Of a stretch of DNA of 64,000 nt, positions 1 to 64,000 are shown in pieces. Under the pieces are notes generated by a model. The model did no database searches. It had not been told where the DNA came from and saw nothing but the letters and a program-made list of their open reading frames with translations. Position 1 is the stretch's first letter. Each line of letters opens with the position of its first letter. The position numbers were made by a program, and so were the translations under genes. This DNA is from Olivibacter sp. SDN3 (lineage in GTDB: Bacteria > Bacteroidota > Bacteroidia > Sphingobacteriales > Sphingobacteriaceae): NCBI RefSeq assembly GCF_014334135.1, contig NZ_CP060497.1, positions 3,534,001 to 3,598,000 of the forward strand. Direction: 5' to 3'.

Positions 1-545
1 GCTCCCCAGAATAAGTGAACGGGGCTGCATTTGCCTGCAAAGCGAGATCTGAACCTATTGAAAACGGTATCGATTCTTACAAAAGCTGTCCATAAGTTGT
101 GTACCTGTTTTTTGTCATAAGACTTGTGGATTTCATCCTCATCAAAGGGTATGGCAGGGTTAACCTCATTAGGTTTTTTATAGATTTTAACTAGAATGTC
201 CATCGATTTTAACTTTTCAAAAAGCTCGTCATAAAAAGAGGCAACGGTGCGTGCGTGTAATTCAACTTTATTGATTTCTCCTGTACTTGAGCTGATGATA
301 AGCTGGTGATCAATAAAATCAAAATCAATCTGGAAAATACCGTTTTTATAGGGTATGCTACTGGTTGTTAATCCACGTGACGATATGTACAAAGACACAT
401 GCCACGAGTGATTTAACCAAGGCATATTCCGGAGTCTAATTTTTCCAACTATTTGAGTCCATAACTGAAGGGTTTCCACACTGGCTTTCAGTTCCTCAAA
501 TTTCAGTTCCGGCCATAATTGGAAGTTTAATGAATCTGTTCTCAT
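1..545 (-). CDS. DUF5996 family protein (C-terminus beyond window edge)
   Basis: A reading frame of 181 codons opens with ATG at 545 and runs off the left edge without a stop, so only the N-terminal part is here. The translation has the family pattern I know from DUF5996: an N-terminal helix with W-P-E-L, then TQIVGKIRL, a W-H-V-x-L-Y-x-S-x-R-G-L-T-T-S-x-I-P-Y stretch at about residues 50-70, a FDFIDHQL strand, the SYD motif, and FRSRFAGKCSPVHLFWG at the truncated end. The K-C-S-P-V-H-x-F-W-G motif is the most conserved part of the family. Function is unknown; no signal peptide or membrane segment, so probably cytoplasmic. The family assignment is from memory of the pattern, but several blocks agree in order. 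Confidence 0.85.
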   Translation of the reverse strand, partial: MRTDSLNFQLWPELKFEELKASVETLQLWTQIVGKIRLRNMPWLNHSWHVSLYISSRGLTTSSIPYKNGIFQIDFDFIDHQLIISSSTGEINKVELHARTVASFYDELFEKLKSMDILVKIYKKPNEVNPAIPFDEDEIHKSYDKKQVHNLWTAFVRIDTVFNRFRSRFAGKCSPVHLFWG

Positions 546-743
546 GATATACGTTTTAAACTAAGTTAGTAATTAGGTATAACTGCGCTATTTATTTTCA
601 ACTATCCCTAATTGAAAAGATAACATTTCTGATTTACAATGGTTTATCATGTGATGATATTTTTTGTTATGATCTTTAATATGCCCAGTTCTGTCGCTTT
701 TTTTTGCTAATTTTCGTTCAGGATATTAATATTAAATTCCTCT

Positions 744-1106
744 ATGGAATTGTTTAATCCTTTTTCTATTTATATGGAATATTTATCAATCAGAGGTAGC
801 AAGTATTTTTACGAAGACATGAACAGGCATCATCAAGAAGTGATACTCTTAATCCACGGCCATCCGTTTGACGACACTATGTGGGATTATCAGTTGGACG
901 CTCTTAAAGATTACCGACTTATTTTACCCGACCCTAGAGGCTATGGGAAAACAGTGAGGGATGCGGGAAAAAATATTCATAGAGGAGCAGGCATTGGATT
1001 ATGCAGATTTCTATTTTATAGCATTGCAGAACTTGCGTCCTATATTCGCACGGTGCTCTTTATTCTTAAACCATTTCGTATAATTGTCTTTTGTCGGGAT
1101 AGCTAA
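744..1106 (+). pseudogene. truncated alpha/beta hydrolase fragment
   Basis: The first 60-70 residues match the start of an alpha/beta hydrolase of the 3-oxoadipate enol-lactonase kind: an oxyanion-hole strand with LLIHGHPFDD, then W-x-x-Q, then a strand ending DPRGYGKT. The second in-frame ATG at 774 gives the more natural N-terminus. After the GYGKT motif the similarity stops. There is no nucleophile elbow (G-x-S-x-G), no catalytic Asp and no His, and the ORF ends at 120 codons where the family has about 260. The +1 frame over the last 110 bases is also open but does not restore the family sequence. I read it as a gene cut by a deletion, now joined to unrelated DNA just upstream of the beta-helix gene. 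Confidence 0.6.
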
Positions 1107-1117
1107 TATTTTATCAT

Positions 1118-2593
1118 ATGAGGCAGATTGTACCAGTATTGTTTTGGTTAGTCTTTTTTTGCATCTGTAGTAAAACTATTTTTGCAGATAACTACTATGT
1201 AAACGCGTACTATGGGGATGATTTGGCAGATGGAAAAAGTAAGGCGACGGCGTGGCGCAGTTTGGCGCGTGCAAGTCAGCACAGGTATCATCCCGGCGAC
1301 TCATTGTTGCTACATGCTGCACAAATACATGAAGGTATATTAAAGGTTAAGGGAAGTGGAATAAAAAGTAAAACTATCACCCTATCCCGTTATGGTTCGG
1401 GTGATAATCCATTGTTACAAGGTAATGGCCAAGCATCTGCGACCTTACATTTACAGAATGTAGATGGCTGGGAAATAAAAAGCATTAAAGTTTCTAATTA
1501 TGGGGCGGCGCGAGCTGCTGGCAGGACCGGAATTTGGTGGGAATTGAAAGACTACGGGGAGGCAAGCTACGCACGAATCGACAGTGTTGAGGTTTGCGAT
1601 GTAAATGGAAGCTTGGTGAAGAAAGAAGGCGGCGGAGCGGGCATCATATTTAGTAATAGTGGCGAGGTAAAACCATCGCGTTTCTTGGAGATTGTTATTA
1701 CCAATAATACGATTAAACGTACGGAGCGAAACGGCATACTGATTAATGGAAACTGGAGTAGAGACGCTTGGTTCCCTAATAAAAATGTACTGGTAAGTAA
1801 TAACCACCTCGAAGGGGTGCCGGGTGATGGTATCGTTCCTATCGGTTGCGATGGGGCACTTATTGAATATAATGTTATGCGAGATTGTCCGCGATTATTG
1901 CCTGACACAGAAGCGGCAGCAGGAATATGGCCATGGAGTTGCGACAATACAATTATCCAATATAATGAAGTGAGCGATCACAAAGCGCCTTGGGATGCAC
2001 AGGGTTTTGACTCGGACTGGAACTGCCGCAATACCATCATTCAGTATAATTATAGTCATGATAACGAGGGAGGTTTTCTGTTGATATGTAATGATGGGAA
2101 TGTTGGCTCTCCAAACAGCGTGGGGAATACGGGTACAATAGTGCGTTATAATATCAGCGTTAACGATGGTCGTAGGCTTAAGGGAAAACATGCAGGGTTT
2201 TCTCCCATCATCCATATCCCCGGCCCGGTAAGGAATACAGCGATCTACAATAACCTTATTGTCGTTCCGGCCGAACGACCAAAAGATTCAGATAGCACAG
2301 TCATTGCATTTGATAATTGGGGCGGTTATGCTGATAGTACATTAATAACCCAAAATATTTTCTGCGCATTATCGCCGGTAGACTATGTTGCTGCTGAAGC
2401 AACTGCTATTAGTTATTCAGATAATGCTTATTTAGGTATACACCTCAATCCACCGGAAGATAAGGGAACCGTCCGATTGGAAAGCATTTTAGAATCACTG
2501 GATAGGGTAGAACATCCCGGAAGAAAAGTGTTAGATGACATACGCTCGTCAAAAGATTCGCTCGCAACCTTGAGAAATAATTCCTTCAACTGA
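1118..2593 (+). CDS. secreted right-handed parallel beta-helix protein
   Basis: 491 residues. A hydrophobic signal peptide (about 1-23, ending SKTIFA before DNYYV) sends it out of the cytoplasm. The mature start Y-Y-V-N-x-x-x-G-D-D-x-x-D-G-x-S-x-A-T-A-W-R-S-L is the usual entry of secreted pectate-lyase-like beta-helix proteins. From about residue 80 to 430 there are recurrent short strands with I-x-x-N-x-I and NNxI/YNxxxD steps that fit PbH1 repeats. No specific lyase catalytic site can be assigned by eye. Proteins of this kind act on polysaccharides in the periplasm or at the surface. It stands alone, with no SusC/D pair beside it. The start lies 11 bases after the broken hydrolase and has no clear Shine-Dalgarno, which is common in this phylum. 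Confidence 0.75.
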   Translation: MRQIVPVLFWLVFFCICSKTIFADNYYVNAYYGDDLADGKSKATAWRSLARASQHRYHPGDSLLLHAAQIHEGILKVKGSGIKSKTITLSRYGSGDNPLLQGNGQASATLHLQNVDGWEIKSIKVSNYGAARAAGRTGIWWELKDYGEASYARIDSVEVCDVNGSLVKKEGGGAGIIFSNSGEVKPSRFLEIVITNNTIKRTERNGILINGNWSRDAWFPNKNVLVSNNHLEGVPGDGIVPIGCDGALIEYNVMRDCPRLLPDTEAAAGIWPWSCDNTIIQYNEVSDHKAPWDAQGFDSDWNCRNTIIQYNYSHDNEGGFLLICNDGNVGSPNSVGNTGTIVRYNISVNDGRRLKGKHAGFSPIIHIPGPVRNTAIYNNLIVVPAERPKDSDSTVIAFDNWGGYADSTLITQNIFCALSPVDYVAAEATAISYSDNAYLGIHLNPPEDKGTVRLESILESLDRVEHPGRKVLDDIRSSKDSLATLRNNSFN

Positions 2594-3005
2594 AAGCGTT
2601 AAAAGCATCACTTTTTAAATCAATAATTCCGTCTTAGTTTAGTCTCTCCGTTGATTTTCCAAATAGCCAATCTGCTTTTTATCTGTAGGAAAATATAATT
2701 GAAAAATGAGAGTTTCCCGCCATTGTACTGCATTTTCAAGTTATGCTGTCTGTCGTTTTTATGTAGCTCGGAGTTTTTAAGACTGTCAATTCCAAATAAT
2801 ACCGATCGCTCAATAAATGTATTTTTCATAATATTGATTTTACTATAACGATTGACCGTATGACACAATGATACGAAAACAACCCGTCAATCAAAAAATT
2901 GTTTGAATTTATAAAATTAAATTTTTTTGAAAAATAAACCTAATAGTACTATAAAGCGTAAATAAAATATTTCATGAATTGAGAAAAGCCTTCACAACGG
3001 AAAAT
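2594..3005. other. gene-poor gap
   Basis: About 410 AT-rich bases between the beta-helix gene and the methyltransferase. One 82-codon minus-strand ORF (2620-2868) exists, but it has no recognisable family, a skewed Lys/Asn-rich composition and no ribosome binding site I can trust. A shorter reading from an internal ATG (69 residues) is possible. I do not call it a gene. No hairpin with a T-tract was found. Confidence 0.4.
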
Positions 3006-3581
3006 TCAGCTTATTCGATAGATTTTAATGAATGGTATAAAGGTGTTATACGATGTAATAATAGAACATCGGGTTTCTGCGAGAATTCCCTCCAGATAAC
3101 CAAATTTTTGGTACGCCTTAAAATTTTTATAATGATTGGAGAATCGTTGGTCAAGCCACAACAGCGATTTATGCTGTAGTGTTTCCGGGCATGAAAAGCC
3201 ACAAATTAAAATATTGTCCGATATCTCCTGCATTTTATTAAGTAGATAGATAGATTCGGCAACCGGTACAACATGAAAAAATAAGCTTGCAATAGAAAAA
3301 TCGTAAGTTTCCGAATGCTTATAATTTGCTCCGAGGGCTTTACATAAAAATGCAATATTAGTGATGTTTTTCTGTTCCTTTTGTTTGATAGCGTTGTCTA
3401 TTAACGTTTTTGATTTGTCTATACCCAGCCCATATTTAATTCGTGGAGAAAGTTTAAAAAGTAAGTCCCCATTTCCACATCCAAATTCAATTGCTGTAGC
3501 GTTTAGATCAATCAAATCCATTATTTGGTTTTTTATCGGTTCAAGATTATCAGTCGCCCTTAGCTTTAACCTTCTTTTCAT
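3006..3581 (-). CDS. class I SAM-dependent methyltransferase
   Basis: 191 residues with a Rossmann-type SAM-binding core. Motif I is A-I-E-F-G-C-G-N-G-D at about 31-40, followed by an acidic residue in GLGIDKS that should bind the SAM ribose, then the YDFSIASLFFHVVP segment corresponding to motifs IV/V. The substrate cannot be told. It is shorter than the usual 220-260 residues and lacks an obvious C-terminal substrate-binding extension, so it may be a minimal methyltransferase. It stands alone on the minus strand. The ATG at 3581 follows a stretch of short AT-rich intergenic DNA. Confidence 0.75.
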   Translation of the reverse strand: MKRRLKLRATDNLEPIKNQIMDLIDLNATAIEFGCGNGDLLFKLSPRIKYGLGIDKSKTLIDNAIKQKEQKNITNIAFLCKALGANYKHSETYDFSIASLFFHVVPVAESIYLLNKMQEISDNILICGFSCPETLQHKSLLWLDQRFSNHYKNFKAYQKFGYLEGILAETRCSIITSYNTFIPFIKIYRIS

Positions 3582-3696
3582 TTAATTAATGAAATTAAAC
3601 ACAAGTCCCAACATAAACATTTACAAAAAAAGTCCAGATACAATATTTAATTCAGCTTCTTTTCTTTTGGCCAAGCAAACATCAGATCGGCCGTCT

Positions 3697-3963
3697 CTAT
3701 CTCTTAAATTCAATATCCACAATACCACTATCGGCTTTCATAAAGATTACAAAAGGTAGTTCATCGGTCACATAGCGTACTGTCTGGTGGTTTATTGCGG
3801 TATCAATTAGGTTATTGTCTTGTGCATCAATTATCCATTCTGCTACCCGTTTAGGAGTCCATGAACCTGTGGAATTGATCTTTTCGATAACTTCAGGCGC
3901 CATATGGGAAACAATTATATACACGCGCTCTTCTTTCGTTTTTATTGCAAAAGGTTCTTTCAT
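3697..3963 (-). CDS. small hypothetical protein
   Basis: 88 residues, soluble, no signal peptide and no Cys. The sequence is well mixed and charged (MKEPFAIKTKEERVYIIVSH at the start, a central W-T-P-K-R-V-A-E-W-I helix, a C-terminal VDIEFKR strand), which looks like a small alpha/beta domain rather than random translation. A purine-rich GAAGAGCC lies just before the ATG. I do not recognise a family. It could be expressed on its own or be the downstream partner of something lost from the adjacent 700-base gap. Confidence 0.5.
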   Translation of the reverse strand: MKEPFAIKTKEERVYIIVSHMAPEVIEKINSTGSWTPKRVAEWIIDAQDNNLIDTAINHQTVRYVTDELPFVIFMKADSGIVDIEFKR

Positions 3964-4673
3964 AGGCTCTTCATTTTTTAAGCAAAATCATGCACTTTGT
4001 TGCGGACAGCAGTTTATACCCTACTTCGACTTTTCTTATTCCCATGGGGAAATAGTGAAGGTAATTAAACATAAGCCCCCTCTTGATAAACGAATAACCC
4101 CGCCAAATTGCTAATCAGCGGGGCCATTACATTCAAACAAGCGTTTGATACTTAAAACGACAATTTATTAACAACTTGTATATAATATTGTTTTATTAAT
4201 TTAGCACATTAATCTTCAGATTGGGTGCCCTTATTGCAAATGGAATCAAGTCTTTCCAGCCTGTATACCTTTGTTCATCAGGTAGCGGTCATCCATGTGT
4301 TTCGAAAAATTCAATGACCGAGGCGTCATATAAATGGTTTAGGTTCCGGTTTTTGGATCACAGGCTCGGTTATTTTGGTAATTTGCGGCCAGGTAGTCTT
4401 AATGCGGTAAATAATTTTTCATGGCTTAGGATATTTCCCCTATAAAAAGGTTCTCAACGGTGGGGGAGAGATCGATAAACGGCTTTAGCCCTCATGAATA
4501 CCAATAAAAGCAGATACTTATGAATAATTCCTTTTATATGCAACGCCATTATACTACAGATAAATGAATTTATCTAAGTTTGGCAATTAAAGCAATGTAC
4601 TTTTGTGAATCGGATTTAAAGCTCTCGATACGCCAAATGGGTAATTGCATAATCCAATTTATTAATTAGCGTT
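3964..4673. other. 710-base gap with probable gene decay
   Basis: No gene is supported. A hairpin with CCCCGC (4098-4103) and GCGGGG (4118-4123) arms lies at the left but has no T-tract on either strand. On the minus strand from about 4345 down to 4204 there is a protein-like frame of about 44 codons containing one in-frame stop (segments ending IEFFETHG, then PLPDEQRYTGWKDLIPF); it has no start and looks like the tail of a decayed gene that I cannot name. Two matches to the TAnnTTTG -7 element (4575-4582 and 4598-4605) lie 70-100 bases before the lipoprotein gene at 4674 and could serve it, though the -33 element is poor. Confidence 0.4.
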
Positions 4674-6551
4674 ATGACAGAATTCTATAAGAAGACCATG
4701 TCGTCTTCCGTGATTTTTATAGCTGTTTCTTTCTTCATAGGGTGCGTAATGGTATCCTGTTCCAGTCAAAAAAAATTGCCATTTGATAGCGAAAGACGCC
4801 GTTTAAAAAAGTCTTCAAAAGATGAACTGTCTTTACATATTGACGAATTCAATCTTTATAAGGATCGACCTGAATCTGACGGTCCATTCAATGCTACTAA
4901 TAATGAGGCATTTTTACAGGAAAACGTGCCTTTATTCATCAGTTCAAACGACTCGATCACCAAAGTTTATAACTATCGATGGTGGATGATCAGCAAACAT
5001 CTGAAAGCATATAAAGACCCAGAGAATTCAGGAACTTATTGGGTCGTCACCGAGTTTTTCGGCGTGAAGCCTTGGGCCTCACTTAGTGGCGCGATTCCGT
5101 GTCCGGCGGGGCATCAATTTTATGATGTAAGATGGTTGAGAGATCCCAAGTTCTTGAGTTCATATGCCGATTATTTCATGCGTGGATCGGCGGCTAGATT
5201 AAATCAACGGGAGAATGAGAATTTTTTGACCTATCTGACTCGTCCGGAAAGCCATCACTTTTCGAGCTGGATGATCGACGGCGTTGAAGCCTTTTTAAAA
5301 ATACACCCTGATAAGCAATGGCTGCACAATATGCTCCCCCATATGGAACAGCATCAACAGCTATGGGATAGTTTGTTTACCGTAAAGGCGCCAAGTTCCA
5401 AAACGGCAGGAATGTATAAGATATTAGATTTATATGATGGTATGGAGTTTAGTCTTTCGGCAGTTTTAGGACTAATAGAAAGCGGAGGAGCCTATGACCT
5501 GTACACCAAAGAAAATTGGAGAAACTATTACCTGGGGTGGGGTACAACAGACAACGCAGCACAATCCCCACAGGCTAAACAGTATCCAAAGGCTTATCGG
5601 AGAGGTTACCCTGATTATTATTTGGTACGTCCGTCGGTCAATAGTTATGCTTATGCTAATTTACAGTCGCTTTCGAATTTGTACAAATTGGATCAAGCAA
5701 ATTATTCCGCTAACGGTCGAGAGGGGAAAGAGAAACTATATGCGTCAAGGGCAGCGAACATTAGGGATAAAGTTTTGCAGGTACTTTGGAATGAAGAGGA
5801 TCAATTTTTTAATACCTATAGCGCCGGCGATAATCCATTTGGCGTTGTCGATTACGAGGCAAGGGTGCGGGAGTCTGTTGGCTATACGCCTTGGTACTTC
5901 AATATGATACCTTTACAATCTTATAAACAATATGATAAAGCCTGGGAAATGTTTTCATCACGGAAGGGCTTTTATAATATAGCAGGGATGACCACTGCCG
6001 AACAACAGCACCCCTATTATAACGAGCAGGCTTACGCATGGAACGGCCGCGGTTGGCCTTTTCAAAATTCAGTGGTATATAAGGCCTATGCAAACTATCT
6101 TCGGAATTACAAGAACGAAATCATGGCATCTGACAGTGAGCTGTTATATGATTACATTGAAAAGTTAGCACTCATGCATGGTACTGATCAATTAAATATA
6201 GGAGAATGGTATATCCCCAGCGACGGCAAAACCTTCGGCGGTGAGCAGGACTATTTTCATTCCACATTTCCTGATATCATCATCGAAGATCTTTTAGGAT
6301 TCAAAGCATCCCATGAAAATCGATTCGCTATACACCCCTTGTTACCAGAAGACAAATGGGATTATTTTTATCTCGGTAACATTCGGTATCACGGGCATGA
6401 TATTGATATTGTTTGGAAAAAGGATTGGGATGAGCAAAAATCTGGCGACCAAAGCATGCTGTGTGTTTGGGTTGACGATAAATTGGTCGCAACAAATGAA
6501 CTTTTAAATGAAGAGCTTGTGGTAGATCTTAACGATGGGGAAGGCAAGTGA
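4674..6551 (+). CDS. MGH1-like glycoside hydrolase lipoprotein
   Basis: 625 residues. The N-terminus (about 1-29) is a lipoprotein signal ending V-M-V-S-C-S-S, so the mature protein should be lipid-anchored. The body resembles the (alpha/alpha)6-barrel MGH1-like glycoside hydrolase group, with features such as WVVTEFFG, DVRWLRDP, the DGMEFSLS helix start, the RPSVNSYAYA segment and a late EQAYAWNGRGWPFQNS block, which are barrel-lining Trp/Tyr/acid-rich motifs. The C-terminal part (about 545-625) is a beta-sandwich-like tail with FAIHPLLP and HGHDIDIVW. The substrate is unknown. There is no adjacent SusC/D pair. The start ATG is 70 bases after candidate -7 elements. Confidence 0.65.
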   Translation: MTEFYKKTMSSSVIFIAVSFFIGCVMVSCSSQKKLPFDSERRRLKKSSKDELSLHIDEFNLYKDRPESDGPFNATNNEAFLQENVPLFISSNDSITKVYNYRWWMISKHLKAYKDPENSGTYWVVTEFFGVKPWASLSGAIPCPAGHQFYDVRWLRDPKFLSSYADYFMRGSAARLNQRENENFLTYLTRPESHHFSSWMIDGVEAFLKIHPDKQWLHNMLPHMEQHQQLWDSLFTVKAPSSKTAGMYKILDLYDGMEFSLSAVLGLIESGGAYDLYTKENWRNYYLGWGTTDNAAQSPQAKQYPKAYRRGYPDYYLVRPSVNSYAYANLQSLSNLYKLDQANYSANGREGKEKLYASRAANIRDKVLQVLWNEEDQFFNTYSAGDNPFGVVDYEARVRESVGYTPWYFNMIPLQSYKQYDKAWEMFSSRKGFYNIAGMTTAEQQHPYYNEQAYAWNGRGWPFQNSVVYKAYANYLRNYKNEIMASDSELLYDYIEKLALMHGTDQLNIGEWYIPSDGKTFGGEQDYFHSTFPDIIIEDLLGFKASHENRFAIHPLLPEDKWDYFYLGNIRYHGHDIDIVWKKDWDEQKSGDQSMLCVWVDDKLVATNELLNEELVVDLNDGEGK

Positions 6552-6723
6552 ATCAACAAAAACCAGACATGCCCCGAGAAATAATGCGTTGAAAGATTGG
6601 ATACCATTTACGGATTAGGATTGTAGAAAAGCTTTCAATCAGACCTAAATATTATAAATGAATTCTGAAAAACTGTAACAACCCATCCCGCTTTTGTTGC
6701 CAACTTTGTAAAAAAAAAAGTAT

Positions 6724-8952
6724 ATGATTTATGGCAACAAACATGGTGTTACTCCCGTAAAAAAATCCTTTCCGGTACTGAATATGACTTGCGCTTCGTG
6801 TGCTGCCAGTGCTGAAAGTATGGTCAGATCTTCCGAAGGAGTGATCAGTGCGTCCGTCAATTTCGCCAGTGAGCGCCTTAAGGTAGAATACCTGCCCGAT
6901 ATGACCAATCCTTTAGCCCTTCAAAAAGCCGTACAATCCGCAGGTTATGACCTGCTTATCAAAGACGAAATCTCGCAAGAGCAAACGCTGAGTGTCATTC
7001 ATGAAAAGAAATTTCGGGTCTTAAAAAAGAAAACCATTTGGGCTATTTTCCTGTCACTTCCTGTGATGCTTATCGGTATGTTTTTTATGGATATGCCCTA
7101 TGGCAACGAAATCATGTGGCTGTTTGCCACGCCTGTGGTGCTGTGGCTAGGCAGGGGGTTCTACGTCAATGCCTGGAAGCAGGCTAAACACCGTTCCGGT
7201 AATATGGATACATTGGTAGCATTGAGCACCGGAATAGCCTATACCTTCAGTGTTTTTAATATGTTGTTCCCTGAGTTTTGGCATCAAAAAGGATTACACG
7301 CCCATGTTTATTTTGAGGCAGCATCCGTAATTATAGCTTTTATACTTTTGGGAAAACTATTGGAAGAAAGGGCTAAAGGAAATACGTCCTCAGCTATAAA
7401 AATGCTAATGGGCCTGCAACCAAAAACAGTAACCTTAGTGGTGTCCGAAGGAGTGCAAAGACAAATTCCTATTGAAGAGGTACATAAAGGGGATACCATA
7501 TTGGTCAAACCGGGGGAGAAAATTGCGGTCGATGGCATCGTTACCTCAGGTACATCCTTCGTAGATGAAAGTATGTTGAGTGGGGAGCACGTTCCTGTAT
7601 TGAAAAATGAAAATGAAAAGGTTTTTGCCGGTACGATCAATCAAAAAGGCAGTTTCCGGTTTGAAGCAGTTAAGGTAGGTAAGGAAACAATGCTGGCACA
7701 GATTATCAGTATGGTACAAGACGCACAGGGAAGTAAGGCACCGGTGCAGAAACTGGTGGATAAGGTTGCTGGCATTTTTGTCCCTGTCGTAATAGGCATT
7801 GCATTGCTTACATTCGTTTTATGGCTTATCTTCGGCGGAGATAACGGACTGGTTCAAGGGGTGTTAGCTGCCATTACCGTGTTGGTTATTGCGTGTCCCT
7901 GTGCTTTGGGGCTTGCAACGCCAACGGCTATTATGGTAGGTGTGGGTAAGGGGGCAGAACATGGTATTCTGATAAAAGATGCGGAGAGCCTTGAATTCGG
8001 TAAGAAAGTAAATGCTATTGTATTGGATAAAACAGGAACAATTACGGCAGGCCGACCAGAAGTTACCGGAATCAGTTGGTTGAATGGAGATGAAACTACC
8101 AAACACATACTCTTTAGCATAGAAAAACAATCCGAGCATCCATTGGCAGAAGCTGTTGTTAAACATTTTGCCAATGCTCAAACTATCACGCTTTCAGATT
8201 TTGAAAGTGTTACAGGTAAAGGTGTAAGGGCCAATGTGAAAAATAAGCGCTATTTCGTAGGCAACAAAAAGTTGCTTGTTGAAAACAAGATTGCCCTTGC
8301 AGACACATTGCAGCACCAGGCAGATGAGTGGGCCATATTGGCAAATACCGTCATTTGGTTTTCAGATCATGAGCAAGCATTAGCCGTTTTGGCCATCTCC
8401 GATAAAATAAAAGAAACATCCTTAGCTGCTATCACACAATTAAAGGATATGGGGATCGCGTTACACATGCTTACAGGAGATAATGAAGCTACAGCTAAAA
8501 CGGTGGCTCAGCAAACGGGCATCCTGAGCTACAGAGCTGAAGTACTGCCTCAAGATAAAGCCGATTTTGTAAAAGAGTTGCAGCGTCAAGGTAAAGTGGT
8601 AGCCATGGTGGGAGATGGCATCAATGACAGTACCGCTTTGGCAACAGCAAATGTGAGCATAGCAATGGGCAAAGGCAGCGATATTGCTATGGATGTAGCT
8701 AAGATAACCATCATATCTTCAGATCTGACCAAGATACCACAGGCCATTCGTTTATCAAAGCAAACGGTAGCCACCGTCAAACAGAATCTTTTTTGGGCTT
8801 TCATATACAACCTTATCGGCATCCCTATCGCCGCGGGCGTGCTTTATCCCATCAATGGCTTTATGTTAGATCCAATGATCGCAGGGGCAGCGATGGCATT
8901 GAGCAGCGTAAGTGTGGTAAGCAATAGTTTGCGACTGAAATGGAAAAGTTAA
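6724..8952 (+). CDS. copA: copper-translocating P-type ATPase
   Basis: 742 residues, a P1B-type pump that exports Cu(I) from the cytoplasm using ATP. One N-terminal HMA domain carries M-T-C-A-S-C at residues 21-26. The transmembrane metal site is C391-P392-C393 in ACPCALGLATP. The phosphorylated aspartate is D435 of DKTGT. The SEHPLA nucleotide-binding signature and TGDN and GDGIND hinge motifs follow. The actuator loop reads SGE rather than TGE, and the hinge reads GDGINDS instead of the textbook GDGINDA; the latter is, as far as I recall, normal for Bacteroidota CopA. It is followed 40 bases later by a small HMA protein, presumably in the same transcript. An AACTTTG -7-like element lies some 25 bases before the start. 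Confidence 0.93.
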   Translation: MIYGNKHGVTPVKKSFPVLNMTCASCAASAESMVRSSEGVISASVNFASERLKVEYLPDMTNPLALQKAVQSAGYDLLIKDEISQEQTLSVIHEKKFRVLKKKTIWAIFLSLPVMLIGMFFMDMPYGNEIMWLFATPVVLWLGRGFYVNAWKQAKHRSGNMDTLVALSTGIAYTFSVFNMLFPEFWHQKGLHAHVYFEAASVIIAFILLGKLLEERAKGNTSSAIKMLMGLQPKTVTLVVSEGVQRQIPIEEVHKGDTILVKPGEKIAVDGIVTSGTSFVDESMLSGEHVPVLKNENEKVFAGTINQKGSFRFEAVKVGKETMLAQIISMVQDAQGSKAPVQKLVDKVAGIFVPVVIGIALLTFVLWLIFGGDNGLVQGVLAAITVLVIACPCALGLATPTAIMVGVGKGAEHGILIKDAESLEFGKKVNAIVLDKTGTITAGRPEVTGISWLNGDETTKHILFSIEKQSEHPLAEAVVKHFANAQTITLSDFESVTGKGVRANVKNKRYFVGNKKLLVENKIALADTLQHQADEWAILANTVIWFSDHEQALAVLAISDKIKETSLAAITQLKDMGIALHMLTGDNEATAKTVAQQTGILSYRAEVLPQDKADFVKELQRQGKVVAMVGDGINDSTALATANVSIAMGKGSDIAMDVAKITIISSDLTKIPQAIRLSKQTVATVKQNLFWAFIYNLIGIPIAAGVLYPINGFMLDPMIAGAAMALSSVSVVSNSLRLKWKS

Positions 8953-8992
8953 TCTGTTAATTACATAAATTGATAATAAAAAACGAACAAAA

Positions 8993-9220
8993 ATGGAAAG
9001 TAATCATCAAAAATTTCAATTCAAAACAAATATTAACTGTGGAGGATGCCTGGCAGCCGTAGAACCACATTTCAAGAGTGCCGAAGGCATATCCCACTGG
9101 GATGTGGATATCGACAATAAAGACAAAATACTTACGATAACATCAACAGGTATTTCACAAGAAAAAGTAATAGAAACCGTAGAAAAAGCTGGGTTTAAAA
9201 TCCAGCCTTTAAACGCGTAA
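8993..9220 (+). CDS. HMA-domain metal chaperone-like protein
   Basis: 75 residues forming a single heavy-metal-associated domain of the ferredoxin-like beta-alpha-beta-beta-alpha-beta type. The metal site is I-N-C-G-G-C at about 14-19, i.e. C-x-x-C, but the usual Met two positions before the first Cys is Ile. The second half (VIETVEKAGFKIQPL) is the typical last helix and strand. It would bind Cu(I) in the cytoplasm and pass it to the HMA domain of the upstream ATPase, which starts 2.3 kb earlier and ends 40 bases before. The short gap and shared strand suggest co-transcription. Confidence 0.85.
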   Translation: MESNHQKFQFKTNINCGGCLAAVEPHFKSAEGISHWDVDIDNKDKILTITSTGISQEKVIETVEKAGFKIQPLNA

Positions 9221-9260
9221 AATTGGAAAATCGAGCGAATGTTCATTATCTCTCACCTTT

Positions 9261-9292
9261 GAGGTAGCCGGAAAGATTAATCGGCTATCCTC
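9261..9292 (+). terminator. hairpin after the copper genes
   Basis: GAGGTAGCCG (9261-9270) pairs with CGGCTATCCTC (9282-9292), ten pairs with one bulged T and an 11-base loop. It lies 40 bases past the HMA gene. There is no T-tract after it, so it may be an mRNA-end stabiliser rather than an intrinsic terminator. Confidence 0.35.
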
Positions 9293-9451
9293 ATTGATCC
9301 ACCGCAACTGCATGACGATGTCCGAAAGAGGGAGGACAAACAGGATCTTACACAATACGACAAATATGTATTCTGCGGCCACCAGGTTTCATTGGAGATC
9401 GTGTGGTTATTCCCCGCATAGTGAGGAGCTCCTCTTAAATGTAATGTTGCC

Positions 9452-9664
9452 TTATTGACTCAACCAAGCAATTAAAGCGTTAGATCCACCGGCGAGCCAT
9501 ACCAAGGTAATAAGCAAAAAGAGTATAAGCAAAAAGGTACGTATTTGCTCTGAGTCTACCATGGCTTTCGCTATGGAAGTAGTATGATCATACGCCAAGC
9601 TCAATGCTTTTCGAAATTTGCTACTAATAGTGCTGTTTAAGTTATTGGGTATATGTTTTGCCAT
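9452..9664 (-). CDS. small membrane protein
   Basis: 70 residues: a basic, helical N-terminal half (SSKFRKALSLAYDHTT) and one strongly hydrophobic segment at about 45-66 (FLLILFLLITLVWLAGG), so a single-pass inner-membrane protein. I do not recognise the family. It lies between the copper and zinc genes on the strand of the latter but is separated from them by a pseudogene remnant. The composition is consistent with a real small protein; function unknown. Confidence 0.5.
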   Translation of the reverse strand: MAKHIPNNLNSTISSKFRKALSLAYDHTTSIAKAMVDSEQIRTFLLILFLLITLVWLAGGSNALIAWLSQ

Positions 9665-9989
9665 ATCATTCTATTTAGGTGGTGCTAATTTACAAAAAAA
9701 ATATTTTTAATGTCTCATTTTCACTGATTTATATTTATAGACTGGTGGCGACTATCCATTTCTAAACCTCTTAATAAGTAAGATTCCGGTTAGTGTGATC
9801 TCGCTGATAGTTAAACGCAAACAGAGCGATCAACGCTACAGAATAGAACGACTTATCATCTGTTAAACAGTGTTTTTAAAAAAAATAGCTTTACCCATTA
9901 AGTGGTGTGACGTTGAGGGCTTCAGTTTGCGCTTAGCAGAACCAAATCAGCCAGAACCGGCGCATACGGTTTTCACAAGCCGGAAGATT

Positions 9990-10202
9990 TCATTTGTCTC
10001 GCAAACTCCTTGTAGCATTGGTCAATGCAGCCTTAATGGCCAGTGAACTCACGGTCGCAAAAAACCACCAATGGATTTCAGTCTTATAGGTGAACTTTTT
10101 CAGCCATTTATCCATAACCCAATAGGCAAAGGGGAAAGCTGCTTTGATAAAAATATCCAGTCGAAACCTGGTGACAAAAATGGAAACTATAGGAACTTGT
10201 AA
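9990..10202 (-). pseudogene. C-terminal remnant of a MacB/FtsX-type ABC permease
   Basis: Reading the minus strand from about 10202 to the TGA at 9990-9992 gives about 70 residues with no start codon and an in-frame stop immediately upstream. The core FPFAYWVMDKWLKKFTYK followed by IHWWFFA and ending NATRSLRDK lines up with the last transmembrane helix of the intact permease at 53902-56277 (WYVMNTWLEDFAYRI, then IQWWMFA, ending NPVKSLRSE). It is therefore the end of a FtsX/MacB_PCD permease whose other 700 residues are gone. The remnant marks a deletion or rearrangement boundary inside the metal-resistance block. Confidence 0.75.
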
Positions 10203-10249
10203 CTATATCCCACTATTTTGTCGAAAAACAGCTATTCATATTTTCGCAG

Positions 10250-12253
10250 TTAAAATTTCATCCCTTGTATTCTCACCGCATTCAGAATAGCGATTAAAGC
10301 TACACCAACATCTGCAAAAACCGCCTCCCACATCGTGGCTAATCCACCGGCTCCAAGGATCAGTACAATTGCTTTCACGCCGAATGCCCAACCGATATTT
10401 TGCCAAACAATTTTTTTGGTTTGTTTGCCTATATTGATAGCCATTGGAATTTTGGAGGGTTTGTCATCTTGAATCACCACGTCGGCAGTTTCTATTGTAG
10501 CATCGCTTCCCAACCCACCCATTGCTATGCCTACATCGCTTAAGGCTACAACCGGTGCATCATTTACACCATCGCCAACAAAAGCAACGGTTTCATTTTT
10601 AGCTTTTATTTCTTTGATTTTCTTCACCTTGTCTTCCGGTAATAAATCGCCGAACGCCCGATCAATGCCCAGTTTATCCGCCACAAATTTTACAACGGTA
10701 CCTTTATCGCCACTCAACATAGTGGTTTTTACCTCAAGTGAATGTAGTTTGTCTATAGTCTCCTGTGCATCTTCTTTGATGCTGTCGGCAATAATGATGT
10801 AGCCGACAAATTGTTTGTCGTAAGCCACAGCAATCAATGTATAAACGATGTTCGAGTGATCTATATCGTAAGCAATACCGAATTTGTCCATCAGCTTAAA
10901 GTTGCCTACCAAAAGCTCCTTTCCGTTGACATTAGCTTTTAATCCATACCCTGCTATTTCCTCTGTCTTTTCTAATGGAATATTGGTTACAGAATCGCCT
11001 ACATATTGATGGATCGCCGTGGCTACCGGGTGGGAACTCTGACTTTCCAAAGCGTTTACCATTTGCAGGATTTCAGCCTGATTAAAAGTCTCGTTAAAAG
11101 CTACTTCCTGGACTGCAAAAACCCCTTCGGTCATTGTACCGGTTTTATCCATCACTACATTTTGGATACGGGCAAGTGTATCCAAAAAGTTGCTTCCCTT
11201 GAATAATATGCCATTCCTGCTGGCAGCTCCAACTCCTCCAAAATACCCTAAAGGAATACTGATAACCAAAGCACAAGGACAGGAGATGACCAAGAATACC
11301 AAAGCTCTATATAACCACTCTTTAAATTCATAGTGGTCAACAAAGGCTATGGGCAAAAGGCAAATTGCAATGGCCAGAAACACTACAATAGGAGTATAAA
11401 TTTTTGCAAATTTACGGATGAATAATTCTGTTGGCGCTTTTTGGGAAGTAGCATTTTGTACTATTTCCAGGATTTTACTCAATTTGCTGTCAGTATACGC
11501 CGTGGTCACTTTCACTTGAGATACAGTATGGAGATTTATCATTCCTGCCAACACCGTCTCTCCTTTGGTTCTGGTGTCGGGTTTGCTTTCACCCGTCAAT
11601 GCAGCGGCATTGAAGGATGCCTTTTCTGACAATAGCTCACCGTCCAAACCTAATTTTTCTCCGGGTTTCAACCGGATAATACTTCCGATACTTACATGCT
11701 CCGCCCTTACTATTTGCGGTTGATTGCCATTTAATATCGTTACTTCATCGGGGCGCTGGTCAAGCAGGGTTTTGATATTGGTTTTCGCTCTACTTACTGC
11801 TAAAGTCTGGAATACTTCGCCTACTGCATAAAACAGCATCACAGCCACGGCCTCAGGGTATTCACCAATGGCAAAGGCACCGACGGTTGCAATTGTCATT
11901 AAGAGAAACTCGGAGAACACATCTCCTCGAGCTATACTTCTAAAAGCATCCTTTATGACCGGAAAGCCTACAGGAGCGTAAGCCAATACATACCATATAA
12001 TTCTTAACCATCCGGTAAACCAATCCTGTGAAATCCAAATGTCCAAAGCGATCGCCACGAGTAACAATGTCAAGGAAATGATAGCCGGTAAAAAGAGCCC
12101 AAACCATCCGTCACCTGAATGATGATCGTGTGAATGGTTATGCCCATCATGGTCTAACTGATGCTCCATTGTCTCTACATTGGAATTGATCTTTTCTTCA
12201 CGGGTACAGCAAAGCTGTCTGCCCTGAGCATCGTATGTGTGTTGATGTTCCAT
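10250..12253 (-). CDS. zntA: Zn/Cd/Pb-type P1B ATPase
   Basis: 667 residues. There is no N-terminal HMA domain; instead a His/Asp-rich tail (residues about 30-48, with HDGHNHSHDHHSGDG) that may bind divalent metal. The membrane metal site is C325-P326-C327 in SCPCALVISIPLGYFGG, typical of the Zn/Cd/Pb group rather than the copper group. Actuator TGES, phosphorylation site D369 in DKTGT, SSHPVA and GDGVNDAP are all intact. It should export Zn(II), Cd(II) or Pb(II) from the cytoplasm. Upstream on the same strand are a truncated ORF and a Fur-family regulator, which is a common regulatory partner for such pumps. The symbol is given for the subfamily; cadA would be an equal choice. Confidence 0.88.
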   Translation of the reverse strand: MEHQHTYDAQGRQLCCTREEKINSNVETMEHQLDHDGHNHSHDHHSGDGWFGLFLPAIISLTLLLVAIALDIWISQDWFTGWLRIIWYVLAYAPVGFPVIKDAFRSIARGDVFSEFLLMTIATVGAFAIGEYPEAVAVMLFYAVGEVFQTLAVSRAKTNIKTLLDQRPDEVTILNGNQPQIVRAEHVSIGSIIRLKPGEKLGLDGELLSEKASFNAAALTGESKPDTRTKGETVLAGMINLHTVSQVKVTTAYTDSKLSKILEIVQNATSQKAPTELFIRKFAKIYTPIVVFLAIAICLLPIAFVDHYEFKEWLYRALVFLVISCPCALVISIPLGYFGGVGAASRNGILFKGSNFLDTLARIQNVVMDKTGTMTEGVFAVQEVAFNETFNQAEILQMVNALESQSSHPVATAIHQYVGDSVTNIPLEKTEEIAGYGLKANVNGKELLVGNFKLMDKFGIAYDIDHSNIVYTLIAVAYDKQFVGYIIIADSIKEDAQETIDKLHSLEVKTTMLSGDKGTVVKFVADKLGIDRAFGDLLPEDKVKKIKEIKAKNETVAFVGDGVNDAPVVALSDVGIAMGGLGSDATIETADVVIQDDKPSKIPMAINIGKQTKKIVWQNIGWAFGVKAIVLILGAGGLATMWEAVFADVGVALIAILNAVRIQGMKF

Positions 12254-12295
12254 TATAAAAATCTATTTGTTTTTTGTTTGTATTGAAAATACTTC

Positions 12296-12466
12296 TCACC
12301 GTGCTCTTGAGATAAAAACGCTTCTTCCATAAGCACTGTCATCTTTAGGCAATACCATTGGATTTTTACCAATTCTTTTGGCTTCCACAAAATTTGTAGT
12401 GAAAAAGGCTATTCCGAAGAATAATATAAAGTAAAACGGTAAGAAGTATTTCAAAAAATCTGCCAT
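12296..12466 (-). pseudogene. N-terminal fragment of an isoprenylcysteine methyltransferase-like membrane protein
   Basis: 56 codons from ATG 12466 to TGA 12296-12298. The sequence MADFLKYFLPFYFILFFGIAF followed by a basic loop and R-I-G-K-N-P-M-V-L resembles the first transmembrane helix and loop of ICMT-family membrane methyltransferases, which are about 200 residues long in this phylum and often accompany metal pumps. Here everything after the first helix is missing, and the pump gene begins 42 bases later. Either a relic of a deletion or a retained single-pass micro-protein; I favour the relic. The family call rests on one helix and one loop. Confidence 0.45.
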
Positions 12467-12509
12467 CTTGTAGTTTTTCTACAAAAATAGCCATGGAAAG
12501 AATGCAATA

Positions 12510-12932
12510 CTATTGCAAACCTTCTTTCAAACAATTTTCGCAAATACCTTTCGCAAACAATCTTATTTCATCAATCCTAAAACTGTTTTCCATATTTTGA
12601 GGAATGGTAAAATTTTCTTTGCATGTTGTTTGTTTACAGATTTTGCAATAAAAATGAAGATGCCAATCTTTATGGGTCTGTTCATCACAACCATCATGAC
12701 ACAAAATGTATTTTGAGGTATTGTTTTCCTGGATACTATGCACAATGCCTTTATCCTCAAAAGTTTTTAGCGTTCGATAGATCGTTGTTCTATCAGCATG
12801 GAAGAAGTGATTCTCTATTTCTGACAAAGACAACGCAACCTGTTGATTTTGCAGGAAATCATACACCAATATCCGCATACTGGTAGGATTAGTCTTTTTG
12901 TCCAATAACTTTTGTTCTACATCTTTTTTCAT
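12510..12932 (-). CDS. Fur-family metalloregulator
   Basis: 140 residues. The N-terminal winged helix (about 1-80) includes the recognition segment HADRTTIYRTLKTFEDKGIV, the classic Fur T-I-Y-R-T-L signature. The C-terminal dimerisation domain has the metal-binding HLHFYC-x-x-C and a final C-E-N-C pair, giving two C-x-x-C sites for structural zinc. Fur, Zur and PerR homologues cannot be separated safely by eye; position immediately upstream of the zinc/cadmium pump on the same strand argues for zinc or other divalent metal sensing. It should repress its targets when metal-loaded, or the pump when metal is low. Confidence 0.85.
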   Translation of the reverse strand: MKKDVEQKLLDKKTNPTSMRILVYDFLQNQQVALSLSEIENHFFHADRTTIYRTLKTFEDKGIVHSIQENNTSKYILCHDGCDEQTHKDWHLHFYCKICKQTTCKENFTIPQNMENSFRIDEIRLFAKGICENCLKEGLQ

Positions 12933-13050
12933 CTTCGTTTACTGATTTAAATGTTTTAATGAGTACACTCAATCCTGCATAAAACAAAGCCTTATCACCT
13001 TCGGAACATTTTAGCAGCTGGAGTCTAAAGATAAGTGGCCAGCAATTGAA

Positions 13051-13938
13051 TCAGTTATTACTGTTGATAGCCGGATGCTCAACCTTAATTTTAGTTAACT
13101 TAAATGGGTGTTGCACAGCAGCATGAGCCGCTTGTTTGGCCACTTGAGCAGCTTCTGGGCTGACGTTTTCAGGGTGGTAACGTTCGGTTGGTGCCTCTTC
13201 GTTAAACAGGGATTCAAACCAAGTACATGCCGCAATAAAACGGCCAATCTGCAGGTCTAAGTGGTATCCGTCCCGTGTGAGGTTATCGCCTAGAAAGGTA
13301 TTACGGGCGTTCTGAATGGCGGTGCCCGACGGAACAAGCAAGTCGAAGTTGAACCGTTTTTTTACCTTTGTCGAAGCTTTTGAGATGTTCTTGTACATCT
13401 TTTGTTGGTTGTTTCCATAATTGGCAAATCCCTCATGGGTAGAATTGGGAGCATAAGCCCAGGTTTGATGCCATATGTATTTGACATGACTGTCATTAAC
13501 GCTATCCAAGAAATGCTTTACGCCAGTGAGCGGTTCGATGTAGCTGTCAAATTTACCCGATAGCGGACTCGCCTGTTGGATAGAAACATAGTCCCAGTGC
13601 TCATCTTGCAGTGCGGTAAGGATACTCACGCTGTCGGCTGTTGTCTTGCTGCCATCTACAGTGATTTTCCGGTAGCTATAGGCATTTTTGTTGTCCTGCA
13701 CGTTTTTCCAATGGAGCGAAAGGGGAGCGCCGCCTATATACAGGTTCCCGATCAGGATTTTCTTGCCGGCAGCATCTGCCAATTCATGTAAATATTGCTC
13801 CACTGCATCTTGAGAAAAACTATTGCCGATGGCTAATATCCGTAATGTATCTGTAGCAGCAGATTGGCCATACACAGAGGAGAGCGGTGATATTAATAAG
13901 AATAGAATGAAAAATAAAAAAGGCTTTTTCCTTGACAT
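13051..13938 (-). CDS. secreted DUF4886 (SGNH-like) protein
   Basis: 295 residues with a clear signal peptide (about 1-25, ending SVYGQ). The mature domain begins DTLRILAIGNSFSQDAVEQ, where I-G-N-S-F-S is the DUF4886 version of the SGNH hydrolase block I with a likely nucleophilic Ser. Later blocks include SIQQASPLS and RDGYHLDLQIGRF, where D-G-x-H fits SGNH block V. It would act in the periplasm or outside, probably as an esterase/deacetylase on carbohydrate; this substrate class is inference. No partner genes adjoin it other than the esterase gene upstream at 14032-15012 on the same strand, 93 bases away. Confidence 0.75.
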   Translation of the reverse strand: MSRKKPFLFFILFLLISPLSSVYGQSAATDTLRILAIGNSFSQDAVEQYLHELADAAGKKILIGNLYIGGAPLSLHWKNVQDNKNAYSYRKITVDGSKTTADSVSILTALQDEHWDYVSIQQASPLSGKFDSYIEPLTGVKHFLDSVNDSHVKYIWHQTWAYAPNSTHEGFANYGNNQQKMYKNISKASTKVKKRFNFDLLVPSGTAIQNARNTFLGDNLTRDGYHLDLQIGRFIAACTWFESLFNEEAPTERYHPENVSPEAAQVAKQAAHAAVQHPFKLTKIKVEHPAINSNN

Positions 13939-14031
13939 AATTAATTGCTTGTAAACGATCTAAAAATATTTCTGTTATCAAATTTAGGAGTTTGAAATTG
14001 TAAACCAGCAAAAATCCGTCTTTAACTTCTG

Positions 14032-15012
14032 CTACTGTCTGCTGCCCATCGCCGTTTGTTCTTTTATGTACGAGACAGTTTTTTCTATAAGGGCATCCGT
14101 TTGCTCCTGAGAAATATTGTTAAAGCCATGATCACCATTTTTAACCATGATAAATTCGTTGTCAACGTTTTTTTCGCTCAATAATTGGTGTAGTTTTTTA
14201 GACTGTTTCAGCGGAACCACATTATCTTTCGTGCCGTGAAATATGAGGGTCGGAACATCAGCTGAGTCAATATAGGTTATTGGAGAGTACAGCTCCGCAG
14301 TTTCAATTACTTTCGGTTTCTCTGAATCAATAGAATAGCCTGTAAGTGCATATATTAATTTCTCCCGAATTGGCATCAGTTTCCTCATAAATATTTTGGC
14401 AAAAAACAAGGTGAACTTGCTGACGTCAGTTTTAAGAAGTGCATTTAAATCTATTGGTCCAAAATTGTCAACAACATAGTTTACTTTCGCCGAAAAAGGC
14501 GCTAAACGTTTGTCATCTGACCATTTTCCATCAGACGAATAGGCCACAAGTAGCGCTAGGTGGCCTCCAGCCGAACCTCCCCATAAACCGATATTGTCTG
14601 CGTCAAAGTTATATTTTGAGGCATTCGCCCGTATCCAACGCACGGCATCCTTGCAATCTGCTATTGGGGTAGGGAAGTGAACAGTTTTTCCAACCAGTGT
14701 GTAATCTATGCTGACCACTCCAAATCCATTACTATTCAACCTTTCCCTTAATTTTCGCATGTAATAAATCGATTCCAAAGACTTGTTTCCTTCCGCCCAA
14801 GCTCCCCCATGTATGATCATAACTACTGGTGTTTTTTGTCCGTAAACGGTGGTTTCCGGAAGAAATATATCCAGTGCTAACGAGTCTCCGTCTTCGGAAA
14901 CTTTATAAACGACATTTTCCAACGATTTCTTACGTTCCCCTATGTTCTGGGCCTTAAGTGAAAGGTTTTGGTACAAAAGGAATAAAAATAGTAGCGTTAT
15001 TGAAAGCTTCAT
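14032..15012 (-). CDS. secreted alpha/beta hydrolase (esterase/feruloyl-esterase-like)
   Basis: 326 residues. Signal peptide about 1-21 (ending SLKAQ). The oxyanion-hole motif HGGAWAEG at about 69-76, nucleophile elbow GGSAGGH (Ser about 147), acid in GTKDNVVPL and the catalytic His in NGDHGF give a full catalytic triad. The arrangement is that of the BD-FAE/prolyl-oligopeptidase-like esterases. It would hydrolyse an ester in the periplasm; the substrate cannot be inferred. It precedes the DUF4886 gene on the same strand with 93 bases between, so they may be co-transcribed and remove ester groups from the same polymer (inference). Confidence 0.8.
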   Translation of the reverse strand: MKLSITLLFLFLLYQNLSLKAQNIGERKKSLENVVYKVSEDGDSLALDIFLPETTVYGQKTPVVMIIHGGAWAEGNKSLESIYYMRKLRERLNSNGFGVVSIDYTLVGKTVHFPTPIADCKDAVRWIRANASKYNFDADNIGLWGGSAGGHLALLVAYSSDGKWSDDKRLAPFSAKVNYVVDNFGPIDLNALLKTDVSKFTLFFAKIFMRKLMPIREKLIYALTGYSIDSEKPKVIETAELYSPITYIDSADVPTLIFHGTKDNVVPLKQSKKLHQLLSEKNVDNEFIMVKNGDHGFNNISQEQTDALIEKTVSYIKEQTAMGSRQ

Positions 15013-15056
15013 ACGAACAATTATTTATATGGTTGCCTTTTCCATCAACGACCTGT

Positions 15057-15695
15057 TTACAAAGATGTTTTTCTCTTTCTTAACAGTATCGTTAAAATAC
15101 GTGGAATTGTTGTTCGGTCGTTTTCATCAAAATATTCATTTATTTCCAATAGATCGAAATCGTTCTGTTTTGCGGATATCGTGAAGTCCGAAATGTTATG
15201 ATTAAAGCAGGTCACAATGTTTAAGCCTTCTTCTGTTTCAAACCGAGCTTTTGTGCCGTGGTACTGTTTGAATGGGTGGAGTTCCCCAATATACACATAA
15301 GCACTGTCTGTAGTTACCAAATTTAGCTTTTCAAAAACCTCTTCTAAATTTTCAATATGTTCTAACACAAGGCTAAAGGTAATAAGGTCGAAGGGTTGAT
15401 GAGGGAAATTCCATTCTTTTGTTATATCCGCTTGGACAAACAGCACATTGTCTGCACTAATTTTTTGCTTGGCCTTTGCGAGCATCTCACTTGAGAGATC
15501 AATAGCGGTAACCTGATGTGCCCTAGTCGCCAGCCATTCCGTATTTTTTCCTGTTCCACACCCTACCTCCAAGCAGCGTTCAAAATTAATATTAGCCAAA
15601 GTTGTCCTTAACGAGATGCGTTCGAGATCTCGCGTTCTGTTTTCATTTGTATCATATTGCTTGGCCCAAATGTCATAGGCGTCTTTTATGTTCAT
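15057..15695 (-). CDS. class I SAM-dependent methyltransferase
   Basis: 212 residues. The start YDIWAKQYDTNENRTR is typical of UbiE/Methyltransf_11 proteins. SAM motif I is LEVGCGTGKNT at about 40-50, the ribose-binding acid lies in VTAIDLSSEM, and LITFSLVLEHIENL is motif IV. The C-terminal part has a beta strand pair with INEYFDEND. It is a small-molecule methyltransferase of unknown substrate, cytoplasmic. It lies 45 bases upstream of the esterase start on the same strand, but the functions give no obvious link. Confidence 0.8.
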   Translation of the reverse strand: MNIKDAYDIWAKQYDTNENRTRDLERISLRTTLANINFERCLEVGCGTGKNTEWLATRAHQVTAIDLSSEMLAKAKQKISADNVLFVQADITKEWNFPHQPFDLITFSLVLEHIENLEEVFEKLNLVTTDSAYVYIGELHPFKQYHGTKARFETEEGLNIVTCFNHNISDFTISAKQNDFDLLEINEYFDENDRTTIPRILTILLRKRKTSL

Positions 15696-15843
15696 TATAA
15701 AGTGTTTATTATGAGTTATTTATGTAAGGTTATTTATAGCCTTTAATTTTCAAATATAACAATCTTTCTGTTTTCTTTACGGATTCGTCTAATTGCTGAA
15801 TTCGAATAAAAAGTGGTGTTGAGCGTTTCAGGTCAGGAGTTCG

Positions 15844-16935
15844 CTAAACATACCGTTCATTGTCATGTTGAGGAAGTATTTTAGCAACATTTGATGTTGT
15901 ACCATTCACGGTTGTTCCGGCCTGCAAAAGGTCTGCCGTTCCCTGCAATAGATGATGAGGAAATATGAGCGCTGGTGCAGATAATTGACTTAGTGATACT
16001 AATTCTTCTTTAGATAACGCTAATTCCGATGCTATGATATTTTGCTTTAATTGTTCCAATGTTCTTGCTCCCAGAAGTGTTGAAATAATTCCTTTTTGAT
16101 GCATTACCCAAGCAATAGCTATTGCTGATACCGGAACGTTTCTTTCATTTGCAATGAATTTAAGTTGATCAATTATAGTATACGTATCTTCTGAAAGGCC
16201 TGTGCTGATCCTGTCTTCGTTTCTGCCGCTTACGTGTTGACCCTTGTTCTGTCTCGTATATTTTCCACTCAAAATTCCTTCTTTTAACGGTGCCCAGGGA
16301 ATTACGCCCAACCCCATTTCCAATGCCATTGGTATGAGCTCATTTTCTACCGACCTTTCTAAAAGGGAATATTCTAATTGTAAACCTATAAATGACGACC
16401 AACGACTGAACTTCGCTATCATTTGGGCCTCAGTTATTTTCCAGGCTGGTGTGTCGGATATTGCGATGTAACGTATCTTCCCATCGCTTACCAAGTCATT
16501 TAGAGTGGATAGTGTTTCTTCGATAGGTGTATGGGGATCATATGCGTGCATCCAATACAAATCGATGTAATCCGTTTGCAGTCTTTTTAGTGACTTTTCC
16601 AAAGACTGGATAATACTTTTTCTACTCGTTCCACCGCCATTAACATCGTAGGGATACATGTTGCCCCAAAACTTTGTAGAGATCACCAAGGCATCTCTGC
16701 GAACAGATTTTTCTGCTAAAAAATCTCCGATAATCTTTTCGGAATGTCCCTTTGTATAAATATTGGCTGTATCGATCGCATTGCCACCATTTTCAATATA
16801 ATATTTTAATATTTGATGAGCATCGTCGGGGCTTGCTCCCCATCCCCAATCTTCTCCAAAGGTCATCGTTCCTAAGGTAAGTGGGCTAATACGTAACCCG
16901 GATTTTCCCAATGTGCTATAATTTGATAAACTCAT
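15844..16935 (-). CDS. aldo/keto reductase
   Basis: 363 residues, an NADPH-dependent (beta/alpha)8 oxidoreductase. The catalytic tetrad can be followed: Asp in AIDTANIYTKG, Tyr four residues on, Lys in ISTKFWGN and His in YWMHAYDPHTP. The C-terminal cofactor region (LGARTLEQLKQNI) has the Arg expected to contact the NADP 2'-phosphate. Length and motifs fit the YghZ/AKR11-like group acting on small aldehydes and ketones. It is transcribed divergently from the AraC regulator at 17069, with 133 bases between the starts, so that regulator probably controls it. Confidence 0.88.
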   Translation of the reverse strand: MSLSNYSTLGKSGLRISPLTLGTMTFGEDWGWGASPDDAHQILKYYIENGGNAIDTANIYTKGHSEKIIGDFLAEKSVRRDALVISTKFWGNMYPYDVNGGGTSRKSIIQSLEKSLKRLQTDYIDLYWMHAYDPHTPIEETLSTLNDLVSDGKIRYIAISDTPAWKITEAQMIAKFSRWSSFIGLQLEYSLLERSVENELIPMALEMGLGVIPWAPLKEGILSGKYTRQNKGQHVSGRNEDRISTGLSEDTYTIIDQLKFIANERNVPVSAIAIAWVMHQKGIISTLLGARTLEQLKQNIIASELALSKEELVSLSQLSAPALIFPHHLLQGTADLLQAGTTVNGTTSNVAKILPQHDNERYV

Positions 16936-17068
16936 ATTACCTGTTTTTAAGTATTACTGAAGCAAAATTAGGAAGGGCATTCAGAAGAAAATATCTACGA
17001 TCAAACGAACGATATCGAAAATCAATCAATAATTAGTTTTCTGCTGACTGATTTGATAAATTAGCTTT

Positions 17069-17983
17069 ATGAAAGCTGCGGAAGAAATAATAGACTTTTA
17101 TAAAAAGAAGAATCTCAATATTCCTTCTTGTTTCCAATGGGGAACTGCGCATGTTGACGTAATGAAGGTTGACACACTAAAAAAAAGATCTGAAGCAATT
17201 TCGTTGCTCTCATTTTCAAGAAAAAACTTATATAAAATCAAGCTGGTTCAAGGTAAATGCAAATGTCATTATGCAGATAAAACTATTGAAATAGAGCAAT
17301 ACGCTCTGGTCTTTGTTCATCCAATGGTACCTTTCCTTCTTGAAGAAATGCAGGTGCCTATAAAAGAGTATTTTTGTGTCTTCAACGATGACTTTTTCAG
17401 CAACTTTGGAAATATTAAAACGTATCCGGTTTTTCAAGATCATCAGTTTAGTGTACTTAGCTTATCGGAAAAAGAGTATCTGGAGTTTGAAACGATATTA
17501 GATAGTATGAAATCAGAGCTTTCTTCTGACTATGAGTATAGATTTGATGCCGTTCGCAATCACATTTATGCGCTTATTCATAAGGCCTTAAAAATGAACG
17601 GCGGTTATCCAAAAACAGTAAAAATGAACGGTGCAGACAGCAGGATAACCATACTTTTTGAAGAATTATTGGCGTTACAGTTTCCTCTGCATGCTCCCTC
17701 TGATCATGTAAAACTGAGAAAGCCTAAGGATTTCGCAGAGCAGCTTTCAATATCAATCAATCATTTAAATAAAGCTGTTAAATGTATTCGAAATAGAACA
17801 ACTTCAGAAATCATTACGGATAGAGTTTTGCAAGAAGCCAAAATATTGTTAAAAATTACCGATTGGTCAGCCTCAGAAATTGCCTACGCCTTGGGTTACG
17901 AAACCCCCTCAAGATTTACCTATACCTTCCATAAAAATGTGGGTATGCCTCCTTTGGCATATAGAAATGAAAATATCCGTTAA
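17069..17983 (+). CDS. AraC-family transcriptional regulator
   Basis: 304 residues. The C-terminal 100 residues hold two helix-turn-helix units: FAEQLSISINHLNKAVK and the conserved second unit WSASEIAYALGYETPSRFTYTF, ending with the P-x-x-Y-R motif (PLAYR). The N-terminal half is a cupin-like ligand-binding region. It is divergent from the aldo/keto reductase gene, which is the likely target. A TAGCTTTA near-match to the -7 element overlaps the position directly upstream of the start codon, so the transcript leader is probably very short or the promoter lies further away. Confidence 0.85.
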   Translation: MKAAEEIIDFYKKKNLNIPSCFQWGTAHVDVMKVDTLKKRSEAISLLSFSRKNLYKIKLVQGKCKCHYADKTIEIEQYALVFVHPMVPFLLEEMQVPIKEYFCVFNDDFFSNFGNIKTYPVFQDHQFSVLSLSEKEYLEFETILDSMKSELSSDYEYRFDAVRNHIYALIHKALKMNGGYPKTVKMNGADSRITILFEELLALQFPLHAPSDHVKLRKPKDFAEQLSISINHLNKAVKCIRNRTTSEIITDRVLQEAKILLKITDWSASEIAYALGYETPSRFTYTFHKNVGMPPLAYRNENIR

Positions 17984-17992
17984 TCTACCACC

Positions 17993-18916
17993 TTATTCAC
18001 TGAATTTATCCAACATATCAAAAGTCGGTACAAAAAATAAAGTTCCGGTTTTTGGAGTGCTGAAATCTAATATCCTATCATAGTTGCCTTCCGGCGAACC
18101 GATAAACATATTAGTAAGCATCTTTTTTACCGTGCTGAATGAACTTGCGTAAGCGATAAAATATGTTCCCATTTCGTTAGTAGATACACTTCCAAAAGGC
18201 ATATTGTCACGCACAATTTTGAAGTCGTCTCCCACATTCGCAAGTGCCGAATGCGCGTTGGAAGGTTTCACATCATCGGGCATTTCAATATCATCAGCTT
18301 TTGACCTGCCGATTATCTTTTCCTGGTCACTCACCGGCAAAGATCTCCAAGCTTTCAAATCGTGTATATATTTTTGGACAAAAAGATAGCTCCCGCCTTT
18401 ATAATAAGGGTCTTCCTCGCCGATAGTTCCAAAATATTGTCTATCGGTGCCGTGTGGGTTCTCGGTACCATCTACAAAACCCAAAATGCTGCGACTGTCC
18501 CAGTACCTAAACCCATGGATTTCTTCAATGCTTTCTGCAACTCCCGTTATGGCCTCCGAAATAGCTGATGCTACATCAATACAAAAACTGGTTTCATCGG
18601 CACGGATATGAAAATGTAAATCCCCATCGGTCGCCACAGCGGTGTGCTTGCTTCCAACAATAGGGACAAATTCTTCAAATTCTTTTGGAAGAGGCTCTGG
18701 TAATCCCAATAAATGCCATGCATTATAACCAATACCCATTACTACACTGGCTTTGGCGTTAGGAAAGCGTACATTGGCAGAATTGTTAAGATTGCTCATC
18801 AATGCGCAAAGACTTTTGAAAGTATCCCGAATAGCGGCATCTTTTTTAAAATTCCATACCATAAAAATGGTATTGTTATTGGGATAATCTAATACATTCT
18901 GTGAATTGGTACTCAT
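17993..18916 (-). CDS. Dyp-type heme peroxidase
   Basis: 308 residues from the ATG at 18916; a longer reading to 18958 would need a TTG start and lacks family sequence. The GFVDGTENPHG segment contains the G-x-x-D-G motif with the distal catalytic Asp. The proximal heme ligand is most likely the His of SNAHSAL, and the conserved Arg lies in IVRDNMPFG. The tail (TYFIAYASSFS, then MLTNMFIG) fits the YfeX/DyP-B type. It oxidises substrates with hydrogen peroxide. No encapsulin gene or Tat signal is present, so it is likely a free cytoplasmic enzyme. Its 3' end converges with the AraC gene, nine bases apart. Confidence 0.9.
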   Translation of the reverse strand: MSTNSQNVLDYPNNNTIFMVWNFKKDAAIRDTFKSLCALMSNLNNSANVRFPNAKASVVMGIGYNAWHLLGLPEPLPKEFEEFVPIVGSKHTAVATDGDLHFHIRADETSFCIDVASAISEAITGVAESIEEIHGFRYWDSRSILGFVDGTENPHGTDRQYFGTIGEEDPYYKGGSYLFVQKYIHDLKAWRSLPVSDQEKIIGRSKADDIEMPDDVKPSNAHSALANVGDDFKIVRDNMPFGSVSTNEMGTYFIAYASSFSTVKKMLTNMFIGSPEGNYDRILDFSTPKTGTLFFVPTFDMLDKFSE

Positions 18917-19027
18917 AAAGCTATCAAAGTTATTAAACGAATTATATATTTTCCACAAAACGGGCGACTTAACGTATAAAACGATTAGAAGACAGTAGTT
19001 ATTAGCATCAAATATATGCTTAGCTGA

Positions 19028-19636
19028 TCAACTAAATGATGATAGTCGTTTCCGTATGCGACTTAACGAAGGGGGCTTTACCCCCACAAAAGAGGCGATA
19101 TGATACTGTGGTACGCGCTGCTGAAGGCCCGGATATTGATGGGTAAATTGAAGATACCTTTCCTCGGGTTCGTCTGCGTAAAACGATCTGACTTTTTTCA
19201 TCGCATGTATATACAGCTGTTCACAAATGAGCCTACCGAATTTTTGCCCTTGCGTTACTTTATCATAAAGAAGTTGCAGATTCTCATAAGAAATCACTAA
19301 AATTTCCGAAGGTTCCAGACACTGGATACTTACTGCGGAGACAGATTGATCGAGAAAACTTTCGTAATTACAGGTAAATTCGGTCTCTTTCCCGAAGTCA
19401 AGTGTTAATTCTTCTCCCGAGTCTTTGACCATGTAGTAACGTATCAGTCCTTGGTTGATGAAACCTACGTGCCTGCACACGTCTCCCTGGCGCAGAAAAT
19501 AGTCGTTTTTGCCATATTGCCTAGGCACGAAAAGGGACGGTATTATTTTTTTTTCCTCCTCATTTGTCCGGATAAATAAAGCAATTGATTGCATAAGCCG
19601 GTCATATGTAGCTGATTGCTTTTGCTGATCTTCCAT
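19028..19636 (-). CDS. Crp/Fnr-type transcriptional regulator
   Basis: 202 residues. The N-terminal cyclic-nucleotide-binding-like beta-roll (about 25-130) includes the F-L-R-Q-G-D-V-C loop and GLIRYYMVKDSGEE. The C-terminal helix-turn-helix reads VPQYHIASFVGVKPPSLSRIRKRL. No cysteine cluster like that of Fnr is present, and the phosphate-binding Arg of true CAP is not obvious, so the effector is unknown. It belongs to the abundant Bacteroidota Crp group that controls small stress genes. Neighbours are the Dyp peroxidase downstream and two small membrane proteins upstream. Confidence 0.85.
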   Translation of the reverse strand: MEDQQKQSATYDRLMQSIALFIRTNEEEKKIIPSLFVPRQYGKNDYFLRQGDVCRHVGFINQGLIRYYMVKDSGEELTLDFGKETEFTCNYESFLDQSVSAVSIQCLEPSEILVISYENLQLLYDKVTQGQKFGRLICEQLYIHAMKKVRSFYADEPEERYLQFTHQYPGLQQRVPQYHIASFVGVKPPSLSRIRKRLSSFS

Positions 19637-19722
19637 GCAATCAAAGCTAATACATTGGCTTGTAAAAAGAGAATGAAAATCACATCACTTTATCAGCAAT
19701 ATTGCATGGAATTAAACGATAA

Positions 19723-20055
19723 CTAGATGTTTACAACAGCTAAACAAGCAGCAGCTAAGGTTAAGATGATGAGCGAATAATAAGCGTTTTTGGTATAGGC
19801 TCTGTTGCCAAATTTAATATTGATGCCTGTAATCAGCGCAAACATCACTGTCTTCGGTACGACCTTGTAATAATTGACATCCGGATATAGCGTTATTACC
19901 AATAAAATTCCTGAAAGCAGCAATACAATACCCAGTATCAACCCTGTATAGCTCCTTTGCGCGGTATGGTAATTGCTCCAAAGCTTAACTAATGTACCAA
20001 AGTAGGCGATGAAACAAATAAAATGTACCAAAAGAATAAGATTAAAGAGCAGCAT
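19723..20055 (-). CDS. small integral membrane protein
   Basis: 110 residues from the ATG at 20055; the upstream extension needs a TTG and adds non-membrane sequence. Four hydrophobic segments (starting LLFNLILLVHF, then GLILGIVLLLSG, TVMFALITG, and SLIILTLAAACLAVV) suggest a four-helix protein of the inner membrane. The ATG lies inside the end of the upstream DUF4267 gene (14-base overlap), a sign of translational coupling. I do not recognise a named family; a role alongside the DUF4267 protein is likely. Confidence 0.7.
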   Translation of the reverse strand: MLLFNLILLVHFICFIAYFGTLVKLWSNYHTAQRSYTGLILGIVLLLSGILLVITLYPDVNYYKVVPKTVMFALITGINIKFGNRAYTKNAYYSLIILTLAAACLAVVNI

Positions 20056-20452
20056 GTTTCTGATTTTTATTGGTTGAAAAAATATAATAGATACCAAGCG
20101 CCGCGCCCAAAACAATTGCAATCAGATGTGGATATAGCGCTGTGGCAATGTGATTGGGGGCCCTCAACACCAACGATAAATCCACAACCGGTACAGGCGT
20201 AATGGCAAGTAAAAGGACGCCAACTCCACGTCTTTCCCCGGTCAGCAGCAATCCCATGAGCGCGGCACCGGCGCAAAGGTCACGTATCCCTTTTATGTAG
20301 TGAAAAGAGAAATTTCCATGAACAGGTACGCTGATACCAAAAGCTGTTTCCGCAGCTTCGGGATGGAAAAGAAATCTTCCTCCAATGAAAACGAGTAAAA
20401 GTCCTGTCAACAAAGTAAGTGTAAACGCAGTTTTCTTTAAGATCTTTTTCAT
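20042..20452 (-). CDS. DUF4267 family membrane protein
   Basis: 136 residues from the ATG at 20452. Four transmembrane helices, with GLLLVFIGGRFLFHPEAAETAFGI and the conserved central F-H-Y-I-K-G-I-R-D-L, which I associate with DUF4267. The ending FSTNKNQKH is cytoplasmic-type. Its stop overlaps the start of the next small membrane protein by 14 bases. Function unknown. The Crp-type regulator further downstream on the same strand could control this pair, but the gap does not prove it. Confidence 0.7.
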   Translation of the reverse strand: MKKILKKTAFTLTLLTGLLLVFIGGRFLFHPEAAETAFGISVPVHGNFSFHYIKGIRDLCAGAALMGLLLTGERRGVGVLLLAITPVPVVDLSLVLRAPNHIATALYPHLIAIVLGAALGIYYIFSTNKNQKHAAL

Positions 20453-20833
20453 TTTTGCTTCATCTGATTTATACCGCAAAGCTAAAGACGTTTGATTACA
20501 TCCTCATTCACCTAGGTTAATAAAGAAAAAAAACAATATCTTCGAGCAAGATTTTAAAAACCCTGAAAATGATCATGTGCTTGCACCTAATACAGCTACA
20601 AATCAGCACATCGGCCCCATGCAATGGCATTTAGATTTCGTGTTAAAGAATAACCTCACGTTTTTGATGAATAAAGAAGGGGCAAGATGAATTTAAATTT
20701 ATATTAATTTGTCAGGAGTTCTTTTAAAGTGTAAGTTGTTATTTAGCAGCACTGCAATTGTAGCTTGTTATATTAACTCCGTGCTTTGTGGATTAAAGGT
20801 TAGCTGTAAGCCGGGATTGTTCAGTTGCCCTTC
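20453..20833. other. gap with a decayed plus-strand reading frame
   Basis: 380 bases without an intact gene. On the plus strand 20496-20690 is open for 64 codons and ends in TGA at 20688-20690. Its last 45 codons look protein-like (NPENDHVLAPNTATNQHI, then GPMQWHLDFVLKNNLTF), but no start codon lies at the front and I cannot name the family. I take it as the tail of a lost gene. The rest is AT-rich. Confidence 0.35.
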
Positions 20834-20968
20834 CTAAGGAGCGAAGTCGGGATGTTCTTTCACCAGTTCGTTATATAGACCTTCCATATCTTCATAATTG
20901 CTTGTTTTCGCACGGGTATTAAAGTCTTCAAAACTGAATATCTTTGCTGGTGATTTTTTGTGCTTCAT
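20834..20968 (-). CDS. 44-residue hypothetical protein
   Basis: ATG 20968 to TAG 20834-20836. The product is highly charged and helical (MKHKKSPAKIFSFEDFNTRA, then NYEDMEGLYNELVKEHPDF), with no hydrophobic segment. The balanced sequence and complete frame make it plausible as a small protein, for example a regulator or antitoxin-like peptide, but it could also be the end of a longer lost protein. No family recognised. Confidence 0.35.
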   Translation of the reverse strand: MKHKKSPAKIFSFEDFNTRAKTSNYEDMEGLYNELVKEHPDFAP

Positions 20969-21050
20969 ACTTTCTGCTGCTATCCATCGCTAGCCCCAAA
21001 CGGAAAGATTATTGGAATAAGTCGTGTTACTCCAAGTTTATCACGGGTTC

Positions 21051-21620
21051 TCAACTGTTAAAGATATGAGGATATTGTCTCGCAGCCATCAAGATTAAAT
21101 TCATCGAATCCGTTACCCAAATCTTACCTTCCTCAACCATACGAAGAACTTCGGGGGCAGGCAGTGTTACGACTTCTATATTTTCGGTAATATCAGGTTT
21201 TTGCGTTGAATTGAATTCCGCGTTGAACAGGATGTAACCGTAGGTTACCTGTTTAAGCTTTGTGGGGTTGATGGCAAATTTACAGATGAATTTCAGATCA
21301 TTCTCCGTGCTTTTGATTCCACATTCCTCTTCAAGTTCTGCTATGGCCGATTGCAGAAGCGTTTTATCTCTTTGCTGCATTCCTCCTGGAAGCTCTAATA
21401 GAATTTCTCCCAGTCCGTGTTTGTATTGACGGGTTAACACCACTTGGTTTTGTGGTGTTATCGCCAGCACCTGTACAACATCACCTAAGGGCGACAGGTA
21501 GTAATCGTCAATTACCAGTCCACTTGGTAGTTGTACTTTTTGTTTAATAAGCGGGTACCATGCACTTGGTGAGATGTCCTCCTCTTCCAGAAGGATCCAA
21601 GGTGTAATTAAATCAGACAT
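21051..21620 (-). CDS. Nudix hydrolase, ADP-ribose pyrophosphatase-like, altered Nudix box
   Basis: 189 residues. Architecture follows ADP-ribose/ADP-sugar pyrophosphatases: an N-terminal strand region, QVVLTRQYKHG before the fold core, LLELPGG, then the Nudix helix. The Nudix box G-x5-E-x7-R-E-U-x-E-E-x-G-U reads GMQQRDK, then TLLQSAIAELEEECGI, so the first Glu is Lys and the conserved Arg is Ala, while the metal-binding Glu residues of the A-E-L-E-E-E part remain. It probably still binds Mg but may differ in activity or substrate. Stand-alone gene on the minus strand. Confidence 0.8.
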   Translation of the reverse strand: MSDLITPWILLEEEDISPSAWYPLIKQKVQLPSGLVIDDYYLSPLGDVVQVLAITPQNQVVLTRQYKHGLGEILLELPGGMQQRDKTLLQSAIAELEEECGIKSTENDLKFICKFAINPTKLKQVTYGYILFNAEFNSTQKPDITENIEVVTLPAPEVLRMVEEGKIWVTDSMNLILMAARQYPHIFNS

Positions 21621-22032
21621 AGGGTAAAAATAAGCATTTAGAAGATTTATTCGAGATTGCGTAGCGTTTTTAAGTTAGCTGTCAAGTCGAAGATAAATTG
21701 CGTCGAGATAAACGCAGTCCGAAAGTCGATAACTTGGCCATGACAGGTAAAGCATAAACAGCATATCGTTCCAACCTTAAAAACTTTCATTAAAATAATT
21801 CCTGATTTTCGTAGGAACGCATGCGGACTTTTGATTGCTGAAATTTTGTTCTATGCATTTTAATAAAATAGGCATAATATGATATGTTTACTGCTTATTA
21901 GATAACCAATAAATACATGTAAAGACAAAATCTGCTACATAGATTTGTCTTTACAATCTGTTCTTTCAAATGACGGAAAAACAGTACACCTAAAAGAAGA
22001 CATACAAAAAACAACAAAAAAATAACCTAGAC

Positions 22033-22063
22033 ATTGTTTCGTACGAAAAATTTCCTACCTTTG
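22033..22063 (+). promoter_or_regulatory. Bacteroidota sigma-A promoter of the blaI-type operon
   Basis: ATTG at 22033-22036 fits the -33 element, and TACCTTTG at 22056-22063 is an exact TAnnTTTG -7 element, with a 19-base spacer. The start codon at 22095 would leave a leader of about 25 bases. Confidence 0.6.
22037..22048 (+). promoter_or_regulatory. candidate BlaI operator
   Basis: TTTCGTACGAAA is a perfect 12-base palindrome placed exactly between the -33 and -7 elements of the promoter, where a bound repressor would exclude RNA polymerase. BlaI/MecI repressors bind palindromes of this kind over their own promoter; the match in place is seen, the binding is inferred. Confidence 0.5.
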
Positions 22064-22094
22064 CTTTTGTATTCATTATTATTAGACGAAAACG

Positions 22095-22466
22095 ATGAAA
22101 AACGAACTTACAAAAGCCGAACTGGAAATCCTGAGGATGTTGTGGAAGCTCGGATCTTCTACTGTGAGGCAGGTCAACGACGCCATCAACGAAGAGCGTG
22201 AGGTAAACTATACTTCCACGCTGAAGCTGATGCAGATCATGCATGAGAAAGGCATACTGCAACGGGATGCCAGCCAGATGAAACATGTCTACAAACCAGC
22301 GGAAGCCGAAGACAAAACCAAAGAGAGCTTGTTAGACAATTTCGTAGACACAATTTATGACGGTTCCCCGAGCAAGTTAGTGATGCAACTGATGGGGGGG
22401 CGCAAGACGTCAAAACAGGATTTGGACGCAATTAAGGATATGCTTAGAAAGTTGGATGGGCAATAA
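22095..22466 (+). CDS. BlaI/MecI/CopY-family transcriptional repressor
   Basis: 123 residues. The N-terminal winged helix (LTKAELEILRMLWKLGSSTV, then NYTSTLKLMQIMHEKGIL) is the BlaI/MecI signature, with the C-terminal dimerisation helices after about residue 80 (NFVDTIYDG). It should sit as a dimer on the palindrome over its own promoter and be inactivated by proteolysis when the adjacent M56 membrane protein is activated. The next gene starts 12 bases after its stop. Confidence 0.9.
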   Translation: MKNELTKAELEILRMLWKLGSSTVRQVNDAINEEREVNYTSTLKLMQIMHEKGILQRDASQMKHVYKPAEAEDKTKESLLDNFVDTIYDGSPSKLVMQLMGGRKTSKQDLDAIKDMLRKLDGQ

Positions 22467-22477
22467 AGCAACGAACC

Positions 22478-23782
22478 ATGAATGAATTATTTAACAATCA
22501 AGATGTCTCCAGCGCGCTGATAAGCGCAATCGGTAACACCATTCTGCATTCCCTGTGGCAGGGGGTGCTTTTGGCGATACTCGGCGGTGCTATCCTTGTC
22601 TTTGGCAGGAACTTGCGTCCTTCGGTAAGGTATCTGCTTTTCCTCGGTGCGCTTTCGCTTTTCCTGATGTCAGTTATCGCGACGTTTGCAGGCACATTCA
22701 GTGTAGATACCGATATGGCTTCAAGGGAAGTAACTGTTAATTCCTCCGATGGGACGCTCTCCGGGTCTCCAGATAGATGGACGCTGAGCGATCTGTCTGA
22801 GCAGATAGCCTATATATTCGGTTCGCTGAGCGACTACCACGGCGTCATCGTGTTGCTCTGGTTTATAGTAGTCTGTATCAAGGGTATCAGGATGTCCGTC
22901 AGCATCTATAGTATATATCGGATGAAGAGTTATGGCCTCGTACCGACCGAACTACGGTGGCAGCGCCTGGTGGATCGAATATCTGATGGACTTGGTATCA
23001 AGCAGCGGGTGGTCATCTTTGAATCCAGGCTAGCAAAAACGCCGCTTATTATCGGACATCTCAAACCTTTGGTGCTGTTTCCGATAAGTCTTGTCAACTC
23101 ATTGAGTGTAGAACAGGTGGAAGCAGTGCTTGCTCACGAACTGGCGCATGTGTGCAGGAGGGATTTTCTTGTCAACTTATTGCAGAGCACGGTAGAAGTT
23201 CTTTTTTTTTTCAATCCGGCTGTACTGTGGATATCATCACTTATCCGGGCTGAGCGGGAGAATTGCTGTGACGACATTGCTGTTGCCTACACCGGTAGCA
23301 AGTCCTTATACGTAAATGCACTGGTAAATTGCGAGGAGTATAATATGACCACCCCTCATTTAGCTATGGGGCTAAAAGGCGATAGGCAGCTGTTGATAAA
23401 CAGGGTGAGAAGGTTGCTTAAAAGAGAACGGCCTACGCTGAACTTGGTTGAGCGGCTCGTGCTGGCTACTTGCCTGTGCTGCACGATGCTGGTCGGGGTG
23501 GCCTTTGCCATCAATCCTATCACCACCTATACCCAATCCAGATACCCGGATATAGAATGGACACAGGAGGAACCGCGCGTACAGAGCGACAAAATTATCG
23601 AAGAACTCGTAAAACGGAAATTGATCCCCAACATCAAGAACTTCAGGTTGCGTATAACCAACGATGCTCTCTACGTTAATGGGAAACGACAATCGGATGA
23701 AGTCCACCGCCGTATCATGCAACGTTATGTAAAAAATCCTAACGACCGGCTCAACTTCACACAGACGGTAAAGACAGACTAA
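22478..23782 (+). CDS. BlaR1/MecR1-type M56 membrane metallopeptidase
   Basis: 434 residues. Transmembrane helices at about 20-45 and further segments around 60 and 120 enclose the peptidase domain. The zinc site H220-E221-L-A-H224 lies in VLAHELAHVCRRDF, and ERENCCDDIAV supplies the likely third ligand. The C-terminal part after a last helix (about 325-345) is a periplasmic tail of 90 residues; it lacks the penicillin-binding sensor domain of classical BlaR1, so the signal is not expected to be a beta-lactam. It would cleave, directly or indirectly, the BlaI-type repressor encoded upstream. Confidence 0.88.
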   Translation: MNELFNNQDVSSALISAIGNTILHSLWQGVLLAILGGAILVFGRNLRPSVRYLLFLGALSLFLMSVIATFAGTFSVDTDMASREVTVNSSDGTLSGSPDRWTLSDLSEQIAYIFGSLSDYHGVIVLLWFIVVCIKGIRMSVSIYSIYRMKSYGLVPTELRWQRLVDRISDGLGIKQRVVIFESRLAKTPLIIGHLKPLVLFPISLVNSLSVEQVEAVLAHELAHVCRRDFLVNLLQSTVEVLFFFNPAVLWISSLIRAERENCCDDIAVAYTGSKSLYVNALVNCEEYNMTTPHLAMGLKGDRQLLINRVRRLLKRERPTLNLVERLVLATCLCCTMLVGVAFAINPITTYTQSRYPDIEWTQEEPRVQSDKIIEELVKRKLIPNIKNFRLRITNDALYVNGKRQSDEVHRRIMQRYVKNPNDRLNFTQTVKTD

Positions 23783-23810
23783 TCATTTGCTACATATTGT
23801 CCGTTAGCTG

Positions 23811-23828
23811 CCCATGGATTTCCATGGG
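23811..23828 (+). other. intercistronic hairpin between M56 gene and receptor gene
   Basis: CCCATGGA (23811-23818) and TCCATGGG (23821-23828) are perfect inverted arms; the practical structure is a 7-bp stem with an ATTT loop. It has no T-tract. It lies in the 86-base gap between the peptidase and the TonB-dependent receptor and may set their relative mRNA levels. Confidence 0.4.
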
Positions 23829-23868
23829 GTGGGACACTATTGACTTTTAAAAACTAAAATTTTTTCAC

Positions 23869-26319
23869 ATGCACAACATTTTAATCAAAGCCATTGCCGT
23901 GACAGGGCTTTTATGGCACACTTTTGCCCTGAACGCACAGGAATCTAACGGCAAGATCCAGGGACGCGTACTGGATAATAAAAGCAATCCGTTGATATCT
24001 GCTAGCATAGTACTGGTGAGGGAAGCAGATTCTTCAGCCGTTCGTACAGTGGCCACAGATGGACAGGGACGGTACCGGTTTGACAAGATAGAACCCGGAG
24101 ATTACCGGGTAGCTGTTAGTTACCTCGGTAATGAACGGTATATTTCGGGGCTGCTTCGCCTTGAAGCGGGTGCTGCCATGCCTGTGCCCGACATTGAGGT
24201 CGTGGAATCAGCCACGGTTTTGGAAGAAGTCAGCATCGTACAGACAGAACCCTATATCACGCAGAAAATAGACAGAACGGTTGTAAATGTGGAGGCACTA
24301 ATCAGCAATGCAGGCACGACGGCATTGGATGTGCTCGAACGGACACCGGGTGTAAGGGTTGACCCCAACGGTACCATTAATCTGGGGGGAAAGGTGGGAG
24401 TGATGGTATATGTCGACGAACGTCCCACCTACATGTCTGGAGAGGAACTCGCCAATTTCCTGAGGTCAATGCCGGCCTCGTCCCTCGAAAAAATTGAAGT
24501 GATGACGAATCCTCCTGCCAACTATGATGCCGCAGGTGATGCGGGTATACTCAATATACTGACGAAGAAAGCACGTGGTGAGGGGTTCACCGCTGGATTG
24601 GAACTCGGATTGGTGCAACATCGCCACACCGCTTCAAACAATAGTCTGAATTTCAGCTTTTCGGGCAACAGATTCAGGATGCATGGAAATGTGGGTTACG
24701 TCGTCCAGAACGGATTCGCCGATGTGAGCATTTCCAGGCGGTTTCTCGAAGGCAAAACTGTCACTTCTTCCTTTAACCAATTTTCAGCCATCCGCAGGCC
24801 CGGGCGGGGTCTGCTTTCAACGGTGAACGCTGAATATAGTATTACAGAAAGATCTACGTTAGGCATTGTCCTCGGTGGAACTTTTGCCCGGCCAGACAGG
24901 GAAAACCCCAACCAGAATACCATAACAGACGGCGACGGGATGCTGGATTCCACTTTGGTGGCTGAAAATTCCGAAAAGGGGAGTTTGGATAACATGAGCG
25001 TCAACCTCAACTATAGACGTAAATTCGATAAAGACCGGCATGACTTTGCCGTAGATGCGGACTACCTGAATTTTCACATAAACAGGGATCAATGGTTCAA
25101 TAACAGTGGTATACAGAACGATGGGCAACTAACGTTTTTCGAGCAGCTTAGCGGACAGCTCGGTGCCAACATCGATATCTACGCTGCAAAAGCCGACTAC
25201 CGATATCCTTTGGCGGAAAACTTTCTGCTTGCTTTGGGAGTGAAGTCAAGCTTTACTAAAACGGTAAACATAGCGGATTATTTCTTTGTGGAAGATGGTA
25301 TTTATGAGCCGGATTTTGATAAGACAAACAGTTTCAATTATCAGGAAAATATCAACGCTGCCTATGTCAACATGAACGCCGATTACGAACGCCTGAGTAT
25401 CCAGTTGGGGCTGCGGGTGGAAAACACGCTAGCCTCCGGGCACCAGCTGGGGAATGCTATGCGATCCGACTCATCTTTCAACCGAAATTATACTGGGCTT
25501 TTTCCCACGGTCTTCATGCTTTATAAACTGGATAGTTTAGCCGAAAGGCAGTTGCGATTCAGCTATGGCCGCCGATTGGAACGACCGTATTACCAAGACC
25601 TCAATCCCTTTCTGACTCCTATTGACCACTTTACCTACACGGTGGGCAACCCGTACCTTGAGCCCTCATTCTCCAACAAGGTGGAGCTTAGTTATATCTA
25701 CAAGGGTATGATCACCACGAGCATAGGATACAGCGATACGCGGAACTTAGTTACGGAAACCATCGAGATCGTCGACGAAACGTATTACAGCAGGCCGAAC
25801 AACATCGGGAGGACAATCGTCTGGAATGCCGCTGTTGATGCAGGCTTCAGTCCAGCGCCCTGGCTTGACGTACAACTACGTGGTGAAGTAGCAAGACTGC
25901 ATGCCAAAGGCAGCTTTTATACAGGTGTTCTGGATAACACAGGCTATAATGGCTATTTACAGGGGATGGTAGGTGTTGGACTTGGCAAAGGGTGGCGTAT
26001 CCAAACCGATGGGCATTACCAGACCGATATCACGCAAGCGCAGTTTGTTTATGGAAGCAAATGGGGGCTGAACGCTGGTGTATCCAAGAAACTATCCGAG
26101 AGGGCTTCCTTCCGATTGGGCGTGTCTGATATTTTCTATACCAACATCAATCGTGGTATCATAAATGATCTACGTAACACCCAGGCTGAGTATAGGAATA
26201 TCGGAGACAGTAGGCGTGTTCAGGCGGCATTTAGTTACAGGTTCGGTAAATCAGGCGTATACAGACCAAGTCGTGAGGACGACAGCGCAGGGGAGGAAAG
26301 AAACCGTGTCAAATTGTAA
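23869..26319 (+). CDS. TonB-dependent receptor-like outer membrane beta-barrel protein
   Basis: 816 residues. Signal peptide about 1-23 (ending ALNAQ). A CarboxypepD_reg-like domain at about 27-115 (GKIQGRVLDNKSNPLISASI) is followed by a plug domain with TQKIDRTVVNVE and VMVYVDERPTYMSGEEL, then a long barrel (outer membrane beta-barrel family, OMP_b-brl_3 type), ending in FSYRFGKSGVY and a charged tail. It imports or binds an unknown ligand at the outer membrane. It lies 86 bases after the M56 gene in the same direction, so I infer that the BlaI/BlaR1-type pair controls it. Confidence 0.85.
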   Translation: MHNILIKAIAVTGLLWHTFALNAQESNGKIQGRVLDNKSNPLISASIVLVREADSSAVRTVATDGQGRYRFDKIEPGDYRVAVSYLGNERYISGLLRLEAGAAMPVPDIEVVESATVLEEVSIVQTEPYITQKIDRTVVNVEALISNAGTTALDVLERTPGVRVDPNGTINLGGKVGVMVYVDERPTYMSGEELANFLRSMPASSLEKIEVMTNPPANYDAAGDAGILNILTKKARGEGFTAGLELGLVQHRHTASNNSLNFSFSGNRFRMHGNVGYVVQNGFADVSISRRFLEGKTVTSSFNQFSAIRRPGRGLLSTVNAEYSITERSTLGIVLGGTFARPDRENPNQNTITDGDGMLDSTLVAENSEKGSLDNMSVNLNYRRKFDKDRHDFAVDADYLNFHINRDQWFNNSGIQNDGQLTFFEQLSGQLGANIDIYAAKADYRYPLAENFLLALGVKSSFTKTVNIADYFFVEDGIYEPDFDKTNSFNYQENINAAYVNMNADYERLSIQLGLRVENTLASGHQLGNAMRSDSSFNRNYTGLFPTVFMLYKLDSLAERQLRFSYGRRLERPYYQDLNPFLTPIDHFTYTVGNPYLEPSFSNKVELSYIYKGMITTSIGYSDTRNLVTETIEIVDETYYSRPNNIGRTIVWNAAVDAGFSPAPWLDVQLRGEVARLHAKGSFYTGVLDNTGYNGYLQGMVGVGLGKGWRIQTDGHYQTDITQAQFVYGSKWGLNAGVSKKLSERASFRLGVSDIFYTNINRGIINDLRNTQAEYRNIGDSRRVQAAFSYRFGKSGVYRPSREDDSAGEERNRVKL

Positions 26320-26427
26320 GCAGGTTAATCACACAAAAACAAGCCGATCGTCGTTTTGTAGGTGGTTGATTTATAATTTGGTGGGCTTTGGATTGCGGTC
26401 CAATTGATACACAATGATACAAAGACC

Positions 26428-27174
26428 TTATATCAAGTAAAATATACAGTAAATCATACCTAGGTTAAAAGCCGAATGACAGCTAATCGCTCCCAGTAAT
26501 GAGCCCGAATATTTTTTGCAGATCGTGAACAACAGGCTAACAAAAAACATGCTCAGTACCCATAATAGCGTCGGCATAGTTAAAAAGCGCCATTCACTAT
26601 CGATAAATACCAGCCCAAAATGAGCAATATGGGTAAGTGCAAAAGCAGTACTATCAACAAGAGTGGCTCTCTTTTCTCCTATCGATTTTTCGAAGCTTCC
26701 ATGAACAATTCCCCGGAAAAACAGTTCTTCTCCAATTGGGCTAAAGATCATGCCTGTCGACGCCATGATGATGAAAAGTATCGCTTTATCTTTTGAATTT
26801 ATGACTTCCGGAATGTTATACGACCTTCCGATATAATGGTACCAATTCTCATAAGAATGTCCATAGATGATCTCTCCTAAAAAGTAAAGTGCGATACTTG
26901 CTATTAGTCCTAAAATAAAGGCATAAAAAAGCCAAAGCAATTTTTTAGGTCTGGTAATGCCAACTGCTTTTCTGCCATATCTGCTCAGAAAGACGAAAGG
27001 TGCAATTGCTGAAATAAGCATTACGAGGCCGATATAGCCATAGTTTGCAGAAGCATTTGCATTTAATACTAATGTAAACCGTGGGATACAAATGATGAGG
27101 ATTAAGAAGAGCCCAAATTTCCAGTTTAAATCGAAAAAGCGCCGCCATAAAGGTCTTAATTCATGATCATCCAT
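26428..27174 (-). CDS. CPBP-family intramembrane glutamic endopeptidase
   Basis: 248 residues with six or more transmembrane segments. The catalytic motif E-E-L-F-F-R-G (E-E-x-x-x-R) is present in SPIGEELFFRGIVHG, followed by the His-containing helices FALTHIAHFG and SCHSAFNLG, which complete the intramembrane metal-independent glutamic protease/CAAX-like site. Such proteins process prenylated or membrane proteins and some give bacteriocin self-immunity; the role here is unknown. It is a single gene, converging with the receptor gene. Confidence 0.85.
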   Translation of the reverse strand: MDDHELRPLWRRFFDLNWKFGLFLILIICIPRFTLVLNANASANYGYIGLVMLISAIAPFVFLSRYGRKAVGITRPKKLLWLFYAFILGLIASIALYFLGEIIYGHSYENWYHYIGRSYNIPEVINSKDKAILFIIMASTGMIFSPIGEELFFRGIVHGSFEKSIGEKRATLVDSTAFALTHIAHFGLVFIDSEWRFLTMPTLLWVLSMFFVSLLFTICKKYSGSLLGAISCHSAFNLGMIYCIFYLI

Positions 27175-27497
27175 AGCTGTTCAGGTTTGTTTCAAAATCA
27201 TATTGATCTCAAACTTAGATAAACTGCATTTCATATGCAAGATCAAGTCAGGTAAGGTTATAAACAGGATGTAATTAGGAAGAACCATCGTGTATGTTCT
27301 TTTCATTTTATCCGATCTACAGCCCGATGATAATTATTCTTCCCTCAATAAGTGAATATGATTATTAGGCATATGTGGCCGTTTACATGTAGAGTCCGGT
27401 CGTTCAGATAATATAGTTGTAAGGCAATTGCGGGCACAATACCTTTACAACCTGCTGTAACTGCATTTTATTTAATATTAAATAGATTAATTATATT
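27175..27497. other. intergenic region upstream of the propeller-barrel operon
   Basis: 323 bases between divergent genes. No ORF is supported. TACCTTTA at about 27451-27458 is a near match to the TAnnTTTG element and could be the operon promoter, but the -33 part is not clear. Confidence 0.35.
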
Positions 27498-29525
27498 ATG
27501 TTATTATCACGTGCCACTTTCTGGATTACCTGGTTCCTGTTGTTTGTGTGTTTCTTGTTCCCATTAACCATTCAAGCACAAAAACAGACCAGTAGTGATA
27601 CATCTGCCCTGCTGGCTGTAAATGGGGGGAAGGCTGTGCAATATCTGAATGGAACCTTTATCGTGTCAGATGTTTTGACGAATGAAAAAGTCAGTGCTAT
27701 AAAAGGCATTCATCAGCAAGCGCCTTACTTTTGCGGCATCAGTGACAACGGCAGGTGGTTGCTTTATTCCATCAAAACCAAAACGGAAAAAGACACCTAT
27801 GTACATGATTTAACCAGTAACGGCGAATTAAAACAGGTATTGCCGTTTGCACTCGAATCTGCAGCCTTTACCAGTGACGGAAGTAAGGTCTTTTTTATCC
27901 ATTCGAAAACATTTTGGAAGTCACACCTTGCTGCTTACGACACGGAGCATTGGCAGTTGTTAGCGATGCGCACTGTTGCCGACCTGACCAACAGTATAGC
28001 GGTGAACGCAGACGGTTCAACATTGCTCACCGCAGCGAGGTCAATTGTGAAAGAGATTGACCCACAAACACTGAAAACACAGAAAGTGCATTGGGAAACT
28101 TCCAGGCTGACAGATTTAGTGTACAGTCCCACGGATCCGCATCAGTTTGCCAGTATCAACCATAAGAACATTATTGAGGTTAGGAACCTTTTGCAGGATC
28201 GTGTGACCCATACGATCCGTGCTGGTGCCGGGAAAATCGAACAAGTGGTTTACACACCCGATGGTCGCCGCTTGATAAGTCTGGATGATGCAGGAAACCT
28301 TGCCGCCTGGAACCTGAATGACAGCTTGAAGCAAATAAGTTTGGAAGGAGTGCAAGCGTTTGGTGGATTTGATGGGCGTCGATTGAGGGTGTTAAAGGAA
28401 GACTGGCTTGCTATCGATTATGGAGCGGTGAAGACTGGGAGCAATAACTTAGAAGGGGCTCAACCTGATACGGCCTTTCTAACAGGCTCGACAAGAAAAG
28501 TAGGCATGGTGCCTATACCTATTATTGATTACAGTCCCGAAAACAATCTGCTGCTGGGTTTTGGAATGAGCTTTGTTTTCAATAATCATGATGAAGCTCC
28601 ATCGCCAAGTCAACCTTTTTTTCGTCCGTCGGTGCTAACACCTTCCATATCCTTTGGTTTCAAAGGGCAATTACAGGCCGGCCTGAAGGCCGATTATTTC
28701 AGTGAACGTGGATGGCACTTCTTCAACCAAGTAGGGTTTCTTCGAAACAACCGGTCGTATTTTTTTGGATTGGGTAGAGGAGCTGATGACGAACACCGTA
28801 CGCTTTACCGTAACAATATTTTTTCATGGGAAGGTGGGTTGACAAAAGCTATCGGCCAGCGCTTCTTTGCAGGGATGAAGTATCACATCCGAAATGATAG
28901 TCAATTAGACTTTGACGAATCCGCACCTATCGCGGTTCCCAACAGTAATGGTGGCTTTTTAGCGGGTGTGGGGCCTGTGCTCCGTCTTGATAGTCGTAAC
29001 GATCTGTTCTTCCCAACTGGGGGCTACTACGTGGACATGTCCTTTACGCATTATGGTAAATGGCTTGGGAGTGACTATGGATACAACGACCTGCGGTTTG
29101 ACTACCGCGGATTCCATTCGCTCCCGATACTGACGACAGGTACTACACTGGCCGTTCAGGCTTTGTATCACGCAACGTTTAATGGAGATGCCCCTTTTTA
29201 CCAATTGCCTTATTTATCGGCCGACCGTATTTTGCGTGGTGTTTGGCGCAACCTGTATATTGATAAGCAGGCAGTGGCGTTGCAGACAGAACTAAGATCG
29301 AATTTCAGCAATATCGACCCACGGTATGGCTATGTATTGTTTGCGGGAGCTGGTGACGTAGCGCCCAATCTTTTTAAGGGATATAACCCGGATATCACCG
29401 GGGTGTTTGGTGTGGGACTACGGCAGCAAGTTACTCCAAAGCTGAAACTTCAGTCGAGTGTTGACTTCTCTGTTACTACTAAAGGCGATATCGGTATCTT
29501 TGGGGGTATGGGTTTAACATTCTGA
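27498..29525 (+). CDS. beta-propeller plus Omp85/BamA-like outer membrane barrel protein
   Basis: 675 residues. A signal peptide (about 1-28, ending TIQAQ) is followed by a WD40/YVTN-like propeller region at about 35-300, with repeats such as ISDNGRWLLYSI, FTSDGSKVFF, VNADGSTLLTA and YTPDGRRLISLDD. From about 340 to the C-terminal Phe (GDIGIFGGMGLTF) lies a beta-barrel of the surface-antigen (Bac_surface_Ag) type, with GGYYVDMSFTHYG, LPYLSADRILRGV and a C-terminal aromatic residue fit for BAM recognition. No POTRA domain is evident. It is followed two bases later by a LytS-type kinase and then a LytTR regulator, so it may be the outer-membrane sensor or target of that system. The fusion is unusual. 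Confidence 0.75.
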   Translation: MLLSRATFWITWFLLFVCFLFPLTIQAQKQTSSDTSALLAVNGGKAVQYLNGTFIVSDVLTNEKVSAIKGIHQQAPYFCGISDNGRWLLYSIKTKTEKDTYVHDLTSNGELKQVLPFALESAAFTSDGSKVFFIHSKTFWKSHLAAYDTEHWQLLAMRTVADLTNSIAVNADGSTLLTAARSIVKEIDPQTLKTQKVHWETSRLTDLVYSPTDPHQFASINHKNIIEVRNLLQDRVTHTIRAGAGKIEQVVYTPDGRRLISLDDAGNLAAWNLNDSLKQISLEGVQAFGGFDGRRLRVLKEDWLAIDYGAVKTGSNNLEGAQPDTAFLTGSTRKVGMVPIPIIDYSPENNLLLGFGMSFVFNNHDEAPSPSQPFFRPSVLTPSISFGFKGQLQAGLKADYFSERGWHFFNQVGFLRNNRSYFFGLGRGADDEHRTLYRNNIFSWEGGLTKAIGQRFFAGMKYHIRNDSQLDFDESAPIAVPNSNGGFLAGVGPVLRLDSRNDLFFPTGGYYVDMSFTHYGKWLGSDYGYNDLRFDYRGFHSLPILTTGTTLAVQALYHATFNGDAPFYQLPYLSADRILRGVWRNLYIDKQAVALQTELRSNFSNIDPRYGYVLFAGAGDVAPNLFKGYNPDITGVFGVGLRQQVTPKLKLQSSVDFSVTTKGDIGIFGGMGLTF

Positions 29526-29527
29526 TC

Positions 29528-30634
29528 ATGTTTATACAATTGTTCAAATCGGTAGCGAGGTTTTTCAAGCACAACCGCAGAAGGCTTATCATTTTGACTT
29601 TGTTGAGTATTTTGCTTCATGGTGCCTTATTTTTTTTCTCGTACGTTTCCAATCCCGAGAGAGCAATTTACGATTTTAGCGGGAGGTTCGGAATAGTCAC
29701 CGATACGCTTCTTTCTGTGTTGGAGGCGGTTATTACCTATTACGTATCGATCTTTTATGTCATATTGCCGCTGATGCAGAAGAAAGGCAAACGGCGTGCA
29801 CTGTTTGCCGCATTCATATTGTATGTAGCGAAAATGGGTATTAACTATTGGTTTTATTCGATATCGCAACGAGAGTCCCGATACGAGCTGAAGGTATTTT
29901 CCACAATAGTAATTCCAGATGACAGTATTTACTGGTTTTTGCTGTGGCATGGCATTATTTTTTACTTGGCTGATCTGATAATCAGCTTTTCAGTAGCTTT
30001 GATGGTAGAGTGGATACGGAAAAGCAAGCAGCAGATCATTTTGGAGAAACAAAAAGCTGAGGCGGAGCTCAGTGTGCTGAAGCATCAGATTAACCCACAT
30101 TTTCTATTCAATTCATTGAGTTTTATTCATAGTAAGATATTCAAAATCGACGAAGAAGCAGCACAATCCGTGCTGATACTTGCAGATATTATGCGCTATG
30201 CATTGGGGAAAAATGAGGATGCAAGCGGTAGGGTAAACATCATGGAGGAAGTAACCCATATAAAAAATGTGATTGAAATCAACCAACGTAGGAATAGCTA
30301 CCGATTAAATATCGTCTATGAGGAAAACATCAAGAACCAATCCGCTTCCATTGCACCCTTGATACTAATCACCTTGGTAGAGAATGCCTTTAAGCATGGC
30401 GACCTACGTGACAAAGAGCATCCGCTCTTGATAAACTTACATACCAACGAAAGGGAATTGTCGTTCTATATAAAAAACAAAAAAGGGAAGGGCATAAAAG
30501 AGTTGTCCCATGGTATTGGTTTGCAAAATATCAAGCAGCAACTAAATTTGTTATACGGAGAAAATCATACCTTGTCATTGGAAGAAGACCCTAATACTTT
30601 TGATGTTTTGCTGAAAATACCAATAAATTCATGA
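29528..30634 (+). CDS. LytS-type sensor histidine kinase
   Basis: 368 residues. Four hydrophobic segments in the first 160 residues (the first at about 19-40) make an inner-membrane sensor. The His_kinase domain (PF06580 type) has its phosphoacceptor in KHQINPHFLFNSLSF, and LVENAFKHG and HGIGLQNIKQQL are the N and G boxes of the ATP-binding part. It should phosphorylate the LytTR regulator encoded next; the start codon of that gene overlaps its stop by four bases (ATGA). It begins two bases after the propeller-barrel gene, so the three are one operon. Confidence 0.93.
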   Translation: MFIQLFKSVARFFKHNRRRLIILTLLSILLHGALFFFSYVSNPERAIYDFSGRFGIVTDTLLSVLEAVITYYVSIFYVILPLMQKKGKRRALFAAFILYVAKMGINYWFYSISQRESRYELKVFSTIVIPDDSIYWFLLWHGIIFYLADLIISFSVALMVEWIRKSKQQIILEKQKAEAELSVLKHQINPHFLFNSLSFIHSKIFKIDEEAAQSVLILADIMRYALGKNEDASGRVNIMEEVTHIKNVIEINQRRNSYRLNIVYEENIKNQSASIAPLILITLVENAFKHGDLRDKEHPLLINLHTNERELSFYIKNKKGKGIKELSHGIGLQNIKQQLNLLYGENHTLSLEEDPNTFDVLLKIPINS

Positions 30635-31368
30635 TAGATTGTATCATCATCGATGACGAGCAGTATGCTGTTGATCTGTTGGAACACTATATCGGACAGG
30701 TACCCGATCTCCATTTGGTTGCTGCAACCACTGATCCGCTGGCTGGCCTGGCACTACTGAATGAAATGCAGCAGGGCCTTGTGTTTCTGGACGTACAGAT
30801 GCCTGACCTCACCGGAGTTGAAATTCTCAAGCTCATTAATAAGAAGGATATTCGTGTCATTATGACCACCGCCTATAAAGAATATGCGCTGGATGGCTTT
30901 GAGCATGAAGTAGTAGACTACCTGCTCAAGCCTATCGGTTTTCCTAGGTTTCTTAAAGCGGTCAACCGGTTGGTAGAATCCCATCGAACCCAGCAACCCG
31001 CAGACAACGGAACGGACGACTTTCTTTTTGTGAAGACGGAACAGAAGGGAAAGTTTCTCAAAGTGAATATACAGCACATTGCATATATAGAAGGCTTGGG
31101 TAACTACGTCGTTATTCATACAGATACGCAACAGAGGATAACGACCTATCTCAACCTTAGGGATTTAGTTGACCGCTTGTTGGATAAGGGTTTTATCAGG
31201 ATCCACAAATCTTTTATCGTTTCTTTAGCTCACTTAACTGCGGTGGAAGGAAATGCTGTAAAGGTGCTCAATGACGACCGCCCAATTCCTATAGGAAAGG
31301 CCTATAAACAGGAATTCTTCAAGCTGGTAAATACCAAGCTCCTTTCATTTCTGCCCAAAAAGCCTTGA
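30631..31368 (+). CDS. LytTR-type response regulator
   Basis: 245 residues. The receiver domain at 1-115 has acidic pocket D8-D9, phosphoacceptor D54 in FLDVQMPDLTG, Thr in MTTAYKEYAL and Lys in DYLLKPIG. The LytTR DNA-binding domain (about 140-240) begins VNIQHIAYIEGLGNYVVIHT and includes FIRIHKSFIVSLAHL and the final IPIGKAYKQEFF strand. It is the output of the kinase encoded upstream. The operon ends with a strong terminator 17 bases after the stop. The gene targets are unknown; the propeller-barrel gene is an obvious candidate. Confidence 0.93.
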   Translation: MIDCIIIDDEQYAVDLLEHYIGQVPDLHLVAATTDPLAGLALLNEMQQGLVFLDVQMPDLTGVEILKLINKKDIRVIMTTAYKEYALDGFEHEVVDYLLKPIGFPRFLKAVNRLVESHRTQQPADNGTDDFLFVKTEQKGKFLKVNIQHIAYIEGLGNYVVIHTDTQQRITTYLNLRDLVDRLLDKGFIRIHKSFIVSLAHLTAVEGNAVKVLNDDRPIPIGKAYKQEFFKLVNTKLLSFLPKKP

Positions 31369-31384
31369 AGTCGTCAATAAGGTT

Positions 31385-31417
31385 CGCCCGGCTTTGAGGT
31401 GCCGGGCGTTCTTTTTT
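31385..31417 (+). terminator. rho-independent terminator of the propeller-LytS-LytTR operon
   Basis: CGCCCGGC (31385-31392) and GCCGGGCG (31401-31408) form a perfect 8-bp GC-rich stem with an 8-base loop, followed by TTCTTTTTT. It lies directly after the LytTR gene in the right direction. Confidence 0.9.
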
Positions 31418-31475
31418 AGCGTTCTCCAACGTTTATAGTCGGTATCACCGCTATTTGAAAAATAGTCTTTTAAAG

Positions 31476-32402
31476 CTATATGGGTGCTTCAACGGAGCTA
31501 GAAACAATTGCCCATCCATTGGCTACAGCTCGTGGTTCGCCGTCAGAGGGGCGGTTTCTTACCTCATACACCGTATCCATGGGATTATTGATGAGAAAAG
31601 TGGATGAGCCGCCTCCATCCAGGTTGATGGATTCCGTTGCGCCAAGAGCATGCATCAGCTCGCCAAGGTCTGTGAAGTTAATGCCATACGAGTAATCGTA
31701 CTTCCTACCATCCACCACCACAAAATAGAGCATGTTATCGGTCGTAAATCCCACTGCTGTACGGGGTTCAACTGAGGCGTCTGTATGGGTCACGGGCTCA
31801 CCATCCTTCACCAAGATCTGGTGCCCACCAAGGGCGTGGAAGATGTCCGCTTCTTTCTCCTCGAAATAGACATCATCTCCTATCATCAGTTGGCCCGATT
31901 TGCTCACGCCAAAAAATGTCCAACCACTCGGCATGGTGGTACGAATCGGCCTGCCGGATAAGTATACAATGCCCCGCGGCTCGCCGGTATCTGCATCGAA
32001 AAAGTCGGCATTAGCACCAAATAGCAAGCTGGAATCGCGGTCAACGTATGCTACCATCTCTGGGATCGGTTGCCGCCCATATAGTTCTGCTCCATTAGGC
32101 GTCAGCGGTTGAAGTTTTAAATCGGATCGGTTCATGTCGGCCTCCAATATAAAAATGCGCATCGTATGGCCATTCTGGTTCAGGTAGTGGATGTCTGTCT
32201 CGGTCACGCCGGGATGCAGCTCTAGGGTGGTATCACTGTATACGCGATGGATCAACGTGCTGTTTTCCTGTAGGCGAAGGGTCAGTTCGCTTCGCGTGTC
32301 ATCAAGAATCTTAATTTCCCCGGCATCATATGCTTTTTCGCAGCTGGCGACAAGAGTTAGGGAAAGGACGAACCAAAGGAGCTTCTGCTTTATCATTTTC
32401 AT
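31476..32402 (-). CDS. phosphodiester glycosidase (NAGPA-type) lipoprotein, last gene of the SusCD locus
   Basis: 308 residues. The N-terminus is a lipoprotein signal (LTLVASCEKAYD), so it is lipid-anchored. The catalytic domain of the NAGPA/DUF2233 type starts around residue 75 (MRIFILEADMNR) and contains ANADFFD, PRTAVGFT, YFVVVDGRKY, and the signature LMHALGATESINLDGGGSSTF. Such enzymes split the phosphodiester bond linking a sugar-1-phosphate to another molecule. It lies 18 bases after the SusD gene and is a paralogue of the enzyme at 38513. The two brackets of the locus suggest a phosphodiester-linked glycan as substrate (inference). Confidence 0.85.
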   Translation of the reverse strand: MKMIKQKLLWFVLSLTLVASCEKAYDAGEIKILDDTRSELTLRLQENSTLIHRVYSDTTLELHPGVTETDIHYLNQNGHTMRIFILEADMNRSDLKLQPLTPNGAELYGRQPIPEMVAYVDRDSSLLFGANADFFDADTGEPRGIVYLSGRPIRTTMPSGWTFFGVSKSGQLMIGDDVYFEEKEADIFHALGGHQILVKDGEPVTHTDASVEPRTAVGFTTDNMLYFVVVDGRKYDYSYGINFTDLGELMHALGATESINLDGGGSSTFLINNPMDTVYEVRNRPSDGEPRAVANGWAIVSSSVEAPI

Positions 32403-32420
32403 TTTTTTGTCTTTAAGGGG

Positions 32421-33713
32421 TTAATAGCCTTCATTTTGTGTGAGATTTGGGTTCACTTCTCGCTCGTAGTCTGGTATGGGAAACTTTGTCCGATAATCCT
32501 CAATACCTAGTTCTTCGACGGCCTTGCCTGTTCGTACCAAGTCAAACCAACGAAAGCCTTCGGCCAACAGCTCACGACGCCGTTCCAGTGCTACGGCCTC
32601 TTGGTATTCCGATTCATTTGATGGGTTAATTGCCGGTAGGTTCCTGGCCGCCCTTAGCTCGTTCAGTAGTGGAAGTCCGGCCAGGCCTTTCGCTTCGGCG
32701 GCTATCAAATACATTTCCGCTAGACGGATAATCGGAATCGGATCTGTTCCCGTTTGCCCGCTGGGATATTTGTTGATCACATTGAGCGAACTTACGGTAG
32801 CGATGCTCATGTCCCTCCGGTTGTCTTCCTCTTCAAACAGGTTCATCACCGCCTCCGTCGGTTTATAAACGTACGAACCGCTCACGTCATGCGCATAGGT
32901 GTAGAACAGCGTACTTAGCGTGATATTGGATTCTTCGGTTAAGTTTTTAAAAGAAAAAATCTCTTCGTTGTTATCTTGATGCCTGAATATTTTGTCAAAC
33001 CGATCCAATGAAAAGGTTTGCGTGCCGATAAGCTCCTCGGCAATTTGAGCAGCTTCGGCCATCTTGTTTTGTCCGATCAGCACACGGGCCAACAAGGCTT
33101 TGGCAGCCTGTTGCGACACGTAATAATAGTCGTCTTCAAATACTGGTGTTTTCTCCATAGCAATGGCAATATCTGTTTCAATTTGGCTCCAGACTGCGCT
33201 GGAAAGGTCGCGGGATACACGTTCGGTAGTATTTTCCAGAATCAGGGGAACATCCCCCCAACGGGTCACCAAGTTGTAGTATACGTAAGCCCGAAAGAAG
33301 TGGGCCGTACCCTCAATGCGCACACGCTTGTCGGACTCCGGCAGGGTAGCCATAATCTCTAATACGTTGTTTACCTGGTATAACGATCTATATAGGCCGC
33401 TCCAGTTATTGTTGACCAGGTTATAGTCGGTACGCATAATATTGCGGATGAAAGGCAGTTCACTTCCTCCCGATCCACCGATGAGATTACCTCCAACCAG
33501 ATCGAACATGATATAAGATTCTCGTCCTTGATTGTTTTGCACGGCATTGTACATGCCATTCAACAGTGCGTCCATGTCGCGTTCGCTCACGGTTTCCGGT
33601 GCCACCGACGTATGCGGATAGAAGTCGAGTTTTGTACAAGAAGATACAAATACCAGCACAAGGGCCGCCATAATGTTGCTGATTGCTGTTGTATTATACA
33701 TGATTAAATTCAT
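32421..33713 (-). CDS. SusD/RagB-family surface glycan-binding lipoprotein
   Basis: 430 residues. Lipoprotein signal about 1-26 (VFVSSCTKLDFYP). The alpha-helical SusD fold has its TPR-like part in DMDALLNGMYNAVQNNQGRE, YRSLYQVNNVLE and FFRAYVYYNLVTRWGDVPL, and the C-terminal SusD domain includes IRLAEMYLIAAEA and ERRRELLAEGFRWFDLVRTG. It captures the substrate at the cell surface and acts as a lid on the SusC channel encoded 10 bases upstream. At 430 residues it is somewhat shorter than the usual 500-600. Confidence 0.95.
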   Translation of the reverse strand: MNLIMYNTTAISNIMAALVLVFVSSCTKLDFYPHTSVAPETVSERDMDALLNGMYNAVQNNQGRESYIMFDLVGGNLIGGSGGSELPFIRNIMRTDYNLVNNNWSGLYRSLYQVNNVLEIMATLPESDKRVRIEGTAHFFRAYVYYNLVTRWGDVPLILENTTERVSRDLSSAVWSQIETDIAIAMEKTPVFEDDYYYVSQQAAKALLARVLIGQNKMAEAAQIAEELIGTQTFSLDRFDKIFRHQDNNEEIFSFKNLTEESNITLSTLFYTYAHDVSGSYVYKPTEAVMNLFEEEDNRRDMSIATVSSLNVINKYPSGQTGTDPIPIIRLAEMYLIAAEAKGLAGLPLLNELRAARNLPAINPSNESEYQEAVALERRRELLAEGFRWFDLVRTGKAVEELGIEDYRTKFPIPDYEREVNPNLTQNEGY

Positions 33714-33722
33714 TAGCCTCTA

Positions 33723-36700
33723 TTAAATTCCAATATTAACTCCTACGTTGAAACTCCTCAGTTGAGGTAAGATCAAGTTGTCTTGTCCGATAAATTGTGG
33801 GTCGAAATCACTGGTTACTTCCGGATCGAAACCCCGGTACCTCGTCCATAGATAAAGGTTATCGCCCTGCACGTACACCCGCAACCGTTGCATGCCGATT
33901 TTATTGGCGATCCTTGCGGGCAAGGTGTAACCCAGATTCAGCGCCCGTAGTCTGATGTAAGAACCATCCTCGAGGAAACGTGAAGAATTTTGGGTGTTCC
34001 AAGTATTGCCATAAATGGCCCTAGGTGTGGTGTTGCTTGTGCCGGGGCCGGTCCAACGCTCGTTAGCCACCTGCTCGGTCATGTTCATAAAGCCGTTGCC
34101 CAAGCGATCCGTAGTGGTGCGATAGTTCGCGTATACCATGTTACCATACGAGTAGGTGAAAAAAATGTTGAAGTCAAAGTTTTTGTAGGAAAAATTATTG
34201 TTCCAGCCTCCAAAAAAGTCTGGGTTGGCTGTACCTACAATTTGCCGGTCGGATACATTGATGGCTCCATTACCGTCTAGGTCTTCATAAATTACATCGC
34301 CGGCCCGTATGCCATTATTATAGAGCGATTCGGTTATTTCTTCATCCGATTGGTAAATACCCGTTTGTTTGTACATGTAAAAACTGCCCACTTCCTGCCC
34401 TACTTGTAAGGTCATATTCGCTCCGATCAATAAAGCTTCCTCCCCGATTAAGGAGGTCAGCTTGTTCTTAATGAAGGAAATGTTAAAGTCAGACGACCAC
34501 TGCACGGGGCCTAGCGGAACATGGGTATTCAGCAAAAATTCCCAGCCTTTGTTTTCCATCGAGCCGATGTTGCTGATGATCGAGGTAAATCCTGTAGTGG
34601 CCGGTTCAGGTTTGCTATACAACAGGTTATCCGTTTTCTTGATAAAATAATCTGCAGTTAGATTCAATTTGCCGTCCAAAAATTCGAGGTCTAAGCCCGC
34701 GCCATATTGCCTGGCCGTTTCCCAGGTCAGATCTCGGTTGCCATTGGTGCTTACGCCGATCCCACTTTGGTTATTGTAGTTGCGCCCACCGCTCATTTGG
34801 GCATGGTAGGCGTAGCTGCTAATTCCATCTTGGTTACCTGTTTCGCCATAACTGCCCCGGATCTTAGCCGAAGTACCGGCTAGCGTCCAAAACGACTCGT
34901 TGGAAATATTCCAACCTGCAGATATCGAAGGGAAGTAACCCCAACGCTTATCGGGATGAAACTTGGATGAACCGTCGGCACGTAACGATAGGCTCAGCAA
35001 GTATTTATTATCCCATGAAAGATTTGAACGACCGAATATCGACATCAAGGCACTTTCGCTTAGGCTGGTACCCGCCGAGAGGATGGATGCTGCTACCGAA
35101 AGTTGTTGAAAAGAGGGAGACGGAAACCCACTTCCTTCAATATCGGAACTTGAGAGGGAGATCTTCTGATAAGAATAGCCCAGTAGGCCTTCCACCGTCA
35201 GTTTATCGAACACCTTGTTGTAATTCAGCGTATTCTCCCATAAAATATTTGGGGTGAAACGTCGATTGTCATACTTCATGCCGATCCCCGTACCGTAGGG
35301 GTGGTTTTCTGCATAGTATATGTTGTCCAATGTATACGTCAGGTCGGTGCCCAACATCGTTTTGAAGGCGAGGCCATCCATAATGGTGGCGGTACCGAAG
35401 AAAGATCCCAAAAACCGGTAATTGTCTAGGGACACGTTTTGTTCATTGATAATCTGGAACGGGTTATGGTAGATCAATTCGTCCGTTCCGCCCAGGTAAT
35501 AATCACCATTTGGCTTATAGGGGCGATCAAAGGGGCGTTGGAGCAAGGAGCGGCCCATCATTGTTGTTCCGAGGTTCGAACCCGGCACTCGTTGATTCTT
35601 GGAAAAACTGTAGTTAGTATTTGCACCGAATTCGAGCCATTTATATAGCTTGTGCGACAAGTTCAGTTTACCGGTATACCGTGTAAACTTTTGGTTTATG
35701 AACGCCCCTTCCTGATTTAGGTAGTTGCCAGACAAGTATACGTTTGTTTTTTCCGTACCTCCCGTAAAGGATAGTGACACACTGGATGTATTGGCCGGAC
35801 GCGTAATCAGGTCAAACCAATCGGTGCCAGGTTCGCCGGGGAAAGGATTTGCTCTGTGTTCCATATAATTGGTTGCGCCCGGTGTATAGCCGTACTGGTT
35901 ATTAAAATTGTCAATCGCCTCATTGATCACGTTGAGGTAAAGGTCGGGGTTGGCCATCTTCATTTTGCCCCTGTTGGGCACTACAGATACACCGGTAAAG
36001 GCATCGACACCAAACTTTGTTTGGCTTGAACTTCCCGACTTAGTCGTGATCAGGATAACGCCGTTTGTGGCGCGACTTCCATAAATTGCTGCAGAAGCTG
36101 CATCCTTCAATACTTCAACGGACTCGATGTCGCTTGGATTCAACAGCGCTAAGGGGTTCATGTTTTCTCCAAAATTCAGAAGGGCGGCGTTCTGGTTTAC
36201 CACGGGCACCCCATCAATTACATATAATGGCTCATTGGCGGCACTTAACGAACCGATACCACGTATGGACACCCGGTTCGCGGTTCCCGGGCTACCCGAA
36301 CCTGCACTCACTTGCACCCCGGGCATCCGACCTTGGATAAGCTGGTCGGGGCCTAACACCGCGCGTGCGTTTTCCTCTGTTGGCTTGAAGGAAGATACGG
36401 CTGCGGTTAAGTCGCTCTTCTTTTGCTGACCATAACCGATGACCACCACTTCCTCCAAGTCTGAAAAGTCAATTTTCAATACCACGTCCAGCTGGATTTG
36501 CCCGGCAATGCTTAGCTCCCGTCGCTGATAGCCGATTAAGCTGAATACCAGTACATCGCCTTTTGCCGCGGGTATCTGGAATTGTCCCTCGGCATCAGTT
36601 GTAGTCCCACGTGAAGTGCCTTTCACGATGACAGATACGCCTGACATGGGGGTGCCCGTTGAATCTGTTACGTGACCGGTAATGGGTGCCTGTTGCGGAG

Positions 36701-37103
36701 CCCTTGTCTTCGCTACGTTGAGTTTGCTGTCATCCTGCTTGAAGAGAATATTGCGCTCAACTATTTTATAGGAGATGGGCAAATCTCTCAGGCATGCCTC
36801 CAATACCTCTTCTATGGAGGCATGCTGTACTGCCAAGCTAACCTTCTGTGTAGTAAAACTTGGGTCATCGTAAAGAAATACATAATCGGTCTGACCCTCA
36901 ACAAGTTTGAACACCCGGTCTAAGGACATGTCTTTTACGTTCAATGATACGTTCTGTGCATAGGTCGATGCGCTGACTTGGATAAAAACCGAAAGCAATA
37001 AACCGACAATAAATTGAAATCTCATGATAAATTTCAGTTGAGTAAATTCCTGTGGGGGAGGCCATTTCAAAGACACGGCCGTTGCATGAAATGCTAATTT
37101 CAT
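33723..37103 (-). CDS. SusC/RagA-family TonB-dependent transporter with STN domain
   Basis: 1126 residues from 37103, or 1100 from the ATG at 37025 (MRFQFIVGLLLSVFIQVSAS), which starts a proper signal peptide. I prefer 37025 because a plus-strand -7 element ends immediately beside 37103, though N-terminal extensions are common in the family. After the signal come an STN domain (DYVFLYDDPSF, for signalling to FecR), a CarboxypepD_reg-like domain (GHVTDSTGTPMSGVSV), the SusC motif LEEVVVIGYGQQKKSDLTAAVSS (split by me: V-V-V-I-G-Y-G-Q-Q), the plug with NRVSIRGIGSL and YVIDGVPV, and a 22-strand barrel. It imports the glycan with TonB. The STN domain plus FecR upstream shows trans-envelope signalling. 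Confidence 0.95.
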   Translation of the reverse strand: MKLAFHATAVSLKWPPPQEFTQLKFIMRFQFIVGLLLSVFIQVSASTYAQNVSLNVKDMSLDRVFKLVEGQTDYVFLYDDPSFTTQKVSLAVQHASIEEVLEACLRDLPISYKIVERNILFKQDDSKLNVAKTRAPQQAPITGHVTDSTGTPMSGVSVIVKGTSRGTTTDAEGQFQIPAAKGDVLVFSLIGYQRRELSIAGQIQLDVVLKIDFSDLEEVVVIGYGQQKKSDLTAAVSSFKPTEENARAVLGPDQLIQGRMPGVQVSAGSGSPGTANRVSIRGIGSLSAANEPLYVIDGVPVVNQNAALLNFGENMNPLALLNPSDIESVEVLKDAASAAIYGSRATNGVILITTKSGSSSQTKFGVDAFTGVSVVPNRGKMKMANPDLYLNVINEAIDNFNNQYGYTPGATNYMEHRANPFPGEPGTDWFDLITRPANTSSVSLSFTGGTEKTNVYLSGNYLNQEGAFINQKFTRYTGKLNLSHKLYKWLEFGANTNYSFSKNQRVPGSNLGTTMMGRSLLQRPFDRPYKPNGDYYLGGTDELIYHNPFQIINEQNVSLDNYRFLGSFFGTATIMDGLAFKTMLGTDLTYTLDNIYYAENHPYGTGIGMKYDNRRFTPNILWENTLNYNKVFDKLTVEGLLGYSYQKISLSSSDIEGSGFPSPSFQQLSVAASILSAGTSLSESALMSIFGRSNLSWDNKYLLSLSLRADGSSKFHPDKRWGYFPSISAGWNISNESFWTLAGTSAKIRGSYGETGNQDGISSYAYHAQMSGGRNYNNQSGIGVSTNGNRDLTWETARQYGAGLDLEFLDGKLNLTADYFIKKTDNLLYSKPEPATTGFTSIISNIGSMENKGWEFLLNTHVPLGPVQWSSDFNISFIKNKLTSLIGEEALLIGANMTLQVGQEVGSFYMYKQTGIYQSDEEITESLYNNGIRAGDVIYEDLDGNGAINVSDRQIVGTANPDFFGGWNNNFSYKNFDFNIFFTYSYGNMVYANYRTTTDRLGNGFMNMTEQVANERWTGPGTSNTTPRAIYGNTWNTQNSSRFLEDGSYIRLRALNLGYTLPARIANKIGMQRLRVYVQGDNLYLWTRYRGFDPEVTSDFDPQFIGQDNLILPQLRSFNVGVNIGI

Positions 37104-37111
37104 TACCTTTG
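37082..37111 (+). promoter_or_regulatory. plus-strand promoter antisense to the susC start
   Basis: TTG at 37082-37084 is a -33 element and TACCTTTG at 37104-37111 an exact TAnnTTTG -7 element, spaced 19 bases as in the blaI-type promoter of this window. It points away from susC into the fecR-susC gap, antisense to the operon. No protein-coding gene follows in that direction. Confidence 0.55.
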
Positions 37112-37116
37112 TAATG

Positions 37117-37206
37117 TTTGAGTGATTAATTTAAATCTGTTAACTGTTTTTTGAATCATTGGCTCAAACTCCTTCGTCTTCTGACTGCAATCAGAAGGCG
37201 TTTTTT
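37117..37206 (+). ncRNA. candidate cis-antisense small RNA against the susC leader
   Basis: A transcript starting about six bases after the antisense -7 element would run for about 90 nt and meet a rho-independent terminator: CGTCTTCTGA (37175-37184) pairs with TCAGAAGGCG (37191-37200), ten pairs including one G-U, a 6-base loop, then TTTTTT at 37201-37206. The whole unit lies in the 177-base gap between fecR and susC. The same hairpin has no T-tract when read in the susC direction. Known precedent: Bacteroides PULs of the ECF-sigma type have cis-encoded antisense RNAs (DonS) at exactly this place that repress susC. That this one is expressed is inference. Confidence 0.55.
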
Positions 37207-37280
37207 ATTAAGCCTTTTACTAATGTTTATTTACTTTTTCATATGGTTGATTTTAAGGTTAAATAATTGTTTTATTATGT

Positions 37281-38429
37281 TTATTGAATAACTATCCGCT
37301 TAATGCCATCGTTCATCTCTATTTTACAATCCAGGTCATAAAAAGATAAAATCTCCAGAACTTTGGAAGCGTTGGTATTCCGGTAAACTTCGCCCGATAA
37401 CATGATATTCGGCTTTTCCCCTTGGAAGATCACCTCCACACCGTACCAACGGGATAGCTGTCGCATAACCGTTCCGATATCCGAATGCTTGAAACTGAAT
37501 TTGCCATTTTTCCAAGCCATGGCGTCTGAAATGTCTGCCTGCTTTACAGACAGACGACTATGCTCGTCAAGCGCCGCCTGTTGTCCCGGTTGGAGTATTA
37601 CCGCCTGTTGGTTGGCGGTTCCTGCCACTTTAACTGATCCTTCTACCAAGGTGGTTTTCACTGCCGGTTCATCGGCGTAGCTATTGATGTTGAAATGGGT
37701 GCCCAGCACCTCCACAATTTGTCCTTTGGATTCCACTCGAAACGGCCGCTGTGGATCTTTAGTCACCTCGAAATAGGCTTCCCCTTCCAGTTTCACCAGT
37801 CGTTCCTTTGCCGATCCATTGATGGCGTAGGTTAGCGTGGACGCGGCGTTCATCCAGACTTTCGTGCCATCGGGTAAAACTAAATGGTATTGTCCGCCGC
37901 GTGGCGTATGCATGGTATTGAATACGGGTGTCCCAGTACTATTTCCTGCTGCATCCGTAATCTGGTAGACCAATTCGCCATTCGTATTTTTGTAGATGGC
38001 ATGTGAACCGTCTTGGGCAACTTCGCCATCCGGGGTGCCGTCTAGCGTTATTTCTCTGCCGTTTGCCAGCTTTAGGGTGGCTTTGGTCTCACCGGGAGCA
38101 ATATCCTGTTGATCGGAAATTGCCAGGTTATCAGTTGCTGTAGTCAACCCGTCGGTTCGGGTAAATTGAAAATACGCGCCTACAGCCATAATAATTACAG
38201 CTGCAACGGCGGCCGCATAACGGTACCATGTAGTTATTTGGCGTCTAGGCGGGGTGGGCAGGCGCTTCCGTATTTCAGCAACGTCATCTTCCATCTGTTC
38301 TTCAGAAGGCTCCCCCACATGGATGTCCAGTTTCTCGTACCATCGCTCAACCCGGATGCGCTCCTCGGATGTGCATTCGCCAGCGGCGTACCGTTTCAAT
38401 AGCTTTTTGATTTCTTCGTGCTCCTCCAT
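37281..38429 (-). CDS. FecR-type anti-sigma factor
   Basis: 382 residues. Cytoplasmic N-terminal part (about 1-65, EEHEEIKKLLKRYAAGECT) that would hold the sigma factor, a transmembrane helix at about 69-88 (YAAAVAAVIIMAVGAYF), the FecR domain around 175-275 (PRGGQYHLVLPDGTKVWMN, then VKLEGEAYFEVT), and a C-terminal DUF4974 domain (LSGEVYRNTNASKVLEIL). The DUF4974 part contacts the STN domain of SusC in this system. It transmits transport-substrate binding to the sigma factor encoded upstream. Unusually, an enzyme gene separates it from the sigma gene. Confidence 0.93.
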   Translation of the reverse strand: MEEHEEIKKLLKRYAAGECTSEERIRVERWYEKLDIHVGEPSEEQMEDDVAEIRKRLPTPPRRQITTWYRYAAAVAAVIIMAVGAYFQFTRTDGLTTATDNLAISDQQDIAPGETKATLKLANGREITLDGTPDGEVAQDGSHAIYKNTNGELVYQITDAAGNSTGTPVFNTMHTPRGGQYHLVLPDGTKVWMNAASTLTYAINGSAKERLVKLEGEAYFEVTKDPQRPFRVESKGQIVEVLGTHFNINSYADEPAVKTTLVEGSVKVAGTANQQAVILQPGQQAALDEHSRLSVKQADISDAMAWKNGKFSFKHSDIGTVMRQLSRWYGVEVIFQGEKPNIMLSGEVYRNTNASKVLEILSFYDLDCKIEMNDGIKRIVIQ

Positions 38430-38512
38430 GCGTATCCGAGATTTCCTTTTTTTATAATATAGTACTGCGGTTGTTCCTTTGGGCGTAAAAGGAAATGAAA
38501 AAATGATCGATC

Positions 38513-39355
38513 TTATTCCTTAAGATAAATGATATTGGCTACTGGACGAAGTCCCTCATGATCAAACTGCTTGTTGTCTGATGGATGGTTGATAACACTG
38601 TTTTCCGTCGCACCTTTAATGTAGAGTGTGCTGCTTCCACCACCATCTACATTCATGGCGTCCTTTGCGCCCAGCCAACGCAGCATTTTTGCCAACTCGG
38701 TCAAGCGCATACCTGCCGCCAAACTGTTCCTCCCGTCTACTACGATAAAAATTAATTTCTTATCCGTTGTAATTGCCACGGCACTGCGCGGGTGACGGTT
38801 GTTATTAAAGGGGTTGTTGGAAAGTGCCGCATCCTCCCCTTGATGTATCAGCAGTGGACCTGATAGGAGAATGTTTGGCACTCTACTCCGCTCATAATCA
38901 ATTGCCGAAGCCGGTTGGATCTCGATTATTTTTTTAGCAATCAATAGGATCGCATCGGCACGATCGGTTTTCTTTTTGGTGGTATTGACGACGTTATTAT
39001 CCGCTTTTACGTAATCCCACGAACCACCTTTCTTCATGTCAAAGAAACCACCATTGATAGCCACTAGGGCGTTGTTTTCCAATGCAAATTGAGTGGTTTT
39101 TTTCAATGTTGCCGAATCTGCTGCAATACAGATTTTCTTGCGGTACTTTCTGAGGTCGATTTCCACCAAGTTGATTTCCTGTTGGCTTTCAAAAAGTTTA
39201 TCAAAATGACCTTGCTTCCATGTAATGCCCTTTTTTATAGGGGTAATTTTCCAGTCTTTATTAACCACGGCAACGGAATCTGGCAATTGTCCAAAAGCCA
39301 TCGGTAGGATAAAGTATAAGAAGCCGAATAGGGTAGGCACTATTTTTTTGTTCAT
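38513..39355 (-). CDS. secreted phosphodiester glycosidase (NAGPA-type)
   Basis: 280 residues. Signal peptide about 1-22 (ending MAFGQ). The NAGPA/DUF2233 domain covers nearly all the mature protein: WKQGHFDKLFESQ, VAINGGFFDMKKGGSWDYV, HPRSAVAITTDKKLIFIVVDG and the active-site-like MLRWLGAKDAMNVDGGGSST. Unlike its paralogue at 31476 it is not a lipoprotein but a soluble periplasmic or exported enzyme. It lies between the sigma factor and FecR genes on the same strand (64 and 83 bases), a position where enzymes are rare in such loci, so it should be expressed at the basal level of the regulators. Confidence 0.85.
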   Translation of the reverse strand: MNKKIVPTLFGFLYFILPMAFGQLPDSVAVVNKDWKITPIKKGITWKQGHFDKLFESQQEINLVEIDLRKYRKKICIAADSATLKKTTQFALENNALVAINGGFFDMKKGGSWDYVKADNNVVNTTKKKTDRADAILLIAKKIIEIQPASAIDYERSRVPNILLSGPLLIHQGEDAALSNNPFNNNRHPRSAVAITTDKKLIFIVVDGRNSLAAGMRLTELAKMLRWLGAKDAMNVDGGGSSTLYIKGATENSVINHPSDNKQFDHEGLRPVANIIYLKE

Positions 39356-39419
39356 GTCGCTGGTTTACGTATATAGTACGGTAACTAAGCCTTAGGGCGT
39401 AAAAGAAAATGAAAAAAAA

Positions 39420-40004
39420 TCAGCGAAGGAGAAAATAGGCCAGAGAGATCAAGGTGCCGAATTTCGGACGTAGTATCTTTAGCGCATTGTTCACATGCTT
39501 CTTAACGGTTGTTTCGGAAAGCCCAAGTTCATCGGCAATTTCCTTGTGGGAGAGGTGGGATTGCCGGCTCATCCGGAAGACCTCCTGCATTTTTTCGGGT
39601 AGCCGCACGATCTCGCTTTCGATCAACTGCCCCAATTCTTTCTCGCGAATCAGGTAATCCGCAGTTGTGTTGTCTTGGGTGTTGATCGTCGCCAAGGATT
39701 CGAAATAAACCGCTTCGACCTTTTTATGCGCAATCAGTTTGATGATCTTGTACCGTAAAGTTGCATAGAGATAGCCGGCCAGTGGGCTTTCGGGATTCAA
39801 TGCACTGCGATTTTGCCAGAGGGCAGCGAAAACTTCCTGTAATAGATCTTTGACCTCATCCCGGTCGTTCAGCTTTTTGCATGCATGTGCATATAGTTGT
39901 CGCGAGTAACGCTCATAAATCTCCATATAAGCGCTGTAATCGTCACTCAAAATGAGCCGTATCAATTCGCTATCATCATATGATTCATAAGACATCTTCG
40001 CCAT
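39420..40004 (-). CDS. FecI-like ECF sigma factor
   Basis: 194 residues. Region 2 includes DYSAYMEIYERYSRQLYAHA and VKDLLQEVFAALWQNR, and region 4 the HTH SHLSHKEIADELGLSETTVKKHVNNAL. Size and sequence match the Bacteroidota sigma-70 family that is paired with FecR and SusC. When released by FecR it would direct transcription of the susC-susD operon downstream. The start could also be the second ATG (MSYESYDD, four codons in). First gene of the minus-strand locus. Confidence 0.93.
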   Translation of the reverse strand: MAKMSYESYDDSELIRLILSDDYSAYMEIYERYSRQLYAHACKKLNDRDEVKDLLQEVFAALWQNRSALNPESPLAGYLYATLRYKIIKLIAHKKVEAVYFESLATINTQDNTTADYLIREKELGQLIESEIVRLPEKMQEVFRMSRQSHLSHKEIADELGLSETTVKKHVNNALKILRPKFGTLISLAYFLLR

Positions 40005-40219
40005 ACCAAGACTATAGATAATGGAGCCAAAATTATCAAAAGAGTATAAAGTTTATAGTTACGGCAATATTAACAAAAGTTTAAATATAAGCATTCGTCT
40101 AAATAATGGTACCGGAGAGTGGTAACTTTAGTTCGAACTGTTCTATATCTTCAAAGGTATATGGAAGCCAATTATATTATAATAAATTTAACTAAGTTTG
40201 AGAGAACTGAATTTGATTT

Positions 40220-40786
40220 ATGGAACGATATGAATTTTTCAAGCGATTTCACGACATCAGTAAAGCAGATTATCATCTGTTGACTGATTGCCTTAACGTC
40301 AGATCATTTAAGAAGGGAGATTTCATTACAGTGCCCGGACAGATCCAACGGGAGCTTTATTTTGTGAAAAGCGGTGTCCAGATGTCTTACTTTGACACGG
40401 GAGAGAAAATCTATACGCTTGCCTTTACCTATTTTCCGTATTTATGCGCCATAGCTGAATCTTTTTCGTTTCAGGTACCATCAAAATACTTTTTAATCTG
40501 TTTAACAGACAGCGAATTGGAGTATATTACTCATGACGACCTACAAAAGCTGATCGATCAATCACAACAAATAGAAAGGCTCTTCAGGCGGATGACTGAA
40601 GCCATGTTTGCGGATATGATTGACCTCCATATTGAACTACGAGCATTGACCATCGAAGAAAAGTACAAAACGTTTTGCCGGAAAAGCCCACACCTGCTTC
40701 AACTTGTGCCGCATAAGTACATAGCCTCTTATTTAGGTATAGACCCTACGAATTTCAGCAGGCTATTCAATAACGTTAAATTTTGA
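40220..40786 (+). CDS. Crp/Fnr-type transcriptional regulator
   Basis: 188 residues. A cyclic-nucleotide-binding-like beta-roll (FKKGDFITVPGQIQRELYFV, then KSGVQMSYF) and a C-terminal helix-turn-helix (VPHKYIASYLGIDPTNFSRLF). TAAGTTTG at 40193-40200 is an exact -7 match 20 bases before the start codon. It precedes an alpha/beta hydrolase gene by 70 bases and may regulate it. Effector unknown. Confidence 0.85.
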   Translation: MERYEFFKRFHDISKADYHLLTDCLNVRSFKKGDFITVPGQIQRELYFVKSGVQMSYFDTGEKIYTLAFTYFPYLCAIAESFSFQVPSKYFLICLTDSELEYITHDDLQKLIDQSQQIERLFRRMTEAMFADMIDLHIELRALTIEEKYKTFCRKSPHLLQLVPHKYIASYLGIDPTNFSRLFNNVKF

Positions 40787-40855
40787 TATTGGTGTAGACC
40801 AAGATTTGTTTGCCAGCAAGTTTTGAACTTTGTAAACAAACAGAAAGGTATACAG

Positions 40856-41707
40856 ATGAACAAAACAAGAATTACGCAGAAGAAGGTACAAAAATCCAGC
40901 ATGACTACGGAAAATATTGGAAATTATGCAGCTATAAACGGACTGCAGCTATACTATGAAATCTATGGCGAAGGGAAGCCACTGTTGCTCTTACCTGGCG
41001 CGCTCTCGGGAATCCGCACGGCATTCGGGAAGTTAATTCCCTTGCTCGCAAGGGAAAGACAAGTTATCGCTATTGAATTTCAAGGATATGGTCATACAAC
41101 AGATATCTCGGAACGCCCGCTTTCTTATGAACAGCTTGCTGAAGATGTTATTGAATTACTCCGTGTTCTGAAGGTGTCGCAAACAGATATTTTCGGATAT
41201 AGTACGGGGGCGGGGGTGGCTTTGCAAATAGCTATCCGCAAACCTCAGGTTGTCAGAAAACTTATACTGGCCTCCGCTAGTTACAAAAGCAGTGGACGTC
41301 ATCCGGAACTTAAAACCCTGTTTAGTCCTGAATTCATGGAGGAAGCCCTGAAGGGTAGCCCATATGAAGCAGAGTATATGACCGCAGCTGCGAAGCCCGA
41401 AGACTGGCATAGGCATATAGCTAAAGTACGAACATTTGAACAAAAAATACAAGATTGGTCAGCGGATGAAATCAGCAAGATTAAGGCACCTGCTTTGATC
41501 ATAGCTGGCGATGCGGATATCGTTCAGCCGGAGCATGTCGTTGCGTTATATAAATTATTTGGTGGCGGGAGCTTAGGTGAATTGTCAATGCCCACTTCAC
41601 AACTTGCAATATTGCCCGGAACGATGCATACTGCATTAACACAAAAAACAGATTTATTAATGGCAATGATTCCCGGTTTTCTTGAAGATGGGGTGGCATA
41701 CGAGTAA
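40856..41707 (+). CDS. alpha/beta hydrolase
   Basis: 283 residues from the ATG at 40856, which is preceded by AAAGGTATACAG; the upstream extension would need a TTG. Motifs: oxyanion LLLLPGALSG, EFQGYGHT, nucleophile elbow FGYSTGAGVAL (Ser), acid in IAGDADIVQPEH and catalytic His in LPGTMHTAL. No signal peptide, so cytoplasmic. The first 30 residues are basic and not part of the fold. The substrate is unknown; the neighbouring Crp-type regulator suggests inducible expression in response to a small molecule (inference). Confidence 0.85.
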   Translation: MNKTRITQKKVQKSSMTTENIGNYAAINGLQLYYEIYGEGKPLLLLPGALSGIRTAFGKLIPLLARERQVIAIEFQGYGHTTDISERPLSYEQLAEDVIELLRVLKVSQTDIFGYSTGAGVALQIAIRKPQVVRKLILASASYKSSGRHPELKTLFSPEFMEEALKGSPYEAEYMTAAAKPEDWHRHIAKVRTFEQKIQDWSADEISKIKAPALIIAGDADIVQPEHVVALYKLFGGGSLGELSMPTSQLAILPGTMHTALTQKTDLLMAMIPGFLEDGVAYE

Positions 41708-41770
41708 AAACAAAGGCCAATGATAACGACCGAGATACCAAATCACGTATGCGATAAAATGTAACTCCTT

Positions 41771-41805
41771 GGTTATGAAAAAATAATTCTCATTTTTTCA
41801 TAACC
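41771..41805. promoter_or_regulatory. perfect 14-bp inverted repeat, candidate operator
   Basis: GGTTATGAAAAAAT (41771-41784) and ATTTTTTCATAACC (41792-41805) are perfect inverted arms around a 7-base centre. It abuts a plausible promoter (TTG at 41808-41810, TAACTTAG at 41831-41838, 20-base spacer) leading to the 43-codon ORF and the Mrr-related gene. No T-tract follows, so an operator is more likely than a terminator, although it also lies 64 bases past the hydrolase gene. Confidence 0.45.
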
Positions 41806-41951
41806 ACTTGCGAAATACTGTTTACTTTACTAACTTAGAGCCAGTCAATCGAAACAAACAGTATTAAATAATAAATATAATTATCGACCGAACAATAACT
41901 GAACCAACAAGCCGAACCTTTACTATTTCAGCACACAGCCCAGTAATTGCC

Positions 41952-42145
41952 TTCAACCGAAGAACCAAACACACATGTCAACAATACACCGAAAGAAAGG
42001 TCATTTGCCCGTTCAGCAAAGCCTGTTACAGCTAAAAATTCATCTACAGTTCGCTAATGCCAATAAAATATCCGGCTTGATAGCCAAATCCCAGCGGAGC
42101 AGCTAAAGCATAACGACACGTTCAACCAAAGAAACCACACACATG
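41952..42145 (+). repeat. duplicated A/C-rich translation leader
   Basis: The 26 bases 41952-41977 and the 25 bases 42121-42145, each ending in an ATG, are near identical: TTCAACC, then GAAGAACC versus AAAGAAACC, then AAACACACATG versus ACACACATG. Each is immediately before a coding region. Neither contains a Shine-Dalgarno sequence. The pair suggests a local duplication of an initiation region. Confidence 0.55.
41975..42106 (+). CDS. 43-residue basic hypothetical protein
   Basis: ATG 41975 to TAA 42104-42106. The product is basic and helical (MSTIHRKKGHLPVQQSLLQL, then KIHLQFANANKISGL), without a family I know. Support for its being translated comes from the sequence before its ATG, which is a near copy of the sequence before the ATG of the following gene at 42143. 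It may be a small partner of that gene, or a leader peptide. Confidence 0.4.
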   Translation: MSTIHRKKGHLPVQQSLLQLKIHLQFANANKISGLIAKSQRSS

Positions 42146-43345
42146 AACCAAGGTGCAGCACCTTTATTCCATAGGTACGACCGGGAAGAGCATCGGGCTA
42201 TTAGCGATAATGATGTGATGATCCCTAATCTTGCCACGGCTCAGCAACGTACCGCAGAAGCTAGGGCACGGTTAGAGCAAATCGAAAATCTGCTATTTTA
42301 TGCGTTCGGAAAAAAACATGCGGTGAACTGGGATGAATTGAAGTGTGCCGAGAAATTTCCTGTATGCCATCCCGAGAAGCAATATCGTGCAGAGTTCAAC
42401 AAGATATGGATACCTGCCGAACCCGAATACTACCCTTTGCCACCCAAACCTGAAGCAAGGTATTTCAAGCCCGACCTCAATATCTTCGATAAGCTATTCA
42501 ATTTTTTAGGTAACAGAAAGCGGAAGCACGCCAAAGAACTGTTGAACAAGGCTAAGTTGTTACATCTGCAAAAGCAAGAAGAAGTGAAGCACAGCAACCA
42601 GCTGCTGCGGGAATCTTATAAGCGCAAGCTGGAAGTGGCCAGGACTAAAATCAGCATACTAGGGGAGGAATGTGCGAAGGAAACAGCCCTGTGGGAGGAG
42701 CAGCAAACAGCCTTTTACAAAGAGCAACAGGCATACAATAAGCGTGTCGATATGCTCAAAGCCAATTACTTGCGTGCAGATGTAAATGCTATAAGCGAGT
42801 ATAATGTACTTGTACTGAGTAACTCTAAATACCCGGAAACCTTTCCAAAAGATTTCGATTTGGAGTACAGGCCTGCAGACAAACTATTGGTGGTAGGTTA
42901 TATGTTGCCCGTACCAGAACAGTTACCAAAGCTCAGGGAGGTTAAGTACATTGCTACGCGGAACGAATTAGAGGAATATTTTTTATCTGAGGTACAGCAG
43001 GCGAAACTATACGAGAGCGCCATATATCAAATAGCTTTACGCACGCTACAAGAGTTGTTTGAGGCCGATCAGATTGAAGCCTTGCAGCGTATCGCCTTCA
43101 ATGGTAGAGTGAAAAACCTTGAAGAACCAAACGGCAAGATTGGTTATACCTGTAAAGTGTCCATCATATTCAATAGGGAGGAATTTGAGGCGATCAACCT
43201 GTCGGATATTGATTTCAGTAACTGGAGCTGGCTAAAATATTACAGCCCTGTGCAAGCGGTGGCACAGACTGGCCCGATTGATAAACATTTTTTATCGTCT
43301 TATGATTTGGCAGTTAGCCCAATCTACTTCAAAGTGATAAAGTGA
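42143..43345 (+). CDS. Mrr-like restriction endonuclease-related protein lacking the nuclease domain
   Basis: 400 residues. A charged coiled-coil-like region at about 110-215 (AKELLNKAKLLHLQKQEEVK and following) is followed by a domain at about 230-385: DLEYRPADKLLVVGYMLP, EVKYIATRNELEEYFLSE, YQIALRTLQELFEADQIEAL and FNREEFEAINL. This middle domain is what I remember from Mrr-like restriction endonucleases, where it is followed by the PD-(D/E)xK Mrr_cat domain. Here the protein ends shortly after SSYDLAVSPIY, so no catalytic domain is present and none remains in the DNA after it. It could be a recognition or inhibitory subunit, or a truncated enzyme. Confidence 0.55.
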   Translation: MNQGAAPLFHRYDREEHRAISDNDVMIPNLATAQQRTAEARARLEQIENLLFYAFGKKHAVNWDELKCAEKFPVCHPEKQYRAEFNKIWIPAEPEYYPLPPKPEARYFKPDLNIFDKLFNFLGNRKRKHAKELLNKAKLLHLQKQEEVKHSNQLLRESYKRKLEVARTKISILGEECAKETALWEEQQTAFYKEQQAYNKRVDMLKANYLRADVNAISEYNVLVLSNSKYPETFPKDFDLEYRPADKLLVVGYMLPVPEQLPKLREVKYIATRNELEEYFLSEVQQAKLYESAIYQIALRTLQELFEADQIEALQRIAFNGRVKNLEEPNGKIGYTCKVSIIFNREEFEAINLSDIDFSNWSWLKYYSPVQAVAQTGPIDKHFLSSYDLAVSPIYFKVIK

Positions 43346-43443
43346 AATGAAGGCTGGAAATCCTGCCGCGATCGACGACTGAAAAACCAAGTTATCGTTA
43401 TTTCACTGGCAAATCATCAGCATTTTTGTTAATTTAACGCCAA

Positions 43444-43836
43444 ATGAACAACGATATCCAATTATATAACGCCAATCAATCTGCTGAAGACGCCAAAATA
43501 TGCAGTCTACTTGCTCTGGAAATAGATCGAAACTTACCTGAAGCCGAAAGTAAGATATGGCACAGGCATCCCGTCTGGTTTATTGATAAAAATCCAATTG
43601 TAGGATACAGTAAACAGAAGGCAGGTATACGGCTCATGTTCTGGAGTGGCGTAAGCTTCGATGAAAAACAACTTCAAGCGGGCACAGGAAAATTTAAAGA
43701 TGCTTCTATCTTTTATAATTCAGCAGAAGAAATCGAGTTGCAAGATCTGGTGCGCTGGTTGGCAAAATCCCGTGAGATTCAATGGGATTATAAGAACATT
43801 GTGAAGCATAAGGGGGTACTTGAACGACTAAAATAA
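43444..43836 (+). CDS. DUF1801 family protein
   Basis: 130 residues, soluble. KIWHRHPVWFIDKNPIVGY and KAGIRLMFWSGVSFDE fit the YdhG/DUF1801 fold, a small alpha/beta domain related to frataxin-like folds. Function is unknown; some relatives are described as iron chaperones. A second, distinct DUF1801 protein lies at 50097. It is 39 bases upstream of a Crp-type regulator on the same strand. Confidence 0.65.
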   Translation: MNNDIQLYNANQSAEDAKICSLLALEIDRNLPEAESKIWHRHPVWFIDKNPIVGYSKQKAGIRLMFWSGVSFDEKQLQAGTGKFKDASIFYNSAEEIELQDLVRWLAKSREIQWDYKNIVKHKGVLERLK

Positions 43837-43874
43837 TTACTACATTTCAAAACCGATTATTTTTTATCTTTGAT

Positions 43875-44471
43875 ATGCAAGCATTTCAAGAATATCTTCA
43901 AAAGCACACGCCTATTACAGTGGAGCAGTTTCATTTATTAAAGCATGAGCTTAAGGAAAAAAAATATAACAAGGGAGAAACGCTATTGATAGAAGGAGGG
44001 AAGACGGATGTTATTTATTTTGTATGCAGCGGCTTATTGCGTGCATATACGCTAGACAAACAAGGGAAAGAGCATATCATACAATTTGCGCCCGAAAATT
44101 GGTGGATGGGCGATCGGAACAGCACTTACTTCAACCAGCCCGCGGAATATAGCATAGATGCCATTGAAGATTCGGAAGTGGTTGTAATCAGCAAAAAGTT
44201 CATGGAAATGGCTCATAAAGTCTGCCTGGATTTCGGAAAATATAACATTCGGTTATTGCACAACAGTATCAGACATATGCAACGTAGGATAAACCTCCTG
44301 TTGGCTGCAACTGCCGAAGAACGTTACCTTGATTTCATCAATCTGTACCCCCAACTTACCCTTCGAATATCACAGATCATGATAGCTTCCTATCTGGGCA
44401 TTACCCCAGAGTCACTCAGTAGGGTGAGGAAAGAACTGGCCAGAAAACATTCAAACACCGATAAGCGCTAA
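43875..44471 (+). CDS. Crp/Fnr-type transcriptional regulator
   Basis: 198 residues. Beta-roll with YNKGETLLIEGGKTDVIYF and AYTLDKQGKEHIIQFAPENW, and the C-terminal helix-turn-helix LRISQIMIASYLGITPESLS. TATCTTTG at 43865-43872 matches the -7 consensus but is too close to this ATG to give a normal leader, so either the true start is internal or transcription comes from further up. It is 71 bases from the pirin gene, the probable target. Confidence 0.87.
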   Translation: MQAFQEYLQKHTPITVEQFHLLKHELKEKKYNKGETLLIEGGKTDVIYFVCSGLLRAYTLDKQGKEHIIQFAPENWWMGDRNSTYFNQPAEYSIDAIEDSEVVVISKKFMEMAHKVCLDFGKYNIRLLHNSIRHMQRRINLLLAATAEERYLDFINLYPQLTLRISQIMIASYLGITPESLSRVRKELARKHSNTDKR

Positions 44472-44514
44472 ACACTTCTTACCATACATCAATTTTTTCC
44501 AGTATAAGCTGTAT

Positions 44515-44522
44515 TACTTTTG
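44515..44522 (+). promoter_or_regulatory. -7 promoter element of the pirin gene
   Basis: TACTTTTG is an exact TAnnTTTG match 20 bases before the ATG at 44542, with GAAAGGA between as ribosome binding site. The -33 element is weak (TTTC at a 15-base spacing). Confidence 0.4.
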
Positions 44523-44541
44523 TATAAAAGAAAGGAAAAAA

Positions 44542-45411
44542 ATGAAAAAGGTCATAGAAAATATAATACGCAAGCCTGCGCAAGCAGGAATGGTTGGTGA
44601 TGGGTTCCGGGTATTTAACTACATTCCCAGGGCAGGCATCAGCCAACGTCGGATAAGCCCCTTTTTAATGCTCGACTTTAACGCGGCTTTTGATTTTGGT
44701 CCATCAGATCACCTTCGCGGAGTAGATGTACACCCACATAAAGGATTTGAAACAGTCACCATCGCTTATAAAGGCAGTGTGGCTCATTATGATAGCGCCG
44801 GAAATAGCGGTGTGATCAATCCCGGCGATGTACAATGGATGACGGCGGGAAACGGCATATTACACAAAGAGTTCCATGAGGAGAATTTTTCCAAGACCGG
44901 AGGTCCGTTTGAAATGGTACAGCTATGGATAAACCTTCCCAAAAAAGATAAATCAGTTGCTCCCCACTATCAGGGTCTCACCGCAGATCGGATGGGCAAA
45001 TTACCACTCGATAATGATGGAGGGATAGTGAATATCATTGCCGGGGAAGCACAAGGTGTTAAAGGGCCGGCAGAAACCTATACGCCCGTCAATCTCTTTG
45101 ATATGCGGTTAAACAAAAACGGTGTTTTTACCACACAGATCAGTGCTGAACACCATACGGCGTTATTGGTCATCAACGGCAATATAACGGTAAATGAACA
45201 GGCGGTAGCCGAACATAGTTTTGTGCTATTTAAAAATGAGGGTGAGGAGATAACCGTTCACGCACAAGAAGAAAGCGTCGTGTTATTGTTAAGCGGCGAG
45301 CCCATTGACGAACCCGTTGTGAGTTATGGCCCCTTTGTGATGAATACCGAAGCTGAAATACGCGAAGCGATTATGGATTTTAACATGGGCAAATTCGGTT
45401 ATTTAGAATAA
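44542..45411 (+). CDS. pirin family protein
   Basis: 289 residues, a bicupin. The N-terminal cupin has the metal site pattern HPHKGFETVTIAYKG, then H in VAHYDSAGNSG, and GNGILHKEFHEENF, as in YhhW/pirin quercetinases. The C-terminal Pirin_C domain follows (LFDMRLNKNGVFTTQISAE, LLSGEPIDEPVVSYGPFVMN). It binds iron and may oxidise flavonoid-like substrates, though roles in stress response are also reported for the family. Preceded by a Crp-type regulator and its own likely promoter, and followed by a GNAT gene 28 bases later. Confidence 0.9.
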   Translation: MKKVIENIIRKPAQAGMVGDGFRVFNYIPRAGISQRRISPFLMLDFNAAFDFGPSDHLRGVDVHPHKGFETVTIAYKGSVAHYDSAGNSGVINPGDVQWMTAGNGILHKEFHEENFSKTGGPFEMVQLWINLPKKDKSVAPHYQGLTADRMGKLPLDNDGGIVNIIAGEAQGVKGPAETYTPVNLFDMRLNKNGVFTTQISAEHHTALLVINGNITVNEQAVAEHSFVLFKNEGEEITVHAQEESVVLLLSGEPIDEPVVSYGPFVMNTEAEIREAIMDFNMGKFGYLE

Positions 45412-45439
45412 TCCACGTTTGCTAAATAAAATATGAGTT

Positions 45440-45757
45440 ATGAATATGGCATTTGAAAATATTCCTTTGAATAAAAATGATGAAAACCATCGTTTCGAGC
45501 TACAGGTAGATGGGCATACTGCTTTCATCGATTACGGAGAACGTAACGGTAAAGCCTGGTTAATCCATACCGAATCTCCACCGGAACTTGCCGGTAGGGG
45601 TGTGGCAACTGCACTTATAGCGAAAACACTTACGTGGCTAAAAGATAACAGTTACACTTTGATCCCGCTCTGTCCACTGGTGGTTGCCTTTATCAAAAGG
45701 CATCCTGATTGGTTAACGATAGTGGATGAGGCTTATCGAAAGCCCTTTGAACATTAA
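45440..45757 (+). CDS. small GNAT N-acetyltransferase
   Basis: 105 residues, the single-domain YjdJ-like GNAT type. FELQVDGHTAFIDYGERNG, HTESPPELAGRGVATALIAK with the acetyl-CoA loop G-R-G-V-A, and LIPLCPLVVAFIKRHPDW, whose C-P-L-V-V-A-F-I block is diagnostic. Substrate unknown. It is probably co-transcribed with pirin and is followed by a clear terminator. Confidence 0.88.
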   Translation: MNMAFENIPLNKNDENHRFELQVDGHTAFIDYGERNGKAWLIHTESPPELAGRGVATALIAKTLTWLKDNSYTLIPLCPLVVAFIKRHPDWLTIVDEAYRKPFEH

Positions 45758-45780
45758 TATTTATTTACTTTGTTCTATCA

Positions 45781-45809
45781 AAGCTCTCATTTAGTTTGAG
45801 AGCTTTTTT
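45781..45809 (+). terminator. rho-independent terminator after the pirin-GNAT genes
   Basis: AAGCTCTCA (45781-45789) and TGAGAGCTT (45797-45805) form a perfect 9-bp stem with a 7-base loop, ending in a run of six T (45804-45809). Confidence 0.85.
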
Positions 45810-46016
45810 ATTTACCTGGTATTGGCAGTTGTGATTTCCACCAAAAAATAATCGCAAATTATTTACATCACGAACATTCTGTATATACAGAATGTTTACA
45901 AATTTGCCATAAGGATCACACAGTGTGCAATGTAACTTATAAGTTGCGCCAGTCGCAGATGTCAGTAGGAGGTAATTTCGATATACACCGATTAGAACAG
46001 GTTGGATATCGGCGTA

Positions 46017-46616
46017 TTACTCAACAGGGTTCATTTTTCTATGAGCTTCCGTCGCAAATGCTAAATAGTCTTCCAACGGTTCAAGCCCAATTGATTTTCT
46101 TCTTTTGTTCACCTGTTTGGGTCTTATTATCGGTTCTGGTACCGCCGTCCTGCTTTCGTCATAGGTCACTTGCGTGCCATAGACTTGAGGTTTTCCTAGG
46201 TTGATATTGACCCTATCCGTAAGTGAAGCAAAATTTGATGCAGTCGCTTTTTTTCGTTTGACCTCTTTTTTCATTTCCTTCAATACATCCTGTTGAAAAC
46301 TTATATCATGGTCGCTGTGTTGTACACAAAGCCAGAAATTTTTTTCACTTTCCTTTCCTACCTTGTCATAATTGGGGTAACCGTATTCCTGAAAGATTTG
46401 CTTCGCAAATGCTGTGTTTCTTATGTAGGTTTCCCTTACAATAGCTCTTAGCGAATCGCGATCTTCAATTTTACCATAACGAACATCCTGCCCTGTTTTT
46501 TTATCAATAAGCGCCATACTGTCTAGCTGCTTTTTTAATAACGGAAGTTGAATAGATTCCTGTCCACTGATGATGTCGGTCCAAAAAAATAATAATATCC
46601 CAAGTAAGATTTTCAT
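46017..46616 (-). CDS. DUF6624 family secreted protein
   Basis: 199 residues from ATG 46616; the longer reading to 46664 lacks a signal sequence at its front. A signal peptide (about 1-18, MKILLGILLFFWTDIISG) is followed by the DUF6624 pattern: LKKQLDSMALIDKKTGQDVR, IFQEYGYPNYDKVGKES, NFWLCVQHSDHDISFQQDVL and a final LGKPQVYGTQV. The Q-H-S-D and G-T-Q blocks are the most conserved parts. Function unknown, expected periplasmic. Confidence 0.75.
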   Translation of the reverse strand: MKILLGILLFFWTDIISGQESIQLPLLKKQLDSMALIDKKTGQDVRYGKIEDRDSLRAIVRETYIRNTAFAKQIFQEYGYPNYDKVGKESEKNFWLCVQHSDHDISFQQDVLKEMKKEVKRKKATASNFASLTDRVNINLGKPQVYGTQVTYDESRTAVPEPIIRPKQVNKRRKSIGLEPLEDYLAFATEAHRKMNPVE

Positions 46617-46845
46617 AATTAAGTTTTTAATGTAAAGCCATTGTGGGAAAATGGGCAAATCCAAATATAAACAATCACACTTAAACGATCAAGTCTCTGT
46701 ATGGGCTACCGTTCTGTTTATTCTTTCCTGAACAAAATCGCCATTCCTTGTTCAATATAAATTATTGAAGTTACTTTTTGCATAAGAAGATTGAAAAAAT
46801 AATTTTAGATTTACCTAATAATTAGCTAATAATAACTCAAAAAAT

Positions 46846-47202
46846 ATGCTGACAGACATCAACCCCAAAATACCTATGCGCAATAATGCCGTAACAAGGG
46901 ATTTTTACATTAATAAGTTAGATTTTAAGGAATTTGGAAATGCTGACTATGACGGCTACCTGATGGTGCACAAAGACAGCATACAGATTCATTTCTTTGA
47001 GTTTAAAGAGCTTGATCCAAAAGAGAATTACGGACAAGTATATATTCGGACTGATGATATCGATGGATTATATCAATCGATGTTGGAAAATAAAATAGGC
47101 ATACATCCAGCAGGAAGCTTACAAACAAAGCCCTGGGGGCAAAAAGAATTTTCAGTGCTCGACCCAGACAATAACCTGCTAACTTTTGGGCAAAGTATAT
47201 AA
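46846..47202 (+). CDS. glyoxalase/bleomycin-resistance (VOC) protein
   Basis: 118 residues, two beta-alpha-beta-beta-beta modules. KIPMRNNAVTRDFYINKLDF, then IQIHFFEFKEL with the first metal or ligand-side residues, and GQKEFSVLDPDNNLLTFGQ, whose D-P-D-N-N-L-L-T-F is the VOC signature. The type resembles bleomycin-binding proteins rather than glyoxalase I. Probably a cytoplasmic dimer; substrate not known. Confidence 0.85.
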   Translation: MLTDINPKIPMRNNAVTRDFYINKLDFKEFGNADYDGYLMVHKDSIQIHFFEFKELDPKENYGQVYIRTDDIDGLYQSMLENKIGIHPAGSLQTKPWGQKEFSVLDPDNNLLTFGQSI

Positions 47203-47317
47203 AAAACGCAATAACGGAATTGGCATCCCGATAGCTAATAACAGGTTCCGTAGCTCGATGTGAACAGACTAACTATGAAAGCAAGTAGTTGTAAGTTTCT
47301 GGAAATCAATAGTATTT

Positions 47318-47836
47318 ATGTTTTATCAAAGTGACACTATTATAATACGTGAATTTAAAATAGAAGAGATATCGTTGTTCTCCGAACTCTTCGATAGTCT
47401 AAATGTCACCCGCTATTTACCGTACAAGACGCCTGAAGAGTATAGGGAAATGTTCCATACAGCCCTGAAAGATTATAAAAAAGGACTTTTCAGTCGGTGG
47501 GGAGTATTCAATACCGTGAATAACGACTTTATAGGCATGTGTCTCGCTCGGCATTTCGCGGATATTCCCAGCCAGTTAGAAATCGGATATACACTTAGTG
47601 AGCGATATTGGGGGAAGGGTATTGCAACAGAAGTGTGCAGCGCACTGGTCCATTATTGCTTCTCTCATACCGATAGAAAAGAAGTAGTAGCGGTAACAGC
47701 ACTTGATAATATTGGTTCGCAGAAAGTGCTGGCAAAAACCGGATTCAAGCAGAAGGATAATTTAATTAGAGATAATGACGAATTGGCGTATTTTGTGATC
47801 CAACGGAACACTTTTCTTGCAGCTCTGGAACAGTAA
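47318..47836 (+). CDS. GNAT N-acetyltransferase, RimJ/RimL type
   Basis: 172 residues. FDSLNVTRYLPYKTPEEY and IGYTLSERYWGKGIATEVCS, with the acetyl-CoA loop R-Y-W-G-K-G-I-A, then the typical end ALDNIGSQKVLAKTGFKQK. Acetylates an amine of unknown identity. Stand-alone gene, converging with the DUF2200 gene. Confidence 0.88.
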   Translation: MFYQSDTIIIREFKIEEISLFSELFDSLNVTRYLPYKTPEEYREMFHTALKDYKKGLFSRWGVFNTVNNDFIGMCLARHFADIPSQLEIGYTLSERYWGKGIATEVCSALVHYCFSHTDRKEVVAVTALDNIGSQKVLAKTGFKQKDNLIRDNDELAYFVIQRNTFLAALEQ

Positions 47837-47898
47837 AAATAAGCAGGCAAGTTTTAACAGTATAATCTTCCGTTTCTAGGGAGTTGCACGGACTCTCC

Positions 47899-48249
47899 TT
47901 ACTTTCTTAAAATCTTTTCCATTGTCCTTCCTTTCGCCAATTCATCAACCATTTTATCCAAATAACGAATTTTTTGCATGAGTTTGTCTTCGATTTCTTC
48001 CACACGATACCCACAGATCACACCTGTAATTTTCGAGACATTGGGATTGATTTGAGGAGCCTGAGCAAAAAAGGTTTCGAAGTCAGTTTTGTCGTCGATA
48101 TGCTGTTGCAAGGTTTGTTCATTATACCCCGTCAGCCAAAATATAATTTCATCTACCTCTGCTTTCGTCCGTCCCTTTTTTTCCGCTTTTTGGATATAAT
48201 ACGGATAAACGCTGGCAAAAGACATTCTGTAAACTCTTGTATTATCCAT
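47899..48249 (-). CDS. DUF2200 family protein
   Basis: 116 residues. [21 protein letters not shown], then [19 protein letters not shown] and [18 protein letters not shown] followed by [20 protein letters not shown] form the DUF2200 pattern over the full length. Small helical cytoplasmic protein of unknown function. Often found as a single gene in accessory regions. Confidence 0.88.
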
Positions 48250-48354
48250 TTTTTATAAATTATTTATCAAGGTTTTAACTCAAATATACGCAACAACCTT
48301 GTGGATTCAATGGCAGTGCCTTTAATTTAAGATCACTTTCGTTGCTACCAAACC

Positions 48355-49245
48355 TTATGCTATAATATTCACCAATTTGTTGAACACATCATTTGCTTCG
48401 GGCATGTTCAGAAAAATCCACGCGTGGTACATTTGCTTGTATTCGTAATAAGTAATCGGAACAGATTTTTCCTTTGCCATTGCCACGAATTTTCGCGCAT
48501 CTGGTAACAGGACTTCGTGAGTTCCCATAAATAAGTGGATCGGGGCCAGGCCATCGAGAGGGCCGTATATGGGGCTTATCATATAATCGTCAGTTTTTGT
48601 GCCGGCAGTATAAGCTGAAATTGCCGTTTTCATCCCTTTTACGTCAATATAGGGATCGTATTGATCAATTTCCTGAATTTCGGGATGCTGTATGGTGGCA
48701 TCCAATAATGGAGATAATAAAATAATGTGGGATGGTTGCTGAAGTCGTTGTTTCTGGGCATGTTGTGCGAGCGATAGCGCGATTCCTCCGCCTGCCGAAA
48801 ATCCCATTAATATAACATTTTCTCCCCCTGCAGAACTGACTAAATCTGCGTATACGGGCACAACCATATCAAACACATCCTGATAGTTGTTTGTAGGAGT
48901 CAAAGGATAATCGGGCACCACAATGCCGATATCTGTATGCTGCACAATCTTGTTGAGGAAGACCCAATCGTATTTGGTGATATTATAGACAAAACCGCCG
49001 CCATGTACAAAAAATAGATAACGTTGGGGGCTGGTATCTTTTTTTTTGAGTTTCCATACCTTTCTTCCTGTAGATGATGTACGATAGATAACATCACATT
49101 GCTTTTTTACTTTAGTTGGTATACCGGCTGCTTTATGTGCCTTAGTGAAATCTCCATTCTTGAATTGTTTCTGAATCTTTGTTTTTATACCGGCCAGCCG
49201 GATGATTAAACGATAGATTTTGCTTTTGAAACTTGGTTTTTCCAT
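48355..49245 (-). CDS. alpha/beta hydrolase, hormone-sensitive-lipase type
   Basis: 296 residues from the ATG at 49245; the longer frame begins with GTG. The oxyanion motif HGGGFVYN is the HSL-family type, the nucleophile lies in MGFSAGGGIAL, the acid in LLPDARKFVAM and the His in MYHAWIFLNM. No signal peptide. It should hydrolyse small esters in the cytoplasm. It lies next to a Crp-type regulator (49372) on the same strand, 126 bases apart. Confidence 0.88.
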   Translation of the reverse strand: MEKPSFKSKIYRLIIRLAGIKTKIQKQFKNGDFTKAHKAAGIPTKVKKQCDVIYRTSSTGRKVWKLKKKDTSPQRYLFFVHGGGFVYNITKYDWVFLNKIVQHTDIGIVVPDYPLTPTNNYQDVFDMVVPVYADLVSSAGGENVILMGFSAGGGIALSLAQHAQKQRLQQPSHIILLSPLLDATIQHPEIQEIDQYDPYIDVKGMKTAISAYTAGTKTDDYMISPIYGPLDGLAPIHLFMGTHEVLLPDARKFVAMAKEKSVPITYYEYKQMYHAWIFLNMPEANDVFNKLVNIIA

Positions 49246-49371
49246 CTTGTAATAATTTGTGTTCTGAACAGGCTGATTGTCTTTCACCCCACCATTTCAT
49301 ATCGTTCGGTAGGGTCAAAGGTAGATGTAAAAACAAGACGATTTTTTAGCAAATGCTAAATATGGTAATCC

Positions 49372-49935
49372 TCATATCTGGGCGCGCATACGGCTAAGCG
49401 TCACGGGAGACATGCCTAAGTACGAGGCTATAGCTCCCAGCGATGCCCGTTGCAAGATAAACGGATGGCGTGAAAGTAATTTGCGATAGCGTTCCAATGC
49501 GCTATCGAACTGGAGTGACAAGGTTCTTTCCTCTAGCGCGAGATAGTACTTTTCCATCAGAAAGCGGTACAGTTTCAACAGTATCGGGTTTTCCTTGCAA
49601 AGGTTTAAAAATTCCTCGTAGTTAATCTTTAGTAGGACCGAATCTTCCAATATTTCCACACTTTCATTACTGCTTGTTTGTGTAAACAGCGCGTAAGTGG
49701 ATGTTATGATATCATTTTCCCGAGCAAATAGGGTGGTGATTTGCTTGTCATCAATGACGGAAAAAATTCGTGCAAATCCTTTTTGAATAATATAAAAATG
49801 GTTGCAACGCTGGCCTTTTCTTATCAACGTGGAGCCTTGGGCAACATTTAGGGTGACTACCAGCTTTTCGAGATGATCAACGGCCTCGCGGGGCAAACTC
49901 GCTATATCGAATATGTTTTCTAATGCGGGAATCAA
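49372..49935 (-). CDS. Crp/Fnr-type transcriptional regulator
   Basis: 187 residues starting at a TTG at 49935; no in-frame ATG exists between it and the upstream stop near 49983. Beta-roll: LVVTLNVAQGSTLIRKGQRC, IIQKGFARIFSVIDDKQIT. HTH: FILQRASLGAIASYLGMSPV, then TLSRMRAQI as the final recognition helix. It may control the adjacent hydrolase gene. Length fits the family, and nothing suggests a frameshift. Confidence 0.83.
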   Translation of the reverse strand: MIPALENIFDIASLPREAVDHLEKLVVTLNVAQGSTLIRKGQRCNHFYIIQKGFARIFSVIDDKQITTLFARENDIITSTYALFTQTSSNESVEILEDSVLLKINYEEFLNLCKENPILLKLYRFLMEKYYLALEERTLSLQFDSALERYRKLLSRHPFILQRASLGAIASYLGMSPVTLSRMRAQI

Positions 49936-50096
49936 ATTATTTAAAGATGTACTTACACTTGACGATGTCCACGGCTCATCTTACTGCTGTCCTCTTCAAC
50001 AAAGATATTGAATTTACAGGAAAAAGCGGTCGAACCACCCCAATGAAAGTAATTGCTCATCGAGTTGCCTAATTTTGTCAGAAATGGTGATGGTTT

Positions 50097-50465
50097 TTAT
50101 TTTACTTGGTCACTTTCTTTCTTTCTAAATGCCACAATTCTTTTTATCAAGTCTAATGGTAATTCATCCCTACTTGGAAGCTGAATAGCAGATTTAGTAA
50201 CTTTCAACTTTTTCAGTTCGGGCTCAAATTCTTTTAGCAAGGCTTCGCTCCACGGACTTGAAAGTGAGATGTGTTTTGTATAAGCCGAATAATAAATTAG
50301 ATAGCCCTTTTTATATTTGAAAGCCGGAATCTGGTAGCTAATTACCTCTTCTGCTTCGGGAACAACCTCTCTGATTACCTTACGGATTTTCTGCATTCTT
50401 TCCTGCACTTCCATAGGGAAAGCATTGTGATACTCGTCAATAGTTTTGAAATCTGTTTTAGCCAT
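50097..50465 (-). CDS. YdhG/DUF1801-type iron chaperone-like protein
   Basis: 122 residues from ATG 50465, the natural family start (MAKTDFKTIDEYHNAFP). EEVISYQIPAFKYKKGYLIY and HISLSSPWSEALLKEFEPEL, then AIQLPSRDELPLDLIKRIVA make the DUF1801 pattern. Relatives are described as frataxin-like iron chaperones; function here is not established. Stand-alone gene. Confidence 0.85.
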   Translation of the reverse strand: MAKTDFKTIDEYHNAFPMEVQERMQKIRKVIREVVPEAEEVISYQIPAFKYKKGYLIYYSAYTKHISLSSPWSEALLKEFEPELKKLKVTKSAIQLPSRDELPLDLIKRIVAFRKKESDQVK

Positions 50466-51047
50466 TGTTATGAAGTCTAAAGTTATAGGAATATTAAATT
50501 GAAATACAGCCAAAAATCCGCTTTCCATCCTAAAGGTACGTATATCTCCCAAAAGTAGTGCTATCTGACTGATTATAATACGAATTGGCCCCTTTCTTTC
50601 AACGCTCTATTTTAGTATATTTTGGTGATAAGTCTGTTACTTAGTTTTTGTTTTATCTTTTCACTGGCAGTGAAGACGTGTTCGTGGCGACTGGAATAGC
50701 ATCATGGTACATTCGCATCCCTATACCCATAAAGGCGATACTTTCAAAACAACTTCAGTTTCTCTATAAGATACTCGATGGAAAGTGGCGGAATTTTTTT
50801 GAGTTTGCCAGTCGTGTTTAATGAATAATGGCAAGATGTATTAAGTAAAGTGGAAACTTTGCAGTAAAAAAAAATATTTTAGCTTAAATAGCAATTATTT
50901 TGATAGTTTTAATATTTAGCGCGTATTACCTATATCCAGTGCCACAGCACGAGATTGACTTATCCAGTGGAATGAATAGTCAGCATGCAGGATATTAATA
51001 ATAACAGTTAGTGAAAATTATAAAACCATTTAAAATATTTTTAGCAT
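50466..51047. other. 582-base intergenic region
   Basis: No ORF supported on either strand. The sequence is AT-rich near the right end (A-run at about 50867-50877), consistent with a promoter zone for the GH130 gene, but no complete TTG-N19-TAnnTTTG pair was found. No T-tract hairpin was recognised. Confidence 0.4.
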
Positions 51048-52205
51048 ATGAATAGGCGTTTTTTGCGAAAGGTACTCGTGATAGTAGGACTTATCACCGG
51101 AATAGTTCCGGTGCAGGCCCAGCAGGAAGTGAATAAACTTCCAGATTGGGCTTTTGGTGGCTTCGTTCGGCCTGACGGTGTAAACCCCGTGATTTCCCCA
51201 AGGGAAAACACCCTATTTCAAGATCCGATGAGCGGAAAGAAAGTGGCATGGGAGTCCAATGATACGTTTAACCCCGCCGCCGCAGTGAAAGACGGTGAGA
51301 TAGTTGTGCTGTACCGGGCAGAAGATAAGTCTGGAGTGAAGATCGGACATCGCACATCGCGCATAGGCTATGCTGCGAGTAAAGACGGTATATCTTTTAC
51401 ACGTAAAGAAACACCGGTTTTCTATCCGGCAGATGATGCACAGAAAAGTTTTGAATGGCCCGGAGGAACGGAAGACCCCCGTGTGGCAGTAACTGAAGAA
51501 GGCCTGTACGTATTATTTTACACCCAATGGAATAGGGATATCGCCCGCTTGGGAGTGGCTACTTCGAGGGATCTGGTTAGCTGGGAAAAGCATGGGCAGA
51601 TCTTTCGTAAAGCAGAAAACGCTGATTTGATAGTGGATAAATTCCATAAATCTGCCTCCATAGTTACAGCGGTAAAAGACGGCAAGCAGGTTATTGCAAA
51701 GGTTAACGGCAAATACTGGATTTATTGGGGTGAAGACGGTGTATTTGGTGCTACTTCTGATAATCTAATAGATTGGGAGCCCGTTATAGACGAAAATAAC
51801 AAGTTAAAAGCATTTATATCGCCAAGAGAAGGTTATTTTGATAGTGATTTAACGGAATGCGGGCCACCGGCCGTTTTGACCGAGCACGGCATTTTACTTT
51901 TATATAATGGTAAAAACAATCCCAACAAAGGAGATAGTCGTTTCAATAAAGGCACTTATAGCGCCGGGCAGGTTTTGTTTGATGTAAATGATCCAACGAG
52001 GGTTATTGGTCGGTTGGATGTGCCGTTCTTGAGGCCGATGGAACCCTTTGAAAAGAGCGGGCAATATGTTGATGGTACCGTGTTCATCGAAGGATTGGTG
52101 TATTTCCAGGAAAAATGGTTCCTGTATTATGGCTGTGCCGATTCTAAAGTAGGTGTTGCAATTTATGACCCGGCCTATCCGGCCCAAGCTGACCCACTGC
52201 CTTAA
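51048..52205 (+). CDS. secreted GH130-family glycosidase/phosphorylase
   Basis: 385 residues. Signal peptide about 1-25 (IVPVQAQ). A five-bladed beta-propeller of the GH130 type: NPVISPRENTLFQDPMSGKK, FNPAAAVKDGEIVVLYRAED, and SFEWPGGTEDPRVAVTEEG with the catalytic Asp in G-G-T-E-D-P-R, then the late GPPAVLTEHGILLLYNGKNN block. Family members are phosphorylases or hydrolases acting on beta-mannosides. The export signal makes a periplasmic hydrolase more likely than a phosphorylase. The ROK kinase gene follows after 29 bases, so sugar released here may be phosphorylated by it. Confidence 0.82.
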   Translation: MNRRFLRKVLVIVGLITGIVPVQAQQEVNKLPDWAFGGFVRPDGVNPVISPRENTLFQDPMSGKKVAWESNDTFNPAAAVKDGEIVVLYRAEDKSGVKIGHRTSRIGYAASKDGISFTRKETPVFYPADDAQKSFEWPGGTEDPRVAVTEEGLYVLFYTQWNRDIARLGVATSRDLVSWEKHGQIFRKAENADLIVDKFHKSASIVTAVKDGKQVIAKVNGKYWIYWGEDGVFGATSDNLIDWEPVIDENNKLKAFISPREGYFDSDLTECGPPAVLTEHGILLLYNGKNNPNKGDSRFNKGTYSAGQVLFDVNDPTRVIGRLDVPFLRPMEPFEKSGQYVDGTVFIEGLVYFQEKWFLYYGCADSKVGVAIYDPAYPAQADPLP

Positions 52206-52234
52206 TAAATTTGAGAAAACATAGCTATATCAAT

Positions 52235-53122
52235 ATGAAAAATATCGAAGAAACTGTTCTTGGCGCCGACGTTGGAGGCTCTCATATAACTGCCGCTATC
52301 GTCGACACGGTAGGACGATCTGTGGTGCCGCACAGTTTAGTTCGCAGAAGAATTGATGCACACGCTTCAGCTTCTGTAATTATGGACGCTTGGGTGGCTG
52401 CATTGAACGCGGCAGAGGAGGCCTGGGGCAGCAAATGCACCTATCTGGCGGTGTCAATGCCCGGGCCCTTCGATTACGAACGAGGTATATCATTAATTAA
52501 GGGCATGAACAAATATGAGGCACTTTATGGCATAGATATCAGACAGGTATTTGCCGAACGGATGAAACTCCCGGTTAACTGTGTCCGGTTTGTGAATGAT
52601 GCAGAGGCTTTTTTACGTGGTGAAGTGCTTGCGGGCCCCGGCAGTGATGTTAACAGGGTTTTTGGTGTGACACTCGGAACAGGGCTGGGATCGGCCTTGT
52701 TCGAAGAGGGCAGGGTAAAGGATCTGAACCTCGGTTCCTCTCCTTTTTTGGGAGGAATAGCGGAAGACTACATTTCAACCCGTGGTATATTGGCATTCTA
52801 CCGTTCATTAGGGGGAGGGGAGATACAGGATGTTAAAACTTTGGTGGAACGCGTGGATGAGGATTCCAAAGCCCAAAAAGCCATCAACCAGCTTGCGCTT
52901 TGGTTGGCCGATTTTCTTTTGATACACCTACCGGTGCTAAGACCAGATCTGGTGATCATCGGTGGGAATATCAGTAAAGCTTATCATCTCTTTTTACCTA
53001 AAGTATCACGCATACTGCATGAACGAAATATTTCTACTCCGATAAAAGTAGCGGAGGTTGGGGAGCAGGCGGCTATTTTAGGCGCAGCTTCATTTGTCAA
53101 TTATATAAAAAACGCTCTCTAA
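52235..53122 (+). CDS. ROK-family sugar kinase
   Basis: 295 residues from ATG 52235; the upstream extension would use TTG. Phosphate-binding motif LGADVGGSHITAAIVD at about 7-22, the catalytic Asp in RFVNDAEAFLRGE, and GVTLGTGLGSALF for the ATP site. The cysteine zinc motif typical of many ROK proteins is absent, as in a subset of the family. Phosphorylates a hexose, plausibly mannose given the GH130 neighbour (inference). Cytoplasmic. Converges with the DUF1648 gene, 17 bases apart. Confidence 0.82.
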   Translation: MKNIEETVLGADVGGSHITAAIVDTVGRSVVPHSLVRRRIDAHASASVIMDAWVAALNAAEEAWGSKCTYLAVSMPGPFDYERGISLIKGMNKYEALYGIDIRQVFAERMKLPVNCVRFVNDAEAFLRGEVLAGPGSDVNRVFGVTLGTGLGSALFEEGRVKDLNLGSSPFLGGIAEDYISTRGILAFYRSLGGGEIQDVKTLVERVDEDSKAQKAINQLALWLADFLLIHLPVLRPDLVIIGGNISKAYHLFLPKVSRILHERNISTPIKVAEVGEQAAILGAASFVNYIKNAL

Positions 53123-53139
53123 GCAATAATCTCATAAAG

Positions 53140-53625
53140 TTATTTTTTAGATAGGTAGTAAAATGTTGGCATTAACAAAATATAAGGAAGTGCTGCTATT
53201 ATTAAATTATAATTAGCATGTTGGGTTAGCTGTGTGCTGTATATACTTATAGTCAGATAGCATGCAACAACCAATATTTTTAAAAAACGGAATGTATTGA
53301 CTGCTTTTCTATATTCTTTTTCAGCATTTTCGTAGGTAATCTTTTCCAAATAGTTAAAATATTGCGGCACACTAGAGAACGCGGTTATTATTAAATAAAG
53401 TATAGTCGCCCACACTGGTAGGTTTAACAACTTACTTTTCTCACCATAGTTGTCAACCCCTCCGATAGCGTTGTAATGGGTGGGTATGGAGTCTGGCAAC
53501 GTATAGTAAGTGGCTAAAATCACCAGCCAGTAAGATAATAGAAAAAGCAAACCAAAAATTTCAAACAATTTATCTTTCTTCCTAAATGCTAACTTGACAT
53601 TTGGCCTTTTTGAAAGTCGGTTCAT
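53140..53625 (-). CDS. DUF1648 membrane protein
   Basis: 161 residues, four transmembrane segments. The loop LPDSIPTHYNAIGGVDNYG after the first helix is the DUF1648 signature (L-P-x-x-I-P-x-H-x-x-x-x-G-x-x-D-x-x-G). Inner-membrane protein of unknown function; relatives include SdpI-like immunity proteins. Transcribed divergently from the FtsX permease gene 276 bases away. Confidence 0.85.
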   Translation of the reverse strand: MNRLSKRPNVKLAFRKKDKLFEIFGLLFLLSYWLVILATYYTLPDSIPTHYNAIGGVDNYGEKSKLLNLPVWATILYLIITAFSSVPQYFNYLEKITYENAEKEYRKAVNTFRFLKILVVACYLTISIYSTQLTQHANYNLIIAALPYILLMPTFYYLSKK

Positions 53626-53901
53626 TCAGTTGAATTATATTCTTTTGTATGAAAATCTGTTGAACAAATCTATAAAATAATTTTATATTAAGCCTCTTCC
53701 AAGGAATAGGGCATTTTTCCTCCTTCAACCCATTGTTCCGGAAACCTGTACCGTTCTTTTTACCGCTATTTGGTGTCCGTTTCCAAACACTCGCTGTTCG
53801 TATTCGAACACTTGCGAACAATGAAAAATGCGTAATTAGTTTATGCAGGCCAAACATTCGCAATGGCATTGTTCTTGAAACCGAACAAAAAACGCTAAAT
53901 T

Positions 53902-56277
53902 ATGTTAAGGAACTATTTCAAGATTGCCTTGCGAAATCTGTGGAAGAATAAGGTCTTCAGCCTGATCAATATTGTCGGCTTGTCGTTAGGAATGGCCAGT
54001 ATCCTGACGTTGACATTGCTTGTGAACCAATACATAACACGAGACGCGTTTCATCGGCATAAAGAACGGATGTACTATCTAAAGACCTTTACGTCCGACG
54101 GGAATAGCTATCAACAGACCACATTCCCCTTATTGTATGAGATTGAAAATAACTGTCCGGAAATAGAAGCGATTACGCACTGGCAGAATTGGGATTGGTT
54201 TCCCATAAAGGCTGGTGAAAACGAGGTGTTGGAAAGTACGATCTTTGTTGATCCGGATTTTCTCAAGGTCTTTTCATTTGATTTGAAAGAAGGAAATCCT
54301 GATCACGCGATGCAGGATAACAACTCCGTTGTTATTTCTCAAAAAGTGAAACGTCAGTTGTTTGCTGATGAGCCAGCTTTAGGGAAAACAGTGTTGTTGT
54401 CAGACAGTATTCCCGTTACGGTGACGGGTGTAGTAGACATTCCATCGAATTCTTCACTCCGTGCTGAAGTGTTCCTGCCCGTACAATTTTTACGTGGTCA
54501 CAATGAAGGATTCGAATATGCTGCAAACTGGTACAACAGCTTTGCTGAAAATTACTTATTGCTTCGTGAAGGAGCAGATCCGAAGCAATTAGATAAGAAA
54601 ATAGCTGGAATAGTTAAACAGCATTACTCACCGGAAAATCGAAATCAAGTGGTAAAAACTGTACCCTTTACGCAATTGAAGAGCGAAGGAGGGGCTACCA
54701 TTCGTAAAATCATTATCGGTGCAGTAGCCGCATCCGTTTTTATTCTGTTGATTGTGGTTGTTAACCTGATCAATCTGAACATGGCTACGCTATTTACTCG
54801 TGCCAAAGAGGTTGCTGTACGTCGCATTGTTGGATCGACAAAAAAGAACATTATCATGCAGTTCTGCATAGAAAACGGGTTGATCATGATCATTTCTCTT
54901 GGTTTAGGCTTTGTCGTTTTCAAACTGGCATTGCTTTCCATGCTCAACGAGTTAGTCGGAGAACGTTTAGGGGAAGTGAGCTCAATAGGGCAGAGCTATA
55001 CTGTGATCTTTCTGTTGGCAGCGGTGGCCCTAGGTGTCGTATTTCTTGCCGCCGGTATACCCAGTCTCTATTTAACTTCTATCAAGATAAGGGAAGCCAT
55101 TAAAGGCGAAATTGTAAAGGGTATGGGGAGAAAACGGGGTATGCGAAACGTTTTCATCGCTACGCAATTTGTGTTGGGTATTACCTTTTTATGCATGGCC
55201 TTGATCCTCAGTAGGCAAATCCGTTATATGAAAAGTGTAGCCCCTGGCTTTAATACGGAGGAGGTGATGGTAGCCAATCTCACTATGAGTTTTAAAGATC
55301 CTGAGCAAGCCGAGGGTCAATTTAATGTTATCCTGCATTCGCTTCAGCAGAACCCCTATGTGAAAAGCATTTCTACTTCAGGAGTGATTCCTTCCGGCTA
55401 CGACGAAAATTTTAATGGCTATGTAGAGGAAGAAACTGCTAAAGAAGCGCATCTGCGGCACGCTTGGGTTGGAGCGGGCTTTGCCGAAACTTTTGAAATC
55501 CCTATGGTAGCTGGTCGAAATTTCGATGATCGCCTGGAGGCAACCGAAGCGGATAAAGTGCTTCTCAACGAAACAGCGGTGAAAGCCTTTGGTTGGTCGG
55601 ATCCAATAGGCAAGCTTATCAAGCAAAAGGGTGGAGGCGGTAATGCAACCGTTATCGGCGTGATGAAAGACTTTCATTACAATAGTCTGGATCGTCCCAT
55701 CGAACCTTTGGTGCATTGGTATGGGGGTAAGCTGGGCGCAAATAATTATCTGAGCATTCGCATCGACCCTCGGCAGCGGAACAAAGTGATGTCTGATCTA
55801 GAAGGTATGTTTCGTAAAATACCTTCCAGAAAAGCATTTAGCTACGAGTCGATGAGCGAACGGGTAGAAAAGCAATATGTCCTGATCGATGGTATCTTAA
55901 AGGTAACCAATTACGTAACCTTTCTGATCCTGCTGATCGCATGTATGGGCCTGTTAGGGCTGAGCATGCTCTTTGCGCGTCACCGTACAAAAGAGATCGG
56001 CATCCGCAAAGTGCTGGGATCTTCGGTAGTGGGCATCCTGTCTCTACTTTCCAAAGACTTTATCAAACTGGTTCTGATAGCCATCTTCATTGCTACCCCG
56101 ATCGCGTGGTATGTGATGAATACATGGCTCGAAGACTTTGCCTATCGCATCGATATCCAATGGTGGATGTTTGCCGTAGCCGGGTTCCTAGCTGTCGCCG
56201 TTGCTTTACTTACAATAGGTTTCCAATCTGTGCGAGCCGCCCGGACGAATCCAGTCAAGAGCTTACGATCAGAATAG
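53902..56277 (+). CDS. MacB/FtsX-type ABC transporter permease
   Basis: 791 residues. The family start MLRNYFKIALRNLWKNKVFS is followed by a first transmembrane helix (20-45), a periplasmic MacB_PCD domain, three helices around 270-400 with the FtsX domain (EVAVRRIVGSTKKNIIMQF), a second periplasmic domain and three last helices, ending NPVKSLRSE. The second FtsX copy shows TKEIGIRKVLGSSVVGILSL. It has no ATPase gene beside it, as is common for these orphan permeases in Bacteroidota; they may act in mechanotransmission. Its C-terminal sequence is matched by the remnant at 9990. Confidence 0.92.
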   Translation: MLRNYFKIALRNLWKNKVFSLINIVGLSLGMASILTLTLLVNQYITRDAFHRHKERMYYLKTFTSDGNSYQQTTFPLLYEIENNCPEIEAITHWQNWDWFPIKAGENEVLESTIFVDPDFLKVFSFDLKEGNPDHAMQDNNSVVISQKVKRQLFADEPALGKTVLLSDSIPVTVTGVVDIPSNSSLRAEVFLPVQFLRGHNEGFEYAANWYNSFAENYLLLREGADPKQLDKKIAGIVKQHYSPENRNQVVKTVPFTQLKSEGGATIRKIIIGAVAASVFILLIVVVNLINLNMATLFTRAKEVAVRRIVGSTKKNIIMQFCIENGLIMIISLGLGFVVFKLALLSMLNELVGERLGEVSSIGQSYTVIFLLAAVALGVVFLAAGIPSLYLTSIKIREAIKGEIVKGMGRKRGMRNVFIATQFVLGITFLCMALILSRQIRYMKSVAPGFNTEEVMVANLTMSFKDPEQAEGQFNVILHSLQQNPYVKSISTSGVIPSGYDENFNGYVEEETAKEAHLRHAWVGAGFAETFEIPMVAGRNFDDRLEATEADKVLLNETAVKAFGWSDPIGKLIKQKGGGGNATVIGVMKDFHYNSLDRPIEPLVHWYGGKLGANNYLSIRIDPRQRNKVMSDLEGMFRKIPSRKAFSYESMSERVEKQYVLIDGILKVTNYVTFLILLIACMGLLGLSMLFARHRTKEIGIRKVLGSSVVGILSLLSKDFIKLVLIAIFIATPIAWYVMNTWLEDFAYRIDIQWWMFAVAGFLAVAVALLTIGFQSVRAARTNPVKSLRSE

Positions 56278-56700
56278 CGTTCAATTTACGAAGCCCTAAC
56301 CACATATTTTGTGGAATATGTATGGTTGGATAGAGCTCCTTTAGGGCGAAATGGAAACGCCTATTGATCAAAGCTTCATGGTGAAGCTGACCATGAGGGC
56401 AATGGTAGTCACCATTGCTGTACGGATTCAGCATAACAGAGAATTAAAAGCGCGCCTGCATTTACATCATTTCATCCTGATTATTCATCATTTCACTGGC
56501 TGTAATTTCTGTTTATCGATACAAAGTTACATAGAAAATATTCATTTCTTCTCTACGTCAGCTTGTCTTTCTCAGTAATAGGTCGGCCTCTTCCATAGCG
56601 GAATCCCGCTTAGTTAAAATATCATCTAAGGTTTGTTTAACCTCATAGTCACGAGAAATGCCATTTAATGTATATTTACAAAAAAAATATGCTGTTTAAA
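56278..56700. other. gap with a short remnant frame
   Basis: 423 bases. On the minus strand about 56690 to 56558 is open for roughly 43 codons, contains protein-like sequence (SRDYEVKQTLDDILTKRDSA, then MEEADLLLRKTS) and ends in TGA at 56558-56560, with no start codon. It reads like the tail of a lost gene that I cannot identify. The right end is the leader of the sulfatase gene. Confidence 0.3.
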
Positions 56701-58065
56701 ATGAAAAAAAAGTGCATCATCTTCTTAATGTTGTTTGCCTGCTTGGTTTTATATGCCAACGCGCAGCAAACGCCCGAAACAAAAAGACCCAATGTTATTC
56801 TCATCTATTCAGATGATCAAGGCTGGGCTGATTTAGGAGCTTATGGAGCGAAAGACCTGTATACGCCAACCTTGGATAGCCTGGCGTACAGTGGTGTACG
56901 ATTTACTCAGTTTTATGCAGCAGCCCCTGTATGTTCACCCTCTCGTGCTTCGGTATTAACAGGCCGTTTTCCGCAGCGGGCGGGCCTGGCAGATAATGCC
57001 TCTTCGGAGATGGGCGGGGACGGCATGCCGGGAAATCAATATACCTTAGGCGAGCTGTTTAAAGATGCGGGCTATGCTACCGGACATATCGGTAAGTGGC
57101 ATGTTGGATATAGCCCCGAGACAATGCCGAATGCGCAGGGATTCGATTATTCCTTTGGTTTTATGGGGGGATGTATTGATAACTATTCGCATTTTTTCTA
57201 TTGGAATGGGCCGAATAGGCACGATCTATGGCGTAACGGGGAAGAAATTTATGCGCCCGGAAAATATTTTCCAGATCTGATGGTGGAGGAAGCGTCTGCT
57301 TTCATGGAACGTAATAAGGAAAAACCGTTCTTCCTGTATTTTGCTATCAACGTTCCGCACTATCCTTTGCAAGGAGAAGAGAAATGGCTTGATTTCTATA
57401 AGAACGAAGGAGTACCATCCCCACGGGATAAATATGCAGCTTTTGTTTCAACTATGGATGAGAAAGTTGGTTTGTTGCTTCAACATTTGAAAACCTTAGG
57501 CTTGGATGAAAATACCATCGTCGTTTTTCAGGCCGATCAGGGCTTTTCAGAAGAAGAGCGCAGCTTTGGAGGTGGAGGATCAGCAGGTATCTACCGCGGT
57601 TCAAAATTTAGCCTTTTTGAGGGTGGCGTACGGGTTCCGGCCTTTATAAGCTGGCCGGGAAAGATTGACCGGAATCAGGTGCGCGATCAGCTAGCAGCAA
57701 ATATCGATTGGTTTCCGACTTTGGCAGCATACTGTGATATTCATCTACCAAAAAGAAAAATTGACGGAAAAAGTCTGGTAAAGGTTATCGCGCAGGAAAA
57801 AGAGCCATCCCCTCATGACACATTCTATTGGAAAAGTGGTGGCACGAAAGAGCGCCCACAATGGGCAGTGAGACAGGGGGAATGGAAACTCCTGCACAAT
57901 CCAGGGCAAGCAAAAACGGACGAAATGGATGGTAATGGCTTATTCTTGGTAAATATAGCGAATGATCCAGGTGAAAAAAACAACTTGTCTGAGAAGCACC
58001 CCGCAGTGGTAAAAAAATTAAAAGATTTGTATGAAAAATGGGAGGTTGAGGTGGAAATGCAATAA
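56701..58065 (+). CDS. sulfatase (arylsulfatase type)
   Basis: 454 residues from the ATG at 56701 (MKKKCIIFLMLFACLVLYA), which begins a signal peptide; an upstream ATG at 56668 adds 11 residues. The formylglycine motif C-x-P-x-R is C78-S-P-S-R in PVCSPSRASVLTGR, metal ligands lie in LIYSDDQGWADLG and in FQADQGFSEE, and HIGKWHVG supplies the active-site Lys and His. A cysteine-type sulfatase that needs an anSME or FGE maturase, not encoded in this window. It removes sulfate from a glycan or small molecule in the periplasm. No SusCD genes adjoin it. Confidence 0.93.
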   Translation: MKKKCIIFLMLFACLVLYANAQQTPETKRPNVILIYSDDQGWADLGAYGAKDLYTPTLDSLAYSGVRFTQFYAAAPVCSPSRASVLTGRFPQRAGLADNASSEMGGDGMPGNQYTLGELFKDAGYATGHIGKWHVGYSPETMPNAQGFDYSFGFMGGCIDNYSHFFYWNGPNRHDLWRNGEEIYAPGKYFPDLMVEEASAFMERNKEKPFFLYFAINVPHYPLQGEEKWLDFYKNEGVPSPRDKYAAFVSTMDEKVGLLLQHLKTLGLDENTIVVFQADQGFSEEERSFGGGGSAGIYRGSKFSLFEGGVRVPAFISWPGKIDRNQVRDQLAANIDWFPTLAAYCDIHLPKRKIDGKSLVKVIAQEKEPSPHDTFYWKSGGTKERPQWAVRQGEWKLLHNPGQAKTDEMDGNGLFLVNIANDPGEKNNLSEKHPAVVKKLKDLYEKWEVEVEMQ

Positions 58066-58113
58066 GGCACGAACAACCTCCCTGTTTAAGTACTGTCCAG
58101 GGCCTAATGCCGG

Positions 58114-58211
58114 TTAATTGATATAATAAAAGCGGTTTTCGTTTAGCAATTTAATAATCGGAACCAAAGTTAAGCCGAGTTCGGTCAGCTTATATGCTAT
58201 TCTTGGTGTTA
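58114..58211 (-). pseudogene. C-terminal remnant of an HxlR-family regulator
   Basis: The minus strand from 58211 to TAA at 58114-58116 reads TPRIAYKLTELGLTLVPIIKLL, then a short tail (given here in two parts: TPRIAYKL and TELGLTLVPIIKLL). This is the wing and last helix of HxlR-type regulators (V-E-Y-x-L-T-x-x-G-x-x-L). No N-terminal part or start exists; the sequence directly upstream is the SDR coding end. HxlR regulators often neighbour SDR and oxidoreductase genes, so this may be the relic of a former regulator. Confidence 0.6.
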
Positions 58212-58949
58212 TCACCAAGGACAGTTTGCCGGTTCGGGAAAATATTCTTCACTAAAAAATTTCCCTGTTGGTCCGTCTTGATCAATCAAGGCATATTTAA
58301 TGATACGTCGCGCCGCTTCTTCAGGGGTGCTTGTTCCCTGATGTCCGGTGAAATCGGTTTGAGTCCATCCAGGACAAACTGCATTCACCTTGAAGGGTGT
58401 GTCCCGAAGCTCAAAAGCGAGATTAACCGTGTACATGTTGAGTGCAGATTTAGACGATTGGTACACAACATACCTCTTAGGATAATTGTTATTTGAGATG
58501 TCTGCTGCAAGTGAAAGTGATGCCATACTAGTGCTTACATTTACAATCCGGGGTTCGTGAGATTTTTCAAGCAGATCAATAAACGCCTGTGTAACCCTCA
58601 CGGCACCAAAGACGTTGGTATCATATACCTTTTGATATTCGCCTGCTGTGGTTTCAAGTGCAGACTGCTCAAAATCTCCGGAAATGCCTGCGTTGTTGAT
58701 CAGCACATCCAGTACTGGTGTTTTTTCACCGATTACATTTCGAGCTCTATCGACCGACTCTTGAATGGTCACATCAAGTTGGAACGCTTCCACATTGCTG
58801 ATTCCTTCAGACTTAAGCTTCTCCAATGCCGATAAACCGTTTTCCAGATTACGACTGCCTAAATAAACGAAAAACCCCTTTTTAGCGAGTTCTCTGACGA
58901 CTTCTAAGCCAATTCCCTTGTTGGCCCCTGTAACTAATGCTGACTTCAT
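58212..58949 (-). CDS. short-chain dehydrogenase/reductase (SDR)
   Basis: 245 residues from ATG 58949 (MKSALVTGANKGIG); the extension upstream uses TTG, and an ATG at 58958 is also possible. Rossmann motif TGANKGIG at about 7-14, NNAG in LINNAGISG, the catalytic Ser in NVSTSMAS and Y-x-x-x-K in VYQSSKSAL. Classical SDR using NADP(H), substrate unknown. The neighbouring AraC regulator (59018) lies upstream on the same strand and may control it. Confidence 0.93.
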   Translation of the reverse strand: MKSALVTGANKGIGLEVVRELAKKGFFVYLGSRNLENGLSALEKLKSEGISNVEAFQLDVTIQESVDRARNVIGEKTPVLDVLINNAGISGDFEQSALETTAGEYQKVYDTNVFGAVRVTQAFIDLLEKSHEPRIVNVSTSMASLSLAADISNNNYPKRYVVYQSSKSALNMYTVNLAFELRDTPFKVNAVCPGWTQTDFTGHQGTSTPEEAARRIIKYALIDQDGPTGKFFSEEYFPEPANCPW

Positions 58950-59017
58950 AAGTACCATATTTGTTTTGACCAAGCAAAATTAATCGATAAGAAAACACAC
59001 TATTGGGACAAATCGCC

Positions 59018-59899
59018 TTAATTACGGGACAAATCATGTAGCTCCGCCAGATAACGTGCCACGCTCTTTCCGGTGCTTTTTTTGAAGAGACGGGAAAAAT
59101 AGCCTGGATCATTAAAGCCCAGTTCGTAGGCCAACTCCTTCACCGACGTTGTGGAGTATTGCAGTTTTCGCTGCGCTTCGAGCATAAGCCGGTTTGTCAT
59201 CCATTCTTTAGGAGATACGCCGGCAAATTCCTTTACAATACCATAAAGGGTGCTGGAAGTTAATGCCAGCTTTTCCGCAATATGCTGCACGTCATGGTGC
59301 TCGGTCAGGTTCGTTTCCACAGCAAGTTTAAAAGCAATATATTTTGACAACTTTGAATTGGAAATAAATTCCTGACTTTCATACTGCTCAAAGTAGGCGG
59401 TATTAAATTCAGTCAGCAGTGTATGTAGATGTGCTAAAATGACCTCAGCTTTTTTTTGCTTTTCAGAAGCATGAAGCAGCTGAAACAACGCGGAAAAGAG
59501 ATTTTTTACCCGTTGCTGAGAAACCGGATCAAACGATATGGAATTGGCATTGAATGGGTTGACAAGAAATGAATATGAACCGGGGAGCAGCGCCAACGTA
59601 TGCTCATCAAAGGAAAGTGCATATTGACGCATGTTTTTATCGTAGGGTAATTTAGTGAAAATTTGATTGGGAAAACCGAAGGCCAGTTGCCCATCGGAAA
59701 TAGTGAACTGCTGCAGATCAGCCTTAAAGGTAGCCGAACCTACATCAATATACTGAAAATAATAAAAGGAAAGTCTGTGCGGTTTAAGTAAGATCCGCAT
59801 AACATCCTCCGGCAACGGAATTGCACAGTTTTCATTCAGCGCAATCAGCAATTTATCATGGTGCCTGATCTTGTCCAGTAATCCTGTAGTTTCTTCCAC
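59018..59899 (-). CDS. AraC-family transcriptional regulator
   Basis: 293 residues starting at a GTG (59899); an in-frame TGA lies just upstream, so ATG initiation further out is excluded. N-terminal cupin-like domain and a C-terminal double helix-turn-helix: IAEKLALTSSTLYGIVKEFA and VKELAYELGFNDPGYFSRLF, then KKSTGKSVARY. It is 69 bases upstream of the SDR gene on the same strand, the most obvious target. Effector unknown. Confidence 0.88.
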   Translation of the reverse strand: MEETTGLLDKIRHHDKLLIALNENCAIPLPEDVMRILLKPHRLSFYYFQYIDVGSATFKADLQQFTISDGQLAFGFPNQIFTKLPYDKNMRQYALSFDEHTLALLPGSYSFLVNPFNANSISFDPVSQQRVKNLFSALFQLLHASEKQKKAEVILAHLHTLLTEFNTAYFEQYESQEFISNSKLSKYIAFKLAVETNLTEHHDVQHIAEKLALTSSTLYGIVKEFAGVSPKEWMTNRLMLEAQRKLQYSTTSVKELAYELGFNDPGYFSRLFKKSTGKSVARYLAELHDLSRN

Positions 59900-60320
59900 T
59901 GTTTGTCATTTATTCAAAGCAAAGATAATAATAAAGAGCCCGTTTCGCTACAGACAATCGGGTCAAGCTATAAGATTGAGGAAGAGACCGCAGACCATCT
60001 AGTGATTAGTTATAAACAAGACCGAGGTTCTGATAAAGATGCGGCCAGTAGTGTTTTGATTTTTAGGCAACTAAATGTTCTATTTTCAAAGGCTGCACAG
60101 AGCTTTTGCAAAAAAATATATTTTCTATTGAAAATTATTATTTCGTTTTTTAATTTCGACATGTTTTTTCAAAATGCATCCTTGATTCGTTTAGAACCGG
60201 ATTTTTCTGAAAAAACAGACTTAACTGCATCGCGTTAAGCCTAACATAAATAACCTAAAGGGTAGTTCATTCATTTGACATTTTGTGAAGCTATTATATA
60301 ACATTTTAGTTTTTTAGATT
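59900..60320. other. gap with degraded coding-like sequence
   Basis: 421 bases. A 111-codon plus-strand frame (59903-60238) opens only with TTG four bases from the AraC gene start; its first 60 residues look protein-like (SYKIEEETADHLVISYKQD) and the rest is hydrophobic AT-rich sequence. I regard it as a remnant, not a gene. The right end should hold the promoter of the NEW3-ABC operon. Confidence 0.35.
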
Positions 60321-61175
60321 ATGTTTAGAGGATCAGTATTTACCAAGTTAGAACATTTATTGTTCAGTATTTTTTTAGTATCAGTACTATTCGTACCAAG
60401 CCGTTCTAGTGCTCAAGGAGCAGCTAATCAAGGCAATCAAGAATCCAACTTTAAAGCCAGCTTGCTGAACATCGAAGCGGCCAGCAATGAGGTTTTTCGT
60501 TATCAGTCCACCCTCCGCAATGCTTCGTCAGAAACAAAAACGTACGAGTTGAAAGCTGACCTTCCTCCAGGATGGTTGATATCGTTTCGTGTTAATGGTA
60601 GCCAAGTGCGGTCTGTACAGATGGAAGCGGGAAAACTACAGGACATCCAGATTGAAGTTAATGCATCTCAGTCGGCCGAACCCAAACGGTATCCCATTCC
60701 GGTCATAGCCCAATCGGATAACGATACCTTGACATTGAATTTAGAAGCAGTAGTTAAAGGTTCCTATGCCTTAACGCTTACTACGCCAACAGGTCGCTTG
60801 AGTGAAGAAGTGGTTTCGGGGAGTAGTGAAGAAATTCTATTAAAGGTAGAGAATAAGGGCACTCTTCCGCTGAACGATATCAGTATCAGTTCGCAATTGC
60901 CAAGTAAATGGGAAGCGACATTCGAGCCCTCAACTATTGAACAATTGGAGGCTGGGAAGTCTGTAGATATAAAGACTACGCTGAAAGTTCCCGATAAAAC
61001 GATAGCTGGAGACTATATGGCTAAGATTACCGCAAAAAATGCGAACAGCCAAGAAGAAATATCCTTCCGTATACTGGTAAAAACATCAATGTTATCCGGT
61101 TGGATTGGTATCCTATTTATCCTCGCTGCAGTCGCAATAGTTTACCTTTTGATACGCAAGTACGGCAGACGATAA
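60321..61175 (+). CDS. membrane-anchored NEW3-domain protein
   Basis: 284 residues. Signal peptide about 1-31 (SRSSAQG), two Ig-like NEW3 repeats at about 45-150 and 150-250 (PPGWLISFRVNGSQVRSVQM; LPSKWEATFEPSTIEQLEAG), and a C-terminal transmembrane helix followed by a basic tail (GWIGILFILAAVAIVYLLIR). It therefore stands in the periplasm, anchored in the inner membrane. It starts an operon with an ABC-2 exporter (100 bases to the ATPase gene), so it probably is an accessory periplasmic part of that exporter. Confidence 0.85.
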   Translation: MFRGSVFTKLEHLLFSIFLVSVLFVPSRSSAQGAANQGNQESNFKASLLNIEAASNEVFRYQSTLRNASSETKTYELKADLPPGWLISFRVNGSQVRSVQMEAGKLQDIQIEVNASQSAEPKRYPIPVIAQSDNDTLTLNLEAVVKGSYALTLTTPTGRLSEEVVSGSSEEILLKVENKGTLPLNDISISSQLPSKWEATFEPSTIEQLEAGKSVDIKTTLKVPDKTIAGDYMAKITAKNANSQEEISFRILVKTSMLSGWIGILFILAAVAIVYLLIRKYGRR

Positions 61176-61275
61176 GATCACTTACCGCTTATTTTTAGTG
61201 TCATTTTATTTTCAAACATCGGATTTGTCCGGTAGTGCGTACAAATTCGCGGTGTAACTAAAAGCATTTGTAAAC

Positions 61276-62310
61276 ATGAACGATTCAGTGATAGACTTAA
61301 GGGGATTGACGAAAGTATATTCCGCTCAGCTCGCGGTCGACCATTTAAATTTGCGCGTTTCTCAAGGGGAGATTTTTGGGCTTCTTGGTCCTAATGGAGC
61401 TGGCAAGACAACTACCATACTCATGATGCTCGGACTAACCGAACCGACGTCCGGCTCCGTGCGCGTTTGTGGAATCGATGCGACGAAAAATCCGGTTGAA
61501 GTGAAACGGAAAGTTGGTTATTTGCCAGATAATGTTGGTTTTTACGATTACATGAGTGGTTTAGAAAGTTTGATATTTGTCGGTATGCTCAACGGATTGG
61601 ACGAAGAGGATGCACGAGTTAGCGCCAACCAGCTACTCGTCGATGTCGGGCTTGAACAAGATAAAGATAAAAAGACGGGGGCTTACTCTCGTGGGATGAA
61701 ACAACGGTTGGGCTTGGCCGAGGTGCTTATCAAATCACCGGAAGTTATTATTCTGGACGAACCTACGCTCGGGATTGACCCTAGTGGTGTGCGTGACTTT
61801 TTAAACCTCATAAAAGACTTGAGTAAGCAACATGGTATTACCGTATTGTTGTCTTCTCATCATCTACATCATGTACAGCAGGTCTGTGACCGTGTTGGGA
61901 TATTTGTTCAGGGAAAGCTCATTGCTGATGGCACGATAGACTCATTATCTAAGAAGCTTTTTGACCAAGACGGATACAAGACTCAAATTCGAACAGCAGA
62001 GCGGGTCATACATCCCGAAGAGCTTATCGGCCAACTGAAGCAGGTTGTCAATGTGACAGAAGTGATTATCAAAGATAAACAAATAGAAGTGTCTGCGACC
62101 GCTAATGTGACACCGGAACTAGTTCAATTACTAGTGGGCGGAGGTGTAGGTATCGAGGAAGTTCACAAACGTACCTACGGTTTGGATGAGATTTATCAAA
62201 AGTATTTTGACGGAGGGGACGTCAGATCGTCCGCAGACTATCCCAAAGAAAAACGAATATTCGGTGGGACGTTTTTAAATATAAAGAAATATGCAAAAAT
62301 CAGTAAGTAA
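61276..62310 (+). CDS. ABC-2 type exporter ATPase
   Basis: 344 residues. Walker A GLLGPNGAGKTTT at about 35-47, signature AYSRGMKQRLGLAEVL, Walker B VIILDEPTLGID and the H-loop LLSSHHLHHVQQV. The C-terminal 100 residues form the DUF4162-like extension seen in multidrug and gliding-type exporters. It powers the membrane subunit encoded next, whose start overlaps this gene by 20 bases. Substrate unknown. Confidence 0.93.
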   Translation: MNDSVIDLRGLTKVYSAQLAVDHLNLRVSQGEIFGLLGPNGAGKTTTILMMLGLTEPTSGSVRVCGIDATKNPVEVKRKVGYLPDNVGFYDYMSGLESLIFVGMLNGLDEEDARVSANQLLVDVGLEQDKDKKTGAYSRGMKQRLGLAEVLIKSPEVIILDEPTLGIDPSGVRDFLNLIKDLSKQHGITVLLSSHHLHHVQQVCDRVGIFVQGKLIADGTIDSLSKKLFDQDGYKTQIRTAERVIHPEELIGQLKQVVNVTEVIIKDKQIEVSATANVTPELVQLLVGGGVGIEEVHKRTYGLDEIYQKYFDGGDVRSSADYPKEKRIFGGTFLNIKKYAKISK

Positions 62311-63265
62311 TCGTGAAGTGAGTCCGGTACAGATCTTGATTGGAAAGGAAATCGGTGCACATATCCGTAGCTGGCGATTTCTCATTTTAGTGGTTTTGAT
62401 TGGACTAACATTTGTTGCGTCAATGTACGTATCGTTTTCAAATCTGCGAAGTGCCGTAGCCAATATGCAGGATCCAGATCAAAAATTTGTGTATTTAAAG
62501 CTATTGACGACGACAGATAATTCCATTCCGCCATTTCATGTGTTTTTAAACTTTTTAGCTCCCCTGTTAGGGATAAGTTTAGGGTTCGACGCAATAAATA
62601 CAGAACAGAATAACGGAACATTGACCCGTCTCTTGGCGCAACCAATCTACAGAGACAACTTGTTGTTGAGTAAGTTTATTAGTTCCTTGCTATTGATTAG
62701 CACGCTGTTTTTATCGTTGGTTTTATTGATGATAGGAGGAGGGATGCTCGCCACTGGAGTGCGGATAGAAGTTCAAGAATTAGTAAGGATTTTTGGGTTT
62801 TTAGTAATCAGTACATTATATGTCTCGCTTTGGTTGAGCATTTCGATACTGCTTTCAGTTCGCTTCAGGCAAGCGGCAACTTCGGCTCTTGTAGCGATAG
62901 GGATTTGGCTGTTCTTTACCGTTTTTTATCCAATCGTGGTCAATCTCGTTATTCGTTCCTTCTTGCCGTCGCCCAGAATGTTAAGTGAAGCGGATATTGT
63001 GTATTACAATGAACTGATTAATAGTGTAATGCGGCTGTCGCCTGGCCAACTGTATGCTGATGCCGTAACCACATTGTTGATGCCATCTGTTAGGAGTTTA
63101 GGTCCATTGACGATGGAACAGACGTTGGGGGCGATTCCTGCACCACTTCCGTTTAAGGAAAGCCTAATGATTGTTTGGCCTCAAATCAGCGGGCTGATCG
63201 CGGCCACTTGCTTGTGTTTTGCGTGGACATATTCGCTGTTTATGCGCAGAGAAATTCGTAGTTAA
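62291..63265 (+). CDS. ABC-2 type exporter permease
   Basis: 324 residues with about six transmembrane helices: FLILVVLIGLTFVASMYVSF, FLNFLAPLLGISLGFDAI, LLLISTLFLSLVLLMIGGG, IFGFLVISTLYVSLWLSISI, ALVAIGIWLFFTVFYPIVV and a last helix near 300-320. INTEQNNGTLTRLLAQPI is the ABC2_membrane family signature between the second and third helices. Partner of the ATPase; both are linked with the NEW3 protein. Confidence 0.9.
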   Translation: MQKSVSNREVSPVQILIGKEIGAHIRSWRFLILVVLIGLTFVASMYVSFSNLRSAVANMQDPDQKFVYLKLLTTTDNSIPPFHVFLNFLAPLLGISLGFDAINTEQNNGTLTRLLAQPIYRDNLLLSKFISSLLLISTLFLSLVLLMIGGGMLATGVRIEVQELVRIFGFLVISTLYVSLWLSISILLSVRFRQAATSALVAIGIWLFFTVFYPIVVNLVIRSFLPSPRMLSEADIVYYNELINSVMRLSPGQLYADAVTTLLMPSVRSLGPLTMEQTLGAIPAPLPFKESLMIVWPQISGLIAATCLCFAWTYSLFMRREIRS

Positions 63266-63297
63266 CCTAGTAGTGATTTGATCACCGACGTGTGTAC

Positions 63298-63331
63298 CTG
63301 CTGCGCATAGAATAACCTTAAGGCGTAGCAG
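63298..63331 (+). terminator. hairpin after the NEW3-ABC operon
   Basis: CTGCTGCGC (63298-63306) pairs with GCGTAGCAG (63323-63331) with one G-U pair and a 16-base loop. It lies 33 bases after the permease stop, with no T-tract, so termination is uncertain. Confidence 0.3.
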
Positions 63332-63400
63332 CTAACATACCAACGCTTACTTTTTCGTGAAGTAACAAACCCACATTGACTTAATCACATTAGGCGCCAT

Positions 63401-63453
63401 TTTATCGGGGTTTATCGGGGATTGATCGGGCGGTATCCAAGGATTTATCGGGG
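63401..63453. repeat. direct repeats of TTTATCGGGG
   Basis: Perfect decamers at 63401-63410, 63411-63420 and 63444-63453, plus a degenerate copy ATTGATCGGG at 63421-63430. They lie in the 380-base gap between the exporter operon and the carbon-nitrogen hydrolase gene. No protein is coded there. The rest of the gap shows nothing further. Confidence 0.7.
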
Positions 63454-63645
63454 GAAAGCAGATCCCTGCTTAGACAGCGCCAGGTAAAATTGTCATGTTA
63501 GGGCGATTTGCTTAGGTGTTGGTTAGGATACGATGCGCTACTCAGGGAGTAGAGGATAATCTATATTCAGTCAAGAGAGAATCTTTCTTTATCATCATGA
63601 AACTTTAACTATATTAGTACATCATAAATCATAAAATTCAATTTA

Positions 63646-64000
63646 TGAGAATAGCCTTAGCTTCGCCCTCTTTTCCAAAGTCCATTCATGAGGGCCTTTG
63701 TTCATTAGATCATTTGTCGGGAGCTGCTGCAGGCCAGAAAGCTGAAGTTATTTGTTTCCCCGAATCTTTCATCCCGGGTTATCCCGGCATGGGCTATCCA
63801 AAAGCAGACCGTACAGATGACGCGTTGAAACTGGCTTTGAAAGAAGCCTGTCGCATCGCTAAAAAATATGGTATCGCTATTATTCTTCCTACGGATTGGT
63901 ATCTTGGAGACGAGGTATTTAACCTGGCTCATGTGATATCAGGTGAAGGGGATGTTCTCGGTTATCAAACGAAGAATCAGCTTGACCCTACAGAAGATCA
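63646..64000 (+). CDS. carbon-nitrogen hydrolase, nitrilase superfamily (N-terminal part)
   Basis: 118 residues from ATG 63646, open to the right edge. The first strand MRIALASPSFPKSIHEGL, then VICFPESFIPGYPGMGYP with the catalytic Glu (F-P-E-S), IAKKYGIAIILP, and VLGYQTKNQLDPTED, where the Lys of T-K is the second catalytic residue. The nucleophilic Cys should lie beyond the window. It hydrolyses a nitrile or amide bond; substrate not known. Cytoplasmic, no signal peptide. Confidence 0.88.

Follow-up and report, generated by a model that had tools for sequence, protein, structure and literature searches.

The gap between fecR and susC in this stretch of the Olivibacter sp. SDN3 genome probably encodes, on its plus strand, a cis-antisense RNA of the DonS type. 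The RNA is predicted from sequence to be about 92 nt long and, by analogy with Bacteroides, most likely lowers susCD output. The window (the whole stretch of DNA analysed, 64,000 nucleotides of contig NZ_CP060497.1) comes from a 6.12 Mb genome of the family Sphingobacteriaceae. The comparisons below establish a conserved, folded and strand-specific putative promoter-to-terminator unit tied to FecR-coupled susC genes. We infer that this unit is transcribed and, by analogy, that its product would pair with the susC leader and thereby lower susCD output. Such a unit had been proposed in an earlier note, and the proposal is supported by conservation in orthologues, recurrence with zero occurrences in three controls, covariation, and a strand-specific excess of G·U pairs.

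A promoter-to-terminator unit opposite the susC leader

A scan of the window proteins places the gap in a locus whose genes all lie on the minus strand: an ECF-type sigma factor (39420-40004), a phosphodiester glycosidase (NAGPA, 38513-39355) between the sigma factor and fecR, the anti-sigma factor gene fecR (37281-38429), a long form of susC (33723-37103, with its start codon at 37101-37103 and an inner in-frame ATG at 37023-37025), susD (32421-33713), and a second phosphodiester glycosidase (NAGPA, 31476-32402). The plus strand of the fecR-susC gap was said to be free of genes, and the window's list of open reading frames indeed has none of at least 100 aa there. The same promoter geometry was also said to precede a BlaI-type gene in the window; this claim is not confirmed, none of the 13 window proteins scanned being of the BlaI family.

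The claimed antisense promoter is found at 37082-37111 on the plus strand. It consists of a -33 element TTG (37082-37084), a spacer of 19 nt, and the -7 box TACCTTTG (37104-37111), which adjoins the susC start codon; both elements are kept in orthologues. By itself this promoter motif is not above chance (four TTG-N19-TANNTTTG sites in the window vs 1.8 +/- 1.8 in 30 shuffles), and sigma-70 promoter scans are unsuited to this phylum. The promoter-to-terminator unit as a whole is above chance because it is conserved and recurrent, not because of the promoter motif. We considered TTG at the -33 distance as a family-wide feature and dropped it, as TTG stands 18-20 nt before the -7 box in just 11 of 45 units; across the family of antisense RNAs, the constant promoter part is the -7 box only. 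The antisense promoter spacer also holds an inverted repeat, ATGAAAT-TAGC-ATTTCAT, which reads from the susC start codon on the susC strand (37086-37103).

With the centre of the -7 box taken as -7, the predicted RNA starts at about 37115 and ends at 37206 on the plus strand, giving about 92 nt between ends that are both predicted from sequence. The start lies about 60 nt before the terminator stem; the earlier note had the same layout with a distance of about 65 bases. The predicted intrinsic terminator (37175-37206, plus strand) is a stem-loop at 37175-37200 followed by T6 (37201-37206), with stem arms at 37175-37184 and 37191-37200 and the loop CTGCAA. It had been described as a perfect 10-bp stem with a T6 tract: the ten pairs and the T6 are there, but one pair is U·G, and the stem is hence not strictly Watson-Crick. 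A terminator scan of 501 bases found one terminator, against a mean of 0.5 (sd 0.9). Between start and terminator, a predicted 5' domain (37118-37167, plus strand) is closed by a stem of 37118-37123 with 37162-37167. The segment 37118-37209 folds at -22.4 kcal/mol (z = -3.8), which none of 200 shuffles equals. Over the 45 units, the predicted RNAs measure 75-123 nt (two units fall below 78) and have a mean folding z of -4.2. Rfam 15 has no match in the window at gathering score; at a permissive threshold, six matches appear in 36950-37350, all far below their own gathering scores.

Conservation and folding

Within the genus, a DNA search matched the gap in three of five genomes, one of them the window's own. 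The two other genomes with a matching gap hold a susC orthologue (88 and 87% identical), while the best susC match in the remaining two stands at 39%. Another orthologue, at 83%, is found in Parapedobacter indicus. We compared these three loci (Parapedobacter / O. jilunii / O. domesticus) with the window as the reference. Identity is high in the promoter (90/93/97%) and the terminator (91/91/94%). It falls to 63/65/72% in the RNA's 5' part and to 51/54/68% in the remaining gap, with 64-84% in the coding stretches of susC and fecR. The sequence of the 5' part is thus not more conserved than its surroundings, which range from 51 to 84%. Loss of the promoter or hairpin in a relative that retains susC had been named as the observation that would speak against the RNA, and it was not seen: all three orthologues found keep both.

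Since a MAFFT alignment of all unit types together misaligned the terminators, we limited the covariance model to nine sequences of one subtype. The model, built on the RNA alone, gave 40 matches in 28 of 301 family genomes. Thirty of these became loci, eight of them training sequences and 22 others; several of the matched loci are close copies of each other. Among the 22, the -7 box lies directly upstream in 17, and SusC is encoded on the opposite strand in 19, in 13 of these within 200 nt. For covariation we used an alignment of 27 sequences, including the nine training ones, which was fitted to the structure and is so biased towards it; it leaves out two opposite-strand matches, three loci with no SusC (L342, L343 and L345), and L327, which nearly duplicates L326. 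Pairing holds in 97.8% of the cells of this alignment, and two-sided changes appear in 11 of the 17 pairs. None of the covariation measures was reached by any of 500 shuffles, and structures slid along the alignment pair at most 45.3% of cells. The covariation is strong in the terminator stem (two-sided changes in 10/11 pairs) and slight in the 5' stem (1/6 pairs, with 96.9% of its cells paired).

These patterns bear on whether the RNA is the active part at all. Antisense transcription itself could act instead, either through colliding polymerases or because the antisense promoter stands in the way of mRNA initiation. Such a role would fit the contact between the -7 box and the susC start codon, and an RNA 5' part that is less conserved (63/65/72%) than the promoter and terminator. 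However, transcription alone would not need a folded 5' part. Without the terminator, this part folds better than its shuffles on the antisense strand (mean z -1.81, vs -0.63 for the sense strand; paired p = 4e-6), and the stem that closes it is preserved, with nearly all cells paired. We therefore regard a pure effect of transcription as unlikely, and favour an RNA that itself acts.

Recurrence at FecR-linked susC genes

Beyond the orthologues, a family-wide DNA search gave matches in 40 of 399 genomes, with the other loci hit in the promoter part. We read 13 loci, picked mostly because their match covered the promoter part: ten have the same layout with different stem sequences (the T tract of L046 is weak), and three (L039, L043 and L052) do not have it.

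To count such units, we defined a strict unit as an antisense TANNTTTG followed, after 40-140 nt, by a stem of at least seven pairs (four of them G-C) with at least five T in eight, the whole lying no more than 230 nt from the SusC signal peptide. In this genome, the strict unit occurs at 15 of 25 FecR-linked susC genes, among the 26 of 40 FecR_C matches that were listed and used (25 with SusC). It also occurs at 4/8 in two further Olivibacter genomes (hand-picked loci), 4/10 in other genera of the family, 11/19 in P. indicus (20 loci taken from the top of 98 matches, 19 with SusC), and 7/19 in Bacteroides (20 loci, at most three per genome and not in strict order; 19 with SusC). It is rarer in other families of the class (3/30) and other classes of the phylum (1/30). 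The phylum sample comprised 80 loci taken by E-value order, at most two per genome, 77 of them with SusC; the strict-unit count left out seven, and three were without SusC.

The controls are empty. On the sense strand, the strict unit occurs in none of the groups (0/25 in this genome), and it is equally absent from 500 shuffles of this genome's regions and from 24 of its susC genes not beside a listed fecR, some of which may adjoin an unlisted one and whose upstream end was set approximately. In this genome, the terminator alone is found at 17/25 FecR-linked susC genes on the antisense strand and 1/25 on the sense strand, where it also occurs at 3/30 in other families of the class and 1/30 in other classes. 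The ten FecR-linked susC genes here without a strict unit comprise two with the terminator only and eight with neither part; in Bacteroides, 12/19 have neither the -7 box nor the terminator.

Several loci (L087, L107, L115-L120, L129, L307 and L308) have no strict unit, yet carry a terminator on the antisense strand, so the true share is probably above the strict count. PF16344, the FecR C-terminal model, also matches within frames of more than 1000 aa beside fecR. These matches are probably the STN domain of SusC, and FecR counts by PF16344 are hence somewhat inflated. In P. indicus, four loci (L304, L305, L310 and L314) share CATAATTTATCATTACGTTTG before the RNA, and in two of them the -7 box is doubled; the shared sequence suggests that whole modules have spread.

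The recurrence could also be read as the work of an RNA that acts in trans on other susC mRNAs, or via an RNA-binding protein, its antisense position being secondary. A common 5' stem and similar terminators at many loci and in many genera would suit this, as would the FopS RNAs of Bacteroides, which act on susC start regions (PMC11697453, as far as its available text goes). Against this, the unit is found at FecR-linked susC genes and at 0/24 others, and 19 of the 22 non-training model matches have SusC on the opposite strand. Action mainly in trans thus seems very unlikely, and we keep to a cis-antisense RNA.

Interlock of the promoter with the susC start codon

In 42 of the 45 units, an in-frame, stop-free susC ATG shares bases with the antisense -7 box or directly adjoins it. 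Three fixed offsets occur: CAAATGTA in 13 units, CAAAnnTATG in 22, and CAAAnnTAATG, the register of the window's susC, in seven. Because of this interlock, the predicted RNA should begin some ten bases before the start codon of susC, on its upstream side, and cover the leader only; the unit was indeed claimed to run from the susC initiation region into the leader. For the same reason, it is at the antisense promoter that these SusC proteins have the beginning of their short pre-extension.

We also counted this arrangement across the groups, scoring it regardless of the terminator. The -7 box lies at the start codon of 17/25 FecR-linked susC genes in this genome (among the 26 of 40 FecR_C matches listed). 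The corresponding figures are 4/8 for the genus, 5/10 for the family, 14/19 for P. indicus (from the first 20 of its 98 matches), 6/19 for Bacteroides, 7/30 for the remainder of the class, and 2/37 for the remainder of the phylum. Could it be a chance promoter match in an A-rich start region, with a terminator that merely stops stray antisense transcription? The -7 box alone turns up in about a quarter of shuffled regions, and some loci have the terminator without the box. Against this, the box is at the start codon of none of the 24 other susC genes of this genome and of only one of the 62 window ORFs of at least 100 aa, namely this susC, while the promoter is 90-97% identical in orthologues. 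Chance is therefore a barely plausible account of the antisense unit.

The structured strand

To ask which strand is folded, we counted G·U and A·C positions, scored alike, in 48 loci that have a -7 box and a hairpin of at least eight Watson-Crick pairs. Read on the antisense strand, these stand at 46:4. This imbalance is the mark of selection acting on the antisense RNA, and the antisense strand is the structured one. A first count in the terminator (42 to 0) was discarded, as its units had been picked with G·U allowed. T tracts point the same way: the 8 nt that follow the stem hold 5.5 T, vs 2.1 A for the 8 nt that precede it.

The first codons of the extended susC mRNA (37028-37103 on the minus strand in the window; 44 of the 45 units) show a hairpin tendency of their own on the sense strand. 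The mean z is -1.79 for sense vs -1.24 for antisense (p = 0.003), the best stem has 6.45 pairs vs 5.11 in shuffles, and the sense reading gives 16 G·U and 8 A·C.

That the gap is instead a sense-strand leader element of the susC mRNA, with the antisense promoter and terminator as by-products, is the least credible reading: the sense strand of the gap folds too (z -2.7) and the hairpin tendency of the first codons would agree, but the G·U bias, the T tract after the stem, and the lack of sense-strand strict units in every group all argue against it.

Relation to known antisense RNAs

DonS-family RNAs, known here from the descriptions in other papers, are 78-128 nt long, are encoded divergently to susC homologues and reduce their expression (PMC7366714). 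Bacteroides fragilis has 15 PULs with such RNAs (PMC9723704). The RNA predicted here lies on the strand opposite a susC homologue, divergent from it and at its 5' end; its length of about 92 nt falls within the family's range, and TTG-N19-TACCTTTG is a promoter of the housekeeping -33/-7 type and conserved in orthologues. By location, length and shared anatomy, it very probably belongs to the DonS kind. The likeness to DonS had been asserted earlier and is apt, as 7/19 of the Bacteroides loci compared carry the unit at the same place; donS itself was not identified among them. The RNA differs in its setting, a phosphodiester glycosidase locus of an Olivibacter (Sphingobacteriaceae), and in being predicted from sequence.

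In B. thetaiotaomicron, first 10 and later 32 PUL antisense RNAs have been described (PMC7366714, PMC10994844), with candidates seen on northern blots (five and two in the same two papers). They share the DonS-like orientation, but their correlations with the PULs are negative and positive alike (PMC10994844), and the available text of the two papers says nothing of a -7 box placed at the start codon. The FopS and GibS RNAs of the same species offer another parallel: FopS acts at the start region of susC mRNA, and FopS-10 pairs beside the start codon and blocks susC translation (PMC11697453), which makes the start-codon region a workable target. However, the available descriptions have FopS and GibS as paralogous, mostly intergenic RNAs that pair partially in trans, whereas the present RNA lies opposite its presumed target.

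A literature search that covered such secondary accounts, and not the primary DonS paper, found neither a susC-tied antisense RNA outside Bacteroides nor a report of a -7 box interlocked with a start codon; the antisense RNAs in the available text of the F. psychrophilum transcriptome paper are not tied to susC (PMC9723704). The spread beyond Bacteroides, the link to FecR and the interlock thus appear to be unreported.

Proposed mechanism and meaning

We propose that the housekeeping sigma factor would start the RNA at about 37115, from the -7 box next to the start codon of susC. The RNA would run away from susC through the leader, form the closed 5' domain and stop at the intrinsic terminator. 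A susC mRNA reaching back through the leader would be complementary to it, and pairing would, as our first choice, block the ribosome or expose the mRNA to decay; colliding polymerases may add to the lowered susCD output. The RNA would then act as a brake, which the ECF sigma/FecR circuit has to outweigh. We looked for a susC sense promoter between fecR and the terminator with a gapped-word count, which gave at most 10/45 loci vs 7-9 in shuffles; the leading words seem to come from the codons of fecR. Some points speak against this explanation: the promoter motif alone is at chance level, the unit is rare outside the family and Bacteroides, the covariation lies almost wholly in the terminator, and some pairs of antisense RNA and PUL in B. 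thetaiotaomicron correlate positively (PMC10994844, available text).

A wider idea, which we offer tentatively and as somewhat short of likely, is that an ancient antisense brake is built into the FecR-coupled susC genes of much of Bacteroidia, with its promoter and the start codon interlocked. Antisense initiation and susC translation would then be tied to each other, the N-terminal pre-extension (MYKK...) would partly be a shadow of the promoter, and the antisense RNA would join the sigma factor, the anti-sigma factor and the receptor in a single conserved switch of four parts.

Experimental knowledge of PUL antisense RNAs comes from a few Bacteroides, and their mechanism is unsettled. The anatomy described here (a FecR-coupled susC, a -7 box on the start codon, an RNA of 75-123 nt and a terminator before fecR) would allow candidates to be predicted from sequence in environmental Bacteroidota, and provides dozens of natural variants for working out the mode of action. 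It also suggests that, in many SusC proteins, the annotated N-terminus mirrors a promoter as well as a protein.
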